Of a DNA stretch of 64,000 bases, positions 1-64,000 are shown piece after piece; the first letter of the stretch is position 1; the number at the start of each line of letters is the position of its first letter. The position numbers and the translations under genes were made by a program. This stretch comes from Synechococcus sp. CC9902 (GTDB lineage: Bacteria; Cyanobacteriota; Cyanobacteriia; PCC-6307; Cyanobiaceae), in assembly GCF_000012505.1 (NCBI RefSeq), contig NC_007513.1:868001-932000 (forward strand). The letters are read 5' to 3'. Below the pieces are notes generated by a model, which was not told the origin of the DNA, searched no databases, and saw nothing but the letters and a program-made list of their open reading frames with translations.

Positions 1-7
1 CGCATGG

Positions 8-466
8 GTGAGATGTGGATGGTTTGCGCGAATCACACCGATGCCAATTCACATCACGGACATTGATTCAATGAAAGGAGATGGTGATTGCGCTAGCAAT
101 CGAAAGCGCATTGCCATCGGTGTTGCACCGATGGGAACCATTGCCATTGGGATTGTGCCGATGGGCGTGATCTCGATCGGCGTGGTGCCGATGGGGGTGG
201 TGTCGATTGGTGTGGTCGCCATGGGTGTGTTCAATGCCGCAATCGTGGGCATGGGGTTGATCGCGGTGGGGTTCAACACCATGGGCGTCTTAACCGCTGG
301 ACCCATGAGCATGGGCTTGATTCAAATCCGTTCCACTACAAATCCTCGCTATCTCGCTTACCCCTCACGGGAGCAGGCTGAAGAACAGGCCGCAAAACTC
401 GGTTGCCACGGTGTTCATCGCATGGGTGACCGTTACTGGATGCCCTGCAACGAGCATCCTCAGTAA
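8..466 (+). CDS. Decapeptide-repeat protein with DUF3721-like C-terminus
   Basis: About residues 36-105 are built of seven tandem ten-residue units with a central Pro/Ala-Met-Gly and a hydrophobic-Gly pair (VVPMGVVSIG and variants), visible in the DNA as a degenerate 30-bp repeat. The last ~35 residues are different: YPSREQAEEQAAKLGC, then HRMGDRYWMPC, which resembles the small cyanobacterial family DUF3721. The repeats are hydrophobic and Gly-rich, suggesting a membrane-associated or stacked beta structure, but the function is unknown. The frame is open to the left window edge; GTG 8, ATG 41 and ATG 71 are possible starts and none has a clear ribosome site. The next gene, a Fur regulator, is convergent. 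Confidence 0.65.
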   Translation: MRCGWFARITPMPIHITDIDSMKGDGDCASNRKRIAIGVAPMGTIAIGIVPMGVISIGVVPMGVVSIGVVAMGVFNAAIVGMGLIAVGFNTMGVLTAGPMSMGLIQIRSTTNPRYLAYPSREQAEEQAAKLGCHGVHRMGDRYWMPCNEHPQ

Positions 467-476
467 TGAGTTGTTG

Positions 477-956
477 TCAGGTCTGACAGTCAGTGCAGAT
501 GGCTCTGACATTCAGGCTTGATTCAATCAATTTGAAGTTCAATTTTTCTGCTGCTTCTGCCCCAGCGGCAAGAATTGACTCACTCTCAAATTCTTCGGTG
601 CGTCCACAGCGGATACAAACCACGTGGTGGTGGTCTCTGTGGTCATCGTCGGCTAATTCAAATCGGCGTCCCCCCTCACTGAGTTCCAGCTCTTGCAGAA
701 ACCCCATGTCTGCGAGCAGACGGAGGGTTCGATACACCGTGGCTAGGGACACTTTGAGTTTGAGATTCACCAGTTGCTGATGCACCTCCTCAGCGCTGAG
801 GTGGCAGCCGGCACCGCGCAGTTCAAAAAGTTCCAGCACCCTTTTGCGCTGGGGGGTGAGGCGCCGTCCGCCTTGATGCAAACCATCTTCGAGGGATCCG
901 TCCTCAGGATTTTGTGCTGAAGACGGCGACACCCGGAGTTGAACAGTTGTTCTCAA
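477..956 (-). CDS. Fur-family metal/peroxide-responsive transcriptional regulator
   Basis: DNA-binding repressor of the Fur superfamily. The N-terminal winged helix shows RLTPQRKRVLELF and SLATVYRTLRLL, which matches the recognition helix of the family. It is followed by the His-rich metal site HRDHHHVVCIRCG and a second CxxC near the end (CTDC), so a structural zinc site is likely. The C-terminal half (EFESESIL) is closest to Fur rather than Zur, but PerR cannot be excluded. Length (159 aa) is normal. No ATG is available: an in-frame stop lies just upstream of TTG 956, so translation starts at TTG 956, at a GTG eight codons later, or at a further TTG. No Fur box was recognised upstream. Confidence 0.88.
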   Translation of the reverse strand: MRTTVQLRVSPSSAQNPEDGSLEDGLHQGGRRLTPQRKRVLELFELRGAGCHLSAEEVHQQLVNLKLKVSLATVYRTLRLLADMGFLQELELSEGGRRFELADDDHRDHHHVVCIRCGRTEEFESESILAAGAEAAEKLNFKLIESSLNVRAICTDCQT

Positions 957-1100
957 TAGTAACGACTAATGAGAGTTCTCACCATGAGCTAATCAACTCG
1001 TGTTGATGACGCCATGACTTCTGTGATCCGGATTTCAGGGGTAATTGATGCCCCCTTGAAACCGGTGATACGGTCCAGATGTTCGTTTGTTTTGGGCTGA

Positions 1101-1367
1101 ATGGAAACCCATGTGCTCACATTCACCATCACGAAACCATTCAGCGAATGGGTGAAGACCTACGACGCATCAAGTCCGCTCCAAAAAATGGCTGGCATTT
1201 CATCGCTATATCGCGGGGTGAGTCCGGATGACCCCACCAAAATTTGTGCTGTGATGCAGGCCAAACCCGGTGTCATGGCCCAATTTATGGAAGATCACAA
1301 AGACACGATTGCCGCCTCGGGGCACGTCCTGGAGAGCACGGTTGATCAGGTTTTTGTGGATGCCTAA
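1101..1367 (+). CDS. DUF3764 family small protein
   Basis: 88-residue protein beginning METHVLTFTITKPFSEW, with LYRGVSPDDPTKIC and AASGHVLESTV, which I recognise as the DUF3764 family of marine picocyanobacteria. It looks like a small dimeric alpha/beta-barrel type fold (a beta strand, then repeated strand-helix units), but no function is known. There is no signal peptide and no cysteine pair. Its TAA stop shares one base with the ATG of the next gene (TAATG), so the two are probably translationally coupled. The 144-bp gap to the divergent Fur-family gene should hold promoters for both. Confidence 0.8.
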   Translation: METHVLTFTITKPFSEWVKTYDASSPLQKMAGISSLYRGVSPDDPTKICAVMQAKPGVMAQFMEDHKDTIAASGHVLESTVDQVFVDA

Positions 1368-1633
1368 TGGCGTGGGTTGCAGCGAAGGCTTGGACGAGCC
1401 AACGGGCCGTTGGGGGATATCGCCATTTTCAGCTCGTGACCCAAGGCGGCAAGGGGGATCAGCGCTGGGTCGAGCTATCGGCTGTTCTTGACCCTGCCCA
1501 TCGGGAACGTGTTCTGTGGCGTGACCTCAACGATGCCAAGCACTGGTGCAGTGGTTGGCAGCAGATTGTTGAAAACGACGATGACGTTGTTAACCATCAA
1601 CACGACGTTAAATCTGCTGAGGCTGTGGAGTGA
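1367..1633 (+). CDS. TIGR02450 / DUF2389 family Trp-rich protein
   Basis: 88-residue protein. The core (WTSQRAVGGYRHFQLV, GGKGDQRWVEL, RVLWRDL, WCSGWQQI) has the conserved Trp/Arg pattern of the TIGR02450 Trp-rich family found in cyanobacteria and proteobacteria. The biochemical role is unknown. The ATG overlaps the stop of the DUF3764 gene by one base (TAATG), pointing to coupling. The C-terminal ~20 residues are acidic and His-rich (DDDVVNHQHD) and appear to be a lineage-specific tail. It is convergent with the next gene, which ends 6 bp away. Confidence 0.78.
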   Translation: MAWVAAKAWTSQRAVGGYRHFQLVTQGGKGDQRWVELSAVLDPAHRERVLWRDLNDAKHWCSGWQQIVENDDDVVNHQHDVKSAEAVE

Positions 1634-1639
1634 CGATGT

Positions 1640-1912
1640 TCAGTTCATGCGCTGTTGCGACTCTCGAAATGCTTCAAGTTTGTCGATATCTTTTTCCTCA
1701 TCGATGGTGTAATCAGTGAGAATTAAGGCCTTCCCGATGGTGCCAAGCGCGTATTCGATTCGATCTAAATAAAGCCTTCCGTCTTTGTTTTGTCGTGCTG
1801 CTCGGATCACTTCAGGTTTTAGTTGAGTCGAGAGATGTTCGATGGTGTCAGCAATCTCGCGAGCTTCGATCAGGGGACTATTTGGATCCATTGATTCGAC
1901 ATTTTCACGCAT
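1640..1912 (-). CDS. Conserved hypothetical protein, helical
   Basis: 90-residue soluble, charged protein predicted to be mostly helical. No motif, signal peptide or membrane segment can be seen and I do not recognise the family. ATG 1912 is chosen because an AGGAC lies about a dozen bases upstream; an internal ATG at 1891 lacks a ribosome site. It lies 18 bp downstream of the 2OG-Fe(II) oxygenase-like gene on the same strand, so the two may be cotranscribed. Confidence 0.6.
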   Translation of the reverse strand: MRENVESMDPNSPLIEAREIADTIEHLSTQLKPEVIRAARQNKDGRLYLDRIEYALGTIGKALILTDYTIDEEKDIDKLEAFRESQQRMN

Positions 1913-1930
1913 TCATCTTGACAGAGTCCT

Positions 1931-2617
1931 TTAAAAACCCTGCACCATGGGTCGTTGATTGGACAAGGAGATATTTCCCGTGGCTTGTGGTCTTGGTGGA
2001 CCAGGAATGGCTGTTGCATTGAAGGCCAAGGACCACCGTTCACCGTCTCCACGAAAAGGCATCACGGAATGAGGTTGCCAAGCAGGAAAGATATAAAACT
2101 CTCCAGGTACAGGGAGGACGTAATGGGCCATACCTGTACGGAACGACTGCAAATGCCACTCTTCAGGACCGTGAAAACACAGTTGTCCGTCAAAACTGTT
2201 GGCAGTGATCTGGGGGGGAGTTTTTAAGAAAATCACCCCCGAGAAGCTGCCGCCGTGGGTATGGGTGGGGTTGTAGTCCCCAGCAATTTGGCAATTCAAC
2301 CAAAGATCAATGAGCTTTAGCTGGTAGTTCCCAGCACCCCATGGTCCACGACCTTGGGGTGGCTGACGGTCGATGACATGGCGGATCCAGCGCTCGCATC
2401 CGGGTAAAAGGTGATCTCCGATCAAGCTCCGCACACCTGGTTGCCCAGGTTTCAGCTCCCGCTGTTGCGTGAGCTGACCGGCCAGTTTCAAGGACGCATC
2501 AGGATTGCCCTCCGGGTTTTTCAACACCTGGGCCCCCAATGCCAAAAGCTCCTTCAGCAGGGGAGTTGGCAACTCACCCTTGAGAATGGAACGTGGGAAA
2601 AGATCAACAACTTCCAT
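1931..2617 (-). CDS. Putative 2-oxoglutarate-Fe(II) oxygenase (TIGR02466 family)
   Basis: Predicted non-haem iron oxygenase of the cupin-like fold. The facial-triad pattern is visible: a first His in NPTHTHGGSFSGVIFL, a distal His in FPAWQPHSV, and the 2-oxoglutarate-binding Arg in GERWSLAFN. The upstream LIDLWLN segment and the order of motifs match the TIGR02466 family, common in marine cyanobacteria and cyanophages. The substrate is unknown. The start is set at ATG 2617 because GAAGGA stands just upstream; a longer frame begins at 2638 without that support. The protein is 228 aa. The divergent lipoprotein gene begins about 50 bp away. Confidence 0.8.
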   Translation of the reverse strand: MEVVDLFPRSILKGELPTPLLKELLALGAQVLKNPEGNPDASLKLAGQLTQQRELKPGQPGVRSLIGDHLLPGCERWIRHVIDRQPPQGRGPWGAGNYQLKLIDLWLNCQIAGDYNPTHTHGGSFSGVIFLKTPPQITANSFDGQLCFHGPEEWHLQSFRTGMAHYVLPVPGEFYIFPAWQPHSVMPFRGDGERWSLAFNATAIPGPPRPQATGNISLSNQRPMVQGF

Positions 2618-2667
2618 GGGTCCTTCTCGTGTTCTCAACGCATCGTGCCAGCGTTAGACGCGTCTTG

Positions 2668-3240
2668 ATGTCCATGTTGATGGTCTCGATCCGTTCGGCA
2701 TTCTTGCTGGCCGTTCTGTGTGTTGTTGGTTGCACGCCTTCAGCGGAAACGCGATCTCCGCAATTGGTCAAAGTTCCACAAGAGCAGAGCCTGAACGCAG
2801 TTGTTCTTCCTGGTCAAGCGGGGCCCACATCAGATCGGCCTAAGGGAGAAACCCTTCGCCTCACCATGCGGAGAACCAACGACGTCTTCCCTGATGGCAA
2901 CAGTGTTTGGCTTGTGGAGTTGCATGGGGAGGGATCCCTATTGGCCCGTTGGAAAGCGGCAAGTGGGATTGCGCAACGTCAAACCGCTGATCGGTTGTGG
3001 AGTCCAGGAAATGCTTCACCGTTACCGGCTGGAACGTATCAACTTGGTACCCCTGAACCTTGGGGGGATGATATTTGGTTTGATCTTCAGCCTCATTTTG
3101 AAACCACGCGTAGCGCCTTAGGGGTTCACCGTTGCTATCCAGGTACCGGGTGTATCTGTATCCCCAATCGCACTGATATTGAGGCATTGGCGGCTTGGGT
3201 GAGGGCCTCAGGCTTGCGTGAAATTACGGTCAGCAATTGA
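2668..3240 (+). CDS. L,D-transpeptidase-like lipoprotein, divergent
   Basis: The N-terminus has a short basic region, a hydrophobic stretch and a lipobox ending VVGC, so the protein should be a lipid-anchored periplasmic protein. The C-terminal half ends with LGVHRCYPGTGCICIPNR, reminiscent of the His and Ser/Thr-x-Gly-Cys active site of YkuD-type L,D-transpeptidases that cross-link peptidoglycan. The match is loose: spacing is short and the usual Arg after Cys-Ile is replaced by Cys, so activity is inferred only. ATGs at 2668, 2674 and 2680 are all possible starts. About 190 aa. Confidence 0.6.
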   Translation: MSMLMVSIRSAFLLAVLCVVGCTPSAETRSPQLVKVPQEQSLNAVVLPGQAGPTSDRPKGETLRLTMRRTNDVFPDGNSVWLVELHGEGSLLARWKAASGIAQRQTADRLWSPGNASPLPAGTYQLGTPEPWGDDIWFDLQPHFETTRSALGVHRCYPGTGCICIPNRTDIEALAAWVRASGLREITVSN

Positions 3241-3522
3241 TACTCTGAGTTAATTGATAACCCTGGCTAGGACAAAAATATTTAGGTTATTTATAACTGG
3301 TGCTTAAATCTTGCCGGTTCTTGACGCATCTCTATCGTTTTGCTGAGATTTTTGATAATTAGAATTCCCTTGGATTTGATGGTGTATTGTCAAATTATAT
3401 TTTGAATTTCAATCATCGTTATTTGTTGCAGCCTTAGCAATTTCCTGTCTTTATTGACAGGTTGAGGTATTCAATTAATCTTCGGGTATGCCCTTGGTGT
3501 TGCAAAAAGGTCTGCTTGCCAT
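3241..3522. other. AT-rich intergenic region with a short hairpin
   Basis: No credible gene was seen. The stretch is clearly more AT-rich than its flanks. It contains one perfect 6-bp inverted repeat (CCTGTC at 3444-3449, GACAGG at 3456-3461, 6-nt loop). The hairpin is not followed by a T-run on the plus strand, so it is not a convincing terminator. It marks the start of a low-gene-density stretch reaching to about 5.8 kb. Confidence 0.5.
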
Positions 3523-3747
3523 ATGAGAAAAGCTTTGTTGACATCATCTGAGCTCAGATTTGCGCTTAAAAGCTTTGCGGTGAAAATATGTCTATTTTTT
3601 GTAATCGAGTTTTTGATATGTCAGTTTGATGATTCACGTTATGCCTGTCGGCTTGTTGCGCGTGGATTTCTCCCTTCACTTTTCGTGTTTGCGTTGATGG
3701 ATCTGCTGGTGATTCCTCGGTTACGACGCCGTATTAGAGCCCACTGA
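3523..3747 (+). CDS. Small hydrophobic hypothetical protein
   Basis: 74-residue ORF with two hydrophobic stretches (FAVKICLFFVIEFLIC and FLPSLFVFALMDLLVI) ended by a basic tail (PRLRRRIRAH), as expected for a small two-helix inner-membrane protein. I do not recognise the family. It sits in the AT-rich stretch and has no strong ribosome site in front of ATG 3523. A second small membrane-type ORF follows 87 bp downstream on the same strand. Confidence 0.45.
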   Translation: MRKALLTSSELRFALKSFAVKICLFFVIEFLICQFDDSRYACRLVARGFLPSLFVFALMDLLVIPRLRRRIRAH

Positions 3748-3834
3748 TCAAGCCAAGATGATGGCGGGTTTTCCCCCATACTTAAGACCTCATAAAGAAA
3801 TCATGTTCCTGTAAAATAATTCTTTTAATGCGCT

Positions 3835-4011
3835 GTGAAAAAAATAATAGGTCCCATTCGTCGAGCTTCTATTTATGGATCTGTGAGTTATCTCGGTCTG
3901 GTATTAATTAATAACAGTAACCTTGATCTTCCAAGTTTGTGGATCGCTTATCTCCCAATGTTTATCGCTGTCTATGCCCTAACTCAATGGCTTGACCGTC
4001 GTTTTGGTTGA
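3835..4011 (+). CDS. Small membrane-protein ORF, 58 aa
   Basis: Short frame starting at GTG 3835 and ending TGA 4009-4011. Translation starts MKKIIGPIRRAS, continues with the hydrophobic YLGLVLI and IAYLPMFIAVYAL and ends with the basic WLDRRFG. The positively charged N-terminus plus hydrophobic segments fit a tiny membrane protein. There is no recognised family and no clear ribosome site; support is the hydropathy pattern and the similar neighbour at 3523-3747. Confidence 0.4.
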   Translation: MKKIIGPIRRASIYGSVSYLGLVLINNSNLDLPSLWIAYLPMFIAVYALTQWLDRRFG

Positions 4012-4087
4012 TTGACACTTCAAGGACAATTCGCCCTGAATCAACCACTACTGCTGTGTTTGTTTGCTATTTTAAACTGAAGAGTTC

Positions 4088-4222
4088 TTATCCATGAAGA
4101 GAATACGCATTCGCCACTCCCCAAACAGCAAGTGCGGTAATCGTTGCAAAAACAACAGCTGTCCACGCCGCGAGCTCAGCCTGTTGCCCTTGGTTTTGCG
4201 AAGCCTGAAGACGACGTGCCAT
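4088..4222 (-). CDS. Single-pass small membrane protein, 44 aa
   Basis: Short frame from ATG 4222 to TAA 4088-4090. A polar N-terminus (MARRLQASQNQGQQAELAAW) is followed by one hydrophobic helix (TAVVFATITALAVWGV) and a short tail (ANAYSLHG). The layout resembles photosystem- or cytochrome-associated small subunits and high-light-inducible-type mini-proteins, but the ExxNGR motif of Hli proteins is absent, so it is not one. Function unknown. Confidence 0.5.
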   Translation of the reverse strand: MARRLQASQNQGQQAELAAWTAVVFATITALAVWGVANAYSLHG

Positions 4223-4301
4223 GGAGATTGATTTCAACTCTCCAGGTTTGGCTCAGGATGATGTCTCAATTCAAGGAATGTGATCAAATCAGAACGCTGT
4301 T

Positions 4302-4307
4302 GGAAGG
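4302..4307 (+). promoter_or_regulatory. Ribosome binding site for the 50-aa ORF
   Basis: GGAAGG followed by a 9-nt spacer to ATG 4317. It is the best argument that the small ORF at 4317 is translated, because most genes in this window lack such a clear site. Confidence 0.5.
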
Positions 4308-4316
4308 TTGATCTTG

Positions 4317-4469
4317 ATGGAATCGCTGTTTGCGCGGAGCACTTCCATCCTTTCATCCACGAACGAGAGAGATGATGGAGAGGGCATGCCAAAGCGTGGA
4401 ATGGCTGATGACTTCAGTCGTGAGTCAGGCTTCCCGTCGGATGGGTATTGGCGCTATCGAGCTTCATAG
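4317..4469 (+). CDS. Small hypothetical protein, 50 aa
   Basis: Short frame from ATG 4317 to TAG 4467-4469, preceded by a well-placed GGAAGG. The product is soluble and charged (MESLFARSTSILSS, NERDDGEGMPKRG, GYWRYRAS) without hydrophobic segments or cysteines. It coincides with a more GC-rich patch inside an AT-rich stretch, which fits coding. No family recognised. Confidence 0.45.
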   Translation: MESLFARSTSILSSTNERDDGEGMPKRGMADDFSRESGFPSDGYWRYRAS

Positions 4470-4693
4470 GTCGTCGATAGATCCCATCTAAACAAGATGA
4501 CGGCAGTGAAGACATTGCATACATGCCTAATGGATCGACTTGACGTTAGATAAGGGAGCTCAAAAAACTTGTTGATACTCAATATTAGGTTTAATACTGT
4601 TACAGTAAATCCAATGATTTTTGCAAATGTTATTTAATGAAAATCTTGAGTTATTTGCCAAGTCTTGTGCCTAATTGATCTTTTTAGTGCGAT
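4470..4693. other. AT-rich intergenic stretch without visible gene
   Basis: I see no coding frame of credible length on either strand, no tRNA-like fold and no strong hairpin. It separates the 50-aa ORF from the end of the 76-aa minus-strand gene. Confidence 0.5.
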
Positions 4694-4924
4694 CTATGAT
4701 TGATCTGTCTGTTCAGATTTTAATTTAGCAACAGCATCATTTTCGGCTCGCTCTTTCAATATTCTTTTGGAAATGCTCGCCACAGTGATGCCTTGTTCAT
4801 TTCGTAAAATCACGGAATCAATGCCTGTCGTACTTTTTGATAAATCAATATCTGAGGCCGATTGAATTTTGCCAGTGCTTATGGCGAATTGAATGGCAGT
4901 GCTGAAAGGATTTGTGTCTGCCAT
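4694..4924 (-). CDS. Hypothetical protein, 76 aa
   Basis: Soluble small protein beginning MADTNPFSTAIQFAIS with a charged, probably helical C-terminus (KRILKERAENDAVAKL). No motif or family recognised. ATG 4924 has an AGG about 12 bases upstream. The gene lies in the AT-rich low-density stretch with other small ORFs, so it may be lineage-specific. Confidence 0.55.
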   Translation of the reverse strand: MADTNPFSTAIQFAISTGKIQSASDIDLSKSTTGIDSVILRNEQGITVASISKRILKERAENDAVAKLKSEQTDQS

Positions 4925-5072
4925 AGCGGAGATTGACCTGTGGTGAATAACTCTAATTGATCAAAGCCGAGAGCGTCATTTTCGGTGCCGTTGTGTCTTG
5001 CCACTTCTATTGGTGCTGAACGTTTAATGCTGACGTTGGCTGGTGTGGTTTGAAGTTGAATGCTCTGCTAGA

Positions 5073-5240
5073 TCAGCGGCAGCATTTGTAAATTCTCTGC
5101 CGATCTGGTGTTCGTGCAACTTCTTTGCATTCTTCTCGATTTGGATTGGTTGGAGAGATGACCGTGAAGCATTCTGCCGCTAAAGAGCCAGTTCCAGTGA
5201 TTGCTAGCCCGGCTATGGCATAACTGATTAATTTGATCAT
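5073..5240 (-). CDS. Small secreted Cys-rich peptide, 55 aa
   Basis: Short frame from ATG 5240 to TGA 5073-5075. The N-terminus has a signal-peptide shape (MIKLISYAIAGLAITGTGSLAA). The mature part is about 33 residues with four cysteines (ECFTV, EECKE, YKCC), which could form two disulfides after export. No family recognised. No clear ribosome site; support is the signal-peptide architecture and the even Cys count. Confidence 0.45.
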   Translation of the reverse strand: MIKLISYAIAGLAITGTGSLAAECFTVISPTNPNREECKEVARTPDRQRIYKCCR

Positions 5241-5286
5241 TTTGTTTGAAAAATTGATTTCATATTAACAGCTATAGCCTGCGAGA

Positions 5287-5460
5287 TTAGTTTCTTGTTG
5301 TGAGTTTGGTCCAAGTTTTTTGATTTGAATCACCCGCCCACTGCCCTTGGCTATTCGGTACTTTTTCAAGGGTAATCACTGCGCCTGCAAAAATAATAAT
5401 GAGTGGAGCCAGCTTCCAGCCTTGATGACGATTTGTTTTTCGAAAAATGCAGCGTGACAT
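5287..5460 (-). CDS. Small membrane-anchored hypothetical protein, 57 aa
   Basis: Short frame from ATG 5460 to TAA 5287-5289. Basic N-terminus (MSRCIFRKTNRHQGWK), one hydrophobic segment (LAPLIIIFAGAVITL) and a polar, Trp-containing tail (QGQWAGDSNQKTW). This is the shape of an N-terminally anchored small protein with an exported tail. GCGGGTA precedes the start. Function unknown. Confidence 0.42.
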   Translation of the reverse strand: MSRCIFRKTNRHQGWKLAPLIIIFAGAVITLEKVPNSQGQWAGDSNQKTWTKLTTRN

Positions 5461-5551
5461 TACCCGCTAGGACTTGTTTCCATAGCTTTAGGTAAAGATG
5501 CCAGGGCTGGACTATGCAGCAGCTGTGTAAATGCTTTGAATCGGCTGAGAC

Positions 5552-5782
5552 TTAACGGGACGATTCAGGTTTTTCAATATCGCGGCGAATCAGTGCCAGT
5601 AGGTATGAGGGGGATTTGTAACGGGTCGGTAGGCAGCGATTCAGGGTTTCGAGATGACCCCAACACACTGTGCGTTCAATTTCTTTGGCTGATTTTCCCT
5701 GTTGTAGCAAGCGCCTTAATGCCTTGCAGTACATGGGATAGCCCGCCTCGAGTTCGCCGATGGTGAGTTTTGCCTGAGGCAT
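5552..5782 (-). CDS. DUF3136-like small protein
   Basis: 76-residue soluble protein with IGELEAGYPMYCKALRRLL, ERTVCWGHLETLNRCLP and YLLALIRRDIEKP. This pattern matches what I know of the picocyanobacterial family DUF3136. The three conserved cysteines (YCKAL, TVCWG, NRCLP) are not arranged as a known metal site. Function unknown. It ends the cluster of small genes; a strong inverted repeat (5858-5893) lies upstream toward ridA. Confidence 0.7.
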   Translation of the reverse strand: MPQAKLTIGELEAGYPMYCKALRRLLQQGKSAKEIERTVCWGHLETLNRCLPTRYKSPSYLLALIRRDIEKPESSR

Positions 5783-5857
5783 CGGACCGTCTCATCCACC
5801 AAAACAACTTATGCGTTCGTCGTTCCAAGAAAGTGAAGCTGTTTTGCTTCTTGACGA

Positions 5858-5893
5858 GGGGGTGCAGGTCGTTGTTTGTCTATCTGCACCCCC
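5858..5893. terminator. Strong inverted repeat downstream of ridA
   Basis: Perfect 10-bp arms GGGGGTGCAG (5858-5867) and CTGCACCCCC (5884-5893) with a 16-nt loop. It lies 35 bp past the ridA stop and could end ridA transcription or protect its 3' end. No T-run follows on the minus strand, so classical rho-independent termination is not assured. Confidence 0.45.
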
Positions 5894-5927
5894 ACTGATT
5901 TGGTGTTTCAGTGGTCAACGTCGAGTG

Positions 5928-6317
5928 TCATCCCATCCATGCGACGCAATCGATTTCGACCCGTGCACCTTTCGGAAGCGCTGCAACTTGAACACAGGCT
6001 CGGGCTGGGCTAACTCCGTCACCAAACATCTCCGCATAGATGGCGTTGACCGTTCCAAAATCGGCGAGATCAGCCAGAAAGACGGTGGTGCGCACCACCT
6101 GTTCCGCAGACGCTCCAGCTTCGCTTAGTACGGCTTTTAAATTTTTTAAAACCTGATGGGTCTCGGCCGCAACATCGCCATCTCCCACCATGACCCCTGT
6201 GGCTGGGTCAAGAGGGATCTGTCCTGAGCAGTACAACCATCCTCCAGCTAAGACAGCTTGGTTGTAGGGGCCAACGGGCGCTGGAGCCGCTGTGGTGGTG
6301 ATGGCTTGATTCGGCAT
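5928..6317 (-). CDS. ridA: RidA family reactive-intermediate deaminase
   Basis: Small trimeric enzyme (129 aa) of the Rid/YjgF/UK114 family, which hydrolyses reactive enamine/imine intermediates formed by PLP enzymes such as threonine dehydratase. Family marks are visible: APAPVGPYNQAV, GQIPLDPATG, and the C-terminal SPARACVQVAALPKGARVEID containing the substrate-carboxylate-binding Arg and the conserved Glu. Length is typical. Its ATG (6317) overlaps the upstream end of the divergent ABC ATPase frame, leaving almost no intergenic DNA. Confidence 0.93.
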   Translation of the reverse strand: MPNQAITTTAAPAPVGPYNQAVLAGGWLYCSGQIPLDPATGVMVGDGDVAAETHQVLKNLKAVLSEAGASAEQVVRTTVFLADLADFGTVNAIYAEMFGDGVSPARACVQVAALPKGARVEIDCVAWMG

Positions 6318-6336
6318 GGCGGGACAGCAGAGCAGA

Positions 6337-7455
6337 ATGGGGTTAAATCATCGCGTTCCACTGTTGGAAAGGGTCTCAGGACCGGTTGAAATCCGAGGCC
6401 TCTGGCATCGCTACAAGGAGTCGTCGAACGACTGGACCCTCCGTGGCATCAATCTCGAGCTCCAAGCAGGGGAGCTTGTGGGTTTGTTGGGACCCTCAGG
6501 TTGTGGAAAGACGACCCTTTTGCGATTAATCGCAGGCTTTGAACGGCCTGAGCAGGGATCCGTTCATCTTCAGCACCGCATCGTGGCGGGGGGACAGCAC
6601 TGGGTTCCGCCTGAGCGCCGAGGCGTTGGCATGGTGTTTCAGGACTATGCCCTGTTCCCCCACCTCACGGCGTGGCAAAACGCTTGCTTTGGCTTGCGTC
6701 CAGGTCAAGACAACAGTCGCGCAATTTGGTTGCTTGATCTCTTGGGCCTCCAGGGGCTGGAGCAGCGCTATCCCCATCAATTATCGGGTGGGCAGCGTCA
6801 ACGCTTGGCGTTGGCGCGTGCTTTGGCTCCAGCCCCTCAGGTCGTTCTTCTTGATGAGCCTTTTTCCAATCTCGATGTTGAAGTGCGCCTTCTTCTTCGC
6901 AGTGAATTGGCTTCGGTGTTACGAGTGTGTGGAGCCAGTGGACTTCTGGTGACCCATGACCCTGGTGAGGCCCTCGCGATTTGTGATCGTGTCGCTGTGA
7001 TGCGGGATGGGGTGTTGCACCAGTGCGCCACTCCAAGGGATTTGGTTGATGATCCCGCGACCCCTTTTGTGGGGCGTTTTGTTCTCCAGGCGAATTTGAT
7101 TCCTGTTTGGCCAGAGGCAGATAACCGTTTGCACTGTTGCCTTGGCAGCCTTCCTGTGCCGTCGAAGTTGTCGTTGAAGTCTTGGCCCGACGATGCAAGT
7201 CTGTTGGTGGATCCAGCAGCGATCGCCTTGGAGCCTGAGCCGGAGGCTGAAGCCTGTGTGATGGGCCGTGAATTTCAAGGCCATGCATGGCAACTCCGGG
7301 TTCAAGCGGCTGAACAACAGCTGCGTGTCACCCAGCCCCTTGAGCACGACTACAACCGCGGTACACGCTGTCGTCTTGGTTTTCGAAAGGGCGCCAAGGC
7401 CATGCTGTTCCCCCAGCGCATCAGCTTGAACGCCAATGATCCTTATGACTCCTGA
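6337..7455 (+). CDS. ABC transporter ATPase, FutC/FbpC-like
   Basis: Cytoplasmic ATP-binding subunit of an importer of the Fe3+/spermidine/sulfate class. Motifs in order: Walker [10 protein letters not shown]-loop [12 protein letters not shown], signature [16 protein letters not shown], Walker [13 protein letters not shown], switch His in LVTHD, then a ~120-residue C-terminal TOBE-type region. FutC (ferric iron) is the best guess because of the length and HRYKESSN-type N-terminus, but no permease or binding protein is adjacent. ATG 6316 would overlap the ridA start by two bases; ATG 6337 is preferred because it leaves some leader. The 3' end overlaps gloB by 35 bp. Confidence 0.85.
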
Positions 7456-8176
7456 GCTCGGCGAGTTGTTCGGCCGTTTCAGCCTGCATAAATAAGTTGG
7501 TGCGTTTTTCAGCACCAATGCTTGAGGGAAGACTGAGATCTCCGCGAGAACGCAGTGCCTTCACTGTCTGGTGGCGTGTTGTGATTTGAACGTCGTTAGG
7601 ACGTTGCTCCGTAGCCCAGCGCAAATTGGCTTCGGTGTACTCATGGGCGCAGCACACAAGGGTTTCATCCGGCAATGCCGCGAAGCGTTGGAGTGCTCGA
7701 TACATGTCCTGAGCGGAGCCTTCAAACAACCGCCCGCAGCCGCCTGCAAAAAGAGTGTCACCACAAAACGCCAGCGGTCCAAAGCTGGGGTCTTGGTCGT
7801 CGTCGTTCCGAATGATGAACGCGATATGGGCGGAGGTGTGGGCCGCCACATCGATCACCTCAAGGCGCCGTCCCAGAAGGTTGATCACATCGCCATCGGC
7901 AACGCCCCTGGTTTGCAACGGAATTCTGAGCCGATCGGCAGTGGCTGCGACGACCTCCGCCTGCGGCCATTCGCGCAACAGGTCTGGGGTCCCGCCGATG
8001 TGATCAGCGTGATGGTGGGTTTGCAGGATCGCCCTCAAGCACATCCCGTGAGCGTTCAACCACTGATTCACTGGCTCCGCTACTGCTGGATCCACGACGA
8101 CGGCGTTCTTGCCTCTGGCCCAGATCCAAATCACGTTGTCTTGTAGGACTGGCAAGGCATGAAGTGTGGAGTGCAT
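7421..8176 (-). CDS. gloB: Hydroxyacylglutathione hydrolase (glyoxalase II)
   Basis: Binuclear-metal hydrolase that splits S-lactoylglutathione to lactate and glutathione, the second step of methylglyoxal detoxification. The metallo-beta-lactamase motif [10 protein letters not shown], the AAHTSAH site, [13 protein letters not shown] and [14 protein letters not shown] are all present, matching glyoxalase II. Length is 251 aa. ATG 8176 is used because the domain starts at once; the frame extends further upstream only over hisG. Convergent 35-bp overlap with the ABC ATPase gene. Glutathione reductase and a GST are encoded further on in the window. Confidence 0.93.
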
Positions 8177-8216
8177 CGTTAAAGTCCTGCCTGGTTTCCT
8201 GGTCAACGCTGGACCC

Positions 8217-8867
8217 ATGATTACTGTCGCGTTGGCTAAGGGTGCGCTTCTCAAGGACTCCGTGGCGCGTTTCGCTGCAGCGGGTCTCGACTTCTCAGCC
8301 GTGCTGGACAAAGACAACCGGCAGTTAATGGTTCCGACCCCGTGTGGTCGCGCGCGAGCACTGTTGGTTCGAAATGGAGATGTGCCCACCTATGTGTCTT
8401 ATGGACAGGCTCAGCTCGGGGTTGTCGGATACGACGTCTTGAAGGAGCACCAGTTGCCAGTGGCACAGTTGGTGGACCTTGGTTTTGGCGGATGTCGGAT
8501 GTCCGTTGCCGTGAAAGCCAGTAGCGGATATCAACGAGCCTTGGATTTGCCAGCCCACTGCCGCGTTGCCAGCAAATTCACGCACTGCGCCAGGGAATAC
8601 TTCGATTCACTCGACCTTCCGGTCGAATTGGTTCATTTGAACGGCTCCGTTGAACTCGGTCCGATTACAGGAATGTCTGAAGCGATTGTTGATCTCGTTG
8701 CAACGGGCCGCACCTTGCGGGATAACGGCCTGGTTGAAATTGAGGAGTTGTTTCGCTCGTCGGCTCGATTGGTGGGACACCCCCTGTCCATGCGCCTCGA
8801 TGACGGTGCGTTGACCGAAATCGTGACGGCGATTCGCGCCGTTGAACCATCGAAGGGAGAGGCTTGA
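8217..8867 (+). CDS. hisG: ATP phosphoribosyltransferase, short form
   Basis: First enzyme of histidine synthesis, joining ATP and PRPP. Visible family features are [14 protein letters not shown] at the start, [18 protein letters not shown], and the PRPP-binding loop [22 protein letters not shown]. At 216 aa it is the short type lacking the C-terminal regulatory domain; short HisG proteins are known to need the HisZ partner, which is not in this window. ATG 8217 was chosen because the conserved N-terminus begins there. The TGA overlaps the next ATG (TGATG). Confidence 0.95.
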
Positions 8868-10645
8868 TGGGAGCCGGAGCTGATTGGAAACGGGTTCGGC
8901 GTCTTGGTCGCTATTTGGCTCGAGATCGCCGTCGTCTCTTCGTCACCCTTGCCTTGCTCGTGCCCGTTGCACTGGCTGGGTCGATCCAGCCATTGCTGGT
9001 TGGTCAGGCGATCAGCGTTCTGCGCCGCGAACCAAGCCTTCCATGGCTTTCGGGATTGTCGGTTCCTCAGGCGATTCAAACGATCGTGGGTCTCCTGTTG
9101 ATCTCCGTGTTGTTGCGCCTAGCCCTTCAGGGAATTCAGTCGTTCAACATTCAGGCCGTTGGTCAACGGCTTACGGCTCGGATTCGAGACGATCTATTTC
9201 GCCACGCCCTTTCGCTGTCCCTTCGTTTTCACGACAGCATGCCGGTGGGCAAGTTGCTCACCAGGTTGACCAACGATGTTGATGCCTTAGCTGAGGTTTT
9301 TGGGAGCGGGGCTGTTGGGGTCCTCGGCGATTTGGTGAGCCTGACCGTGATTGCCACCACCATGCTGCTGATTGAGTGGCGCCTTGGTTTGTTGCTCCTT
9401 GTCACCCAAGTCCCTGTCACTTTGTTTGTTCTGTGGCTGCAGGGGCGTTACCGGAAAGCGAATTACATGGTGCGCGAAGAGCTGTCCCAGCTCAATGCTG
9501 ATTTCCAGGAGAATCTTCAGGGGCTTGAGGTGGTTCAGATGTATCGCCGGGAGCAGGTCAATAGCCGCCGTTTCTCCCGCACCGGAGCCGCCTATCGCAG
9601 TGCGGTGAATGGAACGATTTTCTTTGACAGCAGCATCTCTGCGTTTCTCGAATGGGTGGGCCTCGGAGCCGTTGCTTTGGTGCTGGCCCTGGGCGGCTGG
9701 ATGGTGACCAACGGGTCGATGGGGTTAGGCACACTCACCACATTCATTATTTATGCCCAGCGGTTGTTTGATCCCTTGCGACAGTTGGCGGAACGATTCA
9801 CCCAGATTCAGGGGGGATTGACCGCGGTGGAACGGATTGGGGAGTTGATGGAAAAGCCCCTCGAGATTGTTGAAGCCCGTGACCCTCAGCCCTTAAACAC
9901 CCTGGGTGCTGGTGAATTGATTTTTGAAAATGTCAGTTTTTCGTATCGCCCCGACGATCCGATTCTGCGGAACTTGTCCTTTCGGATTGCTCCTGGGGAG
10001 CACGTAGCCCTCGTGGGCCCCACAGGATCGGGAAAATCCACCGTGATTCGATTGCTGTGTCGCTTGTACGAACCCCAGGAGGGGCGAATCCTGCTCGATG
10101 GTCGCGATATCCGTTCGATTTCAACGGCGGATCTCCGTCGCCAGTTGGGAGTCGTGCTTCAGGACACCTTTTTGTTCAGTGGCAATGTTGCTGACAATCT
10201 GCGTCTTGATGCTGAGGTGAGTGATGAACAGCTTCAAAGAATCTGTTCAGACTTGGGACTGGATGAGCTGCTTCGACGGCTTCCTCAGGGGCTTGCAACA
10301 GAGCTGCGTGAACGGGGAGGCAACCTCTCCTCCGGAGAACGGCAGCTGTTGGCTGTGGCCAGGGTGGCGATTCGTAATCCAACGGTGTTGGTGATGGATG
10401 AAGCCACGGCCTTTATGGATCCCTCGACCGAAGCAACGTTGCAGCGTGATCTCGATCGGTTGCTGCAAAAGCGGACTGCTGTGGTGATTGCGCATCGCCT
10501 CGCCACCGTCGAGGCCTCAGATCGCATCCTTGTTTTAAAAGCTGGAGAGTTGATTGAGCAGGGCACCCACGTGGAGTTGCGAGCCAACGGTGGGTTGTAT
10601 GCCCAGTTGGCTGACCTTCAAGAACGGGGGCTCGCCAAGCTGTGA
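8867..10645 (+). CDS. ABC exporter (fused membrane and ATPase domains)
   Basis: 592-aa half-transporter of the MsbA/multidrug exporter type. Residues ~20-310 form a six-helix transmembrane domain; the ATPase follows with Walker A GPTGSGKST, signature NLSSGERQLLAVAR, Walker B VLVMDEATAFMD and the switch His IAHRL. It probably acts as a homodimer in the cytoplasmic membrane; the substrate (lipid, peptide or drug) is not visible. ATG 8867 overlaps the hisG stop and the stop overlaps the next ATG, so hisG, this gene and the acetyltransferase form a coupled operon. Confidence 0.9.
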   Translation: MGAGADWKRVRRLGRYLARDRRRLFVTLALLVPVALAGSIQPLLVGQAISVLRREPSLPWLSGLSVPQAIQTIVGLLLISVLLRLALQGIQSFNIQAVGQRLTARIRDDLFRHALSLSLRFHDSMPVGKLLTRLTNDVDALAEVFGSGAVGVLGDLVSLTVIATTMLLIEWRLGLLLLVTQVPVTLFVLWLQGRYRKANYMVREELSQLNADFQENLQGLEVVQMYRREQVNSRRFSRTGAAYRSAVNGTIFFDSSISAFLEWVGLGAVALVLALGGWMVTNGSMGLGTLTTFIIYAQRLFDPLRQLAERFTQIQGGLTAVERIGELMEKPLEIVEARDPQPLNTLGAGELIFENVSFSYRPDDPILRNLSFRIAPGEHVALVGPTGSGKSTVIRLLCRLYEPQEGRILLDGRDIRSISTADLRRQLGVVLQDTFLFSGNVADNLRLDAEVSDEQLQRICSDLGLDELLRRLPQGLATELRERGGNLSSGERQLLAVARVAIRNPTVLVMDEATAFMDPSTEATLQRDLDRLLQKRTAVVIAHRLATVEASDRILVLKAGELIEQGTHVELRANGGLYAQLADLQERGLAKL

Positions 10646-11145
10646 TGCCCTCGTTGCAAGTGCCTGCAGAGCCACTCCTGCAGCAATACGGCGAGGACGC
10701 AAGGTTGTGTACTTGTGCGAATGATCAGCTCACCCTGGTGTTTAGTCAGTCGCAACCCTTTGATCTCATCGAGCTTGAGCAGTTGCTCGAAGCTGTGGGA
10801 TGGAGTCGCCGCCCTGCCCGTCGTGTGCGGAAAGCGTTGTCAAACAGCCTTCTCAAGGTGGGCTTATGGCGCCATGACCCCAGGGTTCCTCGGCTTGTTG
10901 GTTTCGCACGGTGCACGGGAGATGGCGTTTTTGAGGCCACCGTTTGGGATGTGGCTGTCCACCCCCTCTATCAAGGCAACGGCTTGGGCAAACAGATGAT
11001 GATCTATATCCTCGAGACCCTGCATCAGATGGGCACGGAACGGGTGAGCCTGTTTGCTGATCCAGATGTAGTCAATTTCTATCAGCGTCAGGGGTGGGAT
11101 CTTGAGCCTCAAGCTCATCGTTGTGCTTTCTGGTACTCCAATTAG
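10645..11145 (+). CDS. GNAT-family N-acetyltransferase
   Basis: 166-aa acetyl-CoA-dependent transferase. The acetyl-CoA site is seen in VWDVAVHPLYQGNGLGKQMM, followed by VSLFADPDVVNFYQRQGW, which gives the standard GNAT C-terminal beta-bulge and strand. The first ~70 residues (LEQLLEAVGWSRRPARRV) match the N-terminal extension of a cyanobacterial/plastid GNAT group. The acceptor is unknown; protein or small-molecule amines are both possible. The start overlaps the ABC exporter stop (TGATG). Confidence 0.85.
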   Translation: MPSLQVPAEPLLQQYGEDARLCTCANDQLTLVFSQSQPFDLIELEQLLEAVGWSRRPARRVRKALSNSLLKVGLWRHDPRVPRLVGFARCTGDGVFEATVWDVAVHPLYQGNGLGKQMMIYILETLHQMGTERVSLFADPDVVNFYQRQGWDLEPQAHRCAFWYSN

Positions 11146-11152
11146 GGATGGA

Positions 11153-11839
11153 TCAACGTCGATAAATTTGAATTAATTGTTCGGCGTCCTCGCCGTTTTT
11201 CCAGCGTCGTCTTAGCTGAGCATTGCTCCAGGCTTGGTTCAAAACGCCGCGACGGGTCCAGCGTCGTGCGCTTGTGGTGAGGGCGCACCCCAGGGCACCA
11301 ATTCGACTGATCTGTTGCAGCCTTTGGATGAGGTCGACATCTTCCATGAGAGCTAAGGATCGATAGCCCCCAACGCGTTCGTACAGGCTGCGGTGGATTA
11401 AGAGACCTTGGTCTCCATAGGGCATCTGGCCCCAGTGGCTGCGAATCGCCACACACCATTCCAGCAGCTTCAACAATGGCCGGCGTTGATCGACGCGGAA
11501 GTCAAAGGCCCAAGCCTGTTGATGTCCCCGCGCCATGCTGAGCACCCTTTGGACGTGATCCACCCAGTGCTGGCTCAGCCGACTATCGGCGTGCAACACC
11601 ATCAACCAGCTGTGCTGAGACAACTGCAGACCCCGTTGGAGTTGTTGTCCTCGACCCTGCACAGGGCTTTGCACAACCTGGGCGCCTCCTTGGTGGGCCA
11701 CCTGAATGGTTTTGTCCGTACTGCCTCCATCCACAACAATGATTTGGAGGGCATCGGGCCACCGCTGGAGATCTGCCAGGAGGAAGGGGAGGTGCCGCGC
11801 TTCATTGAGGGCGGGAACCACCACGGTTAACCCTGCCAA
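11153..11839 (-). CDS. Family 2 glycosyltransferase, TIGR04283 type
   Basis: 228-aa glycosyltransferase with a GT-A fold: VVVPALNEARHLPFLL, VDGGSTDKTI and the DxD-like LHADSRL. The MPYGDQGLLIHRSLYERVGGYRSLALMEDVDL region matches TIGR04283, which often stands beside TIGR04282 in proposed arsenosugar biosynthesis loci. That pairing is present here: the start (TTG 11839) overlaps the end of the TIGR04282 gene by 13 bp. The actual acceptor is not shown by the sequence. The gene ends close to the convergent acetyltransferase. Confidence 0.82.
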   Translation of the reverse strand: MAGLTVVVPALNEARHLPFLLADLQRWPDALQIIVVDGGSTDKTIQVAHQGGAQVVQSPVQGRGQQLQRGLQLSQHSWLMVLHADSRLSQHWVDHVQRVLSMARGHQQAWAFDFRVDQRRPLLKLLEWCVAIRSHWGQMPYGDQGLLIHRSLYERVGGYRSLALMEDVDLIQRLQQISRIGALGCALTTSARRWTRRGVLNQAWSNAQLRRRWKNGEDAEQLIQIYRR

Positions 11840-12468
11840 GGCCTGAGATCTGCCAGGTGATCGAGATCATTCCGCCGAGCGATCAGGGCAGTGGTGAGTT
11901 GGTTTTGTGCCGCTTGAGCTTTTGTTTGTTCGAGCACATTCGCCTTCCCCCAGGGAATTCCCCCTAGAGGCCAGTGTTGTGGGCGTGCAAGAAGTTTCCG
12001 ACCGAAACCAATCAGCCAGTAGCCGCCATCCTCTGCGGGACCGAGCACAAGATCGTTGCCTTGAAGGCTGGTGATTGCCGCTTGCAGGTCGTTGCTGTTT
12101 AGGTCCGGAAGATCCGTGCCGATGAACAGGGTGCTGCGGTCCGTGCGTTGGCCCAAAAGGAGTTGGCGTTTCATCCTGCAGCCCAAGTTTCCGCCCCCTT
12201 GTAATTCCACGTGGGTTAGGCCGAGTTGCTCTCCCCAGCGCCGGGCGGCGCTGGGGCCAAGGCCGTCGATGGCCAACGTGGCTGTGATGGTTCGGGACGC
12301 TGCCATCGACGTCACCACGGAGGCCGTGTGACGCGTGAGTTGACGTTGGATACGCATGGCGCTTTCCCCCGCATTGAGCACCCCAGCGCAACCGCTCAGG
12401 TCGTGGTTGAGGCGTTGCTTGCACCGGTTGGCTGCCGGCCAGCGAGCCATCACCACGATCCGTGGCAT
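11827..12468 (-). CDS. TIGR04282 family (DUF2064) glycosyltransferase-like protein
   Basis: 213-aa protein with a nucleotide-diphospho-sugar transferase-like fold. The diagnostic blocks VVMARWPAANRCKQRL, FIGTDLPDLNSNDL and LVLGPAEDGGYWLIG identify the DUF2064/TIGR04282 family, proposed to act in arsenosugar biosynthesis. ATG 12468 lies one base beyond the stop of the protease gene upstream, and the 3' end overlaps the TIGR04283 gene by 13 bp, so the three genes are likely one transcript. No ArsM-type methyltransferase was seen nearby. Confidence 0.82.
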   Translation of the reverse strand: MPRIVVMARWPAANRCKQRLNHDLSGCAGVLNAGESAMRIQRQLTRHTASVVTSMAASRTITATLAIDGLGPSAARRWGEQLGLTHVELQGGGNLGCRMKRQLLLGQRTDRSTLFIGTDLPDLNSNDLQAAITSLQGNDLVLGPAEDGGYWLIGFGRKLLARPQHWPLGGIPWGKANVLEQTKAQAAQNQLTTALIARRNDLDHLADLRPWQG

Positions 12469-12469
12469 C

Positions 12470-13597
12470 TCAATTTTGACGGGGTAATTCTTTGGGCAGC
12501 ACTTCAACTGAGATTTCATCGCCATCGCGTCTCAGTTTGAGCTGCATGGGTTGCCCCACCTCGCCGCGGTCAACGGCAAGCTGAACTTCCGTGGGGTTTT
12601 GTACTGATTCGCCGTCCACATAAAGAATCAGATCGCATTGGCGAATGTCTGCCTCCGCAGCAGGTGTATTGGGTACAACCTCCACGACCAGAACCCCGTT
12701 GAGTTCTGGCACGTTGCAGCTGCTGCCGGTGGCATTGATCTCTCGGGCGAGTTGGGGGGTCAGGCTCCGCAGCTGAACTCCAATAAAGGGATGTGATGCC
12801 TCCCCCGTGCTCACAATCTGCTGGGCGATTCGCTTCGCCAGATTGACGGGAACGGCAAAGCTGAGTCCTCCCCCTGGGGCTGTTCTGATCGCCGTGTTGA
12901 TGCCGATTACCTGGCCAGCAGCATTGATAAGCGGCCCACCGCTGTTGCCAGGATTCACGGCTGCATCCGTTTGGATATATGGAACGCGTTGGCCTTCTCC
13001 CACGGCGTTGGTTCGGTCGACGGCGCTGATAATCCCGGCCGTGACGGTGTTGTTCAGGCCAAAAGGATTACCGATGGCGATGGCCCATTCACCGGGCTTC
13101 AAGTCATCGGAGTTGCCGAGGGATGCCACTGGCAGGTTTTCGGCGACGACCTTCACCACTGCAACGTCGGTGAGGGGATCGCCCCCAAGCACCTTGCCTT
13201 TGAAGCTTCGCCCATCGGGAAGGGTGACGGCCACTTGGTCGGCCCCTCGAACGACATGTTCATTGGTGAAAATCAACCCATTGCTTCGCGTGATGAAGCC
13301 TGAGCCCTGTCCTTGCTGTCGCTGGGTCGAAGGGCCGATTCCAAAAATCCCGCCCAAAGGATTATTGACTTTTTTGACCACATCAATTCGCACCACGGCG
13401 GGCCCCACCCTGTCCACCGCTTTCACAATCACATTCTCGCGAGCCTGGAGTGGGGCACTGCGAGGTTGGTCATTGACAACGGGTGGAGCCAATTGAGGGG
13501 GTTTGGGACCCAACCCCAGTTGGGACTTGATCAAACCGCATGAGGACAGGCTTGTCCCGATCAGGGCCAGTCCGATCCAACGAATGAAAGTTGGCAT
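12470..13597 (-). CDS. HtrA/Deg-type serine protease, lipoprotein
   Basis: Periplasmic or thylakoid-lumen quality-control protease. It has a lipobox (SLSSC, Cys20), so it is probably membrane-anchored. The trypsin-like triad is visible: His114 (TNEHVV), Asp144 (LTDVAVVK) and Ser219 (NPGNSGGPL). One PDZ domain follows (about 275-365; [18 protein letters not shown]). Three Deg proteins (HtrA, HhoA, HhoB) are usual in cyanobacteria; which one this is cannot be told. ATG 13597 is preferred over the GTG one codon upstream. It is followed directly by two glycosyltransferase-like genes. Confidence 0.92.
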
Positions 13598-13682
13598 CAC
13601 GGTTTTTTCGATGCTGATGAACCTAAGAATGCCGCAGCCTCACAACATGCGTAGATTCAACCTCCAGGAGCGCGGCGATTTC

Positions 13683-15071
13683 GTGGAAACGGGAGACGAG
13701 CTCTGGACCAAGGTTCGAAAGGGGTTACAGGACAAGCTCTCCAAGCCCACCTTTGAGACGTTCATTCGGCCAACGGGCTGCAGCAGCTTCAGCAATGGTG
13801 AGTTGAAGTTGTTGGCTCCCAACCCCTTCACCAGCATTCGATTGCGGGAGCAGTTGCTGCCCACCATCGCTGAAATGGCAACCAGCATCAGCGGTCGATC
13901 GGTTCAAGTCACCGTTCTGGCTGAAACTGCATTGCCCAAGTCGGAGTTCGTTGCCGATGCGGCGGCAGTGGAACTTACAGATGTGTCTGAACCTCGTCGG
14001 GAGTCAGCCCCAGCCCGCCCTAGTGGACAGCGCCGCTATCTGCCAGCGCTGAATCCCCGCTACGTATTCGGCCGTTTTGTGGTGGGTCAAAACAGCCGCA
14101 TGGCCCATGCGGCTGCGTTGGCTGTGGCAGAGGCCCCTGGACGGGAATTCAATCCACTGTTCATTTGTGGTGGCGTTGGCCTCGGCAAAACCCACCTGAT
14201 GCAGGCCATTGGCCATTACCGCCTCGAGATCGACCCCGGGGCTCGGGTGGCATACGTCTCGACCGAAACGTTCACCAACGATTTGATTCAAGCGATTCGT
14301 AAGGACGGCATGCAGGCCTTCCGTGATCGTTATCGCGCGGCTGATTTGATCCTGGTTGACGACATCCAGTTCATTGAGGGGAAGGAATACACCCAAGAGG
14401 AGTTCTTCCATACGTTTAACGCTCTGCATGAAGCAGGACGTCAGGTGGTGATTGCCAGTGATCGTCCTCCCAGCCAGATCCCGCGTTTGCAGCAGCGGCT
14501 GATTTCTCGGTTTCAGATGGGTTTGATTGCGGATATCCAGTCCCCCGACCTGGAGACGCGAATGGCGATTCTTCAAAAGAAGGCGGAGCAAGAACGGATG
14601 GCCCTGCCTCGGGATTTGATCCAATACATCGCTGGTCGATTTACCTCCAATATTCGTGAGCTGGAAGGAGCTCTCACCCGAGCAGTGGCGTTTGCCTCGA
14701 TTACAGGCCTGCCGATGACGGTGGAGTCGGTCGCCCCAATGCTTGATCCCACCGGACAAGGCGTGGCGGTGTCTCCTCAGCAGGTGATTGAAAAAGTGTC
14801 CGAGGTCTTTGATGTCACCGCGGAGGAGATGTGCAGCAGTACTCGCCGTCGAGCCGTGAGCCAGGCGCGTCAGGTGGGGATGTACTTAATGCGTCAGGGC
14901 ACCGACCTAAGCCTTCCTCGCATTGGCGACACCTTTGGGGGGAAAGACCACACCACGGTGATGTACGCGATTGAACAAATCGAGAAAAAATTGGCGTCCG
15001 ATCCGAAGCTGGCCGGTCAGGTTCAGAAGGTTCGCGACTTGCTGCAAATTGATTCACGAAGCAAGCGTTGA
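13683..15071 (+). CDS. dnaA: Chromosomal replication initiator protein DnaA
   Basis: Replication initiator and AAA+ ATPase. Domain I begins [23 protein letters not shown]; domain III has Walker [14 protein letters not shown], Walker [10 protein letters not shown] and a sensor region [11 protein letters not shown]; domain IV carries the DnaA-box-binding signature [13 protein letters not shown]. The start is uncertain: GTG 13683 (462 aa) has AGGAG 12 bases upstream and fits family length, while in-frame ATGs at 13611, 13617, 13629 and 13647 would add residues without homology. It is divergent from the HtrA gene. dnaN is not next to it, as is common in cyanobacteria. Confidence 0.93.
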
Positions 15072-15072
15072 C

Positions 15073-15741
15073 TCACGAGTCAGGCTGTTTTTCACCTTTC
15101 CATCCGGCCATATTGCGGGCGCTTTCTGAGCACACCAAGCGTCTGGCGGGGGCGAGTGCAGGCTCCAATTGACGCGAACTAAATGGCGGTAGTGGCCGTT
15201 GGCGGAGCCAGGCAGCCCAGCGAAATTCGTGATACGGAATATGGGCTTGAGGTTTGATCAACCCCTCTTGCTTGAGCTTCCAGACCAAGCTGCGATAAGG
15301 GTCGTCTTCCAACGTCAGCAGTGAACGTGGCAACTCACTGGGATGACGTGGACCCTGTCCACGACTGTCGTAGAGGTAAAGCCATCCTTGCGTCTGCAAA
15401 TAAGTGATCGCCGCCGTTGGATTTTGATCATCAACCTCAGCAATCACATATCCCCATGTGGTGGCTTCAGGATCGATGCCGAGCAGAGATCTCAGCCTGT
15501 GATGCCGATCCACCATCCAGAGCGAGCCGGCTGCATTGCGCACCATTGGCACAGGCTTTTTGCGGAGATAGTCCAGGCGTGTTTGGCGACTGTCACTGGA
15601 AAAATCAACTTGCCGTGCCCAAACCTCGGCATAGCCAACGCACCACTGCGTGGGGCGTAAAGCTGCCACAGAAACTTCCACCAGCGGCGTGTCTGGCGTT
15701 GGCTTTGGAATGTTCTGGTAAACCGACAGTCGAAGCGACAC
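15073..15741 (-). CDS. ParB-like nuclease-domain protein
   Basis: 222-aa protein with a ParB/sulfiredoxin-like N-terminal half: VEVSVAALRPTQWCVGYAEV, PVPMVRNAAGSLWMVDRHHRLRSL. The DRHHRL motif and spacing fit the putative ParB-like family PF08857. No helix-turn-helix DNA-binding region typical of true partition ParB is visible, so a partition role should not be assumed. GTG 15741 is the only start in range. The gene ends 1 bp after the convergent dnaA. Confidence 0.72.
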   Translation of the reverse strand: MSLRLSVYQNIPKPTPDTPLVEVSVAALRPTQWCVGYAEVWARQVDFSSDSRQTRLDYLRKKPVPMVRNAAGSLWMVDRHHRLRSLLGIDPEATTWGYVIAEVDDQNPTAAITYLQTQGWLYLYDSRGQGPRHPSELPRSLLTLEDDPYRSLVWKLKQEGLIKPQAHIPYHEFRWAAWLRQRPLPPFSSRQLEPALAPARRLVCSESARNMAGWKGEKQPDS

Positions 15742-15766
15742 GCCTCTGTTGCGACCCTTCTGACCA

Positions 15767-17014
15767 CTATGGCCGAATCAAAAAAGCCCTGGGGTCTTGA
15801 TCAAAACGATTTCGCAGCCCCAGCGGTTCCCCCTGTTGTGGGCCATCCATGGCTGCTGTTGCTTCTAGGGCTTGGCGGAGAAGACGCCCTGCGGGTAAGG
15901 GCATATCACGTGGAATTGAGATGCGGTCGCGTAGATAGCGCAGTGATGCGGCAGAACCTTTCGGTGGTTGGCACGCTGCTCCGGTAATGAGTCGGGTGAG
16001 TGCGCAACGCAATGGCAGGTCGAATCTTTGGCTGCCGGATGGATTGCGTTTTAGCAGCTGGTCGCGATGGCGTATCACTCGAGATAAGGCAAGGGCCGCT
16101 TGACCATGGAGTGTGTCGTCGGGCCAAATCGCTTCGTCGTCACCGAGTCCATCGCCACGGTCGATCTTGGCTGCAAGCTCGGTGGAAAGTTCCGAATTGT
16201 CCGACCAACAACCTCCCATTTGGGGTGGTAGATCATGGACATGGGTGTGCATATCGCTCTGGGTTCCGCGGTAGGTCTCCAGGGATTCAAGAGCACGAAA
16301 CCAGCGATCGATGTTGGGGTGTTCCCGCCGCAATCGATAGCCCTTGTAGTACGCCAACGAGGCGTTCATTCGTTCCACGTACGGGACAAATAACAAATCA
16401 ACGGTTTCGGGTTGATCGCTGCGCAGCCAGGGGCCAGGTGTCGTATTGAGCTCTTGTTCAAAGCGCTGGGCCACCGCTCTGAATTGCTCTTGGGCTTGGT
16501 GTTGCTGGCGAGACGTGAGCCCTGGACTACAGAGCCAGATGCACCAAGCACGAAACAAGAGCCGCTCTAAATGTCTAAGTTCCAAAGAATCTGAGTCGGT
16601 CATCGCACCGCCCAGGGGCCCAAACTGTTGCTCAAGAGCAAGCAAGATCACATCACTTTCTGTGATCAATTCTCCGTTGAGCTCCAAGGCAGGGAGCATT
16701 CCTGAGGGAATTTTTTTTAGAAACCAAGGCTCCTTCGGTCCATAGCAACGCATGGTCACCTTTTGGATTTTGTAGGGAATTCGCTTGAACTCCAACCAAA
16801 GCCAAATCTTTTGGCAGTAGGGACACCAGGCGTGATGATCCCTGAACAGCGTGACTTGCACACTGTTTGGGTCATTGCCGAATAAACGAAGGTCGGCTTG
16901 GGCGTTGGTGGGTCCTTGCACACGTTCCTGTTCGGCCATTGCGTGCAACGTCAGCTCGTCCCAGCTCAGGGGGGTTGTAGGGACTGATGTAGCTGTGGCT
17001 GATGAAACGGACAT
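15767..17014 (-). CDS. Glutathione S-transferase-like protein with long C-terminal extension
   Basis: Residues ~42-255 form a glutathione transferase: a thioredoxin-like N-terminal domain with Cys64-Pro-Tyr-Cys67 (AWCPYCQKI), the cis-Pro region SGMLPALELNGELITESDVI, then an all-helical domain. The remaining ~160 residues have no counterpart in ordinary GSTs and end DQDPRAFLIRP. The CPYC site suggests glutaredoxin-like thiol transfer or dehydroascorbate reductase-type chemistry. It is 415 aa, about 1.7 times the usual GST. It is divergent from gor, 162 bp away. Confidence 0.85.
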   Translation of the reverse strand: MSVSSATATSVPTTPLSWDELTLHAMAEQERVQGPTNAQADLRLFGNDPNSVQVTLFRDHHAWCPYCQKIWLWLEFKRIPYKIQKVTMRCYGPKEPWFLKKIPSGMLPALELNGELITESDVILLALEQQFGPLGGAMTDSDSLELRHLERLLFRAWCIWLCSPGLTSRQQHQAQEQFRAVAQRFEQELNTTPGPWLRSDQPETVDLLFVPYVERMNASLAYYKGYRLRREHPNIDRWFRALESLETYRGTQSDMHTHVHDLPPQMGGCWSDNSELSTELAAKIDRGDGLGDDEAIWPDDTLHGQAALALSRVIRHRDQLLKRNPSGSQRFDLPLRCALTRLITGAACQPPKGSAASLRYLRDRISIPRDMPLPAGRLLRQALEATAAMDGPQQGEPLGLRNRFDQDPRAFLIRP

Positions 17015-17176
17015 CACAAAAGTGCAAACAGCGCGTTGAATCCCTTGGTCCGTTGGTTCTCAGCCAATCGGCATGGAGGGCGTCACTCTGACGGGTTGTC
17101 TGCGCCGATGGCTGTCGATCGCATTGCGAGCGCGCCCACCAACGATTGACGAGAATGGCAGGAGTGTTCTTGCCCC

Positions 17177-18535
17177 ATGGAATTGTCGTTTGATTTGGTT
17201 GTGCTCGGGGCTGGTTCAGGCGGGTTGGCAGCGGCTAAGCGGGCGGCAAGTTATGGCGCGCGTGTGGCGATTGTGGAGGGTGATCGCGTTGGTGGCACAT
17301 GCGTGATCCGCGGTTGCGTGCCGAAGAAACTGCTTGTTTATGGCGCTCAAGCACGGCATCAACTGGCCGATGCACCTGCTTATGGCCTCAAGCTCGACTC
17401 CATCCAGTCCGATGTGCCGGAGCTGCTGCGTCGTGTGCGCGCTGAGGTGGACCGCCTCAACACGCTTCATTTGGGTTTTCTAGAGAAAGCTGGTGTGACG
17501 CTGATCTCTGGGTGGGGTCGGTTCACAGGACCAAACCGCATTGGTGTCTCTAAACAGCGCGGCGGAGCACTGGTCAGTGAGGTGTCTGGATCCCGCTTGC
17601 TTGTCGCCGTGGGTGGTCGGCCGGTGCGTCCGCAAATTCCGGGGATTGAGAAGACCTGGGTCAGTGATGACATGTTTGAGCTTGAAGATGTTCCCTCCTC
17701 GGTCGTGGTGGTAGGTGCCGGTTTCATTGCTTGCGAATTTGCTTGCATCTTGAGAGGACTTGGTGTTTCGGTAACGCAGGTGGTGCGTGGGCCAAGGCTG
17801 CTGAGGGGATTTGATGCCGAACTGTCCACTTCTGTGCTGGAAGGGATGCGGGATAGCGGGATTAATGTGGTGTTTGGTCAAACGGTCACCGCGGTCGAGG
17901 GCGAAACCGGTTCTCTCCTTGCCCAGTTGTCCGATGGAACCTCGAGAGCCTGTGGTGGTGTTCTCATGGCAACGGGGCGTCGCCCTTGGCTTCAAGATTT
18001 GGCCCTTGAAGAAGCAGGAATCAGCACTGAGGCTGGACGCATCAAAGTGGATTCCGATTCCTGCACATCGGTTCCTCATATCTATGCCGTTGGAGATGTC
18101 ACAGATCGGGTGAATCTCACTCCGGTTGCGATCGACGAGGGACGGGCATTTGCCGATAGTGCCTTTGGTACGCGCCATCGTTGTGTAGACCATGATCTGG
18201 TCGCCAGTGCCGTTTTCAGTGACCCGGAGCTGGCGACGGTCGGTTTATCCGAAGAGGTCGCGGTTGAGCGGTTTGGCGCTGAGGGTGTTGTTGTGCACCG
18301 AGCCCGCTTTCGTTCAATGTCGCGTGCTTTGCCTGCTACGGGCCCTCGCTGTTTACTCAAACTTGTGCTGGAGAAGGAGAGTGATCGGGTGCTGGGATGT
18401 CACATGGTGGGTGAGCATGCGGCGGAAATTATTCAGATGGCGGCCATCGCTGTGGGAATGGGGGCAACCAAGGCCGACTTTGATCGCACCATGGCGTTGC
18501 ATCCATCGGTGTCTGAGGAATTTGTGACGATGTAG
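17177..18535 (+). CDS. gor: Glutathione reductase
   Basis: FAD- and NADPH-dependent enzyme keeping glutathione reduced. The FAD site LGAGSGGLAAAKRAA, the redox disulfide Cys42-Cys47 in GGTCVIRGCVPKK, the second dinucleotide site VVVGAGFIACEFA, the C-terminal FAD site IYAVGDVTDRVNLTPVA and the catalytic His in ALHPSVSEEF are all present. At 452 aa it is full-length. Divergent from the GST gene with CPYC motif, so the intergenic region may coregulate a glutathione-dependent pair. Confidence 0.95.
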   Translation: MELSFDLVVLGAGSGGLAAAKRAASYGARVAIVEGDRVGGTCVIRGCVPKKLLVYGAQARHQLADAPAYGLKLDSIQSDVPELLRRVRAEVDRLNTLHLGFLEKAGVTLISGWGRFTGPNRIGVSKQRGGALVSEVSGSRLLVAVGGRPVRPQIPGIEKTWVSDDMFELEDVPSSVVVVGAGFIACEFACILRGLGVSVTQVVRGPRLLRGFDAELSTSVLEGMRDSGINVVFGQTVTAVEGETGSLLAQLSDGTSRACGGVLMATGRRPWLQDLALEEAGISTEAGRIKVDSDSCTSVPHIYAVGDVTDRVNLTPVAIDEGRAFADSAFGTRHRCVDHDLVASAVFSDPELATVGLSEEVAVERFGAEGVVVHRARFRSMSRALPATGPRCLLKLVLEKESDRVLGCHMVGEHAAEIIQMAAIAVGMGATKADFDRTMALHPSVSEEFVTM

Positions 18536-18616
18536 GTGCGCAATGACGTACTTAAAAAGGTTTTATTGAATTCTTAAGTTGGAATCAAAGACGATTTGTT
18601 TTCATGCAGGAAGAGC

Positions 18617-19702
18617 TCAACGGCTCGTCCGCCAATACACGACGGCTTGCGTGATGATCGTGATCATCACGACCGGTAGAACCAAACAAAGCATCACCAA
18701 TCTGAATTCATCAGACCAACTTGAGAGGTTTGTCCGGGGAAGAACGTTGTCAACGATGTAGAGGACATAAAGACTCAGCAACAAACCACCTTCCAATCGA
18801 CTGATCCGCCCTCGAGTCCAGAAGATCGGGAGGCAAGCAAGGCTGGTGAGAAGCATCACTGGTAGGTCGTCATGAATCAGGTCGGGGGAGACGTTCAGTC
18901 CCTGACTTCCTGTGACCAATGCGGTGCCTCCTAGGACAAGCATCAGGTTGAGAAGACAGCTGCCAACAACGTTGCCGATGGCCAAATCGGTTCGACCGCG
19001 GAGGGCTGCAACGAGCGACGTAATCAGTTCCGGCATGGAGGTACCAGCCGACACGATCGTCAATCCGATGACGGCTTCACTGACGCCGAGGAGCGTTGCA
19101 GCGCTGGTGGCGCCACTCACCAAAACTTTGGATCCAACCGTGAGCACTGCGATGCCACCAATCAGCCGTAGAACAGCCAGGTGCCATCCACCTTCTGCGG
19201 CGTTTTCTTCGATTTCTGGTTCTGCACTTTCGCTGTCATCCGGCTGTTCCCGTGCGGTTCGGATCTCCCAGATGGTGTTGATGATCAGGCCCAGGAGAAG
19301 GGCAAGGCCTGCTTGCCAGGTCACGCGTCCTGCGGACGCCATCCCCCATACGGCGGCCGAAACGGCAATCATCAAAGGCACATCTCGGCGGACCAGCCGA
19401 CTTTCAACGCGCAGGGGCAGCACCAACGCACTGCTCCCCAGCACCACCATCACATTGAAGATGTTGCTGCCCACCACGTTGCTTAGGGCAAGTGCATCGG
19501 ACCCCTGAAATACGGAATTAAGGCTGACAAACAGCTCTGGTGCACTGGTTCCCAGCGACACCACGGTGAGTCCAATCACCAGCTGAGGAATCCCGAAAAT
19601 CACAGCCAGGGCGATAGACCCCTGAACAAAAAGTTCACCACCGCCAAACAGCAGAGCGATGCCAAGGAGAACTTCGATCGTGGCCTGGAGAAATTCAGGC
19701 AT
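18617..19702 (-). CDS. Ca2+/cation antiporter (CaCA family)
   Basis: 361-aa membrane antiporter, about ten helices, of the Na+/Ca2+ exchanger family. Two alpha repeats are obvious: GTSAPELFVSLNSV with SNVVGSNIFNV, and GTSMPELITSLVAALRG with GNVVGSCLLNL. An acidic loop (DDSESAEPEIEENAAE) splits the halves. Likely function is Na+- or H+-driven Ca2+ export; the sequence does not fix the counter-ion. ATG 19702 is chosen over a TTG two codons earlier. Divergent from bicA with about 30 bp between starts; a Na+ link to the Na+-dependent bicarbonate transporter is plausible but inferred. Confidence 0.9.
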   Translation of the reverse strand: MPEFLQATIEVLLGIALLFGGGELFVQGSIALAVIFGIPQLVIGLTVVSLGTSAPELFVSLNSVFQGSDALALSNVVGSNIFNVMVVLGSSALVLPLRVESRLVRRDVPLMIAVSAAVWGMASAGRVTWQAGLALLLGLIINTIWEIRTAREQPDDSESAEPEIEENAAEGGWHLAVLRLIGGIAVLTVGSKVLVSGATSAATLLGVSEAVIGLTIVSAGTSMPELITSLVAALRGRTDLAIGNVVGSCLLNLMLVLGGTALVTGSQGLNVSPDLIHDDLPVMLLTSLACLPIFWTRGRISRLEGGLLLSLYVLYIVDNVLPRTNLSSWSDEFRLVMLCLVLPVVMITIITQAVVYWRTSR

Positions 19703-19718
19703 GGGCAACCGAGAAGTT

Positions 19719-19724
19719 GGAGGG
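19719..19724 (+). promoter_or_regulatory. Ribosome binding site supporting TTG start of bicA
   Basis: GGAGGG is followed by an 8-nt spacer and TTG 19733. This decides the unusual TTG initiation codon. The same bases lie in the leader of the divergent antiporter gene. Confidence 0.75.
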
Positions 19725-19732
19725 ATTCTGCT

Positions 19733-21430
19733 TTGTCGAGAACCGATCTAAGGTCGTTAGCCACGGGGCAGAGTCACGATTTGTTGAATCGCATCAACGC
19801 CACGAACCTCCAAGGCGATGCCTTCGGCGGAGTTACCGCCGCTGTGATTGCTTTGCCGATGGCATTGGCTTTCGGTGTGGCTGCCACCGGTGACCCGGCT
19901 CCGGGGCTTTGGGGAGCCGTGATTATTGGGCTTGTGGCCGCGGTGTTCGGCGGCACGCCCACATTGATCTCGGAACCCACGGGTCCGATGACGGTGGTTT
20001 TTACCTCAGTGATCCTGAGTTTTACGGCCACTGCGCCGGATAAAGAAACGGCGATGGCGATGGCCTTCACCGTGGTGATCCTCGCTGGGATCTTCCAAAT
20101 TCTTTTTGGTGTTTTCCGCCTTGGGCGTTACGTCACCCAGATGCCATACACGGTGATATCCGGCTTCATGTCGGGCATCGGCGCCATCTTGGTGATCCTT
20201 CAGCTGCCGGCATTTTTGGGTCAGAAAGCGGTGGGTGGGGTGATGGGAACCCTCTCCAATCTTCCTGGTTTGATCATGGGTGTGCAGCCCATGGAGCTAG
20301 CGCTTGCGGTGATCACTGTCGCGCTTTTGTGGTTTACCCCTGCCAGCGTCAAACGCTTTTGTCCGCCTCAGCTTCTCGCCCTAGTCCTCGGCACCCTGCT
20401 GTCGATGACGCTTTTTCAAAACGCAGGCTTAAAAACAATTCCGCCGTTTGAAGCAGCGTTGCCCACGCTGCATATGCCTACCTTCTCCGGTGGTCAGCTG
20501 CGCTTGATGTTTGTAGATGCTGCTGTTTTGGGCATGCTCGGCTGTATTGATGCGTTGCTCACCTCGGTGGTGGCAGACAGCCTCACCCGCACGGAGCACG
20601 ATTCCAATAAGGAGCTTGTCGGTCAGGGCCTGGCCAATATTGCCTCCGGTGTATTCGGTGGTCTTCCTGGAGCTGGAGCCACGATGGGCACCGTTGTGAA
20701 CATCCAAGCGGGGGGACGTACGGCGCTCTCTGGAATTATCCGAGCGTTGATTTTGATGGTGGTAGTGCTGGCGTTTGCCCCACTGGCCTCGACGATTCCG
20801 TTGGCAGTTTTGGCCGGAATCGCGCTGAAGGTGGGGATCGACATCATCGATTGGGACTTCCTGCAAAGGGCTCACCATCTCTCGGTGAAGGCGGCTGTGA
20901 TCACCTATGGGGTGATTGCCCTGACGGTGCTCGTGGATTTGATCACGGCCGTTGGCATCGGAGTGTTCGTTGCCAACGTGCTCACGATTGATCGCATGAG
21001 TGCGCTTCAGTCGAGAAAAGTGAAGACCATCAGTACTGCCGACGACGACGTGGAGCTCACGCCCGAAGAGCAGGCTCTTTTAGATCAGGCTTCCGGCAAG
21101 GTGCTGTTGTTCCAGCTCGCTGGACCGATGATTTTCGGGGTCGCAAAGGCGATTTCCCGTGAGCACAATGCCATTGGTGCTTGTCAGGCCGTCGTGTTCG
21201 ACCTTTCTGAGGTGTCTCACCTCGGCGTAACAGCTGCGATCGCCCTTGAAAATGCTGTGAAGGAGGCGATTGAGGTGGGGCGCCAAGTGTTCCTTGTGGG
21301 CGCTTCAGGCAGCACTGAAAATCGTCTTCAAAAACTCAAACTCACCGACCGTTTGCCGACTGAGAACATCACCTCGGATCGGATCACGGCATTGCGCCTG
21401 GCGGTGGCAGCGATTCCTGCTGATGTCTGA
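19733..21430 (+). CDS. bicA: SulP-family sodium-dependent bicarbonate transporter BicA
   Basis: 565-aa membrane transporter that takes up HCO3- for the CO2-concentrating mechanism. Strong agreement with BicA is seen in FGGVTAAVIALPMALAFG, GGTPTLISEPTGPMTVV, MPYTVISGFMSGIGAILV and the TRTEHDSNKELVGQG stretch. The C-terminal ~100 residues are a cytoplasmic STAS domain (VLLFQLAGPMIFGVAKAI). It starts at TTG 19733 with a very good GGAGGG site. The 3' end overlaps pyrC by 8 bp, and pyrC overlaps a thioredoxin-like gene, suggesting one operon. A sulfate role is less likely given the similarity. Confidence 0.92.
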   Translation: MSRTDLRSLATGQSHDLLNRINATNLQGDAFGGVTAAVIALPMALAFGVAATGDPAPGLWGAVIIGLVAAVFGGTPTLISEPTGPMTVVFTSVILSFTATAPDKETAMAMAFTVVILAGIFQILFGVFRLGRYVTQMPYTVISGFMSGIGAILVILQLPAFLGQKAVGGVMGTLSNLPGLIMGVQPMELALAVITVALLWFTPASVKRFCPPQLLALVLGTLLSMTLFQNAGLKTIPPFEAALPTLHMPTFSGGQLRLMFVDAAVLGMLGCIDALLTSVVADSLTRTEHDSNKELVGQGLANIASGVFGGLPGAGATMGTVVNIQAGGRTALSGIIRALILMVVVLAFAPLASTIPLAVLAGIALKVGIDIIDWDFLQRAHHLSVKAAVITYGVIALTVLVDLITAVGIGVFVANVLTIDRMSALQSRKVKTISTADDDVELTPEEQALLDQASGKVLLFQLAGPMIFGVAKAISREHNAIGACQAVVFDLSEVSHLGVTAAIALENAVKEAIEVGRQVFLVGASGSTENRLQKLKLTDRLPTENITSDRITALRLAVAAIPADV

Positions 21431-22454
21431 TCAAATTCAACTCATTGCGCCGGATGATTGGCATGTCCATCTGCGTGATGGAGAGATGCTGAAGCAAGTG
21501 GTGCCATACACCGCTCAGATGTTTCGTCGGGCAATTGTGATGCCGAATCTCCGACCGCCTGTGGTGACGGTGGAAGCGGCCAAGGCCTATCGAGACCAGA
21601 TTGTCGCGGCCTGTCATCCGAACTGGGGATTTACTCCGTTAATGACGGCTTATCTCACCGACGACATCGCCCCAGAAGAGATTGAACGGGGATTTCATGA
21701 GGGTGTTTTCACCGCAGCCAAGCTTTATCCCGCCAATGCCACCACAAATTCCGCAGCAGGAGTGACGGAGCTCAGACACATCCATGGTGTTCTGCTTGTG
21801 ATGGAACGCATCGGTATGCCCCTGCTGATCCATGGGGAAGTCACCGATGTTGACGTGGATGTGTTTGATCGGGAGGCGGTTTTCATCGAGCGTTCTCTGA
21901 AGCCGATCCGCGACCGTTATCCCGGCCTCAAAGTGGTGTTGGAGCACATCACTACAGAACAGGCGGTGGATTTTGTGGGCTCTGCAGATCAAAACTTGGC
22001 GGCAACGATTACGCCCCACCATCTCCACATCAACCGCAATGCCATGTTTGCGGGCGGCCTTCGCAGTGATTTTTATTGCCTACCGGTGGCAAAACGCGAA
22101 CGCCATCGCTTGGCCCTTCGACGGGCAGCAATGAGCGGTGATCGGCGCTTCTTTCTTGGCACTGACTCGGCTCCGCATGCCAGACCCGGCAAAGAGAGTT
22201 CCTGTGGTTGTGCTGGCATTTTCAATGCTCCCCATGCCTTGGAGAGCTATGCCATGGCGTTTGCCCAGGACGACAAGTTGGACAAACTTGAAGCCTTTGC
22301 GTCGTTGCATGGACCGGCGTTTTATGGCTTGCCGGTGAATGAAGGCATCGTCACATTGCAACGGGACGACAAATTGGTGCCAAATGTGGTGAATGGGCTC
22401 GTTCCCTTTCATGCTGGGGAGACGCTCCCTTGGAGGCTTCAACCATGCACGTGA
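21423..22454 (+). CDS. pyrC: Dihydroorotase
   Basis: Zinc amidohydrolase converting carbamoyl aspartate to dihydroorotate in pyrimidine synthesis. The HxH motif (DDWHVHLRDG), the carboxylated Lys region (FTAAKLYPANATTNS), LLIHGEV, the His pair in TPHHLHINRN and the Asp in FFLGTDSAPHAR are present. It is the E. coli-type homodimeric class, 343 aa. ATG 21423 lies inside the end of bicA (8-bp overlap); its own end overlaps the thioredoxin-like gene by 10 bp. Pyrimidine synthesis also starts from bicarbonate, a possible but unproven reason for linkage with bicA. Confidence 0.94.
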   Translation: MSDQIQLIAPDDWHVHLRDGEMLKQVVPYTAQMFRRAIVMPNLRPPVVTVEAAKAYRDQIVAACHPNWGFTPLMTAYLTDDIAPEEIERGFHEGVFTAAKLYPANATTNSAAGVTELRHIHGVLLVMERIGMPLLIHGEVTDVDVDVFDREAVFIERSLKPIRDRYPGLKVVLEHITTEQAVDFVGSADQNLAATITPHHLHINRNAMFAGGLRSDFYCLPVAKRERHRLALRRAAMSGDRRFFLGTDSAPHARPGKESSCGCAGIFNAPHALESYAMAFAQDDKLDKLEAFASLHGPAFYGLPVNEGIVTLQRDDKLVPNVVNGLVPFHAGETLPWRLQPCT

Positions 22455-22747
22455 TCAAGTTCAGCTCTGAGGACTGCGGTACTTGCCATCGGATGAGTCA
22501 TTACGACGCCAAGGTGGCCGAAGAACTTGGCTGCACCTTTGTGTCTGTAATGCTTCAAGACACTGAGGCGTATCGCAAATATCGCAAAATTCTCCTGAAG
22601 CAATACCCGAACAAGGAGGGAATGGGCTGGCCCACCTACCTATTGGTGACCGATCCTGAGGGCGATTTCACCATCCATGCTGAGCTGAAGGGCGGAATGC
22701 AGAAAGGCGAATTTCGCACCAAGCTTGCGGATTTACTTCCGTCTTGA
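22445..22747 (+). CDS. Thioredoxin-fold protein with CGTC motif
   Basis: 100-aa protein with a thioredoxin-like fold and the redox pair Cys11-Cys14 (SSEDCGTCHRM). The downstream block GMGWPTYLLVTDPEGDF contains the expected cis-Pro region, though WPT is used in place of PT alone. No signal peptide, so it is cytoplasmic. It may reduce disulfides or act as a specialised thiol protein; the partner is not evident. It overlaps pyrC by 10 bp. A tRNA-Leu on the opposite strand follows 9 bp after the stop. Confidence 0.82.
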   Translation: MHVIKFSSEDCGTCHRMSHYDAKVAEELGCTFVSVMLQDTEAYRKYRKILLKQYPNKEGMGWPTYLLVTDPEGDFTIHAELKGGMQKGEFRTKLADLLPS

Positions 22748-22756
22748 TCACTGGGA

Positions 22757-22842
22757 TGGGGGCAGGGGGACTTGAACCCCCACAGCACTTGCGTGCCGAC
22801 AGATTTTAAGTCTGGTGCGTCTACCGATTCCGCCATGCCCCC
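22757..22842 (-). tRNA. tRNA-Leu (anticodon UAA)
   Basis: On the minus strand the 86-nt sequence folds into a cloverleaf with acceptor stem GGGGGCA/TGCCCCC, a D arm, anticodon stem-loop CAGACTTAAAATCTG (anticodon TAA), a long class II variable arm GGCACGCAAGTGCT, and T arm GGGGGTTCAAGTCCCCC. Discriminator A; CCA is not encoded. The anticodon loop is uninterrupted, so the group I intron found in this tRNA in many cyanobacteria is missing. Confidence 0.97.
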
Positions 22843-22882
22843 TCGCCAGACATCCTAGATTTAGGACACCTGTCCTTGCATC

Positions 22883-23134
22883 TTGGACTTTCAGGCCCTC
22901 CTAAGCCAACTCCCCCAGGAAACGCTGTTCGTGCTGCTGGCCTATGGGGCAGTGCTTGGCACCTATCTCATTGCCGTTCCTCTCGCGCTTTACGCCTGGA
23001 TCAATCTGCGCTGGTACCGCATGAGCAAGTTTGAACGTTTAGGGGTTTACGGACTCGTGTTCCTGTTCTTCCCGGGAATGATCGTGTTTGCTCCTTTCAT
23101 CAACCTCCGTCTGAGCGGCCAGGGAGAGGTTTGA
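22883..23134 (+). CDS. ndhL: NAD(P)H-quinone oxidoreductase subunit L
   Basis: 83-aa membrane subunit of the thylakoid NDH-1 complex, used in cyclic electron flow, respiration and CO2 uptake. Two hydrophobic helices flank [19 protein letters not shown], and the block [17 protein letters not shown] is typical of NdhL. TTG 22883 is the only start before the conserved region. It precedes the DUF3007 and trpA genes, an order common in cyanobacteria; the DUF3007 gene starts 1 bp after its stop. Confidence 0.93.
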
Positions 23135-23135
23135 G

Positions 23136-23480
23136 TTGACGCGAGGAAAAGTTCTGCTGATTGGCCTGGCTGTTCTGCTGATTGGTGGCATCGGCCAGGT
23201 GGGTTTTCAAGCCGCTGGTTTTGAAGGCTTCTCCGCCGGCATCGCCGCTCAGACCCTGCTGGTGCTGATCGTTGTGATTTGGACTGGGTCCTATCTCTTC
23301 CGAGTTGTCACCGGCAAGATGACCTACATGGAGCAGCGTCGTCGCTACCGCGGGGTGTACGACGAGATTGCCGCTGATGACATCCAAGCGCGCTTTGATG
23401 CCCTTCCTGTAGAGGAGCAGCAGGCCTTGCTGCGTCGGATTGGTGTTGAGGGAGACGACCCCACCTCTGCCGACCCATAG
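23136..23480 (+). CDS. DUF3007 family membrane protein
   Basis: 114-aa protein with two hydrophobic helices (VLLIGLAVLLIGGIGQVGF and TLLVLIVVIWTGSYLF) and a soluble tail YMEQRRRYRGVYDEIAADD, recognised as DUF3007. The family is cyanobacterial/plastid and its genes lie beside ndhL, so a role in NDH-1 or thylakoid membranes is often suspected but not shown here. TTG 23136 is preceded by AGGGAGAGG, a good ribosome site, and follows the ndhL stop by one base. Confidence 0.85.
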   Translation: MTRGKVLLIGLAVLLIGGIGQVGFQAAGFEGFSAGIAAQTLLVLIVVIWTGSYLFRVVTGKMTYMEQRRRYRGVYDEIAADDIQARFDALPVEEQQALLRRIGVEGDDPTSADP

Positions 23481-23514
23481 GCTTGGCAAGTGTTGTGCAG
23501 GTTGAGCCTTCCAG

Positions 23515-24324
23515 ATGTCGAGTCAGCAGTCATCGTCCATAGCGCTGCGTTTTGAACAACTGAAGCGAGAAGGTCGCATGGCCCTCATGCCATTTCTGAT
23601 GGCCGGTGATCCTGATTTATCCGTCACCGCGGAGGTGTTGCTCAGCCTCCAAGCCGCAGGTGCCGACATGGTGGAGCTTGGGATGCCCTACAGCGATCCG
23701 CTGGCGGATGGACCTGTGATCCAAGCTGCTGCTGCACGAGCATTAGCGGCTGGTACGACACCGAAAAAAGTTTTGGAGATGTTGTCGTCCCTCCGAGGTC
23801 AGCTGTCGATCCCCGTGATTTTGTTCACTTATTCCAATCCCCTTCTCAACGTGGGGATGGAGCGTTTTTGCGAGCAAGCAGCAGAAGCCGGCGCCTCCGG
23901 GTTAGTGGTTCCGGATCTTCCTTTGGAGGAAGCTGAACGGTTGTCTCCGATTGCGGAGCGGGAAGGGCTGGACCTTGTCCTTTTGGTGGCACCGACCACC
24001 CCAACAGAGCGGATGGGGCGGATCGCTCAAAGCAGTCGGGGATTCACCTATTTAGTCAGTGTGACTGGGGTGACTGGGGAACGCAGCACGATGGAGACTC
24101 GTGTCGAGGGGTTGGTTCAAGCTCTGAAGCAATCATCCCCTGTACCCGTTGCCGTCGGATTTGGGATTTCTGGAGTCGATCAGGTACGACAGGTGCGCAG
24201 TTGGGGTGCTGATGGAGCGATTGTGGGAAGTGCTTTGGTGAAACGAATGGCGTCCGCATCATTGGGTTCTGTGGCGGCGGAAGCAGGATTGTTTTGCTCT
24301 GAACTCCGCAAGGCGGCAGATTAA
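23515..24324 (+). CDS. trpA: Tryptophan synthase alpha subunit
   Basis: 269-aa TIM-barrel enzyme that cleaves indole-3-glycerol phosphate and passes indole to TrpB. Catalytic Glu and Asp lie in [18 protein letters not shown]. Further conserved blocks are [43 protein letters not shown] and VAVGFGISG with [13 protein letters not shown]. Length is standard. It lies 34 bp after DUF3007. trpB is not in the window. The gene is convergent with a cyAbrB gene; a weak AAGCGA/TCGCTT inverted repeat separates them. Confidence 0.96.
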
Positions 24325-24351
24325 AAGCGATTGAACGACATTCGCTTGGGA

Positions 24352-24723
24352 TCAATCGTCATCGTCTTCACTTCCACCAACCGGAACCAAACGAATTTGT
24401 TGGCGTCCAAGCTTGATTTCGAATTCGTCACCAACTTTCAGGTCGAGCAGGGCTGAATAGGCTTTGCCGATTAATAAGTTGCCATTGCCTTGAACCGTGG
24501 CGACATAGCTCAATTTGCGACCTGACTTACCATCCCCAGCGAAGCCATTCGTGCCAAGATTGACACCTTTAGCTTCTAAAAGCGCTTCATAGAACGAGGT
24601 GAAATTCAGCCTCTCTTCGCCGTTCTTTTTGATGCTTACATAGCCACAAGATCGGACAAGATCAGCCTTGCTGATGTCACCCAATTCTTTGACTTTGTTA
24701 AGCAGGTCACTCCCGGTGAGCAT
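24352..24723 (-). CDS. cyAbrB-family transcriptional regulator
   Basis: 123-aa cyanobacterial AbrB-like regulator. The N-terminal part TGSDLLNKVKELGDISKADLVRSCGYVS and FTSFYEALLEAKG is typical of cyAbrB, followed by a C-terminal AbrB-type domain (LSYVATVQGNGNLLIGKAY, GDEFEIKLGRQQIRL). In this family the AbrB domain is C-terminal, opposite to Bacillus AbrB. cyAbrB proteins modulate nitrogen and carbon genes in other cyanobacteria; targets here are unknown. The acidic end (SEDDDD) is typical. Divergent from the YciI gene. Confidence 0.88.
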   Translation of the reverse strand: MLTGSDLLNKVKELGDISKADLVRSCGYVSIKKNGEERLNFTSFYEALLEAKGVNLGTNGFAGDGKSGRKLSYVATVQGNGNLLIGKAYSALLDLKVGDEFEIKLGRQQIRLVPVGGSEDDDD

Positions 24724-24815
24724 GGGTTGTCAATGAGTGCTTCTGTTCAAGATAGCGATGACATTGCTCCATATGCCATTCTTATTTCAGAAGATCTTGG
24801 GATCATCAATTTGTT

Positions 24816-25085
24816 ATGGCACGTTTTGTTCTTTGGGGTACATATTGTTCAAATGCCCTTGAAAAGCGCACCCCATATCGTGAAGAGCACTTATCACGTT
24901 TGAAATCCCTTAAGCAGGATGGAATCCTGATCACTTTGGGGCCAACAGAAGGGAGCACCCATGTGTTCGGGATTTTTGAAGCCGAAACTCTCAGCGTTGT
25001 GCAGCAGCTTGTGGCTGAAGATGTGTACTGGAGGGAAGGGATCTGGACGGCTGTAAACGTTTACCCCTGGATCCAAGCATTTTGA
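24816..25085 (+). CDS. YciI-like protein
   Basis: 89-aa protein of the YciI/dimeric alpha-beta barrel class. The first strand FVLWGTYCSNALEKR, then YREEHLSRLKSLKQDGILITLGPTEG carry the conserved His-x-x-x-Leu and Gly-Pro of the family. YciI-like proteins may be small-molecule hydrolases, but no substrate is known. The last 25 bp overlap the convergent cytochrome gene. Confidence 0.85.
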   Translation: MARFVLWGTYCSNALEKRTPYREEHLSRLKSLKQDGILITLGPTEGSTHVFGIFEAETLSVVQQLVAEDVYWREGIWTAVNVYPWIQAF

Positions 25086-25399
25086 GCCTGCTCCCAAATC
25101 CATTCCGCAACGAGTTGATCCCCACCAGGACCAAGAACATCGCCGTAGCCGCTCATCTGGCCGACGCCTTCCCTAGCAATTTGAGCGATTGCGTCCATTG
25201 ACGCAATCCCTTGACGCTCTAATGCCTTCAGCTTGAGTGTTTTGCCTCGACGAATGATGTTGCCGCCATTGATATGGCAAGCAGCACAATGCTGCTGAAA
25301 AAGTGCTGCTCCTTCGCTCGATGCTGCAGCCTGTCCGAGCCCTGGCGCCATCAGCAGCATCAATAGAGCGGTCAACACTCCTTGGATCAACCTTTTCAC
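25061..25399 (-). CDS. Cytochrome c6-like protein (c6B/c6C type)
   Basis: 112-aa secreted c-type cytochrome. The signal peptide (MKRLIQGVLTALLMLLM...LGQAA) directs it to the thylakoid lumen or periplasm. Haem is bound by Cys38-x-x-Cys41-His42 (QHCAACHINGGN) and a probable axial Met in GVGQMSGYG. It differs from PetJ (also in the window) around the Met ligand and C-terminus, so it is a low-similarity paralogue such as the c6B/c6C group; its electron partner is unknown. It starts 82 bp from the divergent Nif11-cupin gene and overlaps the YciI gene at its 3' end. Confidence 0.88.
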   Translation of the reverse strand: MKRLIQGVLTALLMLLMAPGLGQAAASSEGAALFQQHCAACHINGGNIIRRGKTLKLKALERQGIASMDAIAQIAREGVGQMSGYGDVLGPGGDQLVAEWIWEQAQNAWIQG

Positions 25400-25481
25400 G
25401 CCGTTTCACTCCGCTAAAAGACAGTTTGCTTTGGTGCTTGGTCGGTTGTCAGGATGAGAACAACAAGCGATGGGATCAGAA

Positions 25482-26000
25482 ATGGCAGAGCATGATCTGA
25501 TCCGTTTTCTGGACAAGGTTGGACAGTTGCAGGCGCTGGTGAAAAGCCTTGATGCCGATCCAGAGCGACGTGATCAGTTGGCAGCCTGTTCCTCCCACAA
25601 TCAAGTTGTGGCTATTGCCAAAGGCTGGGGTTTTGATATTGGTCGACGTTGGGGAGAGTCGGCCTCAGGGACTAATCAGGCCGATAATTTATTTCATATA
25701 AAATGCCCCCCACCGGGGGAAGAAACCTCACGCGAGTTGGCGTCAGGTCAGGGATGGCACCTCAAAGTGATCTGCTCCAACGCATTTGGTTCACCCGAGC
25801 AGTCGTGGATGGATCAATCAGAGATGGAATGGGGCCTGGTGTTACGGGGTAGTGCTCAGCTGCGGTTTCAGGGAGATGAGGGAATGATGGACCTAAGCCC
25901 AGGCGACCATTTCTTCATTCCGCCGCATCGGCTCCATCGGGTTGAACGAAGCGATCCGGATCCTGGAACGCTTTGGCTGGCGTTGTATTGGCACGCTTAA
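25482..26000 (+). CDS. Nif11-domain/cupin fusion protein
   Basis: Two domains. Residues 1-45 (MAEHDLIRFLDKVGQL, then AACSSHNQVVAIAKGWGFDI) match the Nif11-like leader domain, normally the leader of RiPP precursors or a nitrogen-fixation-linked small protein. Residues ~85-172 form a cupin (WGLVLRGSAQLRF, LSPGDHFFIPPHRLHRVE). No Gly-Gly cleavage site joins them. The first cupin motif lacks the usual His-x-His, so metal binding is uncertain. ATG 25482 fits the family start better than ATG 25470. Its last 86 bp overlap the convergent PsiE-like gene. Divergent from a c6-type cytochrome. Confidence 0.82.
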   Translation: MAEHDLIRFLDKVGQLQALVKSLDADPERRDQLAACSSHNQVVAIAKGWGFDIGRRWGESASGTNQADNLFHIKCPPPGEETSRELASGQGWHLKVICSNAFGSPEQSWMDQSEMEWGLVLRGSAQLRFQGDEGMMDLSPGDHFFIPPHRLHRVERSDPDPGTLWLALYWHA

Positions 26001-26427
26001 CCAGCCAATACGCGGCCGCCAATGCTGCGACAGCGATTCCCAGGCCAACCAGTAACTGCGGCTTGTCTTCTGCCCCCGAGGGCAGCACGATCACTTTTCG
26101 AGCAACTGCAGTGAGAGCTGTGACGAGAACGAGCTCAATTTGAACGACGTGTCGTCGTAAGTAGCTCGTGATGTTTTGAAGAACTTCAAGGGCGATGAGA
26201 ACGGTGAGTAAGTCCCCAAGCACCTTGATTAAGTCGTCACCGAGCCAAGTCGCTTCCGAACCCGTTAGCAACTTGGAGCCAAGTGATAGCACCAGTTTCA
26301 GCAACGCTGAAATAATCACAACCCCGGTGATCAGGGCGAGAATCCTGGCCACGAGTCGTTCGCCGGTGTCGACCCAGCTCAAAAAAGACTGTCGTCCGCC
26401 GCGAGTGGGCTTTTGAAAAGAGCTCAA
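25915..26427 (-). CDS. PsiE-like phosphate-starvation-inducible membrane protein
   Basis: 170-aa protein with about four hydrophobic helices: ILALITGVVIISALLKLVL, LGDLLTVLIALEVLQNIT, IELVLVTALTAVARKVIVL and LLVGLGIAVAALAAAYWLV. The order and YLRRHVVQIELVLVTALTAVARK block match PF06146, named after E. coli PsiE. The biochemical role is not known. It overlaps the secreted-protein gene upstream by 4 bp and the convergent Nif11-cupin gene by 86 bp, an exceptional overlap for this window. Confidence 0.82.
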   Translation of the reverse strand: MSSFQKPTRGGRQSFLSWVDTGERLVARILALITGVVIISALLKLVLSLGSKLLTGSEATWLGDDLIKVLGDLLTVLIALEVLQNITSYLRRHVVQIELVLVTALTAVARKVIVLPSGAEDKPQLLVGLGIAVAALAAAYWLVKRANTTPAKAFQDPDRFVQPDGADAAE

Positions 26428-26672
26428 TCGTTGAAGGGGTTGTAGTAAGGACGCGCCGGCGTGTTGCTGGCTGGATTGATGATTTTGGTGTCACAGCTGA
26501 TGGATCCATCGCTGCCTTCCACGCAATTGGTCGGAACAACGGTGCTTGCCTTGCCAGCATTGACACCTGGGCCTTTCAACCAGCCTTCCGTTTGGGCAAG
26601 AACCGAAGTGGTTCCACCAAAGAGAGAGGCCAGTAGGAGCAAGCCAGCGCTAGCAACGTTGATCGGATTCAT
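26424..26672 (-). CDS. Small secreted hypothetical protein
   Basis: 82-aa protein with a clear signal peptide (MNPINVASAGLLLLASLFGGTTSVLAQ) and a mature part with two cysteines (TNCVEGSDGSISCDTK) and the ending PYYNPFND. I know no function. The stop overlaps the PsiE-like gene start by 4 bp, so the two are probably cotranscribed. It is 40 bp downstream of the 106-aa hypothetical protein. Confidence 0.72.
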   Translation of the reverse strand: MNPINVASAGLLLLASLFGGTTSVLAQTEGWLKGPGVNAGKASTVVPTNCVEGSDGSISCDTKIINPASNTPARPYYNPFND

Positions 26673-26712
26673 TGAATCAATGTCGAGGCCTCCAGTGTGC
26701 CGTTGATGGTGG

Positions 26713-27033
26713 TTACTCGGAACAATCTTCGCGAATTTCCTGCAAAAGCAGATCTAATTGACCAAATGGATCAGAAACACTCTTTGCTGCATTGGCATCG
26801 AGCGGACGCTCTTCACCGTGCCACTCGTTTTCCACTTGGCAAAGCCGAGTCGCAAGCCCTTGGATCCCTTGGGCTTTGTAGTCCCGCTCCAGCACCTCCA
26901 AGATTGAAGGCAGGCGTGTGGAGGCAGCACGAAGACTGCGTCGCAGGTCTGCTTGTGTTCTGCCCTGGCTTTTCAACCAATCCTTCAGCAGCTGCGTGAG
27001 GTCGTTTTCAAAATCAGGAGACCATCCAGACAT
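26713..27033 (-). CDS. Conserved hypothetical protein, 106 aa
   Basis: Soluble, mostly helical protein (MSGWSPDFENDLTQLLKDWL, GRTQADLRRSLRAASTRLPSILEVLE). The N-terminal half resembles a helix-turn-helix-like arrangement (GRTQADLRRSL), but no confident domain is visible. It follows the DUF1232 gene by 15 bp and lies downstream of the sigma factor on the same strand, probably in its operon. Confidence 0.65.
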   Translation of the reverse strand: MSGWSPDFENDLTQLLKDWLKSQGRTQADLRRSLRAASTRLPSILEVLERDYKAQGIQGLATRLCQVENEWHGEERPLDANAAKSVSDPFGQLDLLLQEIREDCSE

Positions 27034-27048
27034 CGATTAACAGGCTGA

Positions 27049-27444
27049 TTAGCGCGAGGGAGGGAACCAGTGGTCGAGTCTGCGTTGAGCGCGACTGCGA
27101 ATCTCTGGATTTACATGATGACTCCAAAGGCCAAGCAAGGCCGTGAGAGCCGCTAAATCATCGCTGAGTCCTGCTACGGGTAGAAAATCTGGGATGAGAT
27201 CAGCGGGAAATAAGAGGTAAGTCAGTGCCGCAAGCATTGTGAGCCGCACTTGGACGGGGGTTTGATGGTCCAGCAGGAGTTCAAGGCCTTCCACGGCGGG
27301 GATCGCCAGTTGTCGACCACCGCGGCGCAGAAGATTCTTGAAGACCCCTTCATCAATCACTTCTCGTTCGAGCACGTCGGCTTCAATCACCGGCTCATCG
27401 AAGGGTCCGCTTGTATTTGTGGGAAAAAATGGCACTTGAAGCAT
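27049..27444 (-). CDS. DUF1232 (YkvA-like) membrane-associated protein
   Basis: 131-aa protein carrying the DUF1232 core: TMLAALTYLLFPADLIPDFLPVAGLSDDLAAL, in which the Tyr-Leu-x-x-Pro-x-D-x-Ile-Pro-Asp signature is easy to see. The region is hydrophobic enough for a short membrane hairpin. The function is unknown. The gene starts 18 bp downstream of the sigma factor stop, so it is likely cotranscribed with it. Confidence 0.85.
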   Translation of the reverse strand: MLQVPFFPTNTSGPFDEPVIEADVLEREVIDEGVFKNLLRRGGRQLAIPAVEGLELLLDHQTPVQVRLTMLAALTYLLFPADLIPDFLPVAGLSDDLAALTALLGLWSHHVNPEIRSRAQRRLDHWFPPSR

Positions 27445-27462
27445 GCACCGCCCAACGTTTCA

Positions 27463-28392
27463 TCAGAGTGTGGATTCGACTAAGCCGCTCTGAATCCCTG
27501 TCTTGCGCAGTTTACGAAGTGCCCTCTGCACAACTTGACGGCAGTATTCCCGCGAGCAGTTCATGTGGCGAGCGACCTCTGCCAACGTCCGCCATTCATT
27601 GGTGCCGTCGAGTCCGAAGCGGAGTGTCACCACTTTGTGCTCCTTCGGTGTGAGGTTGGCTTTGCTGAGGAGGGCCCAAACGGATGCCGAACGCTCAGCA
27701 ATTTCGGCCCGCTCCATGGGGGGGATCTCGTCGCTGGGCAAGATATCCACGAGTTCTGAGGGGTCCGACTTTGACTTCACGATTCCTTGAAGACTGACGG
27801 TGACACTGCGTAATTCACAGGCCAGTAGATCTTCCACTTCGGTTAGGGGAACATTCATAAATTCAGCCAACTGTTCCCCCGTCGCGGTAAGCCCATTGCG
27901 TTGCATGATCCGTGCCTTCGCTGCCCTGAGCTTTGTCAATTTTTCGTTCACATTGACGGGGATTCGGATTGTTCGACTTTGTGTCGATAGGGCACGATTA
28001 AGCCCTTGCCGTATCCACCAATAGGCGTACGTCGAAAAACGGTGTCCTCGAGTGGGGTCATACTTTTCTACGGCCCGTGTGAGTCCAAGTGTGCCTTCCT
28101 GAATGAGATCTAGAAGGTCAAGACCCTTGCCCTGGTAACGCTTTGCTAAATTCACCACCAATCGAAGATTGGCAGTAATCATTTGATTTTTTGCTCGTTC
28201 TCCACGACGAATAACAAATCGTTGATTGTCGTTATATTCGCAGGATGGTCCCGTCCCCCCCGCAATAAGACAGGGTTCGGTTATTGCAACCATTGCTTGT
28301 ACTTTTCTCCCTAACATCAGTTCTTGCTCGGGAGTTAGCAGCTGATGCCGACCAATTTCACCGAGGAAGGCACTGAGGGAGCTCGACATCAT
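27463..28392 (-). CDS. RNA polymerase sigma factor, group 2 (SigA-like)
   Basis: 309-aa sigma-70 protein without region 1.1. Region 1.2 (SLSAFLGEIGRHQLLTPEQE), region 2 (ANLRLVVNLAKRYQGKGLDLLDLIQEG and HRFSTYAYWWIRQGLNRAL), region 3 and region 4 are all present. Between 1.2 and 2.1 lies an extra ~20-residue insert with two Cys. The region 4.2 recognition helix reads SREYCRQVV where housekeeping factors have TRERIRQIE. Group 2 factors direct stress and adaptive transcription. DUF1232 and small genes follow on the same strand. ATG 28392 and 28389 are both possible starts. Confidence 0.92.
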   Translation of the reverse strand: MMSSSLSAFLGEIGRHQLLTPEQELMLGRKVQAMVAITEPCLIAGGTGPSCEYNDNQRFVIRRGERAKNQMITANLRLVVNLAKRYQGKGLDLLDLIQEGTLGLTRAVEKYDPTRGHRFSTYAYWWIRQGLNRALSTQSRTIRIPVNVNEKLTKLRAAKARIMQRNGLTATGEQLAEFMNVPLTEVEDLLACELRSVTVSLQGIVKSKSDPSELVDILPSDEIPPMERAEIAERSASVWALLSKANLTPKEHKVVTLRFGLDGTNEWRTLAEVARHMNCSREYCRQVVQRALRKLRKTGIQSGLVESTL

Positions 28393-28569
28393 GACTTCAT
28401 CGCTTTAATGAAGCTAGAACCAAAGTGTATTGATTTAACGGGTGTAATAAAGAGTACCGAATTAATGTTTTGCGTAATATTCAATGGTTTCTTCCTATTG
28501 ATAAAGCCAATCTTTTGATCCACAAGTTTTGCGGGCAGCTATCGTCGCGCTTCCTTTCGGTTTCGTGTG

Positions 28570-29061
28570 ATGCACCTGGCGGTCGCCCTCACCACCGACG
28601 TCGCCAAGAGCGCCGGCGTTGCGTACGTTCACTACCTCAGCTTCATGTTGTGCTTCGCCGCGTTGGTGGTGGAGCGTCGCTTGATCAAAGCCAATCCAGA
28701 TCGTCGAGAAGCCACCGCGATGGTGATTACCGACATTGTTTATGGCATCGCTGCTTTGGCCCTGCTGGTGAGCGGCATTCTCCGGGTCATTCACTTCGGC
28801 CAAGGAACTGAGTTTTATACCCAAAACCCCTTGTTCTGGTGGAAGGTTGGCCTGTACCTCTCAGTCGGAGGGTTGTCTCTCTACCCAACGGTGACCTACA
28901 TCCTGTGGGCAATTCCCTTGAGGAAGGGGGAGCTGCCCAAGGTGAGCGAAGCATTAGCCACTCGCCTCGGCTGGATCATCAATATTGAGTTGGTCGGTTT
29001 TGCCAGCATTCCCTTCCTGGCAACCTTGATGGCCCGTGGAGTGGGCTTGCCAGCGGGTTGA
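28570..29061 (+). CDS. DUF2214 family membrane protein
   Basis: 163-aa polytopic membrane protein, about four helices: VAYVHYLSFMLCFAALVV, MVITDIVYGIAALALLVSG, FWWKVGLYLSVGGLSLYP and a C-terminal IELVGFASIPFLATLMA. This arrangement matches DUF2214. The conserved His residues in the helices (HYLSF, VIHFG) could bind haem or metal, but this is speculative. ATG 28570 is preferred to the GTG one codon upstream. Its TGA overlaps the ATG of the protease gene (TGATG). Confidence 0.8.
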   Translation: MHLAVALTTDVAKSAGVAYVHYLSFMLCFAALVVERRLIKANPDRREATAMVITDIVYGIAALALLVSGILRVIHFGQGTEFYTQNPLFWWKVGLYLSVGGLSLYPTVTYILWAIPLRKGELPKVSEALATRLGWIINIELVGFASIPFLATLMARGVGLPAG

Positions 29062-29702
29062 TGCCGCTTGATCCATGCCCGCCCGTTGAAGCGATGCAAG
29101 TGTTGGAGGTGAGCTTGGACCGCTCATCTGCGACATCGGCTCCTGGATACGGCTCTGTCCTGGCCACAACTTCCTTGGGTCCACCAGTGCTTCAGCGCTG
29201 GTGTGTGTGGCTCGAGCCCGCTGATCATCAGCCACCCGATCGATGGGAACAGCGTTGGACCCTTGCCCTTGAATCGGCCCTTTCTGTTTGGGAGGAGGTG
29301 TTGCCAATCACTCGGGTGAAGTCGCCGGCCCAAGCTCATATTCAAATCTTCCAGCAACGCCCTCCGCGCCGGCGCATTGGCTCCAAATGGCGAGCCAGTA
29401 ATGGCCGGAGTCGTCTTCAGGTCGTAGAGGTTCAGCGTCGGGGTCAGTGGCGACTCGAACCTCACGTGGATGTGTTGGTCTCTCCAGAGTTGAGAGCCTC
29501 AGGGATAGAAGCCACCGCTGTTCATGAACTTGGTCACGCCTTTGGGATATGGGGTCATAGCCCGCAACCTGATGATGTGATGGCAGTTCACCAGAATCAA
29601 ACACCTGTGTTGAATCTCAGCGAGCGCGATCAAGTTACGTTGAATTGGTTGTATCAAAAGGAAACTAATTTCGGCCAATTAATTCAAACAAGCCCGAAAT
29701 AA
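29061..29702 (+). CDS. Metzincin-like zinc metalloprotease
   Basis: 213-aa predicted peptidase. The zinc-binding motif HELGHAFGIWGHS (HExxHxxGxxH) is complete, and VMAVHQN after it supplies the Met-turn-like residue of metzincins (family M10-like). There is no signal peptide in front and no propeptide cysteine switch. The substrate is unknown. The start overlaps the DUF2214 stop (TGATG), so the membrane protein and protease are probably coupled. Confidence 0.8.
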   Translation: MPLDPCPPVEAMQVLEVSLDRSSATSAPGYGSVLATTSLGPPVLQRWCVWLEPADHQPPDRWEQRWTLALESALSVWEEVLPITRVKSPAQAHIQIFQQRPPRRRIGSKWRASNGRSRLQVVEVQRRGQWRLEPHVDVLVSPELRASGIEATAVHELGHAFGIWGHSPQPDDVMAVHQNQTPVLNLSERDQVTLNWLYQKETNFGQLIQTSPK

Positions 29703-29719
29703 GTGTTTTAAAAACACTA
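29703..29719. terminator. Short inverted repeat after the protease gene
   Basis: AGTGTTTT (29703-29710) and AAAACACT (29712-29719) form an A/T-rich hairpin right after the stop codon, followed by a moderately T-rich stretch. A plausible but weak terminator for the DUF2214/protease pair. Confidence 0.4.
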
Positions 29720-29800
29720 CTGCATTTTCTATCTTCAAAACAGTTTGCTTCTGCAGGATTCCGTTGGAGTCGGCATCCTTTATTGAGATGGTTTTAAGTG

Positions 29801-30463
29801 ATGGCTGCTGGTCGTGCTCTGGCTATGACGGCTTTGGTCGTGGGCCTATCTGGCTGTGGCCTGCTCTCAGGGGACGATGGAACGAGCAAGGCGATGGATC
29901 AAACCGATGCAATTCGGATTGTTCTCAATGCTGACCAACCTGATTTGAGTAAAGGTGTGCTCTACGACGCCCAGGCCCCCCTCCATTTCAACGTCGGCTT
30001 TGGTCGCCATGGCATCGCATGTGCCGGGAGCACATTTCAGGAAGGAATCACGCCGCTGGGGACGTTCAAGGTGAATGCGATTCTCAGCTCCACCAAGTTT
30101 GAGATGGATCCATCGCTGGTGACGAAGTCTGGAAAAAGTGAGGTCGAGTTACGCCAAAACTTGTTCCGCGATATGAATGCCATTGATTTCAAAGGTGATG
30201 GTGAAACCGGTGAGTACGGCGCGGGCTACATCAGCCTTGCGCCCGTAGAGAACACCGACCAACCGTTTCGTTTCAACACTTACGACGGAAAGTTTCGCTG
30301 GTACAGCTTTGCTATCCATGGCACCAACGACGACAGTCGTGTTGGGAAGGCGGTGACCGGTGGCTGTATCAATGTGAATCAAGCCGCTCTGAAAACGCTT
30401 CTGAATACGGTGGAGCTTGGCGACGAGGTGGTGATTAGCTCGGATTCTCCTTGCCTGAGTTAA
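29801..30463 (+). CDS. YkuD-type L,D-transpeptidase-like lipoprotein
   Basis: 220-aa protein with a lipobox (GLSGC), so probably lipid-anchored outside the cytoplasm. The middle and C-terminal region contains the transpeptidase-like segments ITPLGTFKVN, FAIHGTNDDSR and AVTGGCINVNQAALKTLL: the His-Gly-Thr and Thr/Ser-x-Gly-Cys of YkuD enzymes, which form 3-3 peptide cross-links in peptidoglycan. The usual Arg after Cys-Ile is Asn. ATG 29801 is preferred to GTG 29798. It overlaps the convergent hisIE by 4 bp. Confidence 0.8.
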   Translation: MAAGRALAMTALVVGLSGCGLLSGDDGTSKAMDQTDAIRIVLNADQPDLSKGVLYDAQAPLHFNVGFGRHGIACAGSTFQEGITPLGTFKVNAILSSTKFEMDPSLVTKSGKSEVELRQNLFRDMNAIDFKGDGETGEYGAGYISLAPVENTDQPFRFNTYDGKFRWYSFAIHGTNDDSRVGKAVTGGCINVNQAALKTLLNTVELGDEVVISSDSPCLS

Positions 30464-31128
30464 GGGCGCCGAGGCGCACCGCGACGTGCAGCCAACACTT
30501 TCTGCACGTCGCGCCACGGCACACCGTGATGGGCCATGGCGACCTGCAAATGAAAAATGATGTCAGCGGCTTCGCCAGCAATCTCTTCGGCGTTGTCGTC
30601 TTTGCAGGCCATGACGAACTCGGCGCTTTCTTCGCCGACTTTTTTGAGAATTCGGTTGTCACCGCCTTCAAGCAGTTTGTTGGTGTAACTGCCTGCTTCC
30701 GGATGGTGTTGGCGATCCTCAATCGTCCTGAACAATTCGGTGCAGGCATCGCCCGGCGGGGGTAAGGCCTGCGTCCCACCGTTGCTGCGTTGATCCGTTT
30801 CCTCATAGAAACAGCTGCGAGCACCGGTATGGCAAGCAATGTCTCCGGTCTGCTCAATCGTGAGCAGCAAAACGTCGGCATCGCAGTCGTAGCGCAGACC
30901 CCGCAAGGTTTGGGTATGGCCGCTGGTGGCACCCTTGTGCCAAAGCTCCTGGCGGGATCGGCTCCAGTAATGCACTTCACCGGTCTGGAGAGTGTGTTCG
31001 ATCGCGTCTTGATTCATCCACGCCACCATCAGTACCGCTCCATCGAGCCAATCCTGAGCAATGGCTGGAATTAACCCGGCTTCGTTAAAACGGAGTTGAT
31101 TGATGAATGCTGGACTGAGGGGCTGCAT
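30460..31128 (-). CDS. hisI: Bifunctional phosphoribosyl-AMP cyclohydrolase / phosphoribosyl-ATP pyrophosphatase
   Basis: 222-aa fusion of two histidine-synthesis steps. The N-terminal HisI part has VLMVAWMNQDAIEHTL, VHYWSRSRQELWHKGATSGH and the metal-binding DCDADVLLL with Cys in the ACHTGARSCFY region. The C-terminal HisE part has LFRTIEDRQ and the acidic metal motif KKVGEESAEFVMA. Both are complete. Its end overlaps the transpeptidase-like gene by 4 bp. The partner hisG is elsewhere in this window. Confidence 0.96.
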   Translation of the reverse strand: MQPLSPAFINQLRFNEAGLIPAIAQDWLDGAVLMVAWMNQDAIEHTLQTGEVHYWSRSRQELWHKGATSGHTQTLRGLRYDCDADVLLLTIEQTGDIACHTGARSCFYEETDQRSNGGTQALPPPGDACTELFRTIEDRQHHPEAGSYTNKLLEGGDNRILKKVGEESAEFVMACKDDNAEEIAGEAADIIFHLQVAMAHHGVPWRDVQKVLAARRGAPRRP

Positions 31129-31200
31129 CAGATTTCAGACTTGCAAGCGAAGCCCTGATCCTCCCGCAGCGTTCATCCCATTGCCTCCCCCCTCCGTGTT

Positions 31201-31665
31201 GTGACCATTCCCCCCACTCCCTTCAGCTGCAGCAAGTTGTTCGAGGGTTACTCCTGTTGCCATCGCCAGTGGTCCCACGAGGGGCATTGCCGTTTTGTGC
31301 ACGGCTACAGCCGTAGCTTCACGCTTTGGTTTGGAGCCCAAGAGCTTGATCGTTGCGGATTTGTTGTGGATTTTTCCAGTCTTCGGCCGTTTGAACAACG
31401 CTTGCGGGGGCAATTTGATCACACGTTTCTTGCCAATGCCGATGATCCGTTGCTCACTGAATGGCGTCGTTTGGATGAACTTGGTGCCCTCGATCTGCGG
31501 GTGATGGAGAACGTAGGGATGGAGAACACCGCTGTGTTGGTGTGGGAGTGGGCTAATGAACTGCTCCAGCAGAGGGATCGCGGGCGCACCTGTTGTTGGG
31601 CTGTTGAGGCGCGTGAAAACCGTCGCAACGCTGCCACCTATACCAAGGTGCCCGACTGGTTCTGA
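31201..31665 (+). CDS. 6-pyruvoyl-tetrahydropterin synthase (QueD/PTPS) family protein
   Basis: 154-aa member of the PTPS fold family, which includes QueD (queuosine), folate and biopterin enzymes. Conserved parts: CCHRQW (first zinc His), the active-site Cys in GHCRFVHGYSRSF, FVVDFSSL, FDHTFL and the C-terminal VEARENRRNAA. The normal His-Gly-His zinc pair is His-Gly-Tyr here, so one ligand is replaced. GTG 31201 is the only start. Whether it makes carboxy-tetrahydropterin is therefore uncertain. The divergent hisIE starts 72 bp away; clpB ends 28 bp downstream. Confidence 0.85.
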   Translation: MTIPPTPFSCSKLFEGYSCCHRQWSHEGHCRFVHGYSRSFTLWFGAQELDRCGFVVDFSSLRPFEQRLRGQFDHTFLANADDPLLTEWRRLDELGALDLRVMENVGMENTAVLVWEWANELLQQRDRGRTCCWAVEARENRRNAATYTKVPDWF

Positions 31666-31693
31666 GCCCTGTTTCTGCAAGGGCGTTGATGTT

Positions 31694-34282
31694 TCATCGG
31701 AACGCCAACGAGTTGGAGGCAACTTCCAAGGAGATGACATCTCCTTCGCTGTATTGACCCGCCAAAATTGCCTTGGCAATTGGTGTTTCAAGTTCGCGCT
31801 GAATCGCTCGCTTCAAAGGACGGGCGCCATAAACCGGATCGTATCCGGCATTGGCGAGCCAGTCGGAGGCCTCTGGACTGAGTTGCAGATCCAACTTGCG
31901 TGCTTCAAGCCTTTGTTGAAGCCTTGCGACTTGCAGGGTCACGATCTGCTTGAGCTCGTCCTTTCTGAGGCTATGGAAGATGATCTGATCGTCGAGTCGA
32001 TTGAGGAATTCCGGTCGGAAGTGGGCTTTTAACGCCTCATTGACCCGGGCTTCCATGGCTTGGTGTTGATCCGGATCACCCGCCAATTCAAGGATGGATT
32101 GGCTGCCGATGTTGCTGGTCAGGATCAGCACGGTGTTGGTGAAATCCACCGTTCGCCCCTGGCCGTCGGTGACGCGTCCGTCATCGAGGATCTGCAGCAT
32201 CACATTGAAAACATCGGGATGGGCTTTCTCCACCTCGTCGAACAGGATGACGGCATAGGGCCGACGACGAACAGCTTCCGTGAGCTGGCCACCGGCCTCG
32301 TAGCCCACGTAGCCAGGGGGTGCGCCAATCAAGCGGCTCACCGTGTGCTTCTCCATGTATTCCGACATGTCGATGCGCACCATGGCGTCATCGCTATCGA
32401 ATAAACGGTTGGCGAGGGCCTTCGAGAGCTCGGTCTTGCCGACGCCCGTGGGGCCAAGAAATAGAAAGCTGGCAATTGGCCTGTTGGGATCGCTTAGCCC
32501 AGCCCTGGATCGCTGAATGGCGTCGGCAACAGCTGTAACAGCTTGGTCTTGGCCAATGACCCGTCGATGCAGGTCGGTTTCGAGTTGGAGCAGTTTCTCC
32601 ATTTCACTTTGAACGAGTCGTGCCACGGGAATGCCGGTCCATTTGGCAATCACCTCGGCGATGTCGTCTTCGGTGACTTCTTCTCGCAGCAAGGTTTTAT
32701 CGGACCCGTCTTCGGCGGCCAGTTCGACTTCTTTCTCCTGCAACTTGCTTTGCAGCGTGGCCAATGTGCCGTACTCCAACTCAGCTGCTTTGTTGAGGTC
32801 GTAACTGCGTTTGGCTTGGTCCACTTGAAGTTGGACACGTTCCATCTCCTCCTTCAGTGAAGAGATCTCGTCAATCGCTCCTTTTTCCTGTTGCCACTGG
32901 GCGTTCAGGTTGCTTTGCTGTTCACTCAGTTCCGACAACTCCCGTTCAATGCGTTGCAGCCGTTCTTGGCTGGCACTGTCTGACTCGCGGCCAAGTGAGA
33001 GTTTCTCCATCTCAAGCTGAAGAATTTTGCGATCGATTTCGTCGATCTGCTCCGGTTTGGAGGTGATTTCCATCTTGAGGCGAGCGGCTGATTCGTCCAC
33101 TAAGTCGATGGCCTTGTCGGGGAGGAATCGATCGGCGATATAGCGACTGCTCAGCACTGCAGCTGCGACTAGTGCGCTGTCGGCAATGCGCACACCATGG
33201 TGCACTTCGTATCGCTCTTTTAAACCTCGCAAAATTGAAATGCTGTCTTCCACCGTCGGTTGATCAACCAGCACCTGCTGAAAGCGGCGTTCGAGGGCAG
33301 GATCCTTTTCGATGTGTTGGCGATGTTCATCCAGGGTTGTGGCACCGATGCAACGCAATTCACCTCGGGCCAGCATTGGCTTGAGCAAATTGCTCGCGTC
33401 CATGGCACCACCAGTGGCACCCGCACCAACCACGGTGTGGATTTCGTCGATAAACAGCACGATTTGACCATCCGACGCCGTCACCTCTTTCAAGACGGCT
33501 TTCAGGCGCTCTTCAAATTCCCCGCGGTACTTGGCCCCTGCAATAAGGGAGCCCATATCGAGGGCAATTAGCTGTCGGTTCTGGAGTGCTTGGGGTACAT
33601 CACCATTAACGATGCGCTGGGCTAACCCTTCAACGATGGCCGTTTTGCCGACGCCGGGCTCGCCAATTAAGACAGGATTGTTTTTCGTCCGGCGACTAAG
33701 AATTTGAATGGTGCGACGAATTTCTTCGTCGCGCCCGATGACGGGATCGAGCTGACCTTCTTTGGCTGCGGCGGTGAGATCGCGTCCATATTTTTCCAGT
33801 GATTCATAGGTTCCTTCTGGGTTTTGATCACTCACCGTTTGATTTCCGCGCACCGCTGTGATGGCCTCTCGTAATTGGTTGATCGTGATGCCGGCTTGGC
33901 TAATCAGCTGCCGACCGCAGCGATCATCGCTAGCCAGGGCCAGCATGAGGTGCTCGATCGAGATGTAGCTGTCGCCAAAGCTGTTGCGTTCGTCTTCAGC
34001 CCGATCCAGCGTTGCATTAAATCCCCGCCCGAGAAACACCGATTCTGGCGGTGAGCCCATGTTGGGTTGACGCTTTAGGTGCGCTTCAACGGCGGTTTGG
34101 ATGGTGGCTGGATCAACGCCGCATTTCTTCAAAATCCTTGCAGCTAGACCATTTTGCTGAAGCAATGCCAACAAAAGGTGTTCGGTTTCTAATTGCTGGT
34201 GTCGGGATGTCTGTGCGATCTGTTGAGCAGACACAATCGCCGACCAGCCCTTTTCGGTGAATTGTTCAGCAGTGGGTTGCAT
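31694..34282 (-). CDS. clpB: ATP-dependent chaperone ClpB
   Basis: 862-aa hexameric disaggregase that works with DnaK to recover aggregated proteins. Domains in order: N-terminal Clp repeats (1-145), first AAA+ with Walker A GEPGVGKT (207-214), a long coiled-coil middle domain ([12 protein letters not shown]... up to ~535), then second AAA+ with Walker A GPTGVGKT near 605-612, followed by the C-terminal domain. Middle-domain presence separates it from ClpA/ClpC. Length is standard. Cyanobacteria often have two ClpB proteins; this one looks canonical, but which copy is not certain. Confidence 0.97.
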
Positions 34283-34424
34283 ATCAAGGTCTCAAAGCTG
34301 GATCAACCGTATGGGGGGTGTTCAGAACAGGAGGGCGGCAAACCGAAGCGTGCTGTTGGGGGTCTACGACGAAGGCCGTGAAACCCGATCTTCTTTTTAG
34401 AGTTCCCCGACCAGTGGTGTTGTT

Positions 34425-34625
34425 ATGCCAGAACAAGAGCTCGTTGATGCCTTGGTTCGTCAAGGGTTAGCGCTTTCCACGACTGCCGGGGGCGAGCTTG
34501 AGCGCAGTTGCTGGATGGTGGTTCATGAGCATCACCACGGCGTACGACCCTCTGAATACGACATCCGGGAGATTGATGAGGAGCTCTACTTAGCGGTGCT
34601 GGATGCAGCGCGTCAGCACAGCTAG
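34425..34625 (+). CDS. Conserved hypothetical protein, 66 aa
   Basis: Small acidic soluble protein (MPEQELVDALVRQGLAL, WMVVHEHHHGVRPSEY, DIREIDEELYLAVL). The HEHHHG cluster could bind a metal but this is guesswork. No family recognised. Its TAG stop and the TAG stop of the convergent gene at 34622 share a CTAG palindrome, giving a 4-bp overlap. Confidence 0.6.
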   Translation: MPEQELVDALVRQGLALSTTAGGELERSCWMVVHEHHHGVRPSEYDIREIDEELYLAVLDAARQHS

Positions 34626-35017
34626 CTGAAGCCCTGGGCTTTCGCCTGGGGTCTTAAGTCACGCAGCTGACCGTCGAGGAGGGCCATGCGTTCAGCTTCT
34701 GCCCCCACATGAGGAGCGATTGAGACACCTGCCTTTGTCATGGCTAAATACGCTGTTGTCTCGTCTTGCGACCCCGTTGCACTCTGCAAGTACCGCTCCA
34801 CTGCAACGCTCGCCGTCTCGTCTGGTGCGAAGTAAATGGTTCCCGGTCCCCGGCGAATCGTTGTCAGGCCTTGTTTGCGTCTGCGCTGCTGAACTCCTGC
34901 CCAAAGTTTCCCCTGGCTTTGGGTCATGTAATCGTTCAAGTTGCCAAGATCCGTGTCCTCCACCAGGGCCATGCTGGTGCCGTCTACAAAATCACTCAAC
35001 AGGGTGATCACAGCCAT
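34622..35017 (-). CDS. Conserved hypothetical protein in the petJ/Nif11 cluster
   Basis: 131-aa soluble protein. The middle GLTTIRRGPGTIYFAPDETASVAVERYLQSA and a helical C-terminus (EAERMALLDGQLRDLRPQ) show no known motif and I do not recognise the family. Its ATG overlaps the stop of the Nif11 gene by one base (TAATG), which indicates translational coupling with it. It is the third gene behind petJ. Confidence 0.65.
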   Translation of the reverse strand: MAVITLLSDFVDGTSMALVEDTDLGNLNDYMTQSQGKLWAGVQQRRRKQGLTTIRRGPGTIYFAPDETASVAVERYLQSATGSQDETTAYLAMTKAGVSIAPHVGAEAERMALLDGQLRDLRPQAKAQGFS

Positions 35018-35244
35018 TAAGTCTTTGGCGGCTGAAAGGATGAGTTGATACGACTCACTTCAAACCATTGGGTCATCGCGCTATCGCGACTGTCTTGGTT
35101 GAGATCCCGTTGATTCACCGAAAAGCCCAGTTGGTTCGCAAGGGCGATGAGTTCATCATCACTGCGACAGGACGATGCAGCGTTCCTCACCTTCTGGCTG
35201 TGCTCGACGGCATGGAGGAAATCAGATACAGCTTCTCGGCTCAT
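35017..35244 (-). CDS. Nif11-domain protein
   Basis: 75-aa protein consisting of a Nif11-like domain (MSREAVSDFLHAVEHS, AASSCRSDDELIALANQLGFSV) and a short tail. Nif11 domains usually serve as leader peptides of RiPP precursors, but this one has no Gly-Gly cleavage motif, no Cys/Ser-rich core, and no modifying enzyme nearby. The start lies 4 nt after the petJ stop, and its stop overlaps the following gene (TAATG), so petJ, this gene and the next are probably one transcript. Confidence 0.8.
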   Translation of the reverse strand: MSREAVSDFLHAVEHSQKVRNAASSCRSDDELIALANQLGFSVNQRDLNQDSRDSAMTQWFEVSRINSSFQPPKT

Positions 35245-35248
35245 CGAC

Positions 35249-35602
35249 TTACCAACCCATTTCTGCCTGCTGTTCGACGTAGGTCGCTACAGCAACGATT
35301 TCTGATTCGCTTAGTTTTCCGGCGTAGGAAGGCATGGCATTTTTGCCATCCTCAATTTGATGCTCAATCGCTTCGAGAGGATCCTGGGGATACTCAGTTA
35401 GGTGCGCATTGAGATCACGAATATTGAGGGTGCGGCTCGCTCGAATCACATTGCCACCTCCCATGTGGCATGCCGCACAATTTTGACTAAAAATCTGCTC
35501 ACCCTGCTCAAGGGGACTATCAAAGGCCAGCACAGATTTCGGTGTAGTCATTGGACCGATGAGGGTCAATAACAACAGGATTAATCCGGCGATGCGAGCC
35601 AT
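35249..35602 (-). CDS. petJ: Cytochrome c6
   Basis: Lumenal haem protein carrying electrons from cytochrome b6f to photosystem I or cytochrome oxidase, replacing plastocyanin when copper is low. After a signal peptide (MARIAGLILLLLTLIG...LAF), haem is bound by Cys42-x-x-Cys45-His46 (QNCAACHMGGG), and the axial Met lies in KNAMPSYAG. The C-terminus SESEIVAVATYVEQQAEMGW is typical of PetJ. ATG 35602 is chosen over a longer start because it opens the signal peptide. Only about 50 bp separates it from the petE terminator, so its promoter is very short or overlaps the hairpin. Confidence 0.95.
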   Translation of the reverse strand: MARIAGLILLLLTLIGPMTTPKSVLAFDSPLEQGEQIFSQNCAACHMGGGNVIRASRTLNIRDLNAHLTEYPQDPLEAIEHQIEDGKNAMPSYAGKLSESEIVAVATYVEQQAEMGW

Positions 35603-35652
35603 TGAAGAGCCATCGGTACCCAAGCCTATTCAGCTCCAAGCTCAAAAGAAAG

Positions 35653-35691
35653 ATCCCCGAACCGTGAATGAAACAAACACGATTCGGGGAT
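35653..35691 (-). terminator. Rho-independent terminator of petE
   Basis: Arms ATCCCCGAACCGTG (35653-35666) and CACGATTCGGGGAT (35678-35691) surround an 11-nt loop. On the minus strand all 14 positions pair, one as a U-G wobble, and the stem is followed by CTTTCTTTTG; on the plus strand the same position is an A-C mismatch. This strand asymmetry supports termination of petE transcription. Confidence 0.8.
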
Positions 35692-35728
35692 TGTTATTTG
35701 TTGATTTCAACAGGTGAGCGTTAGCTCA

Positions 35729-36088
35729 TCACTCAACGATCACCTTGCCAACCATGCCGGCACCACGGTGGGGCTCGCAGTAGTAGTCGTATGTTCCGGC
35801 TTCGGAGAAGGTTTCCTCCCAGGATTCGCCGGGATTGAAGGCGAGATCAGAGTGGCTGAGCTCGTCATGGCCTTCGAAAACGGCGTTGTGAGGAGCCAAT
35901 TTGTTGTTCACAAACTTGACGGTGTCGCCAGCGCTAATCGTGACGGAACTGGGCTCGAAAGCAAGCATTCCGGCATCGGTACCGAGCTTCACTTCGACGG
36001 TTGCTGCCTGAGCAGAACCGACGTTGAGGCCGATCAACATCAGGAGTGCACAGCATGCTGCTGCAAAGGAACGAATCACAGACCGCAT
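35729..36088 (-). CDS. petE: Plastocyanin
   Basis: 119-aa blue-copper electron carrier between cytochrome b6f and photosystem I. A signal peptide ([28 protein letters not shown]) precedes the ~90-residue mature protein. Copper ligands are visible: His in LAPHNAVF, Cys and His in YYCEPHRG, and Met in GAGMVGK. The gene starts 5 bp after the SDR gene stop and thus sits at the end of the hemE/SDR series; it may also have its own promoter within that gene. petJ, its functional substitute, follows on the same strand beyond a strong terminator. Confidence 0.97.
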
Positions 36089-36093
36089 TGGAT

Positions 36094-37113
36094 TTATTTG
36101 AATCCACCGACTTTACGACTCCTTCTCGGTTTCCCGTGATTCGGAAGCCCTGAATCGATAAGAACTGTTTCCAGGTTTGGAGCATGACTCGTGCCACCGA
36201 ATCGCTCCGGAGTGCTCGCTGGGGAGTGAATGAAGTGTCGTTGACGGATGCTGAACCGATCCCAATCGTTGATTTCAATCGGAAGGATTCGAATTAGGGC
36301 TTGGATGAGCCATGGCCACATCGGAACACCAGGGGTGCGACGCACTCCGCGCCAGCGGCAGAGAGTGTCCACGGTTTGATCCACCGAAATCGCTCGCTGA
36401 CCCATGACGATGCGCCGAAGACGTCCTTGCCCAGGCTCCTTGTTGGGTTCATGGGGACCTAGTGCAAATTGCCCACAGATCCGTGCGATGTCCTCGGCAT
36501 GGATGAAGTGGAAACTTGCGTCGGCCCGAAGCCATCGAGCTAACCACAGCCACCGACTGGCTTCTGCTAAGCCTTCCGTGAGGTAGCTGGTCGGGAACAC
36601 ACTGGTTCCATCGACTCTGCCGCCGAAGACCAACGTCGGAAAAACAGCGATGATCCGGTCAGCCAATTGATGCGTCTCAAGATCTTGGAGGCAGCGGGCC
36701 TTGGTTTGGATGTATTCAGTGCCATAGGCCAAGGCCTCTGGGAGCGGGTTGAGGTCGCGATCGAGAATGCTGGCCGTGGAGAAATAAATGATCTGTTCCA
36801 CAACCTGCGGATTGAGTAACGCGAGCAATCGCTTCACCGCAACAACATTCACCTGTTCGGCTCGGACTGGATCCCCCCAAGCTGTCGCGGTGTGAATGAC
36901 TCGGTTGACCGATGCCAAGTCGTCTGCAAAGCGATCCGTATCGCGTAGATCTCCGATGAGCAAACGAACGCGGGGGTGATCTGCTGAAACAGCTGTGAGT
37001 TTCGTTGGATCGCGCAGCCACAGCAAAAGGTCGGCATCGGAATTCTCGAGGAGCCAGTGGGAAACGTATTGACCAACGCATCCGCTAGCGCCAGTAATCA
37101 GGATCCGGTTCAA
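36094..37113 (-). CDS. NAD-dependent epimerase/dehydratase (extended SDR)
   Basis: 339-aa Rossmann-fold protein. The N-terminal cofactor motif is [14 protein letters not shown], and the active site YxxxK is in [10 protein letters not shown], with an upstream Ser in YFSTAS. Its likely chemistry is sugar-nucleotide epimerisation or reduction of a chlorophyll/terpenoid-type compound; no substrate can be read off. It overlaps hemE by 4 bp and ends 5 bp before petE, so it is probably cotranscribed with both. Confidence 0.85.
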
Positions 37114-38168
37114 GCGAGGGTCCCAATCCGGTCCATCACGCTTTTGCCAGAACGGAAGAACGCCGCCCCATTCTCCTCAGGGGTGCCAGGAAGAATGCCG
37201 TGGCCGAGATTCAAAATGTGGCGGCGACCGCGGGCTTTTCGAACGGTGTCATCGATGCGGGCTTGGATCGCATCGGGTGTTCCAAATAACAATCCTGGAT
37301 CCACATTTCCCTGCACACCGATGTGCTCAGGAAGGCGGGCGCAGGCCTCCGCCATATCCACCGTCCAGTCGAGCGAAATAATGTCAACTCCAGTGCGTGC
37401 CATGCGTTCAAGTACTCCGGCACTTCCAGAGATGTACAAAACAAAGGGGGTGTCTGGGTGGGTTTGCTTCACCAGATCAACCACCTTTTTCTGGTAGGGA
37501 GCGGCAAAGGTGTCGTAATCCGCGGGGCTGAGTTGACCCGCCCATGAATCGAACATCTGAACCACTTGTGCACCGGAATCGATTTGATATCGCAGGTAGT
37601 TGGCGATGGATTCAGCGAAATGATTCAGCAGCGTGTGCAGCAGTTCCGGCTCACGGAACGCCATGGCCTTAATCACGGCGTAATTTTTGCTGCTTTTCCC
37701 TTCCACCACATAGGCGGCCAGGGTCCATGGAGCACCAACAAAACCCAACACAGCTGCCTGATTGCCGACGGTTTTGCGAAGGCGACCCAACACTTCACCG
37801 ACAAAAGGCATCGATTCGGCGGGGTTCAGGGGACGCAAGGCTTTCACCTGCTCCATCGACCGAATTGGATCGCCAATTTGCGGTCCTTTGCTCTCAATGA
37901 TGTCGAAGTCGATTCCCATTCCTGGGAGCGGGGTCAGGATGTCGGAGAACAGGATGACTCCGTCGGGCTGGAATGCCTCGAACGGCTGCATCGAGATCTC
38001 GTAGGAGAGATCTGGGTTCTCTGAACGCTCACGGAAACTGGGGTATTTATCGCGGAGATCTCGATAGATCTTCATGTAACGACCGGCTTGTCGCATCATC
38101 CACACGGGGGGACGCTCTACCGATTCACCGCGTGCAGCGCGCAGTAGGAGTGGCAGGGTGTCGCTCAT
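37110..38168 (-). CDS. hemE: Uroporphyrinogen decarboxylase
   Basis: 352-aa TIM-barrel enzyme that decarboxylates uroporphyrinogen III to coproporphyrinogen III, shared by haem and chlorophyll synthesis. The signature [13 protein letters not shown] (substrate-binding Arg residues), the catalytic Asp in [29 protein letters not shown] and the later [13 protein letters not shown] and [13 protein letters not shown] are all present. The 3' end overlaps the SDR gene by 4 bp. Complete in length. Confidence 0.97.
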
Positions 38169-38291
38169 CTAGCCGGTTCAATTAAGCCGGAAACCTACCT
38201 GAAGCAATGCGATTGCTAGGGGGTTTCCGGCTAACTGTCACCGGCTTCGTCACATGGCAGTTGTGTTTGAGCCCGAGGCCCGGCGAATGCC

Positions 38292-40586
38292 TTAGTCGGA
38301 TGGCGCGGAGGATTCGATCAGCGTGCGCTTTGGATCGTGCTGAAACACCACCAAGCTCAGTGGTGGCAGGCAGAGATCCAAGGAGTGCTCATAGCCGTGA
38401 ATGCCGCAAGCGTCTGTGGGCTTGCCACCCATGTTCCCGAGGTTGCTGCCGCCGTATTTGGCAGCATCGGTATTGAAGATCTCTTCGTAGAAGCCCTCAA
38501 GCGGAACGCCGACGCGGTAGTTGGCATGGCTCTGTGGTGTGAAGTTGGCCACCACAACAAGCCAGGTTCCACTGGCGCTATCGCGTCTCATGAAGCTGAT
38601 AACGGAGTGGCGATTGTCGTTGCAATCAATCCACTGGAAACCAAACTGATCAAAATCATCGCGCCATAGGGCTGGTTGGGCCTTGTACAGCACATTCAGA
38701 TCATCAACCAGGCGTTGAATTCCCTTGTGCGGCTCGTAATTGAGCAGATCCCATTCGAGATCTCCCCAAACATTCCATTCAGCCCTTTGGCCAAATTCCA
38801 TCCCCATGAAGATGGTTTTCTTGCCTGGATGTGTCCACATGTAGGCCAAAAGAGCCCTTGTGTTGGCGTACTTCTGCCAATCATCACCGGGCATCTTGTG
38901 AAGAAGATGACTCTTCCCATGGACAACTTCATCGTGACTCAGGGCCAACATGAAGTTCTCCGTATAGGTGTACCAAATAGAGAAGGTGATGTTGTTTTGG
39001 TGGAACTGACGGAACCAAGGGTCCAGCTCGAAATAGTCGAGCATGTCGTGCATCCAACCCATGTTCCATTTGAGGTTGAATCCAAGTCCGCCCATGTCAG
39101 TGGGTTGGGTCACCATCGGCCAGGTGGTCGATTCTTCTGCAATCGAAAGGGCACCTGGGTAGTGCTGGAACAGCACATGATTGGCTTGTTGGAGGAAACG
39201 AACAGCCTCAGTATTTTCGCGACCACCATTTTCATTTGGTAGCCATTCCCCATCGGGCCTCAAATAATCCCGGTAAAGCATGGAGGCAACAGCATCGACT
39301 CGAATTCCATCGATGTGAAACTGTTCAAACCAAAAAACGAGGTTGGCAACAAGAAAGTTGCGAACTTCATTTCGGCTGTAGTTGAAAATCAGTGTTCCCC
39401 ACTCTTTGTGTTCACCGATGCGTGGATCACCATGCTCATAGAGATGGGTTCCATCAAAGAAGGCCAATCCATGGGCATCTTTGGGGAAGTGTCCAGGGAC
39501 CCAATCGATGATCACGCCGATTCCTTCAGCGTGACAGCGATCGACAAAGGCACGGAATTCGTCAGGGGTGCCGTAACGGCTGGTGGGGGCATACCACCCG
39601 GTTACTTGGTAGCCCCAAGATCCATCAAAGGGATGCTCGGTGATCGGCATCAATTCGATGTGGGTGAAGCCTCGTTCTTTCACATAAGGGATAAGGCGAT
39701 CCGATAACTCGGCGTAGGTCAGGAGTCGAGCGCCTGGCTTCATATCCGCCGCGGGAACGGGTGCCCGCGGTTGGCCATCCGGTTGGATCCAAGGCTCGTC
39801 AGCAGAAGCATGAATCCAGCTTCCGATGTGCATCTCATACACAGAGATCGGTTGGTCGAGAGCATTCCGACTGTCTCGATCCTGCATCCAGCTGGAGTCG
39901 GACCAGCTGTATCCCTCAAGCCGTGCCACAACGGAACTGTTGTCGGGACGAACCTCGTGTTGAAAACCGTAGGGATCAGCTTTTTGGTAGCAGTGCCCTT
40001 CCTGGGAGCGAATTTCGTATTTGTAGAGAGTTCCTGCGTCTAGTCCGGGGACGAACAATTCCCAGATTCCTCCGAGCCGTTTTTGCATCGGATGATGGCG
40101 ACCATCCCAAGAGTTGAGATCGCCAAGGACGGAAGCAGTTAGAGCGTTCGGAGCCCAAAGGCAGAACATCACCCCACTAATGCCATCGATCTGGGTGAGA
40201 TGTGCACCCATCCGCTGCCAGATGTGGTGATGATTCCCTTCTGCAAAAAGATGGCGATCCATCTCTCCCATCCATTCGTGGCGGAAGGCCCAAGGATCAT
40301 GTTGTTCGGTGGTGATCCCTCCACGCTCAACCCTCAGCTTGTAGTTGCTGCCCGGGTCTGAGGGTGTCGAAGCCTCAAAAATCCATGGATGGTTTGGTGT
40401 GGATGTAACGATCTCCTGACTGCCCAGCAGGAGGGTTACCTTTTGAGCCTCGGGCATCCAAACCCGCACGGTCCATCCTTGGTCATCGGGCTGAGGTCCC
40501 AGCACCGCAAGGGGGTGGTCGTGACGGCAATTTTCTAGCCGTACGCCGTCCTGAACCATCCAGTCGAGGACCGCAGCGCCACCCAT
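38292..40586 (-). CDS. glgB: 1,4-alpha-glucan branching enzyme
   Basis: GH13 enzyme that makes alpha-1,6 branches in glycogen. The N-terminal carbohydrate-binding modules ([32 protein letters not shown]) are followed by the catalytic barrel with [25 protein letters not shown] (nucleophile Asp), [11 protein letters not shown] (acid Glu) and [11 protein letters not shown]. The C-terminal all-beta domain ends near the stop. ATG 40586 gives 764 aa, close to the cyanobacterial norm; the longer frame back to 40694 has no matching sequence. The 3' part of the DUF3887-like gene precedes it by 58 bp. Confidence 0.95.
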
Positions 40587-40644
40587 GTGTGAGATATGAA
40601 GTGGCGCGATGTTAAGCCGCTTTTCGTGATCGGTTCGTTGGGAC

Positions 40645-41355
40645 TCAGACGAAATCTCTCGAGATGTCGACGTTGATGATTCGACCCTGATCATCGAAGA
40701 TCACAAAAAGGTTGGAGGTCGCCTTCCCGAAAGCCACAGCCACCAGCACTAACTGCTGGTCTCCGCCTTGGCTAGCGATCACGGCATCCTTCACGCTGCG
40801 GAAGCCCCCGGAGACGCGATTGAGCTTGGACCATTTGCGTTCCAGATCTGCTGGAGAGAGCTCTTCTTGCAATTGAAGTGAGAGTTTGGTCCTGGCCAAG
40901 ACCCAACGTTCCGCTGCCAGGTGTCGGACGAATTCAAGAGCTGTGGATTCAATTGGTTGAACCTGTTGGCTCCATTTCCAGGCCAATAATTTCCCGTCTT
41001 CATCAAGCACCATTAACAGTGGTTGATCGCCTTCGGCCGTGACCACAACGGCGTCAACCGTTGTGGTGTTGTACCCAGGAGCAACCCCCACGACGCGGGT
41101 GCGGCGAATGCTGGTGAGCTTGTTGAGACGCTCTTGAACCTTGTCTTTGCTCACGCTTGTGCGAACCGCTTCGGCTAGGGCCCCATGCAGTTCGTCACCG
41201 TCGCGTTCTTTTAAGGCTCCTAACGCCAGCTCGGCGGCGGCGGTGGCCTGGGCTGTAGAAAGTTCAGTCTTTGTGAGCTGCTCTCCATCCTGTGGAGCGG
41301 CCATACCCATTGGGGCTGAAAGAACGAGAGCCAGCAGGGCGGCGGACAGCTTCAC
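40645..41355 (-). CDS. Secreted protein with DUF3887-like domains
   Basis: 236-aa protein with a signal peptide ([20 protein letters not shown]). Two similar alpha/beta segments follow: one around [18 protein letters not shown] to [23 protein letters not shown], and one around [16 protein letters not shown] to [28 protein letters not shown]. The second resembles DUF3887. Such domains are small-ligand or protein-binding folds without known activity. It is 10 bp downstream of the hydrolase gene and precedes glgB. Confidence 0.72.
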
Positions 41356-41366
41356 GGAAGGACGGA

Positions 41367-42962
41367 TTATGCGTTTTCTAGTTTGCCGGAGTTCATCGGG
41401 ATGAGCTGCAGCTTGGAGTCAGTGAGATGCAATGTCAGTGTCACAACACGGTGTTCAGGGGAGGGTGAGCCCGATGGCGTGGTGTTGTCTCCAGGATTGA
41501 CGCCAATGGCAGGCCATGCAGCCGCGGCGATGGAGAGCCGCAGTTGATCTCCTTCCTCCAGGGTGGCCAATAGGGGCTGTAGTTGAACGACATGCTCCAA
41601 AACCGTCTGTGCTCTGTCCCCCAGAACCCTCAGAACACCGGTGCTGAGTTGCTCGGCCGAATTGTCCCCTTTGGCGCAGCGGGAAAGACTGACGCAAAGA
41701 TCAAAGCCGGGATGATCGGCTTGAGCCCTGAGCCTGAGTTGAGGGTGGCCGAAAAGCTCGTGTTCTCTTGTAAACGGCAGGGTGTTGAACGTTGCTACGT
41801 CAGTACGACGGTCGAGTGTGGCCCTATTCGCAGGGCCAGGGTTCGGGCTGAGATGTCCGCCGATGGCGGGCATGGGGCGCCAGGGATCGTGCACGATCCA
41901 CTCCATTCCCATCCCAGAACCATCTGGTTGGAGTAATCCGTGGGTGGGATCGGTGCAGGCGAGCCCCGAACTTTGCAGTGACCACGTTTTGGTCGAAGAG
42001 GTGCATGCCTCTTGCCAGCGTGATTGTGTGATGTTCCAAAATTGCGACCCTCGAGTGGAGCCCGAGGTGTCCGCTGCCTTTAGGTGTTGGTTGAAGAAGC
42101 GCAGGAGTTGGGTTTGAACCCCTGGCCACCATTCCAAGTGTGTCGCTGGCCCCACCATGAGTTCCGGGGAACCACCAGCAGCGTTGCTGTGTTCCCAAAG
42201 CTTCAGGACCCCTGAAAGATGGGGATCCCACCATCCACCCAGCAACAACATGGGTTGCTTTAACCAGCTGGTTTGGACGGGATGGATTGGCCATTGGTCA
42301 CGATCCCTGGGGTCGCGTTGGAGCCATGTCCACGCCATACCTTCCGGATCATGCTCCTTCAGCAGTTCCGGGCCGTCTCTGAGATAAGACCCGTCTTCAA
42401 GACTGCGTCGAATGTTGTACCAGGCTTGATCATCACCGCGTCGTTTGGCCTGAAGGGCGGCTAGCTGTAGGCCCCAGCCCAGCCCGAGATGCCACCAATG
42501 GGCTCCTCCTGTACAGCTCCAGTCGTCACGTTCATCGAGTCCTGCCATCGCTGGTGCGAAGCACTCCGGTGGCAGGGAATTGGCTGGAGCGAGAAGTTGT
42601 GTAAGGCCTTGATAGGAGAAGCCGTAGCAACCCAGCTTTCCATTGCATTCGGGGAGGGCACGCACCCACGCATGGGTTGCTGCAGTGTCGTTTGCTTCTT
42701 GGGAAAACCCACGAAAGACGCCAGTGGAATCGCCTTGACCGCGCACGTCCTGAACGACAACAAGAAATCCCTGCTGGGCCCACCAGGCGGGATGGGCATA
42801 GGTCACGGTTGACGCGATGTCTCTCCCGTAGGGCTGTCGCATCAACAACGCAGGCCAAGGCCCTCCACTTTCAGGAAACCAAAGCTTGGAGATCAGGCGA
42901 ACGCCATCGGCAAGGATCAGCGCACCATCCCTCGATCGAACAGTTGGAGAATCAGCGAACAT
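41367..42962 (-). CDS. CocE/NonD family hydrolase (X-Pro dipeptidyl-peptidase S15 type)
   Basis: 531-aa alpha/beta hydrolase. The nucleophile elbow is GCYGFSYQGL (GxSYxG), the N-terminal region has MRQPYGRDIASTVTYAHPAWWAQQGFLVVVQDVRGQGDS with the oxyanion-hole Tyr, and a C-terminal jelly-roll domain follows (AQTVLEHVVQLQPLLATLEEGDQLRLSIA). CocE/NonD members hydrolyse esters or peptides; the substrate here is unknown. No signal peptide. It shares 11 bp with the small secreted-protein gene upstream. Confidence 0.85.
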   Translation of the reverse strand: MFADSPTVRSRDGALILADGVRLISKLWFPESGGPWPALLMRQPYGRDIASTVTYAHPAWWAQQGFLVVVQDVRGQGDSTGVFRGFSQEANDTAATHAWVRALPECNGKLGCYGFSYQGLTQLLAPANSLPPECFAPAMAGLDERDDWSCTGGAHWWHLGLGWGLQLAALQAKRRGDDQAWYNIRRSLEDGSYLRDGPELLKEHDPEGMAWTWLQRDPRDRDQWPIHPVQTSWLKQPMLLLGGWWDPHLSGVLKLWEHSNAAGGSPELMVGPATHLEWWPGVQTQLLRFFNQHLKAADTSGSTRGSQFWNITQSRWQEACTSSTKTWSLQSSGLACTDPTHGLLQPDGSGMGMEWIVHDPWRPMPAIGGHLSPNPGPANRATLDRRTDVATFNTLPFTREHELFGHPQLRLRAQADHPGFDLCVSLSRCAKGDNSAEQLSTGVLRVLGDRAQTVLEHVVQLQPLLATLEEGDQLRLSIAAAAWPAIGVNPGDNTTPSGSPSPEHRVVTLTLHLTDSKLQLIPMNSGKLENA

Positions 42963-43218
42963 TCGGACAATGCATGCCCACGACGTAAGTCACTAAAACT
43001 TCAGCATCGTCCTCACTCAAATTGCGACTCTTGGCAATAGAGCGGATCGATTTTTTTGAATAAGCCGATTGGCCGTTCTCATTGAGCGTTATGAAATCCC
43101 TGCACATTGCTTTGGCTTGCTGCGGATTTCTCTTGACGTCTTTCAGCAGATCAGAGCCGGCGGAAACAGCGGTGGTTTGCAGGCCAATAAGGGCCAATCC
43201 AATCAAAACGTTGCGCAT
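42952..43218 (-). CDS. Small secreted hypothetical protein, 88 aa
   Basis: The N-terminus is a signal peptide (MRNVLIGLALIGLQTTAVSAG). The mature protein is Lys/Asn-rich with two cysteines (KAMCRDFITL and VGMHCPNVR) that could form a disulfide and a helical middle (SIRSIAKSRNLSEDDAEVLVTYV). No family recognised. Its end overlaps the CocE-type gene by 11 bp, so the two are likely cotranscribed. Confidence 0.7.
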   Translation of the reverse strand: MRNVLIGLALIGLQTTAVSAGSDLLKDVKRNPQQAKAMCRDFITLNENGQSAYSKKSIRSIAKSRNLSEDDAEVLVTYVVGMHCPNVR

Positions 43219-43279
43219 CAGACCCCTAAACGCTCTCCCTCAATAAACAGTTCTTTCTGTGGGTGGGGATGGCCTGGGG

Positions 43280-43684
43280 TCAGTTCATAAGTTGTTTGGC
43301 TCGTTGAATCCAGTCTCGAGCGACGTTCAGATCGACAACGGCTTGGCGACGTGTTCCCAGGCTTCGCTCAAGCCGTCCTGTTTGTCGCATTAAGCGTTCC
43401 GGAGTGCAACTGGCCAAGGCAGAAATCGAAGCGATCCCAGCGTGCATCAGAAGAGCTGCATCCTGGGGGGGAAGGTCGAGCGCACAAACCAACGTTGCGA
43501 TGCCCCGCAATCGCTTGAGGTTGCGCGCTGATGCCAACCCACTCCGGGCAAGACGACTGAGTTGCAGCTCATCAATGGCTTGAACCTCAGGCCATGTTGT
43601 GATTCCTGCTCGCACGAGTTCTTGCTGTTCCCGTCGGAAGGACTGGGGCAGATCGTTGAAGGGCTGCGCTCTGGGCGATGTCAT
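43280..43684 (-). CDS. DUF4332 family helix-hairpin-helix-like protein
   Basis: 134-aa soluble helical protein. Two repeated units are visible: VRAGITTWPEVQAIDELQLSRLARSGLASARNLKRLRGI and LMHAGIASISALASCTPERLMRQTGRLERSL, each like a helix-hairpin-helix (SAM/HhH-type) motif as in DUF4332. The fold often binds DNA or proteins, but a target is not evident. The start overlaps the end of ycf51 by 4 bp. Confidence 0.75.
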   Translation of the reverse strand: MTSPRAQPFNDLPQSFRREQQELVRAGITTWPEVQAIDELQLSRLARSGLASARNLKRLRGIATLVCALDLPPQDAALLMHAGIASISALASCTPERLMRQTGRLERSLGTRRQAVVDLNVARDWIQRAKQLMN

Positions 43685-44133
43685 TCCGCTGAAGCGGTTT
43701 GGAAATCACGAATGGTTTCACCAAGAATCACAGGGCGTCCCAAGCCTTCTTCGACAGATTCGATTCCCCTTAATCGCACAACAACGGTGCGGCTACCTCG
43801 TCCAGATCCACGCAAATTGCCTGCGATTTGTTCAAGCGTTGGGGTGATTGTCGAAGGATCGATGTCGATTGGGATTTGCGCGACGACAAGGTCGCTGCCG
43901 TTATCAAAAACAATCGGAGCCCGCACAGCTCCCTCAATCACAACCGGCGGGGTGTAACTAACACCGAAGGCCCAGCTGCTGATGGCCAACAAAAAAGTAA
44001 AGCTGCTAATCCCCACAAGTCGGAAGCGAATGCCCCAACGAGCGAGAAATCCCACCACGGTGAGACCAGCGAGCCCGAGGCCTGTCCAGGCCAGCCATGG
44101 CGCTGCGGTGAGGAGCAGCTGATCAAGGGCCAT
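43681..44133 (-). CDS. Ycf51 family protein (DUF2518)
   Basis: 150-aa protein with two N-terminal helices (LLLTAAPWLAWTGLGLAGLTVVGFLARWGIRF and LVGISSFTFLLAISSWAFGV) and a soluble domain (VEGAVRAPIVFDNGSDLVVAQIPI). The conserved RWGIRFRLVGISSFTFLLA block identifies Ycf51. The function is unknown; it is found in cyanobacteria and some algal plastids. ATG 44133 is preferred because the membrane domain begins there. Divergent from the TamB-like gene, 66 bp away. Confidence 0.85.
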   Translation of the reverse strand: MALDQLLLTAAPWLAWTGLGLAGLTVVGFLARWGIRFRLVGISSFTFLLAISSWAFGVSYTPPVVIEGAVRAPIVFDNGSDLVVAQIPIDIDPSTITPTLEQIAGNLRGSGRGSRTVVVRLRGIESVEEGLGRPVILGETIRDFQTASAE

Positions 44134-44199
44134 CAAGTCTGGTGTCTTTTCGACAGTCTCCTTATATTGCGCCTGCTTTGGTGCCACTCGTCGCGTTTG

Positions 44200-47100
44200 A
44201 TGCGGATAACGCGGCGAAACGTCCTACCGATAGCTGGTGGATTCCTCCTAATCGGTTCAGGGGTCGTGGCGCTGCATGCCATGGATCGATGGGCTGCAGC
44301 AGAAGTTGATCGATGGCGGCCAACCCTGGAGCGCTCCCTCGCTGGCCCCATCGGCCATCCGATCCGAATTGGTGAGTACCAAGGTCTTCGTCCATGGGGA
44401 CTGGCTTTCGGTTCCAGCCGTATCTCCGCCTCCAAGCTTGATCGCTCGCAGATTCGCTTGGCTGGCTTCACGGTGAGGTTGGATCCCCTGGCCAGCTTGC
44501 GACGCTGGAAACCCGTTGTTGCTTTGCGATTTCGTGGATTAGAGGCACAGCTTCAACGCAACGAGGCTGGGCGCTATTGGACCTTTGGCGGCTCGAAAAG
44601 CAACGATCCACCCCCCAATGTTGAGCTTCGTTATTCCTTTGATGAGCCGGCGCGCTTCACCTTCCAGTCCGGTGGTGAACAACTAGCGCTTCAAAGTCGC
44701 GGAGCGATTCGACTCGATGACTCCAGTTTTCAGACGTCATCCAGCTTGAGTTGGCTTGGACAAGCGGGGACGTTGCGTTTGGACGGAAGCGGTCGTTGGG
44801 ATCGGCCCCAGTTCAACGTTCGCAGTCGTGCCAAGTCAATCCAACTCAACAGGCTTGCGGCCTTCCTGCCTTTGGCGGCAGATGTTGCTGTTGGTGGGCA
44901 GCTGGATGGAGATCTGCGGTTGCGTTGGTCTGGGAACAAGCTGGGATGCCAAGGGGAGATGCATCTCAATGCTTTTCGGGTTCAGACGGCGGTCCTCCCC
45001 ACCGAGCTTCGCTCGGGTCGGATTCGTTTGGACTGTCGACAGAATCGCGTTCAACTCACACCTGTGCAGATGTGGAGTGGCGATTTAACAGCCACGGCAT
45101 CAGGGTTTGTTGAATTCCAAAGGCGGCTGCAGTTCAAGTTGGCCGTGCGTCGCCGATCCAATGATGATGCTCTGAACGTTCAGATCGCGGGGCCATGGGC
45201 GGCTCCCACCTGGCGTGTGGGGGGTCGATTCGTACCCAACGCCACATCAACGTTGCAGGGCCCGGTTTCTCTTCAAGGGGATGGCAGGGCCGTTCTTGAT
45301 CCATCCGAGCAGCGTCGATTGGTGATTCGAAATCTGGGGTTTCAGGCACCAGGGTTGCGTTTGGCTGTCGCCGGCGAGTTGGGGCAACGCACGGAGCTTC
45401 GAAGCACTGAGTTTTTGATGCTCCCTGCGTTTTGGAAACAGGTTCCTTCCCTCCAGGCCGCGTTGGGGTCGGCGGCTCCGGTTGAAGGAGAGCTTGCGAT
45501 CAACGGGTCTGTCAGCTCCCCCGCGCTGCAACTCAACCTTGCCCAAGCCAAGAATCCGTTACTGGACCGTTGGTCGTTGAAAGCTCAATGGTCTAAGGCG
45601 CGTTCGGTGCTGGGCCTTGATCAGTTCAGCAGTCCCTTGATGCGTGCCTCCGCGGCCCTGCCTCTTGCCTGGTCTGACGGAACGCTTCAGACCGGTGACT
45701 TGCAGGCCGGGATTGAGCTCCAATCCTTCGATCTTCAACGTCTCTCCGCTTTGGTTGGGACGCCGCTGGGGGGCACCTTGTCCGTGCGCGGTCGTTTGGC
45801 CGGACCGCTGGAGGCTTTGCAGCCGAACCTCGCCATCAGCCTCGATCAACCGCGGATGAGTTCGATTGCTTTATCGGAACTCTGGAGTGGACGTCTTGAG
45901 GGGGGTGTTGGTGAAGGAGCCCAATTGGAGATGGCCTCGGCGAGTTCCTTTGCTGATGGAGCACTCACTGCCGATTTTGCTGCCAATGGCTGGCCCTCTT
46001 CCCTCCGGCTCAAGCGCGGTGTGGGCTTTCTCCGCCTGAAGGGTGATCAGCGGGGATACCGCTGGGACGCTGCCGGATTAACGCTCGATGGAATCCAGGT
46101 TGCGATCCCAACCCAACAACGCTTTGAGTCCGTTGGGGGTGAGCTCAACGGTTCTGGTCAACTGGCTTTCGCGCCGTTGAGCTTGAACGGCAGGCTCACG
46201 GTCGAGGCACCACGCATCGGGGCTCTTGCAATGCAAAAAGCCGTATTGGAGGGGGGGCTTCAGAACAGCCGGTTTGAAGCAGATGCCGTCCTCTCGCCTC
46301 TTCTTGGATCGCTCACGATCAATGCCAAGGGGGTGGTGAATGGGGCGTTGAACAGTCGGGTGGATGCCAATGGACTCGACGTGAATTGGCTTCTGGGTTT
46401 ATCCCGTCAACTGCGCGCTCCAGACCGTGTTGATGGAGTGCCTTTGGGTCGTGCTGATGATCTAGGAACTTTGGTGATTAATACGTTCGGTGGTTCGTTA
46501 GACGGCCAATTGAAGGCCCTCATCAAGGCACGTCAGGCGTTGAGGGTTTACGCCTCAGCTCACCCGGATCAAGGGCCGCAGTTGGAACGTCTTGAAGGAC
46601 GGCTCGATGCAGTTGCCACCTTGAAAGGTCCGCACTTGAAGGAGCTTGTGGCTGATGTTCAAGCCAAAGCACATCTCTGGACAGATGGTGACGATCAAGC
46701 CCAAGCTCTGCAGCTGGAACCGGTTGTAGCAACCGTGAAGGGTCCTCTCTTTGGGGGGGTGGGGAATTTCAGCTTCTTGCATCTGCCCTTTTCCTTGCTG
46801 GCGCTGATTGCCCCTGTCCCACCAATGATGAAGGGGGCCTTGGGGGCCAAGGGGAGTTATGACCTCAGGGGTGAATCGCCGCTGATTCGTTCTTCCCTCA
46901 CCTTGGAGTCAGCGACCCTTGGCGATCAGCCGCTTCGTTTTGAGCGTGATTCGCTGGTCGTCAAAGACCAAGCCCTTCGGCTGGATTTGGCCCTGAAGTG
47001 TGGTGAGAGCGATGAAGTGGTGGCGATCTATGGCGCTGTCCCGTTTGATCCTTCGTCTGAGCTCAATCTTCAGGTGGAAAGCCACGGAGATGCCTTGAAC

Positions 47101-48627
47101 CACCTGGCGGCTTTATCGGGAGGCAGCATCAAAATTCAGGCAGGCAGTACAGATCTACGTCTGATTTTGCGGGGTTCGCTGACCCAGCCTGTGGCCAATG
47201 GCTTCGTGGTGGTGTCGGACGGCAACATCACGCTGGGACAGCAGAGCGTGAGCCGAATTAATGCCTCGATGCTCTTTGATTTTGATCGTGTTGAACTTCA
47301 GCGGCTCGAGGCTCGTGTGGGTTCCGACGGCACCCTGAGCGGAGCTGGATCCATTGGCTTATTGGAAGAGAAAGTGGTGGAAAGTCCACTCACCTTTGCG
47401 CTTACGACGGCCAAGATCCGTCAGGAAATTGCGCGCTATCAGGTCGATGGAACCCTGATTGTCAAAGGGGCCTTGGCACGGCCATCGATTGGCGGTGAGC
47501 TCACCTTGTCGGATGGATTGATCACGCCGCGATCGGGGGTGTTGGCTAAATCCCGACAAGGGAGCTTGAGACCAGGCCTCTTGCCGGCTAATCAGTTCGG
47601 TGCGTCGGACGACACACCCTCCGACGTGTCCATGATCAATCTTGTGGAGGAAAAGTGGGATTTCAAGGATCCCTTGGTGTTGATGGGTCCTGGTACACCG
47701 TTGCCTGCCTCGCAAGAGCGGCTGAAGAACTTGATGCCAAACCTGTCCGCCGTGCGCCTTGAAAATCTCAGGCTGGCCTTGGGTCCGAACTTAGAGGTGA
47801 AGATGCCCCCCTTCATCAGCTTTCGTGGCGGTGGACAACTCGTACTCAATGGACCGTTGGATCCGTCACTGCAAGCGCGTGGCTTGATTCGACTGGAATC
47901 AGGTCGCGTCAGCCTGTTCACAACGACGTTCATTTTGGATTCAAAGGCGTTGAATGTGGCGGTTTTTACCCCCTCACTGGGTCTCGTTCCCTACGTCGAT
48001 GTCGCGATGAAAGCGCGTGTATCGGATGGCGTCAGCATCGGTGAGTCCGACCGAGCTACCACCTCCAATGTGTTTGAGACCAATGGACTTGGAGCACTAT
48101 CAATCGGTGGTGGGCAATTGAATCTCGTTCGCATCACCGTGGAGGCAACTGGGCGGGCCGATCGCTTGTTGGGAGATCTCCAGCTGCGTAGTGCTCCCCC
48201 CATGGGTGAAGCTGAGCTCTTGGGTTTAATCGGTGGCAACTCCTTAACCGGTTTGGCAGGAGGAGGGGGCGCGGCCTTGGCCACGGTTGTGGGGCAGTCT
48301 TTGCTGTCGCCAGTGATTGGAACGCTCACCGATGCCTTTGGGCAACGCATGCAAATCGCTCTTTTCCCCACCTATGTCACCCCTGATGTGAAATCAGAAG
48401 AGGAACGCACCTCTGGCCGAGTCCCACCCACTTTCACCGTGGTGACTGAAATTGGTTTGGATGTCAGCGACCGTGTTGACCTGTCTGTGATCGCGGCACC
48501 GAACAACTCCGATGTCCCTCCTCAGGCAACGGTGAGCTACCAACTCACCCCAAATACGAATGTGACGGGTTCGATGGATACCAATGGCACCTGGCAAAGC
48601 CAATTCCAGGTGTTCTTCCGGTTCTAA
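44200..48627 (+). CDS. TamB-like translocation/assembly module protein (DUF490)
   Basis: Giant protein (~1475 aa) with one N-terminal helix (NVLPIAGGFLLIGSGVVALHAMDRWA) and a long series of beta-rich repeats. The C-terminal ~350 residues, including LMGPGTPLPASQERLKNLMPNLSAVRLENLRLALGP and the closing ELLGLIGGNSLTGLAGGGGAALATVVGQSLLSP, match the TamB/DUF490 domain. TamB-type bridge proteins span the periplasm and are thought to move lipid or help outer-membrane biogenesis. ATG 44200 is the likely start; the longer frame back to 43828 lies over ycf51. Two bases separate the stop from the ROK kinase. Confidence 0.88.
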   Translation: MRITRRNVLPIAGGFLLIGSGVVALHAMDRWAAAEVDRWRPTLERSLAGPIGHPIRIGEYQGLRPWGLAFGSSRISASKLDRSQIRLAGFTVRLDPLASLRRWKPVVALRFRGLEAQLQRNEAGRYWTFGGSKSNDPPPNVELRYSFDEPARFTFQSGGEQLALQSRGAIRLDDSSFQTSSSLSWLGQAGTLRLDGSGRWDRPQFNVRSRAKSIQLNRLAAFLPLAADVAVGGQLDGDLRLRWSGNKLGCQGEMHLNAFRVQTAVLPTELRSGRIRLDCRQNRVQLTPVQMWSGDLTATASGFVEFQRRLQFKLAVRRRSNDDALNVQIAGPWAAPTWRVGGRFVPNATSTLQGPVSLQGDGRAVLDPSEQRRLVIRNLGFQAPGLRLAVAGELGQRTELRSTEFLMLPAFWKQVPSLQAALGSAAPVEGELAINGSVSSPALQLNLAQAKNPLLDRWSLKAQWSKARSVLGLDQFSSPLMRASAALPLAWSDGTLQTGDLQAGIELQSFDLQRLSALVGTPLGGTLSVRGRLAGPLEALQPNLAISLDQPRMSSIALSELWSGRLEGGVGEGAQLEMASASSFADGALTADFAANGWPSSLRLKRGVGFLRLKGDQRGYRWDAAGLTLDGIQVAIPTQQRFESVGGELNGSGQLAFAPLSLNGRLTVEAPRIGALAMQKAVLEGGLQNSRFEADAVLSPLLGSLTINAKGVVNGALNSRVDANGLDVNWLLGLSRQLRAPDRVDGVPLGRADDLGTLVINTFGGSLDGQLKALIKARQALRVYASAHPDQGPQLERLEGRLDAVATLKGPHLKELVADVQAKAHLWTDGDDQAQALQLEPVVATVKGPLFGGVGNFSFLHLPFSLLALIAPVPPMMKGALGAKGSYDLRGESPLIRSSLTLESATLGDQPLRFERDSLVVKDQALRLDLALKCGESDEVVAIYGAVPFDPSSELNLQVESHGDALNHLAALSGGSIKIQAGSTDLRLILRGSLTQPVANGFVVVSDGNITLGQQSVSRINASMLFDFDRVELQRLEARVGSDGTLSGAGSIGLLEEKVVESPLTFALTTAKIRQEIARYQVDGTLIVKGALARPSIGGELTLSDGLITPRSGVLAKSRQGSLRPGLLPANQFGASDDTPSDVSMINLVEEKWDFKDPLVLMGPGTPLPASQERLKNLMPNLSAVRLENLRLALGPNLEVKMPPFISFRGGGQLVLNGPLDPSLQARGLIRLESGRVSLFTTTFILDSKALNVAVFTPSLGLVPYVDVAMKARVSDGVSIGESDRATTSNVFETNGLGALSIGGGQLNLVRITVEATGRADRLLGDLQLRSAPPMGEAELLGLIGGNSLTGLAGGGGAALATVVGQSLLSPVIGTLTDAFGQRMQIALFPTYVTPDVKSEEERTSGRVPPTFTVVTEIGLDVSDRVDLSVIAAPNNSDVPPQATVSYQLTPNTNVTGSMDTNGTWQSQFQVFFRF

Positions 48628-48629
48628 CG

Positions 48630-49523
48630 ATGTCTTCTGATCAGGTGATCGGTATCGATCTGGGTGGTACGGCGATCAAGTTGGCGCGTTTCAATCGCGC
48701 TGGAGACGTCCTGGCAGAACTGCAGATTCCGACGCCCCAACCCCCAGTGCCTGGGGCGGTAACGATGGCCTTGTGCGAAGCGATCGAACAGCTGGATCCA
48801 GATCATCTCGCCGCTCTTGTCGGTGTTGGTTTGCCGGGTCCAATGGACGCGAAGGCACGGGTCGCGCGCGTTTGCATCAACCTTTCTGGCTGGGACGACG
48901 TCCCCCTAGCGGATTGGTTGGAACCTCGCTTGCAACGTCAAGTCACCCTCGCGAATGACGGAAACTGTGCCGTGGTTGGAGAAGCCTGGCTGGGGGCCGC
49001 TAAAGGGTTCGAGGATGTGGTGTTGCTCACCCTTGGTACGGGCGTTGGGGGAGGCGTGCTTTTGGGTGGTGCGTTATTCACGGGCCATAACGGTGCTGCG
49101 GCTGAGCCCGGTTTGATAGGTGTTCAGCCGGATGGCCCGCCTTGCAACAGTGGCAATCGGGGATCCTTGGAGCAGTTCGCCAGCATTGCCGCGTTGCGAC
49201 GTCTTTGTGATGTCGATCCCGAGGTGTTGAGCACGAGAGCTGACGCGGGTGATCTTGAAGCAAAGGCCATCTGGCAGCAGTACGGAACCACCCTTGGCAT
49301 TGGGATCGCGTCGTTGGTTTATGTGTTCACCCCTCAGCGCGTGCTTCTCGGCGGTGGTTTGGCAGCTGCGGCAACTCACTTCCTTCCTGCCGTTCGTCAT
49401 GAGGTGGAGGCCCGTGTTCAGGCCGTGTCACGGGAAGGGCTATCCATTGAGCCCTGTGCTCTTGGCAATGGTGCTGGGCGTCTTGGCGCTGCTCGTTTGG
49501 CGTTGCAGCGTCTTGGTGGCTGA
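48630..49523 (+). CDS. ROK-family sugar kinase without the zinc motif
   Basis: 297-aa protein. The phosphate-1 motif VIGIDLGGTAIKLA, phosphate-2/sugar region LANDGNCAVVGEAWLGAAK, LTLGTGVGGGVLLGG and HNGAAAEPGLIGV show it is a ROK kinase, likely acting on glucose or a related sugar. The usual CxCGxxGCxE zinc motif reads PPCNSGNRGSLEQ here, with two of the three cysteines gone, so zinc binding is probably lost. A separate glucokinase lies near 57 kb. The start is 2 bp after the TamB-like gene stop. Confidence 0.85.
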   Translation: MSSDQVIGIDLGGTAIKLARFNRAGDVLAELQIPTPQPPVPGAVTMALCEAIEQLDPDHLAALVGVGLPGPMDAKARVARVCINLSGWDDVPLADWLEPRLQRQVTLANDGNCAVVGEAWLGAAKGFEDVVLLTLGTGVGGGVLLGGALFTGHNGAAAEPGLIGVQPDGPPCNSGNRGSLEQFASIAALRRLCDVDPEVLSTRADAGDLEAKAIWQQYGTTLGIGIASLVYVFTPQRVLLGGGLAAAATHFLPAVRHEVEARVQAVSREGLSIEPCALGNGAGRLGAARLALQRLGG

Positions 49524-49587
49524 ACTCAGTACGTGAGATGACTCAATCGCGCTCAATCTCCGCAGACGATGATGGGGAACGTGACGC

Positions 49588-50913
49588 ATGAACGCGGCGA
49601 TGAACACCGTTCCAGAGCCTTCAGCTGAATTGCTTGCTCGGGCGGGAGCTGTGCGATTGGCCGCTGTCGAGCTTGGCCAAACCAACAACGGGCAGAGATC
49701 TCGCGCCCTTCATGCGATGGCCGATGCTTTGCAGGAGCGATCGTCATTGATCGTGGCCGCCAATGTCCAGGATTTGGAGCGCTCAGAAGCAGAAGGGCTC
49801 GCTTCAGCTCTGATGGCTCGTTTGAAGCTGGATGCCACCAAACTGCAGGCAGCGATTGATGGCGTCCGCAAAGTCGCATCGCTGCCTGATCCCCTCGGCC
49901 TTCGCCAACTCCACCGGGAGCTCGATACTGATTTGGTGTTAGAGCGCATCACGGTGCCCCTTGGCGTTGTGGGTGTGATCTTTGAAGCACGGCCCGATGC
50001 GGTGGTTCAAATTGCATCTTTGGCCATCCGCTCTGGTAACGGTGCTCTGCTGAAAGGGGGGAGTGAGGCCCGTTGCACGAACGAGGCGGTGATGGATGCG
50101 CTTAGAGCAGGCTTAGCTCGAGAAGAGAGCGATGTTTCGCCCGACGCCCTCGCTCTGCTCACGACTCGAGAGGAAAGTTTGGGACTGTTGCGTCTCGATG
50201 GGCTTGTGGACCTAATTATTCCTCGGGGAAGCAATGAGCTGGTGCGCTTCATTCAAGACAACACCCGCATTCCCGTGCTGGGTCATGCCGATGGGGTTTG
50301 TCATTTGTATGTCGATGCTGCTGCTGATGTGATGAAGGCCACCCGCGTGGCAGTGGACAGCAAAACCCAATATCCAGCGGCGTGCAATGCCATCGAAACG
50401 CTGTTGGTGCATCGCAGCATCGCCACTGCTTTTCTGGCGGCAGCTGTCCCCGCATTTCAGGCTGCAGGGGTCACGCTCCGGGGAGATGCGGAGAGCCAAT
50501 CCTTGGGGGTGAATGAGTCAGCACAGGAGGAGGACTGGTCAACGGAGTATCTCGACCTCACCCTGTCGGTGCGGGTGGTCGACGACCTGGCCTGTGCGAC
50601 TGAACACATTCGCCGCTACGGCTCTCGCCATACCGAAGTCATCCTCACAGAGGACCTCGCCACGGCTGACCGATTCTTGGCTGCAGTGGATAGTGCTGGG
50701 GTATATCACAACTGTTCCAGCCGTTTTGCCGATGGTTTTCGCTATGGGTTTGGAGCTGAAGTTGGGATCAGCACGCAAACATTGCCGCCGCGGGGCCCTG
50801 TGGGGCTCGAGGGTTTGGTGACCTATCGCTACCGACTCCGAGGGAATGGTCACATTGCGGCTGATTATGCGGCTGGACGTCGGTCGTTTACCCATCAGGA
50901 TCTGCCGCTCTGA
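49588..50913 (+). CDS. proA: Gamma-glutamyl phosphate reductase
   Basis: 441-aa NADPH-dependent enzyme that reduces glutamyl-5-phosphate in proline synthesis. The catalytic Cys lies in [16 protein letters not shown], the NADP region in [31 protein letters not shown], and [18 protein letters not shown] and [19 protein letters not shown] are conserved. Length is normal. ATG 49588 or 49600 could be the start. The TGA overlaps the folB ATG (TGATG), so translational coupling with folB is likely. Confidence 0.96.
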
Positions 50914-51287
50914 TGGATGCCATCCAAATCCGTGATTTAGAACTGTGGGCGCATGTGGGTGTGCTTGAGCAGGAACGTCGAGATGGCCAGTGGTTTCGCT
51001 TGGACATCCAATTTCAACTGGATCTCAGTGCAGCGGCAGTGGCAGATGATTTGAGCACAAGCTTGGATTACAGCTTGGCAATTCAGGCCTTGCAAAGGCT
51101 GGCGCGGGAGATTTGTTGTCTCACGATTGAGCATTTCAGTGAACAGGTGCTCGATCGGTTGCAGGAGCTCTATGGCCCCGTCCCGATTGGGTTGCGCCTC
51201 ACAAAGTGTTCGGCGCCAGTGCCTGGATTTCATGGCCTCGTAGCCGTTGAACGCTCCCGCGCTGGTGGGATACCACCAGCGCCATGA
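50913..51287 (+). CDS. folB: Dihydroneopterin aldolase
   Basis: 124-aa enzyme splitting dihydroneopterin in folate synthesis. The family blocks IQIRDLELWAHVGVLEQERRDGQWFRLDI, TSLDYSLAIQALQRL and LRLTKCSAPVPGFHGLVAVE are visible. Length and topology are normal. It is coupled to proA by TGATG, and its stop overlaps the next start by 4 bp, so proA, folB and the hydrolase form one operon. The linkage of proline and folate genes has no obvious metabolic logic. Confidence 0.9.
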   Translation: MDAIQIRDLELWAHVGVLEQERRDGQWFRLDIQFQLDLSAAAVADDLSTSLDYSLAIQALQRLAREICCLTIEHFSEQVLDRLQELYGPVPIGLRLTKCSAPVPGFHGLVAVERSRAGGIPPAP

Positions 51288-51871
51288 TTCCCCTCGTTTT
51301 GGTGCATGGTCTTTGGGACCGGCCGAGGGTGTTTCATCGATTGATTCAGGCCCTGGATCAACCGCAACGAGACTTGCTGGCGCCCCATCTGCCCCACGGT
51401 CTTGGTGATGTGCCCCTGCGTGAGTTAGCGCAGCGTTTGGACGAGCAGATCCGCCATCGATTTGGTGCCGTCACCAACGTGGATCTCTTGGGCTTTTCGA
51501 TGGGCGGAATCATCGGCCGGATCTGGCTGCAGGACTTCGGAGGAGCGGCTCGAACCCGCCGATTTTTCAGTGTGGGAAGTCCCCATCAAGGCACGATGAC
51601 CGCCCAAGCCATTCCGCGAGCTCTATTAGCAGGCGCCGCTGATATGAAAATTGGGAGTCAACTCCTGCATCATTTGCATCGCCGTTCAAATCAGTTGTCG
51701 CCTGTGGAGTGTCACAGTTTTTTTTGCCGGTGGGATTTGATGGTGTGTCCCGGATGGAAGGCTGTTCTTCCGCAAGGATCGATTCAAGACATCCCTGTGT
51801 GGATGCACCATCAATTGATGTCGCATCCGAATGCCTTGAAAATCATTAGCAAAGCGCTGAAACAGCCCTGA
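51284..51871 (+). CDS. Lipase/alpha-beta hydrolase-fold protein
   Basis: 195-aa hydrolase. Oxyanion-hole region IPLVLVHGLWDRPRVFHRLI, then the nucleophile elbow VDLLGFSMGGIIGRIWL (GxSxG), then FFSVGSPHQGT. An Asp in CRWDLMVCPG and a His in WMHHQLMS could complete the triad. It resembles triacylglycerol-lipase or PGAP1-like esterases. No signal peptide. The start overlaps folB by 4 bp. The substrate cannot be inferred. Confidence 0.85.
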   Translation: MIPLVLVHGLWDRPRVFHRLIQALDQPQRDLLAPHLPHGLGDVPLRELAQRLDEQIRHRFGAVTNVDLLGFSMGGIIGRIWLQDFGGAARTRRFFSVGSPHQGTMTAQAIPRALLAGAADMKIGSQLLHHLHRRSNQLSPVECHSFFCRWDLMVCPGWKAVLPQGSIQDIPVWMHHQLMSHPNALKIISKALKQP

Positions 51872-51884
51872 TGAACGGTTGCTT

Positions 51885-53987
51885 TTAGGCGTTCACCAGG
51901 CCGGAATGTCGGATTAATGCATCGGTGCTTGCAGGGCGCCCGCGGAAGGCTTCGAACACCTCGGACGGTGAGCGGCTTCCACCCAGGCTGAGAACAGTGT
52001 CTCGGAAGAGAGCTCCAGTGGACTGAACCTTCTGTTCATCGTCGAGGCCAGCATCCTCAAAGGCCGCGAATGCATCGGCGCTTAAGACCTCAGCCCATTT
52101 GTAGGAGTAATACCCAGCGGAGTATCCACCGGCAAAAATGTGGCCAAAGGCGCAGAGAAATTGATCTTCCGGGATGGGTTCCATCACCGTTGTGGTGGTT
52201 GCAACGTCCCTGCGTAACGCATCAGGAGTGATGCCAAGTTCCGGAGTCCAGCGGCTGTGAAGGCGAAGATCGCTCAGGGCGAAATGCACTTGGCGAAGGG
52301 TTGCCAGCCCAGCGTTAAATGTGCGGCTTCTGCGCAGTTTTTGGAATTCTTCCTCCGGTAACGGTTCGTTGGTTTGCCAATGGCGTGCCATACCCATCAA
52401 GGTGGCGCGATCAAGGCACCAATTCTCCATGAACTGGCTTGGGAGCTCAACGGCATCCCATTCCACATTGCTGATGCCAGCTGCTTCAGGTTCATCAACC
52501 GTGGTGAGCATGTGCTGCAAACCATGGCCAAATTCATGGAAGAGCGTTTCCACTTCCTCGAAGCTCATCAAGCTCGGAGTGTCTCCAACTGGAGGGGTTT
52601 GATTGCAAATCAGGTAGGCAACCGGGAGCACTCGGCTGCCGTCGGGGTTCGTTCTCCGTCCAAGGCATTCATCCATCCAGGCCCCACCGCGTTTGCTGGC
52701 TGGTCGGCTGTAGGGATCGAGATAAAACGAGGCGAGTGGGGTGCCGTCTTGCCGTTGAACGCGGAAGTAACGAACGTCTTCATGCCAGATCGGAGCTTCC
52801 CCATCGGCGGCTTCGATCACCACATCAAACAGGCGGTTGCAGAGGCCAAAGAGGCCATCAAGAACCTGCGGCAATGGGAACCAGGGACGAAGCGCCTCTT
52901 GATCCAAATCAAAACGCTCTTGGCGTAATTTTTCGCTCCAGTACGGGAGATCCCAAGGGGCAAGTTCTTCTGCTTCGGCCGCACCGTGGCGTTGCGCTAA
53001 GGCCTTGAGATCGTCGAGCTCTCGTTCGGCAGCAGGAAAAGCAGCAACCCGCAATTCCTCAAGCAACCCCTCTACGGCATCAACATCCTTCGCCATTTTG
53101 CTGGCAAGACTCACGTCTGCCCAATGGGCATAGCCCAATCGAGTGGCTTGTTGCCCTCTTAGGGAGAGGATTTCCTCGATCAGTGCGCGGTTGTCGTGCT
53201 CGCCACTGCTGGCACGCCCCACATGCGCCCGATACGCCGTTTCGCGCACCGATCGGTTGTTGGCATGGGTCAGAAACGGAAGGTATCGGGGCATGTCGAG
53301 GCCAAGTAACCAGGGGCCTGCCTCGGCCGTAGCAGCGCTGTCGCCTGCTTCTTTTGCCGCGGATGCAAGGGCCTCAAGGGCCCGTTGAGGAAGCCCGGCG
53401 ACCTCCTCTCTTGAGGTCAACTTCAGTGTCCATTGCTGGGTGGCATCCAACACATGATTCCCAAATTGTGTGGAGAGCGCTGCCAGTCGTTCACTGGCTT
53501 CGTTGAATTTGGCTTTGTCATCGCCGCAGAGTCCAACCCCACGGTGTTGCATCGACAGCAATTCAGAGCGAAGAATTCGTGATTGGGTGGGGGTTAGTGC
53601 AACGACGGGTGACTCTTGGAGACGGGTCAGGGCCGAATGCAGCACCTGGCTTTGTCCAAGGCGATTCCCAAGCCGCACCACCTCGGGTTGTTGTTCCGCA
53701 TGGGCGGTGCGGAGTTCGGAAGAGTTGCAAACTCCATTCAGATGAGAAACCACACCCCAGCTCCAACGAAGACGCTCACCAAACTCCTGCAAGGGCCCCA
53801 TCACGGTGGCCCAATCCAAGGCGGTTTGGCTGTTGAGGATGGCTTCAAGGCGACTCTCATAGGCCGTGAAGGCTTCATCCACTTGCCTCAGAATTACCGG
53901 AATGTCTTGCTTTACCTGGTCAGAGGTGATGGCGCCGAATTCGGGGAGACCTTGTCCTTGGAGAAGGGGTGAGGAGGTGTGTGCCAT
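51885..53987 (-). CDS. prlC: Oligopeptidase A (M3 metallopeptidase)
   Basis: 700-aa cytosolic zinc peptidase that degrades short peptides, including cleaved signal peptides. The active-site motif TLFHEFGHGLQHML (HExGH) is present, with the third Zn ligand region following in ISNVEWDAVELPSQFMENW. An N-terminal helical domain precedes it. ATG 53987 starts the conserved sequence (MAHTSSPLLQ); a 26-codon upstream extension is not conserved-looking and overlaps the ndhD 3' end. The gene starts 5 bp after the ndhD stop, so they are likely cotranscribed. Confidence 0.94.
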   Translation of the reverse strand: MAHTSSPLLQGQGLPEFGAITSDQVKQDIPVILRQVDEAFTAYESRLEAILNSQTALDWATVMGPLQEFGERLRWSWGVVSHLNGVCNSSELRTAHAEQQPEVVRLGNRLGQSQVLHSALTRLQESPVVALTPTQSRILRSELLSMQHRGVGLCGDDKAKFNEASERLAALSTQFGNHVLDATQQWTLKLTSREEVAGLPQRALEALASAAKEAGDSAATAEAGPWLLGLDMPRYLPFLTHANNRSVRETAYRAHVGRASSGEHDNRALIEEILSLRGQQATRLGYAHWADVSLASKMAKDVDAVEGLLEELRVAAFPAAERELDDLKALAQRHGAAEAEELAPWDLPYWSEKLRQERFDLDQEALRPWFPLPQVLDGLFGLCNRLFDVVIEAADGEAPIWHEDVRYFRVQRQDGTPLASFYLDPYSRPASKRGGAWMDECLGRRTNPDGSRVLPVAYLICNQTPPVGDTPSLMSFEEVETLFHEFGHGLQHMLTTVDEPEAAGISNVEWDAVELPSQFMENWCLDRATLMGMARHWQTNEPLPEEEFQKLRRSRTFNAGLATLRQVHFALSDLRLHSRWTPELGITPDALRRDVATTTTVMEPIPEDQFLCAFGHIFAGGYSAGYYSYKWAEVLSADAFAAFEDAGLDDEQKVQSTGALFRDTVLSLGGSRSPSEVFEAFRGRPASTDALIRHSGLVNA

Positions 53988-53992
53988 ATCAA

Positions 53993-55528
53993 TCAGCCAA
54001 TGAGGAGGGGTAGGGCGATGGCATCGGTTGATGCTTCGTAGAGGTCCATAGCGATTCGGGGCCAAATACCAATCACGAGGGTGGGCACAAGCAGGCTCAA
54101 TCCGATCACCAATTCCCGGGGACGCATGTCTTCAACACTCGCGAGAGCTGGAATTCGTGGGCCAAAGAAGATGCGACGGCACATGGAGAGCAGGTACATC
54201 GGTGTGAGGACCAAGCCAATCGCAGCGAGGAGGACTGTGATCGAGCGGAAGGTGGAGGTGAATGCTTCTTGGCTCGTAATTCCTAGGAAGACGGTGATTT
54301 CGCTGATGAATCCGCTCATGCCTGGAAGGGCAAGGGATGCCAAGGAGCTAGCCAGGAAAAAAGCAAAGGTGATGGGGAGGGCTTTGGCCAGGCCTCCCAT
54401 GTTTGGAATGGAGAGGGTTTTGGTGCGTTCGTAGAACACCCCAGTGACGAAGAACATGGCGGCTGCAATAAGCCCATGACTCACCATTTGAAGCATCGCT
54501 CCACTGATGCCAAGCGCATCAACGGCGCCAATTCCCACCAAAACAAAGCCCATGTGGCTAACGGAGCTGCAGGCAATGCGCCGTTTCACGTTGTCTTGGG
54601 CAAAAGCGTTGAGTGCGCCGTAAACGATGTTCACGATCCCCAAAATCACCAGGGCTGGCGCAAGGGTTTGGTGCGCTTCGGGCAGCATTTGAACGTTGAA
54701 ACGCAGAAGTGCATACCCCCCCATTTTCAGGAGTACACCAGCCAAGAGCATCGATACGGGAGCATTGGCTTCTCCGTGGGCATCCGGAAGCCAGGTATGA
54801 AGAGGGAACATCGGCAACTTCACGCCGAATCCCACCAAGAACCCGAGATAACAAAGCAACCCAAAACTGCCACCGGCAGAACGCGAAATCAGTTCACTCA
54901 GATTCAGGGTGAACACATCTCCAGAAAGCGCCAGTGCGAGGCCACTGATCAGGATCAGTAGGGAAGCAACGGCGGTGTAAAGGATGAATTTGGTCGCAGC
55001 GTATTGACGGTTCTGACCTCCCCAGATCGCAATTAATAGATAAACGGGCACCAGTTCCAGTTCCCAAGCCAAGAAAAATAGAAGGAAGTCTTGGGAGAGA
55101 AAAACAAGGCCTTGGGCTGAGGCTTGAACAAGGAGTAAGGCGAAATACAGCCGTGATTTGCGCTCAATCGTCCAGCTCGCCCACACCGAAAGCAGCGTGA
55201 CAAGGCCACTCAGGACAACCAACGGCGCAGAGAGACCATCCACACCAAGGGACCATTCGAGCCCGATTGATGGCACCCAGCTAACCCGTTCAACCAGTTG
55301 AAGGCCGGACTGAGTCGGGTCAAATTGAGTGGCCAGGACTCCCATCATTAGGAGTAGGTCAGCAAGCAGAACGCCAAAAGCGACATTCCGAGGCCATGGG
55401 GAAGGTTTGTCGTCTTCCGCGGGTAGCAAGGGCAGGAGAAGAGCTGACGCAGCTGGCAACAGCACAATCAAAGACAGCCATGGAAAAGCTGTTCCCGTTT
55501 CGGCCATTGCAGCTATCCCATCACCCAT
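53993..55528 (-). CDS. ndhD: NAD(P)H-quinone oxidoreductase subunit 4
   Basis: 511-aa, ~14-helix proton-pumping subunit of the thylakoid NDH-1 complex. Conserved parts: [61 protein letters not shown] and [19 protein letters not shown]. Several NdhD paralogues exist in cyanobacteria (D1/D2 in NDH-1L, D3/D4 in CO2-uptake forms); the sequence looks like the D1/D2 respiratory type, but this is not firm. ATG 55528 or the ATG at 55507 may be the start. Confidence 0.92.
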
Positions 55529-55585
55529 GCCGTGTCCGCAATCTTTAACAAATCTAACAGGGGCGGGATTGTTTTCTGGGTAGTT

Positions 55586-56533
55586 CTACTCATCATCTGC
55601 TGGTTGCCAGTGGCTGCCCGTGGTCTGCACGTTCAGCACCGGTGCCCGACTGGCGACGCCTGCCGCTTCCCAGGCTCTCACCATCGCTCGACTGACTGCC
55701 ATCCCCTTGTCTTCGGCGCAGAGGGCTAAGACGCTCGGACCGGCTCCGCTGATCGCACATCCCCAAGCTCCAGCATCCATGGCGGCTTGTTTCACCTGAT
55801 CTCCACCCTTGATTAAGCGCCATCGGTAGGGCTCGTGGAGGCGATCGTGCATGCCATCGGATATCAGATCCCCATTGCCAGTGCGGAGTCCCTGCAGCAA
55901 AAGGGTGAGGGCGCCGAGATTCACCACCGCATCACTCACGGGGATGGCTTTCGGCATCGCGCGTCTTGCTTCGCTCGTGCTTAAGCGGATGGAGGGGATT
56001 GCCACCACAGCCTTCACGGTGCTGGTCCATTCGCACCGCACGACACGCCAGCGTTGGGAGGCTGCTTTTGCTGTCATGCAAAGCCCTCCCAGCAGGGACG
56101 GCACCACATTGTCGGGATGCCCTTCGATATCGATTGCCAGTTCTAGAAGTTTTTCCTTGCTGAGGGGTTCTCCCACCAGAGCATTGGCACCCATGAGTCC
56201 CGCAACGATTGCCGTCGCACTACTCCCTAATCCTCGAGCTGGCGGTACGGCGAGCCGGACGCGAGCTTCGAGGGCAACTGGTTCTAGGCCCGCCGCTTTC
56301 CAAACCCTCTGAGCGGCTCGATACACCAAGTTTTCGGGCCCGCCGCGGAGATGACTGCCTTCACTTCCTTCAATGATGAGCTCAAATCGTTCGCCGCCAC
56401 CTTCAATTCTCCGCATGGCAAAGCGGTTGTTCAGATCAAGGGCAGCGCCAAGGCAGTCGAAGCCCGGACCCAGGTTTGCGGTCGTTGCTGGCACGTCCAC
56501 AATTACTCTCTGGCCGATGCGCGGCTGCGCCAT
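55586..56533 (-). CDS. thrB: Homoserine kinase
   Basis: 315-aa GHMP-fold kinase phosphorylating homoserine in threonine synthesis. The N-terminal VDVPATTANLGPGFDCLGAALDL and the ATP-binding VPPARGLGSSATAIVAGLMGAN are characteristic, followed by PDNVVPSLLGGLC and CAISGAGPSVLALC. All three GHMP motifs are present and length is standard. It lies 14 bp after the glk gene on the same strand, with ndhD 57 bp beyond. Confidence 0.96.
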   Translation of the reverse strand: MAQPRIGQRVIVDVPATTANLGPGFDCLGAALDLNNRFAMRRIEGGGERFELIIEGSEGSHLRGGPENLVYRAAQRVWKAAGLEPVALEARVRLAVPPARGLGSSATAIVAGLMGANALVGEPLSKEKLLELAIDIEGHPDNVVPSLLGGLCMTAKAASQRWRVVRCEWTSTVKAVVAIPSIRLSTSEARRAMPKAIPVSDAVVNLGALTLLLQGLRTGNGDLISDGMHDRLHEPYRWRLIKGGDQVKQAAMDAGAWGCAISGAGPSVLALCAEDKGMAVSRAMVRAWEAAGVASRAPVLNVQTTGSHWQPADDE

Positions 56534-56547
56534 CGCTGATCCTCCAC

Positions 56548-57582
56548 TCAGGACAGTGTCCCACTTGACTCAGCCAAGATTCTTGCCCGACACGCTGCAC
56601 TGAAGAGACCTGCTTCAGGGTCGATGACCGCGGTGACCCTTAAACCTGCCAAGAACTCTTTAAAGCGACCCTTTTGACGCATGGCCTCGAGGAAGGTTGC
56701 TGACTGCAATCCTGCGATTTGTTTGGTCGCCGTTCCTCCACCGATCCAAAGCCCTCCTGTGCAGAGTTCCTGGAGTGCAAGGTCCCCCGCCGCTGACCCA
56801 TAGGCAGACAACCAAATCGTTTGGGCCCGTTGCATTAATGGGTCACCTTGTTCTGCTGCCATGCCCACTTTGGCCGGCAAATCACAGGACTTATTGGTTC
56901 TCCATTCCTGGGCGACTGGTTGCAGGGGGTGTTGTTGGGTGTCGGGCTTCTGGAGCAACCACGTCGCGATATGTCCTAGTCCAGTTCCGCTAACGATGCG
57001 TTCCACCGACAAACGATCAATGGCTAGATCGTGTTTCAACCAGCAGGCCAATTGCCATTCCTCTTCGGTTCGTGGGGCGAATTCTCGATGCCCCCCTTCA
57101 CTTGAAAGGGCGACCACTCCACCTTCAGTCCGGATTCCCCGAGCCATGCCTAAGCCCGTTCCAGCGCCAAGAATGGCAACCGGACCTGCCTGTGCTTCCC
57201 CGATTTGGAGGACAACTTGCTGGGTTTCGTCGAAGTGCGCTAGTCCATAAATCAAGACGCCGAAATCGTTAACGAGTTCGAGTTGGCGTATCGATGCTGC
57301 AACGGCCAGTTGGTCTTCGTTTAATTGCCAAGGAAGGTTTGTAATGCGAGCACTGCCGTTGTTCACCGGTCCGGCGACAGCAATACATCCGTGTTCAGGC
57401 GCTTCGATGTCGCTAGGTCGCTTGTTTAAAAAGAATTTCAGCATCGGTTCCAGCGACGTCCATTCGCTGGACATAAATCGCTGCTGGTAAAGCTGCGTGA
57501 GCCGACCGTCCTGGATTCCGTAAAGGGCCAGGAGAGTTTTGGTTCCTCCCATATCACCGGCCAACAGTGTTGAGAAGGCCAT
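56548..57582 (-). CDS. glk: Glucokinase
   Basis: 344-aa glucokinase of the PF02685 group. The ATP-binding site STLLAGDMGGTKTLLALYG, the sugar region ARITNLPWQLNEDQLAVAASIRQLELVNDFGVLIYGLAHF, LGAGTGLGMARG and SEGGHREFAPRTEEEW are conserved. It phosphorylates glucose to glucose-6-phosphate, feeding glycogen and the oxidative pentose path. ATG 57582 is the conserved start; the frame extends 13 codons upstream without support. A second, ROK-type kinase exists at 48.6-49.5 kb. Confidence 0.93.
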   Translation of the reverse strand: MAFSTLLAGDMGGTKTLLALYGIQDGRLTQLYQQRFMSSEWTSLEPMLKFFLNKRPSDIEAPEHGCIAVAGPVNNGSARITNLPWQLNEDQLAVAASIRQLELVNDFGVLIYGLAHFDETQQVVLQIGEAQAGPVAILGAGTGLGMARGIRTEGGVVALSSEGGHREFAPRTEEEWQLACWLKHDLAIDRLSVERIVSGTGLGHIATWLLQKPDTQQHPLQPVAQEWRTNKSCDLPAKVGMAAEQGDPLMQRAQTIWLSAYGSAAGDLALQELCTGGLWIGGGTATKQIAGLQSATFLEAMRQKGRFKEFLAGLRVTAVIDPEAGLFSAACRARILAESSGTLS

Positions 57583-57659
57583 GCAAGAGGTCTGGAGGAA
57601 TTCACTCCAGCCTGAATACATCTCTCAAGGGAGGCAACCAATCGCTTTGCGCGAAGCAA

Positions 57660-58055
57660 TTAGCTGAAGAAATCCAGGGGTAATGGCCCCCATGTTGTGG
57701 CTGGCTGAGCGTCATCGTCCCCATGCCCACTGATCAAAATCCCTGAACCCAGACCCTGTTCGATCCTCACCCGAACAGTGCCGCCACGTTGATTCGCCTT
57801 CAGAAAGACAGGCCCTTCATCGGATGTGGTCTCAACAACCTCGAGTGATGTCCACCGTTGACTCGCCTCCAGGGATCGAAGACTTGATAACGCCTGATCG
57901 GCGGAGGGCGCCATCACGCCAATCGTGAACCAACTTGATTGGGCTAGTGCCAGCTGAAGCTCCTTGCGAAGTTGATCAGTAGTGCTTTGGTCGAGGGTTG
58001 GCGCCTCCCGCAGTCGACTCAAATCATTGAGGCACTGGATGCTTAGGGAGCTCAT
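57660..58055 (-). CDS. DUF1824 family protein
   Basis: 131-aa soluble protein (RKELQLALAQSSWFTIGVMAPSADQALSSLRSLE, ANQRGGTVRVRIEQGLGSGILISGHGDD) that I recognise as the cyanobacterial DUF1824 family. Mixed alpha/beta; no catalytic motif visible. The ATG overlaps the thrS stop by 4 bp (ATGA), so it is translationally linked to thrS. The same neighbourhood, thrS-DUF1824-glk, is known in other cyanobacteria, but a functional link is not established here. Confidence 0.75.
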   Translation of the reverse strand: MSSLSIQCLNDLSRLREAPTLDQSTTDQLRKELQLALAQSSWFTIGVMAPSADQALSSLRSLEASQRWTSLEVVETTSDEGPVFLKANQRGGTVRVRIEQGLGSGILISGHGDDDAQPATTWGPLPLDFFS

Positions 58056-59887
58056 GGGTTGAGTCCGAGGCCTGGTTGACGTTCCGCGTTAGCGCGCTGT
58101 GCGGCTTTGAGTAATGCATCCACGGACGTGACGCCAAGATCTCCATCACGGCGGCTGCGCAGGCTGATGGCGTTTTGTTCGGCTTCTTTGGCACCGATCA
58201 CTGCCAAAACGGGAATCTTCATCTGTTCCCCTGTGCGGATAATCTTGCCAAGGCGATCTCCGCTTTGATCGATTGTGGCGCGGATTCCAGCTGTTTTGAG
58301 CTGGTTGAGAACCTGCTCGGCATAGGGCTGAACGTCATCGGTGACGGGTAAAAGTCGGATCTGCTCGGGGGCAAGCCAGAAGGGAAAATCACCGGCATAG
58401 TTTTCGGTCATGATTCCGAAAAACCGTTCCAGCGATCCAAAGATCGCCCTGTGAATCATGATCGGCTGCTGTTTTGAGCCATCAGCGGCCACGTAATCCA
58501 AGCCGAAACGCTCGGGCAGGTTGAAGTCCAATTGGATGGTGGAGCACTGCCACATGCGGCCGATGGCATCCTCGATTTTTAAATCAATCTTGGGGCCATA
58601 AAAAGCACCGCCACCTTCATCAATTTTGAAGTTCCAACCTTTGCGCTCGAGTGCTTCGGTGAGCCCCTTCGTGGCTAGTTCCCAAACGGCTTCGCTACCA
58701 ATTGATTTTTCTGGTCGGGTGGACAAGTTGATTTCGTAGTGATTGAAATCAAAAGTGGAGAGGATGCGTTCGGTGAGATCAAGGATTCGCAGAATCTCAT
58801 CGCTGATTTGATCGGGCAAACAAAACACGTGGGCATCGTCTTGCGTAAACCCTCGAACCCGCATCAGGCCATGCATCACCCCAGGACGTTCGTAGCGGTA
58901 GACCGTCCCCAACTCAGCCCAACGAATCGGCAGTTCGCGGTAGCTCCTTAATTTGCTGGCATAGGTGAGCACATGAAACGGACAGTTCATCGGCTTCAGC
59001 TGATATTCCCGTTCATCCACCTGCATCGGCCCGAACATGCTTTCGGCATAAAAGTCGAGGTGGCCTGATGTTTTCCAGAGGCTGATGTCTGCCACATGTG
59101 GTGTGTACAGCAATTCATAGCCGCCCTCGAAATGGGCCTGCCGCCAAAAATCTTCGATGAGTAGGCGCATGCGTGCACCCCTTGGATGCCAGAACACCAG
59201 CCCTGCTCCAGCTTCGTCTTCGATGGAGAACAACTCGAGGTCTTTGCCGAGCCGCCGATGATCACGGCGAAGCGCTTCTACTTTGCGGCGCTTGTGTTCT
59301 GCAAGTTGTTCGGGCGTCTCCCAGGCTGTGCCGTAGATGCGCTGAAGCTGCGCTTTTGTTTCATCGCCACGCCAGTAAGCACCGGCGACACTTTCGAGTT
59401 CGAACGCCTTGGGGTGAAGTTCTTTGGTGTTTTCAACATGGGGGCCCGCACAAAGATCCCACCATTGATCCCCAAGTGTGTAGAGGGTGATCGGCTCTTG
59501 GAGCCGCTCCAAAATTTCGAGTTTGTAAGGCTCGTTTTGGGCTTTGATCCGTGTCTCTGCCTCATCTCTGCTCACCTCGATCCGCTCGAGGGGCAGCTTG
59601 CGGCCGATGATTTTGCCCATCTCCTTCTTGATGGCCTTCAGATCGTCTTCCGTAAAGGGTTCGGGGTTATCGAAGTCGTAATAGAAGCCAGTCTCCGTCC
59701 AAGGACCAATGGTGACCTGAGCATTGGGAAAGAGCTTCTGCACTGCCATCGCCATCACATGGCTCATGGAGTGACGAATTTTGAGAAGCTGCTCGCTCTC
59801 GCTGGTCTTCGGCAGAACCACGGGCGCGAGTGGGGCGGATGTGGTTGCTGCAGCGCTGCTCACCGGAACCGGAACAAGGCCCGCCAT
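58052..59887 (-). CDS. thrS: Threonyl-tRNA synthetase lacking the TGS domain
   Basis: 611-aa class II aminoacyl-tRNA synthetase charging tRNA-Thr. It begins with the editing (N2) domain LLKIRHSMSHVMAMAVQKLFPNAQVTIGP and the catalytic core has YRYERPGVMHGLMRVRGFTQDDAHVFC, MNCPFHVLTYASK, and AVWELATKGLTEALERKGWNF, then the C-terminal anticodon domain. The N-terminal TGS domain of the E. coli enzyme is absent. ATG 59887 is used; the start could be one of the following Val codons. It overlaps DUF1824 by 4 bp. Confidence 0.95.
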   Translation of the reverse strand: MAGLVPVPVSSAAATTSAPLAPVVLPKTSESEQLLKIRHSMSHVMAMAVQKLFPNAQVTIGPWTETGFYYDFDNPEPFTEDDLKAIKKEMGKIIGRKLPLERIEVSRDEAETRIKAQNEPYKLEILERLQEPITLYTLGDQWWDLCAGPHVENTKELHPKAFELESVAGAYWRGDETKAQLQRIYGTAWETPEQLAEHKRRKVEALRRDHRRLGKDLELFSIEDEAGAGLVFWHPRGARMRLLIEDFWRQAHFEGGYELLYTPHVADISLWKTSGHLDFYAESMFGPMQVDEREYQLKPMNCPFHVLTYASKLRSYRELPIRWAELGTVYRYERPGVMHGLMRVRGFTQDDAHVFCLPDQISDEILRILDLTERILSTFDFNHYEINLSTRPEKSIGSEAVWELATKGLTEALERKGWNFKIDEGGGAFYGPKIDLKIEDAIGRMWQCSTIQLDFNLPERFGLDYVAADGSKQQPIMIHRAIFGSLERFFGIMTENYAGDFPFWLAPEQIRLLPVTDDVQPYAEQVLNQLKTAGIRATIDQSGDRLGKIIRTGEQMKIPVLAVIGAKEAEQNAISLRSRRDGDLGVTSVDALLKAAQRANAERQPGLGLNP

Positions 59888-59915
59888 CCTATGGGCGTGG
59901 CTACAAGTTTCTTGC

Positions 59916-60248
59916 ATGGATCCGTCGAATCAATCCGAGGCGGGCGTCCTTCTCGACCAACTCCTGGAATCACTGTTGGCTGATTTCGACCACTGGTTTC
60001 AGCGCGGTGATGAACTCCTGCGCTGCTGCCCAGATGACGTGATGGGGAAAACGGAGAGGGATCGTTTAGCGGCACGTCTTACGGAGGGCCAGAAGGCGAT
60101 TGTGGCCACTCGATCTTTAGTGAAGGCCTCATCTCAGCCGATGGCCATTTCGATGGACGCCATGAGCCCTTGGCATGGACTGGTGACGGAGGTCTGGGGA
60201 TTGGCGGCCAAAATTGCTGTTTATCGACGCGATCAGACGTTGACCTGA
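59916..60248 (+). CDS. DUF2605 family protein
   Basis: 110-aa soluble, helical protein: LLDQLLESLLADFDHWFQRGDELL, RLTEGQKAIVATRSLVKAS and MSPWHGLVTEVWGLAAKIA. This matches the cyanobacterial DUF2605 pattern. No enzyme motif is present. ATG 59916 begins the conserved part. Divergent from thrS by only 28 bp, and its last 16 bp overlap the convergent lysozyme-like gene. Confidence 0.78.
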   Translation: MDPSNQSEAGVLLDQLLESLLADFDHWFQRGDELLRCCPDDVMGKTERDRLAARLTEGQKAIVATRSLVKASSQPMAISMDAMSPWHGLVTEVWGLAAKIAVYRRDQTLT

Positions 60249-60901
60249 CGTTTCAAGTTGCTCAAGTTTTTGCTGTAAAAGCTTGCGAGTTCTTGGTGGC
60301 TCTTCGCGGGTTGTCCGTAAGCCGACCGGCCCGTGTAGGTGGGGAAAGAGGCCCATTCAGGCGCCAGTTTTGCCATGGCGGCCTTTGTAAGACCCCGTTG
60401 ATCAATCTCCTTGAGCGCTCCACGACGTTTGGCGAGATGTAGCGCTGCTTGGTCTTGATGTTGAGGTTCGAAACTTGCGAGTTTCAGTTCTCGGGCAACG
60501 CCTTTCCAGGTGCCAGGCAAAAATTGGTAGGCACCGGCAGCGGCGCTGGAATAGCTCTTCACCACAACCCGCTCTGGATGGCGTGAGAGGTCATCAAACA
60601 TTCCACCGCCGTACATAACGGTGTATCCGTGGTCTTGTCCGTCTTTCCAGGTGCCTTCGGCGTAACGGATCGTGTTCAGCAGTGCTCGGCGTTCAGGAGT
60701 GAGTTCGTAAGGGCCCTGTTCAAATCCAGCAACCAATGAGGCCCGCGTGAGGCCATGGGTAGAAGCGTTGGATGTTTCCGTCGTTGCAGTTTGGACTGAA
60801 AAAGAGGAGCCACTGGCGCAGAGCAGCAAACCACTGAAGAGGGTGGATGCCACGAAAGTGCGAGTGGATTGGACTGCAACAGTTGGAAACAGCTGAAACA
60901 C
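60233..60901 (-). CDS. Secreted GH104-like lysozyme-domain protein
   Basis: 222-aa protein with an N-terminal hydrophobic export signal (TRTFVASTLFSGLLLCASG). The domain ~65-180 resembles phage lambda-R-type lysozyme/GH104: LLNTIRYAEGTWKDGQDHGYTVMYGGGMF (catalytic-type Glu in YAEGTW) and SSAAAGAYQFLPGTWKGVARELK. In that family the enzyme is a peptidoglycan transglycosylase; here it may remodel the cell wall. No other phage gene is nearby, so it looks like a domesticated cellular enzyme. GTG 60901 is the only start. Convergent overlap of 16 bp with DUF2605. Confidence 0.75.
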   Translation of the reverse strand: MFQLFPTVAVQSTRTFVASTLFSGLLLCASGSSFSVQTATTETSNASTHGLTRASLVAGFEQGPYELTPERRALLNTIRYAEGTWKDGQDHGYTVMYGGGMFDDLSRHPERVVVKSYSSAAAGAYQFLPGTWKGVARELKLASFEPQHQDQAALHLAKRRGALKEIDQRGLTKAAMAKLAPEWASFPTYTGRSAYGQPAKSHQELASFYSKNLSNLKRQVNV

Positions 60902-61135
60902 GCAGAGCGTTCAAAGTTTGTCCACCTTGAAGGGATGTTGCGTTCTGTAGAGCGTTCGGTCGATGTGGGGTTGACTTTCTGCCTGCAATATGTGTAGGCA
61001 GACAAAGAAACGTTAAGAGTCTCGCGAGACTCTCTGGCCTCACTGGATTTGTCTGCTGCTGATGTTGATAGTTGTCGGTAGTGCTCGAGATCGATCCGAT
61101 TGATTAGCCCCGTTAATCAATCAAGTGGCAACCAA
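60902..61135. other. Intergenic region with two inverted repeats
   Basis: Between trpS and the GH104-like gene, both on the minus strand. Holds a perfect 18-bp palindrome AGAGTCTCGCGAGACTCT (61016-61033), which could bind a dimeric regulator or form a hairpin, and a second pair TCTGCCT (60978-60984)/AGGCAGA (60996-61002). No ORF of credible length was seen. Confidence 0.5.
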
Positions 61136-62149
61136 TTAAGTCCTGCTGGCAAACCCTAGGGCTTGTCTGACGCGATTCAGCGTTGCGTTGGCCACGGCTT
61201 CAGCCTTTTGGCGACCTTGCTCGAGAACAAGATCCAACTCTTCGGGGTGATCGATTAGTTCCTTGTAGCGGCCTTGAATCGGCTCCAATGCAGCAACAGC
61301 GGCTTCTGCTAGTAGGGGTTTGAATTGTCCCCAGCCCATGTCAGCGCACTGAGCCGCAACGGAGTCGCGCCCTTGTCCACTCAGGATCGCGTAGAGGCCG
61401 AGGAGATTATCGGTTTCAGGACGGTCGGGGTTGCCGAATTCAAGGCCTCGCTCGGGGTCTGTCTTTGCTCTCTTGATCTTTTTGGTGATCAGCTCGGGAG
61501 GGTCTAACAACGTGATGCGACTGCCTTCATTCGGGTCGCTTTTGCTCATCTTGCTTCGGCCATCGGTCAGGCTCATCACCCGGGCTCCTTCTTTAAGAAT
61601 GAGCGGCTTAGGAACATTCAGAACGGGATTTTCTTTGGAGCCGAACCGTGCATTGATGCGCTGCTGGGCAATATCTCGAGCTAATTCGAGGTGTTGCTTT
61701 TGGTCTTCTCCCACCGGCACCAAATCGGCGTCATATAGAAGGATGTCTGCCGCCATCAGTACGGGGTAATCCAGCAGGCCAACAGACACGTTGTCGCCCT
61801 GCTTCACCGACTTCTCTTTGAACTGGATCATCCGTTCCAGCCAATTCAGCGGTGTAACGCAGTTCAGGAGCCAACAAAGCTCACTGTGGGCTGCAACCTG
61901 ACTTTGGATAAAAATTGAACAGCGTTTTGGATCCATTCCGCACGCCAGATACAGAGCGGCGGTCGAGCGGGTGTCCGCGGCAAGTTGGCTTGGATCATGG
62001 GGAACCGTGATCGCGTGCAAGTCCACGACGCAGACATACGTGTCGTGGGTTTCTTGCAGCTCAACCCAGTTGCGGATGGCCCCAAGCCAATTACCGAGAT
62101 GCAGCGCTCCCGTCGGTTGAACACCGGAGAGGACCCTTGGCCGCGGCAT
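61136..62149 (-). CDS. trpS: Tryptophanyl-tRNA synthetase
   Basis: 337-aa class I synthetase charging tRNA-Trp. The HIGH-like motif is TGALHLGNWLGAI, and the KMSKS motif is SKMSKSDPNEGS. DLHAITVPHD and QSQVAAHSELCWLLNC further match TrpRS. Length is standard for bacterial enzymes. ATG 62149 is preferred over a TTG one codon before. The upstream 180-aa gene ends 3 bp before this ATG, so they are likely cotranscribed. Confidence 0.96.
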   Translation of the reverse strand: MPRPRVLSGVQPTGALHLGNWLGAIRNWVELQETHDTYVCVVDLHAITVPHDPSQLAADTRSTAALYLACGMDPKRCSIFIQSQVAAHSELCWLLNCVTPLNWLERMIQFKEKSVKQGDNVSVGLLDYPVLMAADILLYDADLVPVGEDQKQHLELARDIAQQRINARFGSKENPVLNVPKPLILKEGARVMSLTDGRSKMSKSDPNEGSRITLLDPPELITKKIKRAKTDPERGLEFGNPDRPETDNLLGLYAILSGQGRDSVAAQCADMGWGQFKPLLAEAAVAALEPIQGRYKELIDHPEELDLVLEQGRQKAEAVANATLNRVRQALGFASRT

Positions 62150-62152
62150 CAA

Positions 62153-62695
62153 TCAGGCCTCTGGGTCCGTTGTCGGCTTGCTCGTCTCCTCGGAGGACGA
62201 ATCCGCTGAGGTGTTCTCTGTCGGAGCGGCGTCCTGCTCAGAAGTCGGATCAGACTGCGGCTCAGATTCTGGTGCTGTTTCTGGAGTTATTTCTGGCGCT
62301 GCTTCAGGCTCTGCCTTGGGTTTGCTGGGACGAGCGAACGGATCAGGCTTGGAACTACGGCTGCCTCGGTCGTCGTCGGAGCGACGGTTGCGGGAGTCGC
62401 GTCGTCCGCCACTAGGAGCTTGGCTCCGTTGTTGCTCGATGAGTTCTGTGAGTTTTCCGTCCGCGAGCATTTGACCCAACGTGCGGACGGCAAAGCCGAG
62501 GACGGCCACTGGGGAACGAAGGTTGAAGGCGTCTTGGAGAGCCTTGGCGGCACTCATTTCGTTATCACTTAAGCGAATGCGGAACCCGCCAGCGTCCCGG
62601 TTGCCTCCACGGGTACCGCGACCGCGCTGTCCCTCGCGGCGACCCTCGCCCTGTTGTCCACCCTGCTGCTGGGGATCGCTGTAGGAATCAGTCAT
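62153..62695 (-). CDS. Conserved hypothetical protein with disordered tails
   Basis: 180-aa protein. A Gly/Arg-rich N-terminus (RREGQRGRGTRGGNRDAGGF) resembles an RGG-type nucleic-acid-binding tract. A short folded core follows (RIRLSDNEMSAAKALQDAFNLRSPVAVLGFAVRTLGQML) and then a long acidic, Pro/Glu/Ser/Thr-rich tail likely disordered. I do not recognise a family. RNA binding is possible but inferred. It lies directly upstream of trpS on the same strand. Confidence 0.7.
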   Translation of the reverse strand: MTDSYSDPQQQGGQQGEGRREGQRGRGTRGGNRDAGGFRIRLSDNEMSAAKALQDAFNLRSPVAVLGFAVRTLGQMLADGKLTELIEQQRSQAPSGGRRDSRNRRSDDDRGSRSSKPDPFARPSKPKAEPEAAPEITPETAPESEPQSDPTSEQDAAPTENTSADSSSEETSKPTTDPEA

Positions 62696-62711
62696 GGCCC
62701 ATGGCCTGTCG

Positions 62712-63239
62712 TTAGGCGCAAGTGTGACGCATCACCGGTGGGCTGCCAGTTAGCCAATGCAGTTGATGGGGTTCTGGACTGCCTTTGCGGGCCAACACCA
62801 GCATGGGAATTGTGTTGATGCCACGTTCAATGCAGTCCCGATAGAGGCTCACGAGGGTTCGATATCGCTGGGCAGTCCAGCCGTGGTTTGGACGTTCTTG
62901 GCTCGTCCAAAAGGTTTGAAGTGCCCGCTGACAATCATCAATTCCGAATTCATCCCAACACGTTTGTTGCGCCATTAAGGGGTCAACGCCCTCACGCAAA
63001 AGTGTTTGATAGTGCACAAGTTCAGGAGCCTCGGCGTGACCATCTGGGGGGAGTAATCGGTGCAGTTGATCAAGTTGGATTCGATTGAGTTGCATCCAAC
63101 AGCGATTACGAAGCAGCACTGGGCGTTGCCATGACCATCCATCCCCTGCATTCACCTCCTGGAGAGCGGCCTCTAGCCCGAATCTCTGCATGTCGGTTAA
63201 TCCCGATAGTGGATCTTGTCCCCACTTGGACTCATCCAT
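62712..63239 (-). CDS. Conserved hypothetical protein, 175 aa
   Basis: Soluble, Trp- and Gln-rich helical protein (WGQDPLSGLTDMQRFGLEAAL, LLRNRCWMQLNRIQLDQLHRLL, CWDEFGIDDCQRALQTFW). No known motif or signal peptide. Not recognised. It overlaps the CDF transporter end by 8 bp and precedes the RGG-type protein by 16 bp, so it belongs to the same minus-strand series. Confidence 0.68.
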   Translation of the reverse strand: MDESKWGQDPLSGLTDMQRFGLEAALQEVNAGDGWSWQRPVLLRNRCWMQLNRIQLDQLHRLLPPDGHAEAPELVHYQTLLREGVDPLMAQQTCWDEFGIDDCQRALQTFWTSQERPNHGWTAQRYRTLVSLYRDCIERGINTIPMLVLARKGSPEPHQLHWLTGSPPVMRHTCA

Positions 63240-64000
63240 GGGCTCCCGTGTAGGTGATGCCGTCTTCTACATAGTCCCTCGGTTCGAGGTGGATTGTGCA
63301 ACGCACAGGGCCAAATTTTTGATCGAGCCTGGCTTCAACGCGTTCGGTGATCGTGTGGGCGGTGATCAGATCCTCCGCATCCACGATGAGATGCATATCG
63401 ATAAACACTTGCTGACCGAGGACTCCACGGCTGGCGATGTCATGGCAGTTAAGGACTCCAGGCACTGCCATTGATTCAGCATGAATGGATTCAGGAGCAA
63501 TGGCGATGTGATCGACCAACCATGGGAGCGTTTGGCGCAAGACTTGCCAGCAAACTTTGATCAGCAGCAAAGCCAACGGGATAGCGAGGGCAATGTCGAG
63601 CCAATTCACCTTGAAAATCATTGCTCCAGCCATCCCCACCAGAACAACAACAGTGGTCCAAACGTCACTTGCCGCATGTTGTGCATCGGCTTTTAGCAAA
63701 CTGTTATTAAGACGTCGCCCCTCGCTATATTCATAACCGGCGAGTAAAAGATTGAAGCCTAAAACCAAGCCCAAGATCACTAATTCCTGAGTTGTTACTC
63801 GAATTTGTGGAAATCCTTCCAGCATTCGTTCACTCGATCGGAGCAGAATTTCAAGTGCTGTGAACAGAATGAAACCTGCAATTCCTAGGGCTCCAACGGC
63901 TTCATATTTATGGTGTCCGTAGGGATGGTCGCGATCTGGCCGTGGATCGGAAAGGCTGTTGGTGATCAGTCCTGTGAGACTCGACAATGCATCAGTCGCG
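63232..64000 (-). CDS. Cation diffusion facilitator transporter (5' end outside window)
   Basis: C-terminal ~256 residues of a CDF-type metal/proton antiporter exporting Zn2+, Fe2+ or Mn2+. Visible CDF features are DALSSLTGLITNSLSDPRPDRDHPYGHHKYEAVGAL (metal site and DHPYGH-K-E motif), SLLKADAQHAASDVWTTVVVL and a cytoplasmic C-terminal domain with HLIVDAEDLITAHTITERVEARL. The reading frame continues past the window edge, so the start is missing. Metal specificity cannot be told. Confidence 0.92.
   Translation of the reverse strand, partial: ATDALSSLTGLITNSLSDPRPDRDHPYGHHKYEAVGALGIAGFILFTALEILLRSSERMLEGFPQIRVTTQELVILGLVLGFNLLLAGYEYSEGRRLNNSLLKADAQHAASDVWTTVVVLVGMAGAMIFKVNWLDIALAIPLALLLIKVCWQVLRQTLPWLVDHIAIAPESIHAESMAVPGVLNCHDIASRGVLGQQVFIDMHLIVDAEDLITAHTITERVEARLDQKFGPVRCTIHLEPRDYVEDGITYTGAHG

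Follow-up and report, generated by a model that had tools for sequence, protein, structure and literature searches.

What does a small cyanobacterial protein do in which seven ten-residue repeats, each carrying a methionine at the same place, run into a DUF3721 domain, and does it handle a metal? The gene lies at the very start of the window, by which we mean the whole stretch of 64,000 nucleotides analysed here (Synechococcus sp. CC9902, contig NC_007513.1, positions 868,001 to 932,000). The features concerned, in window coordinates, are:

1 to 66, forward strand: 3' end of the upstream partner gene, encoding a 72-aa DUF3721 protein (53 bits) with an export-signal-like N-terminus
71 to 466, forward strand: array gene with a DUF3721 tail, encoding 131 aa (Pfam and homologue searches)
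110 to 319, forward strand: seven decapeptide units, with Met at residues 21, 31, 41, 51, 61, 71 and 81
359 to 460, forward strand: DUF3721 domain, C-x3-H-x9-C-x2-H (Cys112, His116, Cys126, His129)
477 to 956, reverse strand: Fur-family regulator, a convergent neighbour whose functional link to the array gene is unproven

A first-pass annotation of this DNA had started the gene at position 8. That start is not borne out: the likely ATG is at 71, four bases past the TGA (64-66) of the upstream gene, and the frame from 8 to 70 is an out-of-frame overlap with that DUF3721 gene. The start at 8 is not supported because the open frames measure 132-144 aa in 25 of the 30 nearly full-length homologues from the genus; among the remaining five, one measures 167 aa, with its extra length at the C-terminal end, three measure 185 aa, the window's among them, and one measures 209 aa. 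A larger upstream protein was considered and rejected, given the out-of-frame overlap with the partner gene and frames above 144 aa in 5/30 genus matches. The upstream extension is not conserved, and the frame does not continue into a larger known protein, as the annotation had allowed it might.

The context was read from 8 kb upstream of the window together with the window start. The order, all on the forward strand, is a glucosylglycerol-3-phosphatase gene (TIGR02399), an ArsS radical-SAM gene (L002:6857-7801, window -1143 to -199; TIGR04167, 433 bits), the 72-aa DUF3721 gene (L002:7848-8066) with its likely ATG 153 bases before the window, and the array gene. Between the end of ArsS and the likely ATG of the exported-looking DUF3721 protein there are 46 bases. 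Further into the window, positions 1101-1367 and 1367-1633 of the forward strand encode tandem small conserved proteins, DUF3764 and the Trp-rich DUF2389.

The array covers residues 14-83 and consists of the units IAIGVAPMGT, IAIGIVPMGV, ISIGVVPMGV, VSIGVVAMGV, FNAAIVGMGL, IAVGFNTMGV and LTAGPMSMGL, with the pattern xxIGxxPMGx. The first-pass annotation had described seven degenerate ten-residue units and a 30-bp periodicity of the DNA, and both descriptions hold. Compared with itself, the protein is 0.48 identical at a shift of ten residues (lag 10) and 0.45 identical at lag 20, whereas none of 10,000 shuffles exceeded 0.30, taking the highest of lags 5, 10, 15 and 20 each time. At lag 30 the DNA reaches an identity of 0.57, while 2,000 codon shuffles averaged 0.34 and never went above 0.45; Tandem Repeats Finder also reports a period of 30. 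The comparison of repeat number that the annotation had proposed yielded an alignment (A1, 35 rows) which is gapless within the first five units and contains no homologue with the array replaced by unrelated sequence. Two features had been singled out by the annotation, the array and its tail: the tail is indeed there, whereas the methionine ladder of the array and the adjoining DUF3721 gene, which lies mostly outside the window, had been missed.

In the window's array seven methionines stand exactly ten residues apart. From an alignment (A2) we made a profile, and with it examined 172 distinct rows, 112 of them Cyanobiaceae-like and 60 others. The residues counted were M137/H34/F1 at array-model position 19, M171/V1 at positions 29 and 39, M163/C8/V1 at position 49 and M170/V1 at position 59. 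Met, His or Cys thus occupies these five positions in 171/172, 171/172, 171/172, 171/172 and 170/171 rows, respectively: as expected of soft-metal ligands, the sites are conserved and one ligand replaces another, with a single exception row per position. The hydrophobic positions between the ladder sites drift among I, V, L, F and A, and a Gly every five residues is nearly invariant over most of the array. If the methionines were kept for packing, Leu or Ile should turn up in their place; what turns up is His or Cys, the other soft-metal ligands. This is the strongest sequence evidence for metal binding, which we infer from the substitution pattern. The conserved methionines could nevertheless serve packing instead of metal. 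Position 9, in the first unit, is variable (L102, H37, R11, T10, M5; mostly Leu in Cyanobiaceae) and counts against a fully uniform ladder. Runs of Met, His or Cys at exact ten-residue spacing mostly comprise 5-6 residues in Cyanobiaceae (102/110) and 5-7 elsewhere (57/61). The differences arise through substitutions and, in some non-Cyanobiaceae proteins, through an extra unit, partly with one inserted residue. Directly downstream of the fusion gene, L128, L129 and L133 have another array match, one that lacks DUF3721.

The tail, which had been called DUF3721-like, matches DUF3721 at 54.5 bits against a cut-off of 27 (positions 1-33, E about 1e-14). In an alignment of 19 DUF3721 sequences, both Cys residues and the first His of the motif never vary, and the last His hardly does. 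In Cyanobiaceae the protein has an N-terminal Cys (mostly CGxxPK) followed by the array; a linker, rich in His in some lineages, then leads to DUF3721. A C-x3-H-x8/9-C tail is found in 97/110 Cyanobiaceae sequences versus 0/61 distinct non-Cyanobiaceae ones; among the latter, 21/23 aligned rows have at least two His in the last 15 residues. A separate DUF3721 gene, whose product starts like an export signal, lies directly upstream, on the same strand, in 96 of the 117 distinct fusions at the loci examined, with a median of 101.5 bases from partner domain to array. Nearly all partners (95/96) have the full C-x3-H-x8/9-C-x2-H pattern, 55/96 have at least three His after it, and a permissive pattern search finds a Cys resembling that of a lipobox ahead of it in 47/96. 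The 21 partnerless fusions include L080, L093 and L145, which share a histidyl-tRNA synthetase neighbour (L080 scanned), and several Synechococcus loci. The genome of the window, a single contig of 2.23 Mb, has three DUF3721 places and one array gene. In its third DUF3721 gene (L005:1369-1901, near 1306044) the motif's final His is missing, and the next gene encodes a short membrane protein resembling PepSY (Pfam 18.6 bits, under the cut-off).

The array protein is real and conserved. At E<=0.001, 31/34 genomes of the genus have a match, 30 of them nearly full length. In Cyanobiaceae, the family of Prochlorococcus and marine Synechococcus, matches at the same threshold occur in 268/300 genomes and 39/40 genera; 244 of the 268, counted from the listing, fall below 1e-20, and the 24 weaker ones may be DUF3721 alone. 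In a sample of 386 genomes from across the phylum, 57 have DUF3721, all of them from the window's family, and 97 have GLTT-type arrays, several other cyanobacterial families included. A contig scan confirmed 419 stretches; the best 80 of these are all labelled cyanobacteria except for two contigs of one MAG labelled Gammaproteobacteria (the label is taken as given), and the named relatives among them are mostly Synechococcus, Prochlorococcus and Cyanobium. A virus gene was rejected, as the window protein has no match among 50,697 phage records and the viral contigs found have DUF3721 only. A plasmid gene was likewise rejected: a search of 72,556 plasmids gave no match to the L146 relative. Cys/His domains like DUF3721 are present on 16 IMG/VR viral contigs (L390-L405; e.g. 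L391:4851-5615 and L400:4095-5291); in the 11 that were inspected they sit in larger proteins without arrays, some with two copies, and the L400 protein resembles a prohead protease. An open-access literature search found neither DUF3721 nor "GLTT repeat" in any paper, and a characterisation of the array protein was not found.

The first-pass annotation had offered a membrane coil or a beta-solenoid as the fold. Two low-confidence models favour beta structure without choosing between these two. A model of the full protein (35 sequences) has a pLDDT of 58.8 and one short strand per decapeptide, with the DUF3721 tail modelled strand-helix-strand-strand at a pLDDT of about 70-82. A model of the array alone (36 more diverse sequences) reaches a pLDDT of 65.3, and its residues 31-80 are all beta at 72-82. 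Foldseek gave no significant match for either model; the weak top rows for the array model have E 5.1 or worse and are mostly enzymes with left-handed beta-helix domains. VIA-align over 12 chains gave a best Z of 3.1 against the array model (pLDDT 65). No convincing solved relative was found for the whole protein, the array profile or the DUF3721 profile; the best hit of the last among solved structures has E 0.005 and is a molecule named SG122_C3. Judged by these models, beta structure of the array is likely, and solenoid and sheet are both possible. The array is also extremely hydrophobic (GRAVY 1.59 over 75 residues, 2 of them charged), which makes its contact with a membrane plausible.

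By neighbourhood, the link to copper is shown mainly outside the window's own family. In a first batch of 29 non-Cyanobiaceae array loci, copper-type neighbours were found at 9. At L146 and L252 the array gene is near cytochrome c6-like, DUF1775 and CopC-CopD genes; at L153, L165 and L249 a PetR/PetP-like pair lies directly downstream; L250 has a cytochrome c6 PetJ neighbour; L159 and L254 have DUF411 and a multicopper-oxidase-like gene, divergent; and L148 has a CusA/CzcA pump on the other strand. The neighbours were identified from Pfam, NCBIfam, or similarity to proteins so identified. DUF1775, CopC, CopD, CusA/CzcA, DUF411, PetJ (L250), Penicillinase_R (L153, L165) and Peptidase_M48 (L153, L249, L165) score above cut-off, while PetJ (L146), CopY/TcrY (the regulators of L153 and L249), M56 (the proteases of L165 and L249) and CueO (the oxidase) are significant but below it. 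Since several models are below cut-off, we use the designation "PetR/PetP-like" on the strength of the domains, the order of the genes and the description in the literature.

As the markers had been chosen from the first-batch loci, 34 further loci were fetched, and only these are a fair test. A copper marker was present at 5/34 (L303, L315, L319, L323 and L327) versus 0/40 random regions (one-sided Fisher p=0.017), the random regions being drawn from 20 of the genomes and related genomes not being independent. L303 and L323 belong to a family already in the first batch, and L315, L319 and L327 do not. In all, 49/63 non-Cyanobiaceae loci have no copper marker nearby, and petRP or petJ adjoins the array gene at L146, L153, L165, L249, L250, L252, L303 and L323. 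Co-occurrence with PetR is uninformative because PetR is present in 195/242 genomes of the sampled order, nearly always in single copy; linkage by presence and absence was therefore dropped and only distance used. Of the 62 genomes (counted by hand) whose array matches are strong, five have PetR no more than 2 kb away from the array gene, whereas 0.05 would be expected if a uniform genome of 5 Mb is assumed. These five genomes span three families, three of them coming from one family.

Within Cyanobiaceae the picture is different. At the window locus the array gene is not adjacent to petRP, petJ or another copper gene, and copper markers were found at 5/129 loci of the family, four of them far (about 3 kb or more) or weak. 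The one close case is L210 (Prochlorococcus AG-363-P01): downstream of an exported-looking DUF3721 gene and the fusion gene, at a distance of 463 bases and in the same orientation, stands a cytochrome c6-like gene that scores 110 bits with the PetJ model, below the cut-off of 135. Near these genes, L210:6929-7870 on the reverse strand encodes a 313-aa protein with a His-rich stretch. The recurrent neighbours at 128 Cyanobiaceae loci are a Fur-family regulator (48), ArsS (36), HupE/UreJ (21), a porin (18), a metal-type MerR regulator (15) and an ABC-3 permease (13), markers that were chosen from the same loci, with no deduplication by lineage, so that one species may occur twice; in the control, 0/20 random regions had any of them. 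The porins are of the OprB/SLH class, called "iron uptake porin" in NCBIfam. Beside the pair at L134 (2186-3406) and L136 (2477-3658) are proteins related to this class that have His/Met-rich stretches and no Pfam match. The MerR neighbours match the CadR-PbrR, CueR and ZntR models below their cut-offs. The permease is above the ABC-3 cut-off, with the zinc-specific NCBIfam models below theirs, and is read here as a putative ZnuB. A metal theme is therefore supported in Cyanobiaceae too; the neighbours point to no single metal, and zinc is a fair rival.

Taking ladder, tail and neighbourhoods together, we tentatively propose, as a reading that falls a little short of probable, that this is a metal-handling protein in which an array with a ladder of soft ligands works with DUF3721 modules, likely on Cu(I) or a similar soft ion. 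The array would fold as a stack of short beta strands, on which the methionines would form a line of thioether sites. At this line, in a membrane or at its surface, Cu(I) or another soft ion of this kind would be bound, and metal would move to or from it by way of the DUF3721 modules, of which one is fused and the other exported. Physiologically, the protein might supply copper to photosynthetic electron carriers or buffer it for them. A bolder version is doubtful. In it, a beta-repeat with a methionine ladder, embedded in a membrane or attached to one, would act as a wire or reservoir for Cu(I) and bring copper to plastocyanin/cytochrome c6 or take it away there, while DUF3721 modules, both fused to the repeat and paired with it, would exchange the metal on the far side. 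If true, the ocean's most abundant photosynthetic cells would possess a copper-handling device of a new class.

The metal, in our reading, is probably Cu(I), with zinc as a serious rival. In picocyanobacteria the protein might instead deal with zinc (or nickel/cobalt), the DUF3721 modules holding Zn(II) and the array acting as an anchor or scaffold. We consider this unlikely, though it deserves to be taken seriously: the C-x3-H-x8/9-C-x2-H pattern carried by DUF3721 is typical of zinc knuckles, and the Fur-family, HupE/UreJ, metal-type MerR and ABC-3 genes counted above recur at Cyanobiaceae loci and are missing from the random regions. However, Met ladders suit Cu(I)/Ag(I) and not Zn(II), and at the non-Cyanobiaceae loci, where the DUF3721 tail is absent from 61 sequences, the metal neighbours found are copper genes. 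According to PMC9337993, the Zur regulon of WH8102 comprises eight genes, including znuABC and bmtA.

The extreme hydrophobicity, the near-invariant Gly every five residues and the beta-rich models would fit a purely structural hydrophobic beta-repeat, a membrane or envelope scaffold in which the methionines pack and the copper neighbours are incidental. The substitutions speak against it, since the ladder methionines change to His or Cys and not to Leu or Ile like the positions beside them (one exception per position), as does a copper-gene adjacency in excess of the random-region controls, and we hold a scaffold to be improbable. Far less probable still is a function specific to marine Synechococcus, in which the protein would work with the upstream ArsS enzyme in arsenic metabolism. 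Thiols bind As(III), and ArsS stands close before the partner gene on the same strand and recurs in the family; yet it was not seen in the stretches examined at 92/128 Cyanobiaceae loci, whereas the DUF3721 partner is kept in 96/117 fusions. The soft-ligand ladder, the reading we prefer, gives a precise and testable hypothesis of how picocyanobacteria cope with copper when it is scarce or toxic, and offers a candidate role for an uncharacterised gene beside petRP-like genes in some other cyanobacteria.

How does this protein compare with known families and systems? The annotation could not assign the repeat to a named family, and in this it was formally mistaken: the array is a match to Pfam GLTT (PF01744), at 56-58 bits (58.2 bits for the window's array) against a cut-off of 21, and shares short Gly-spaced repeats with that family. 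PF01744 is described as a nematode XGLTT pentapeptide, whereas the array has a decapeptide with a nearly invariant Met and no G-L-T-T motif in 131 aa. As the namesake motif is absent and the unit is xxIGxxPMGx, the protein is not filed as a GLTT protein in function, and the name explains nothing about the array. The Pentapeptide_2 model scores the array at 11.6-12.5 bits, below its cut-off of 26.4, and NCBIfam has nothing above cut-off for the array protein. With Pfam DUF3721 (PF12518) the likeness is direct, tail and upstream partner both exceeding the cut-off; the difference is that the domain is here fused to an array and occurs also as a separate exported-looking protein.

The PetRP copper regulon is the plastocyanin/cytochrome c6 switch (PMC7896320, PMC12382314), with PetR and PetP described in PMC12292863. 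PMC12382314 presents Slr0601 as a small protein of unknown function and slr0601-slr0602 as regulated by PetRP. In several families of cyanobacteria the array gene has PetR/PetP-like or cytochrome c6 genes beside it, but at the window locus it does not. A further comparison, by principle, is with the Met-rich copper proteins CusF, CopC and Ctr1, the last with its Met triads: Met-based Cu(I) sites would be the shared working principle, whereas the sites of the array would form a periodic line on a repeat fold.
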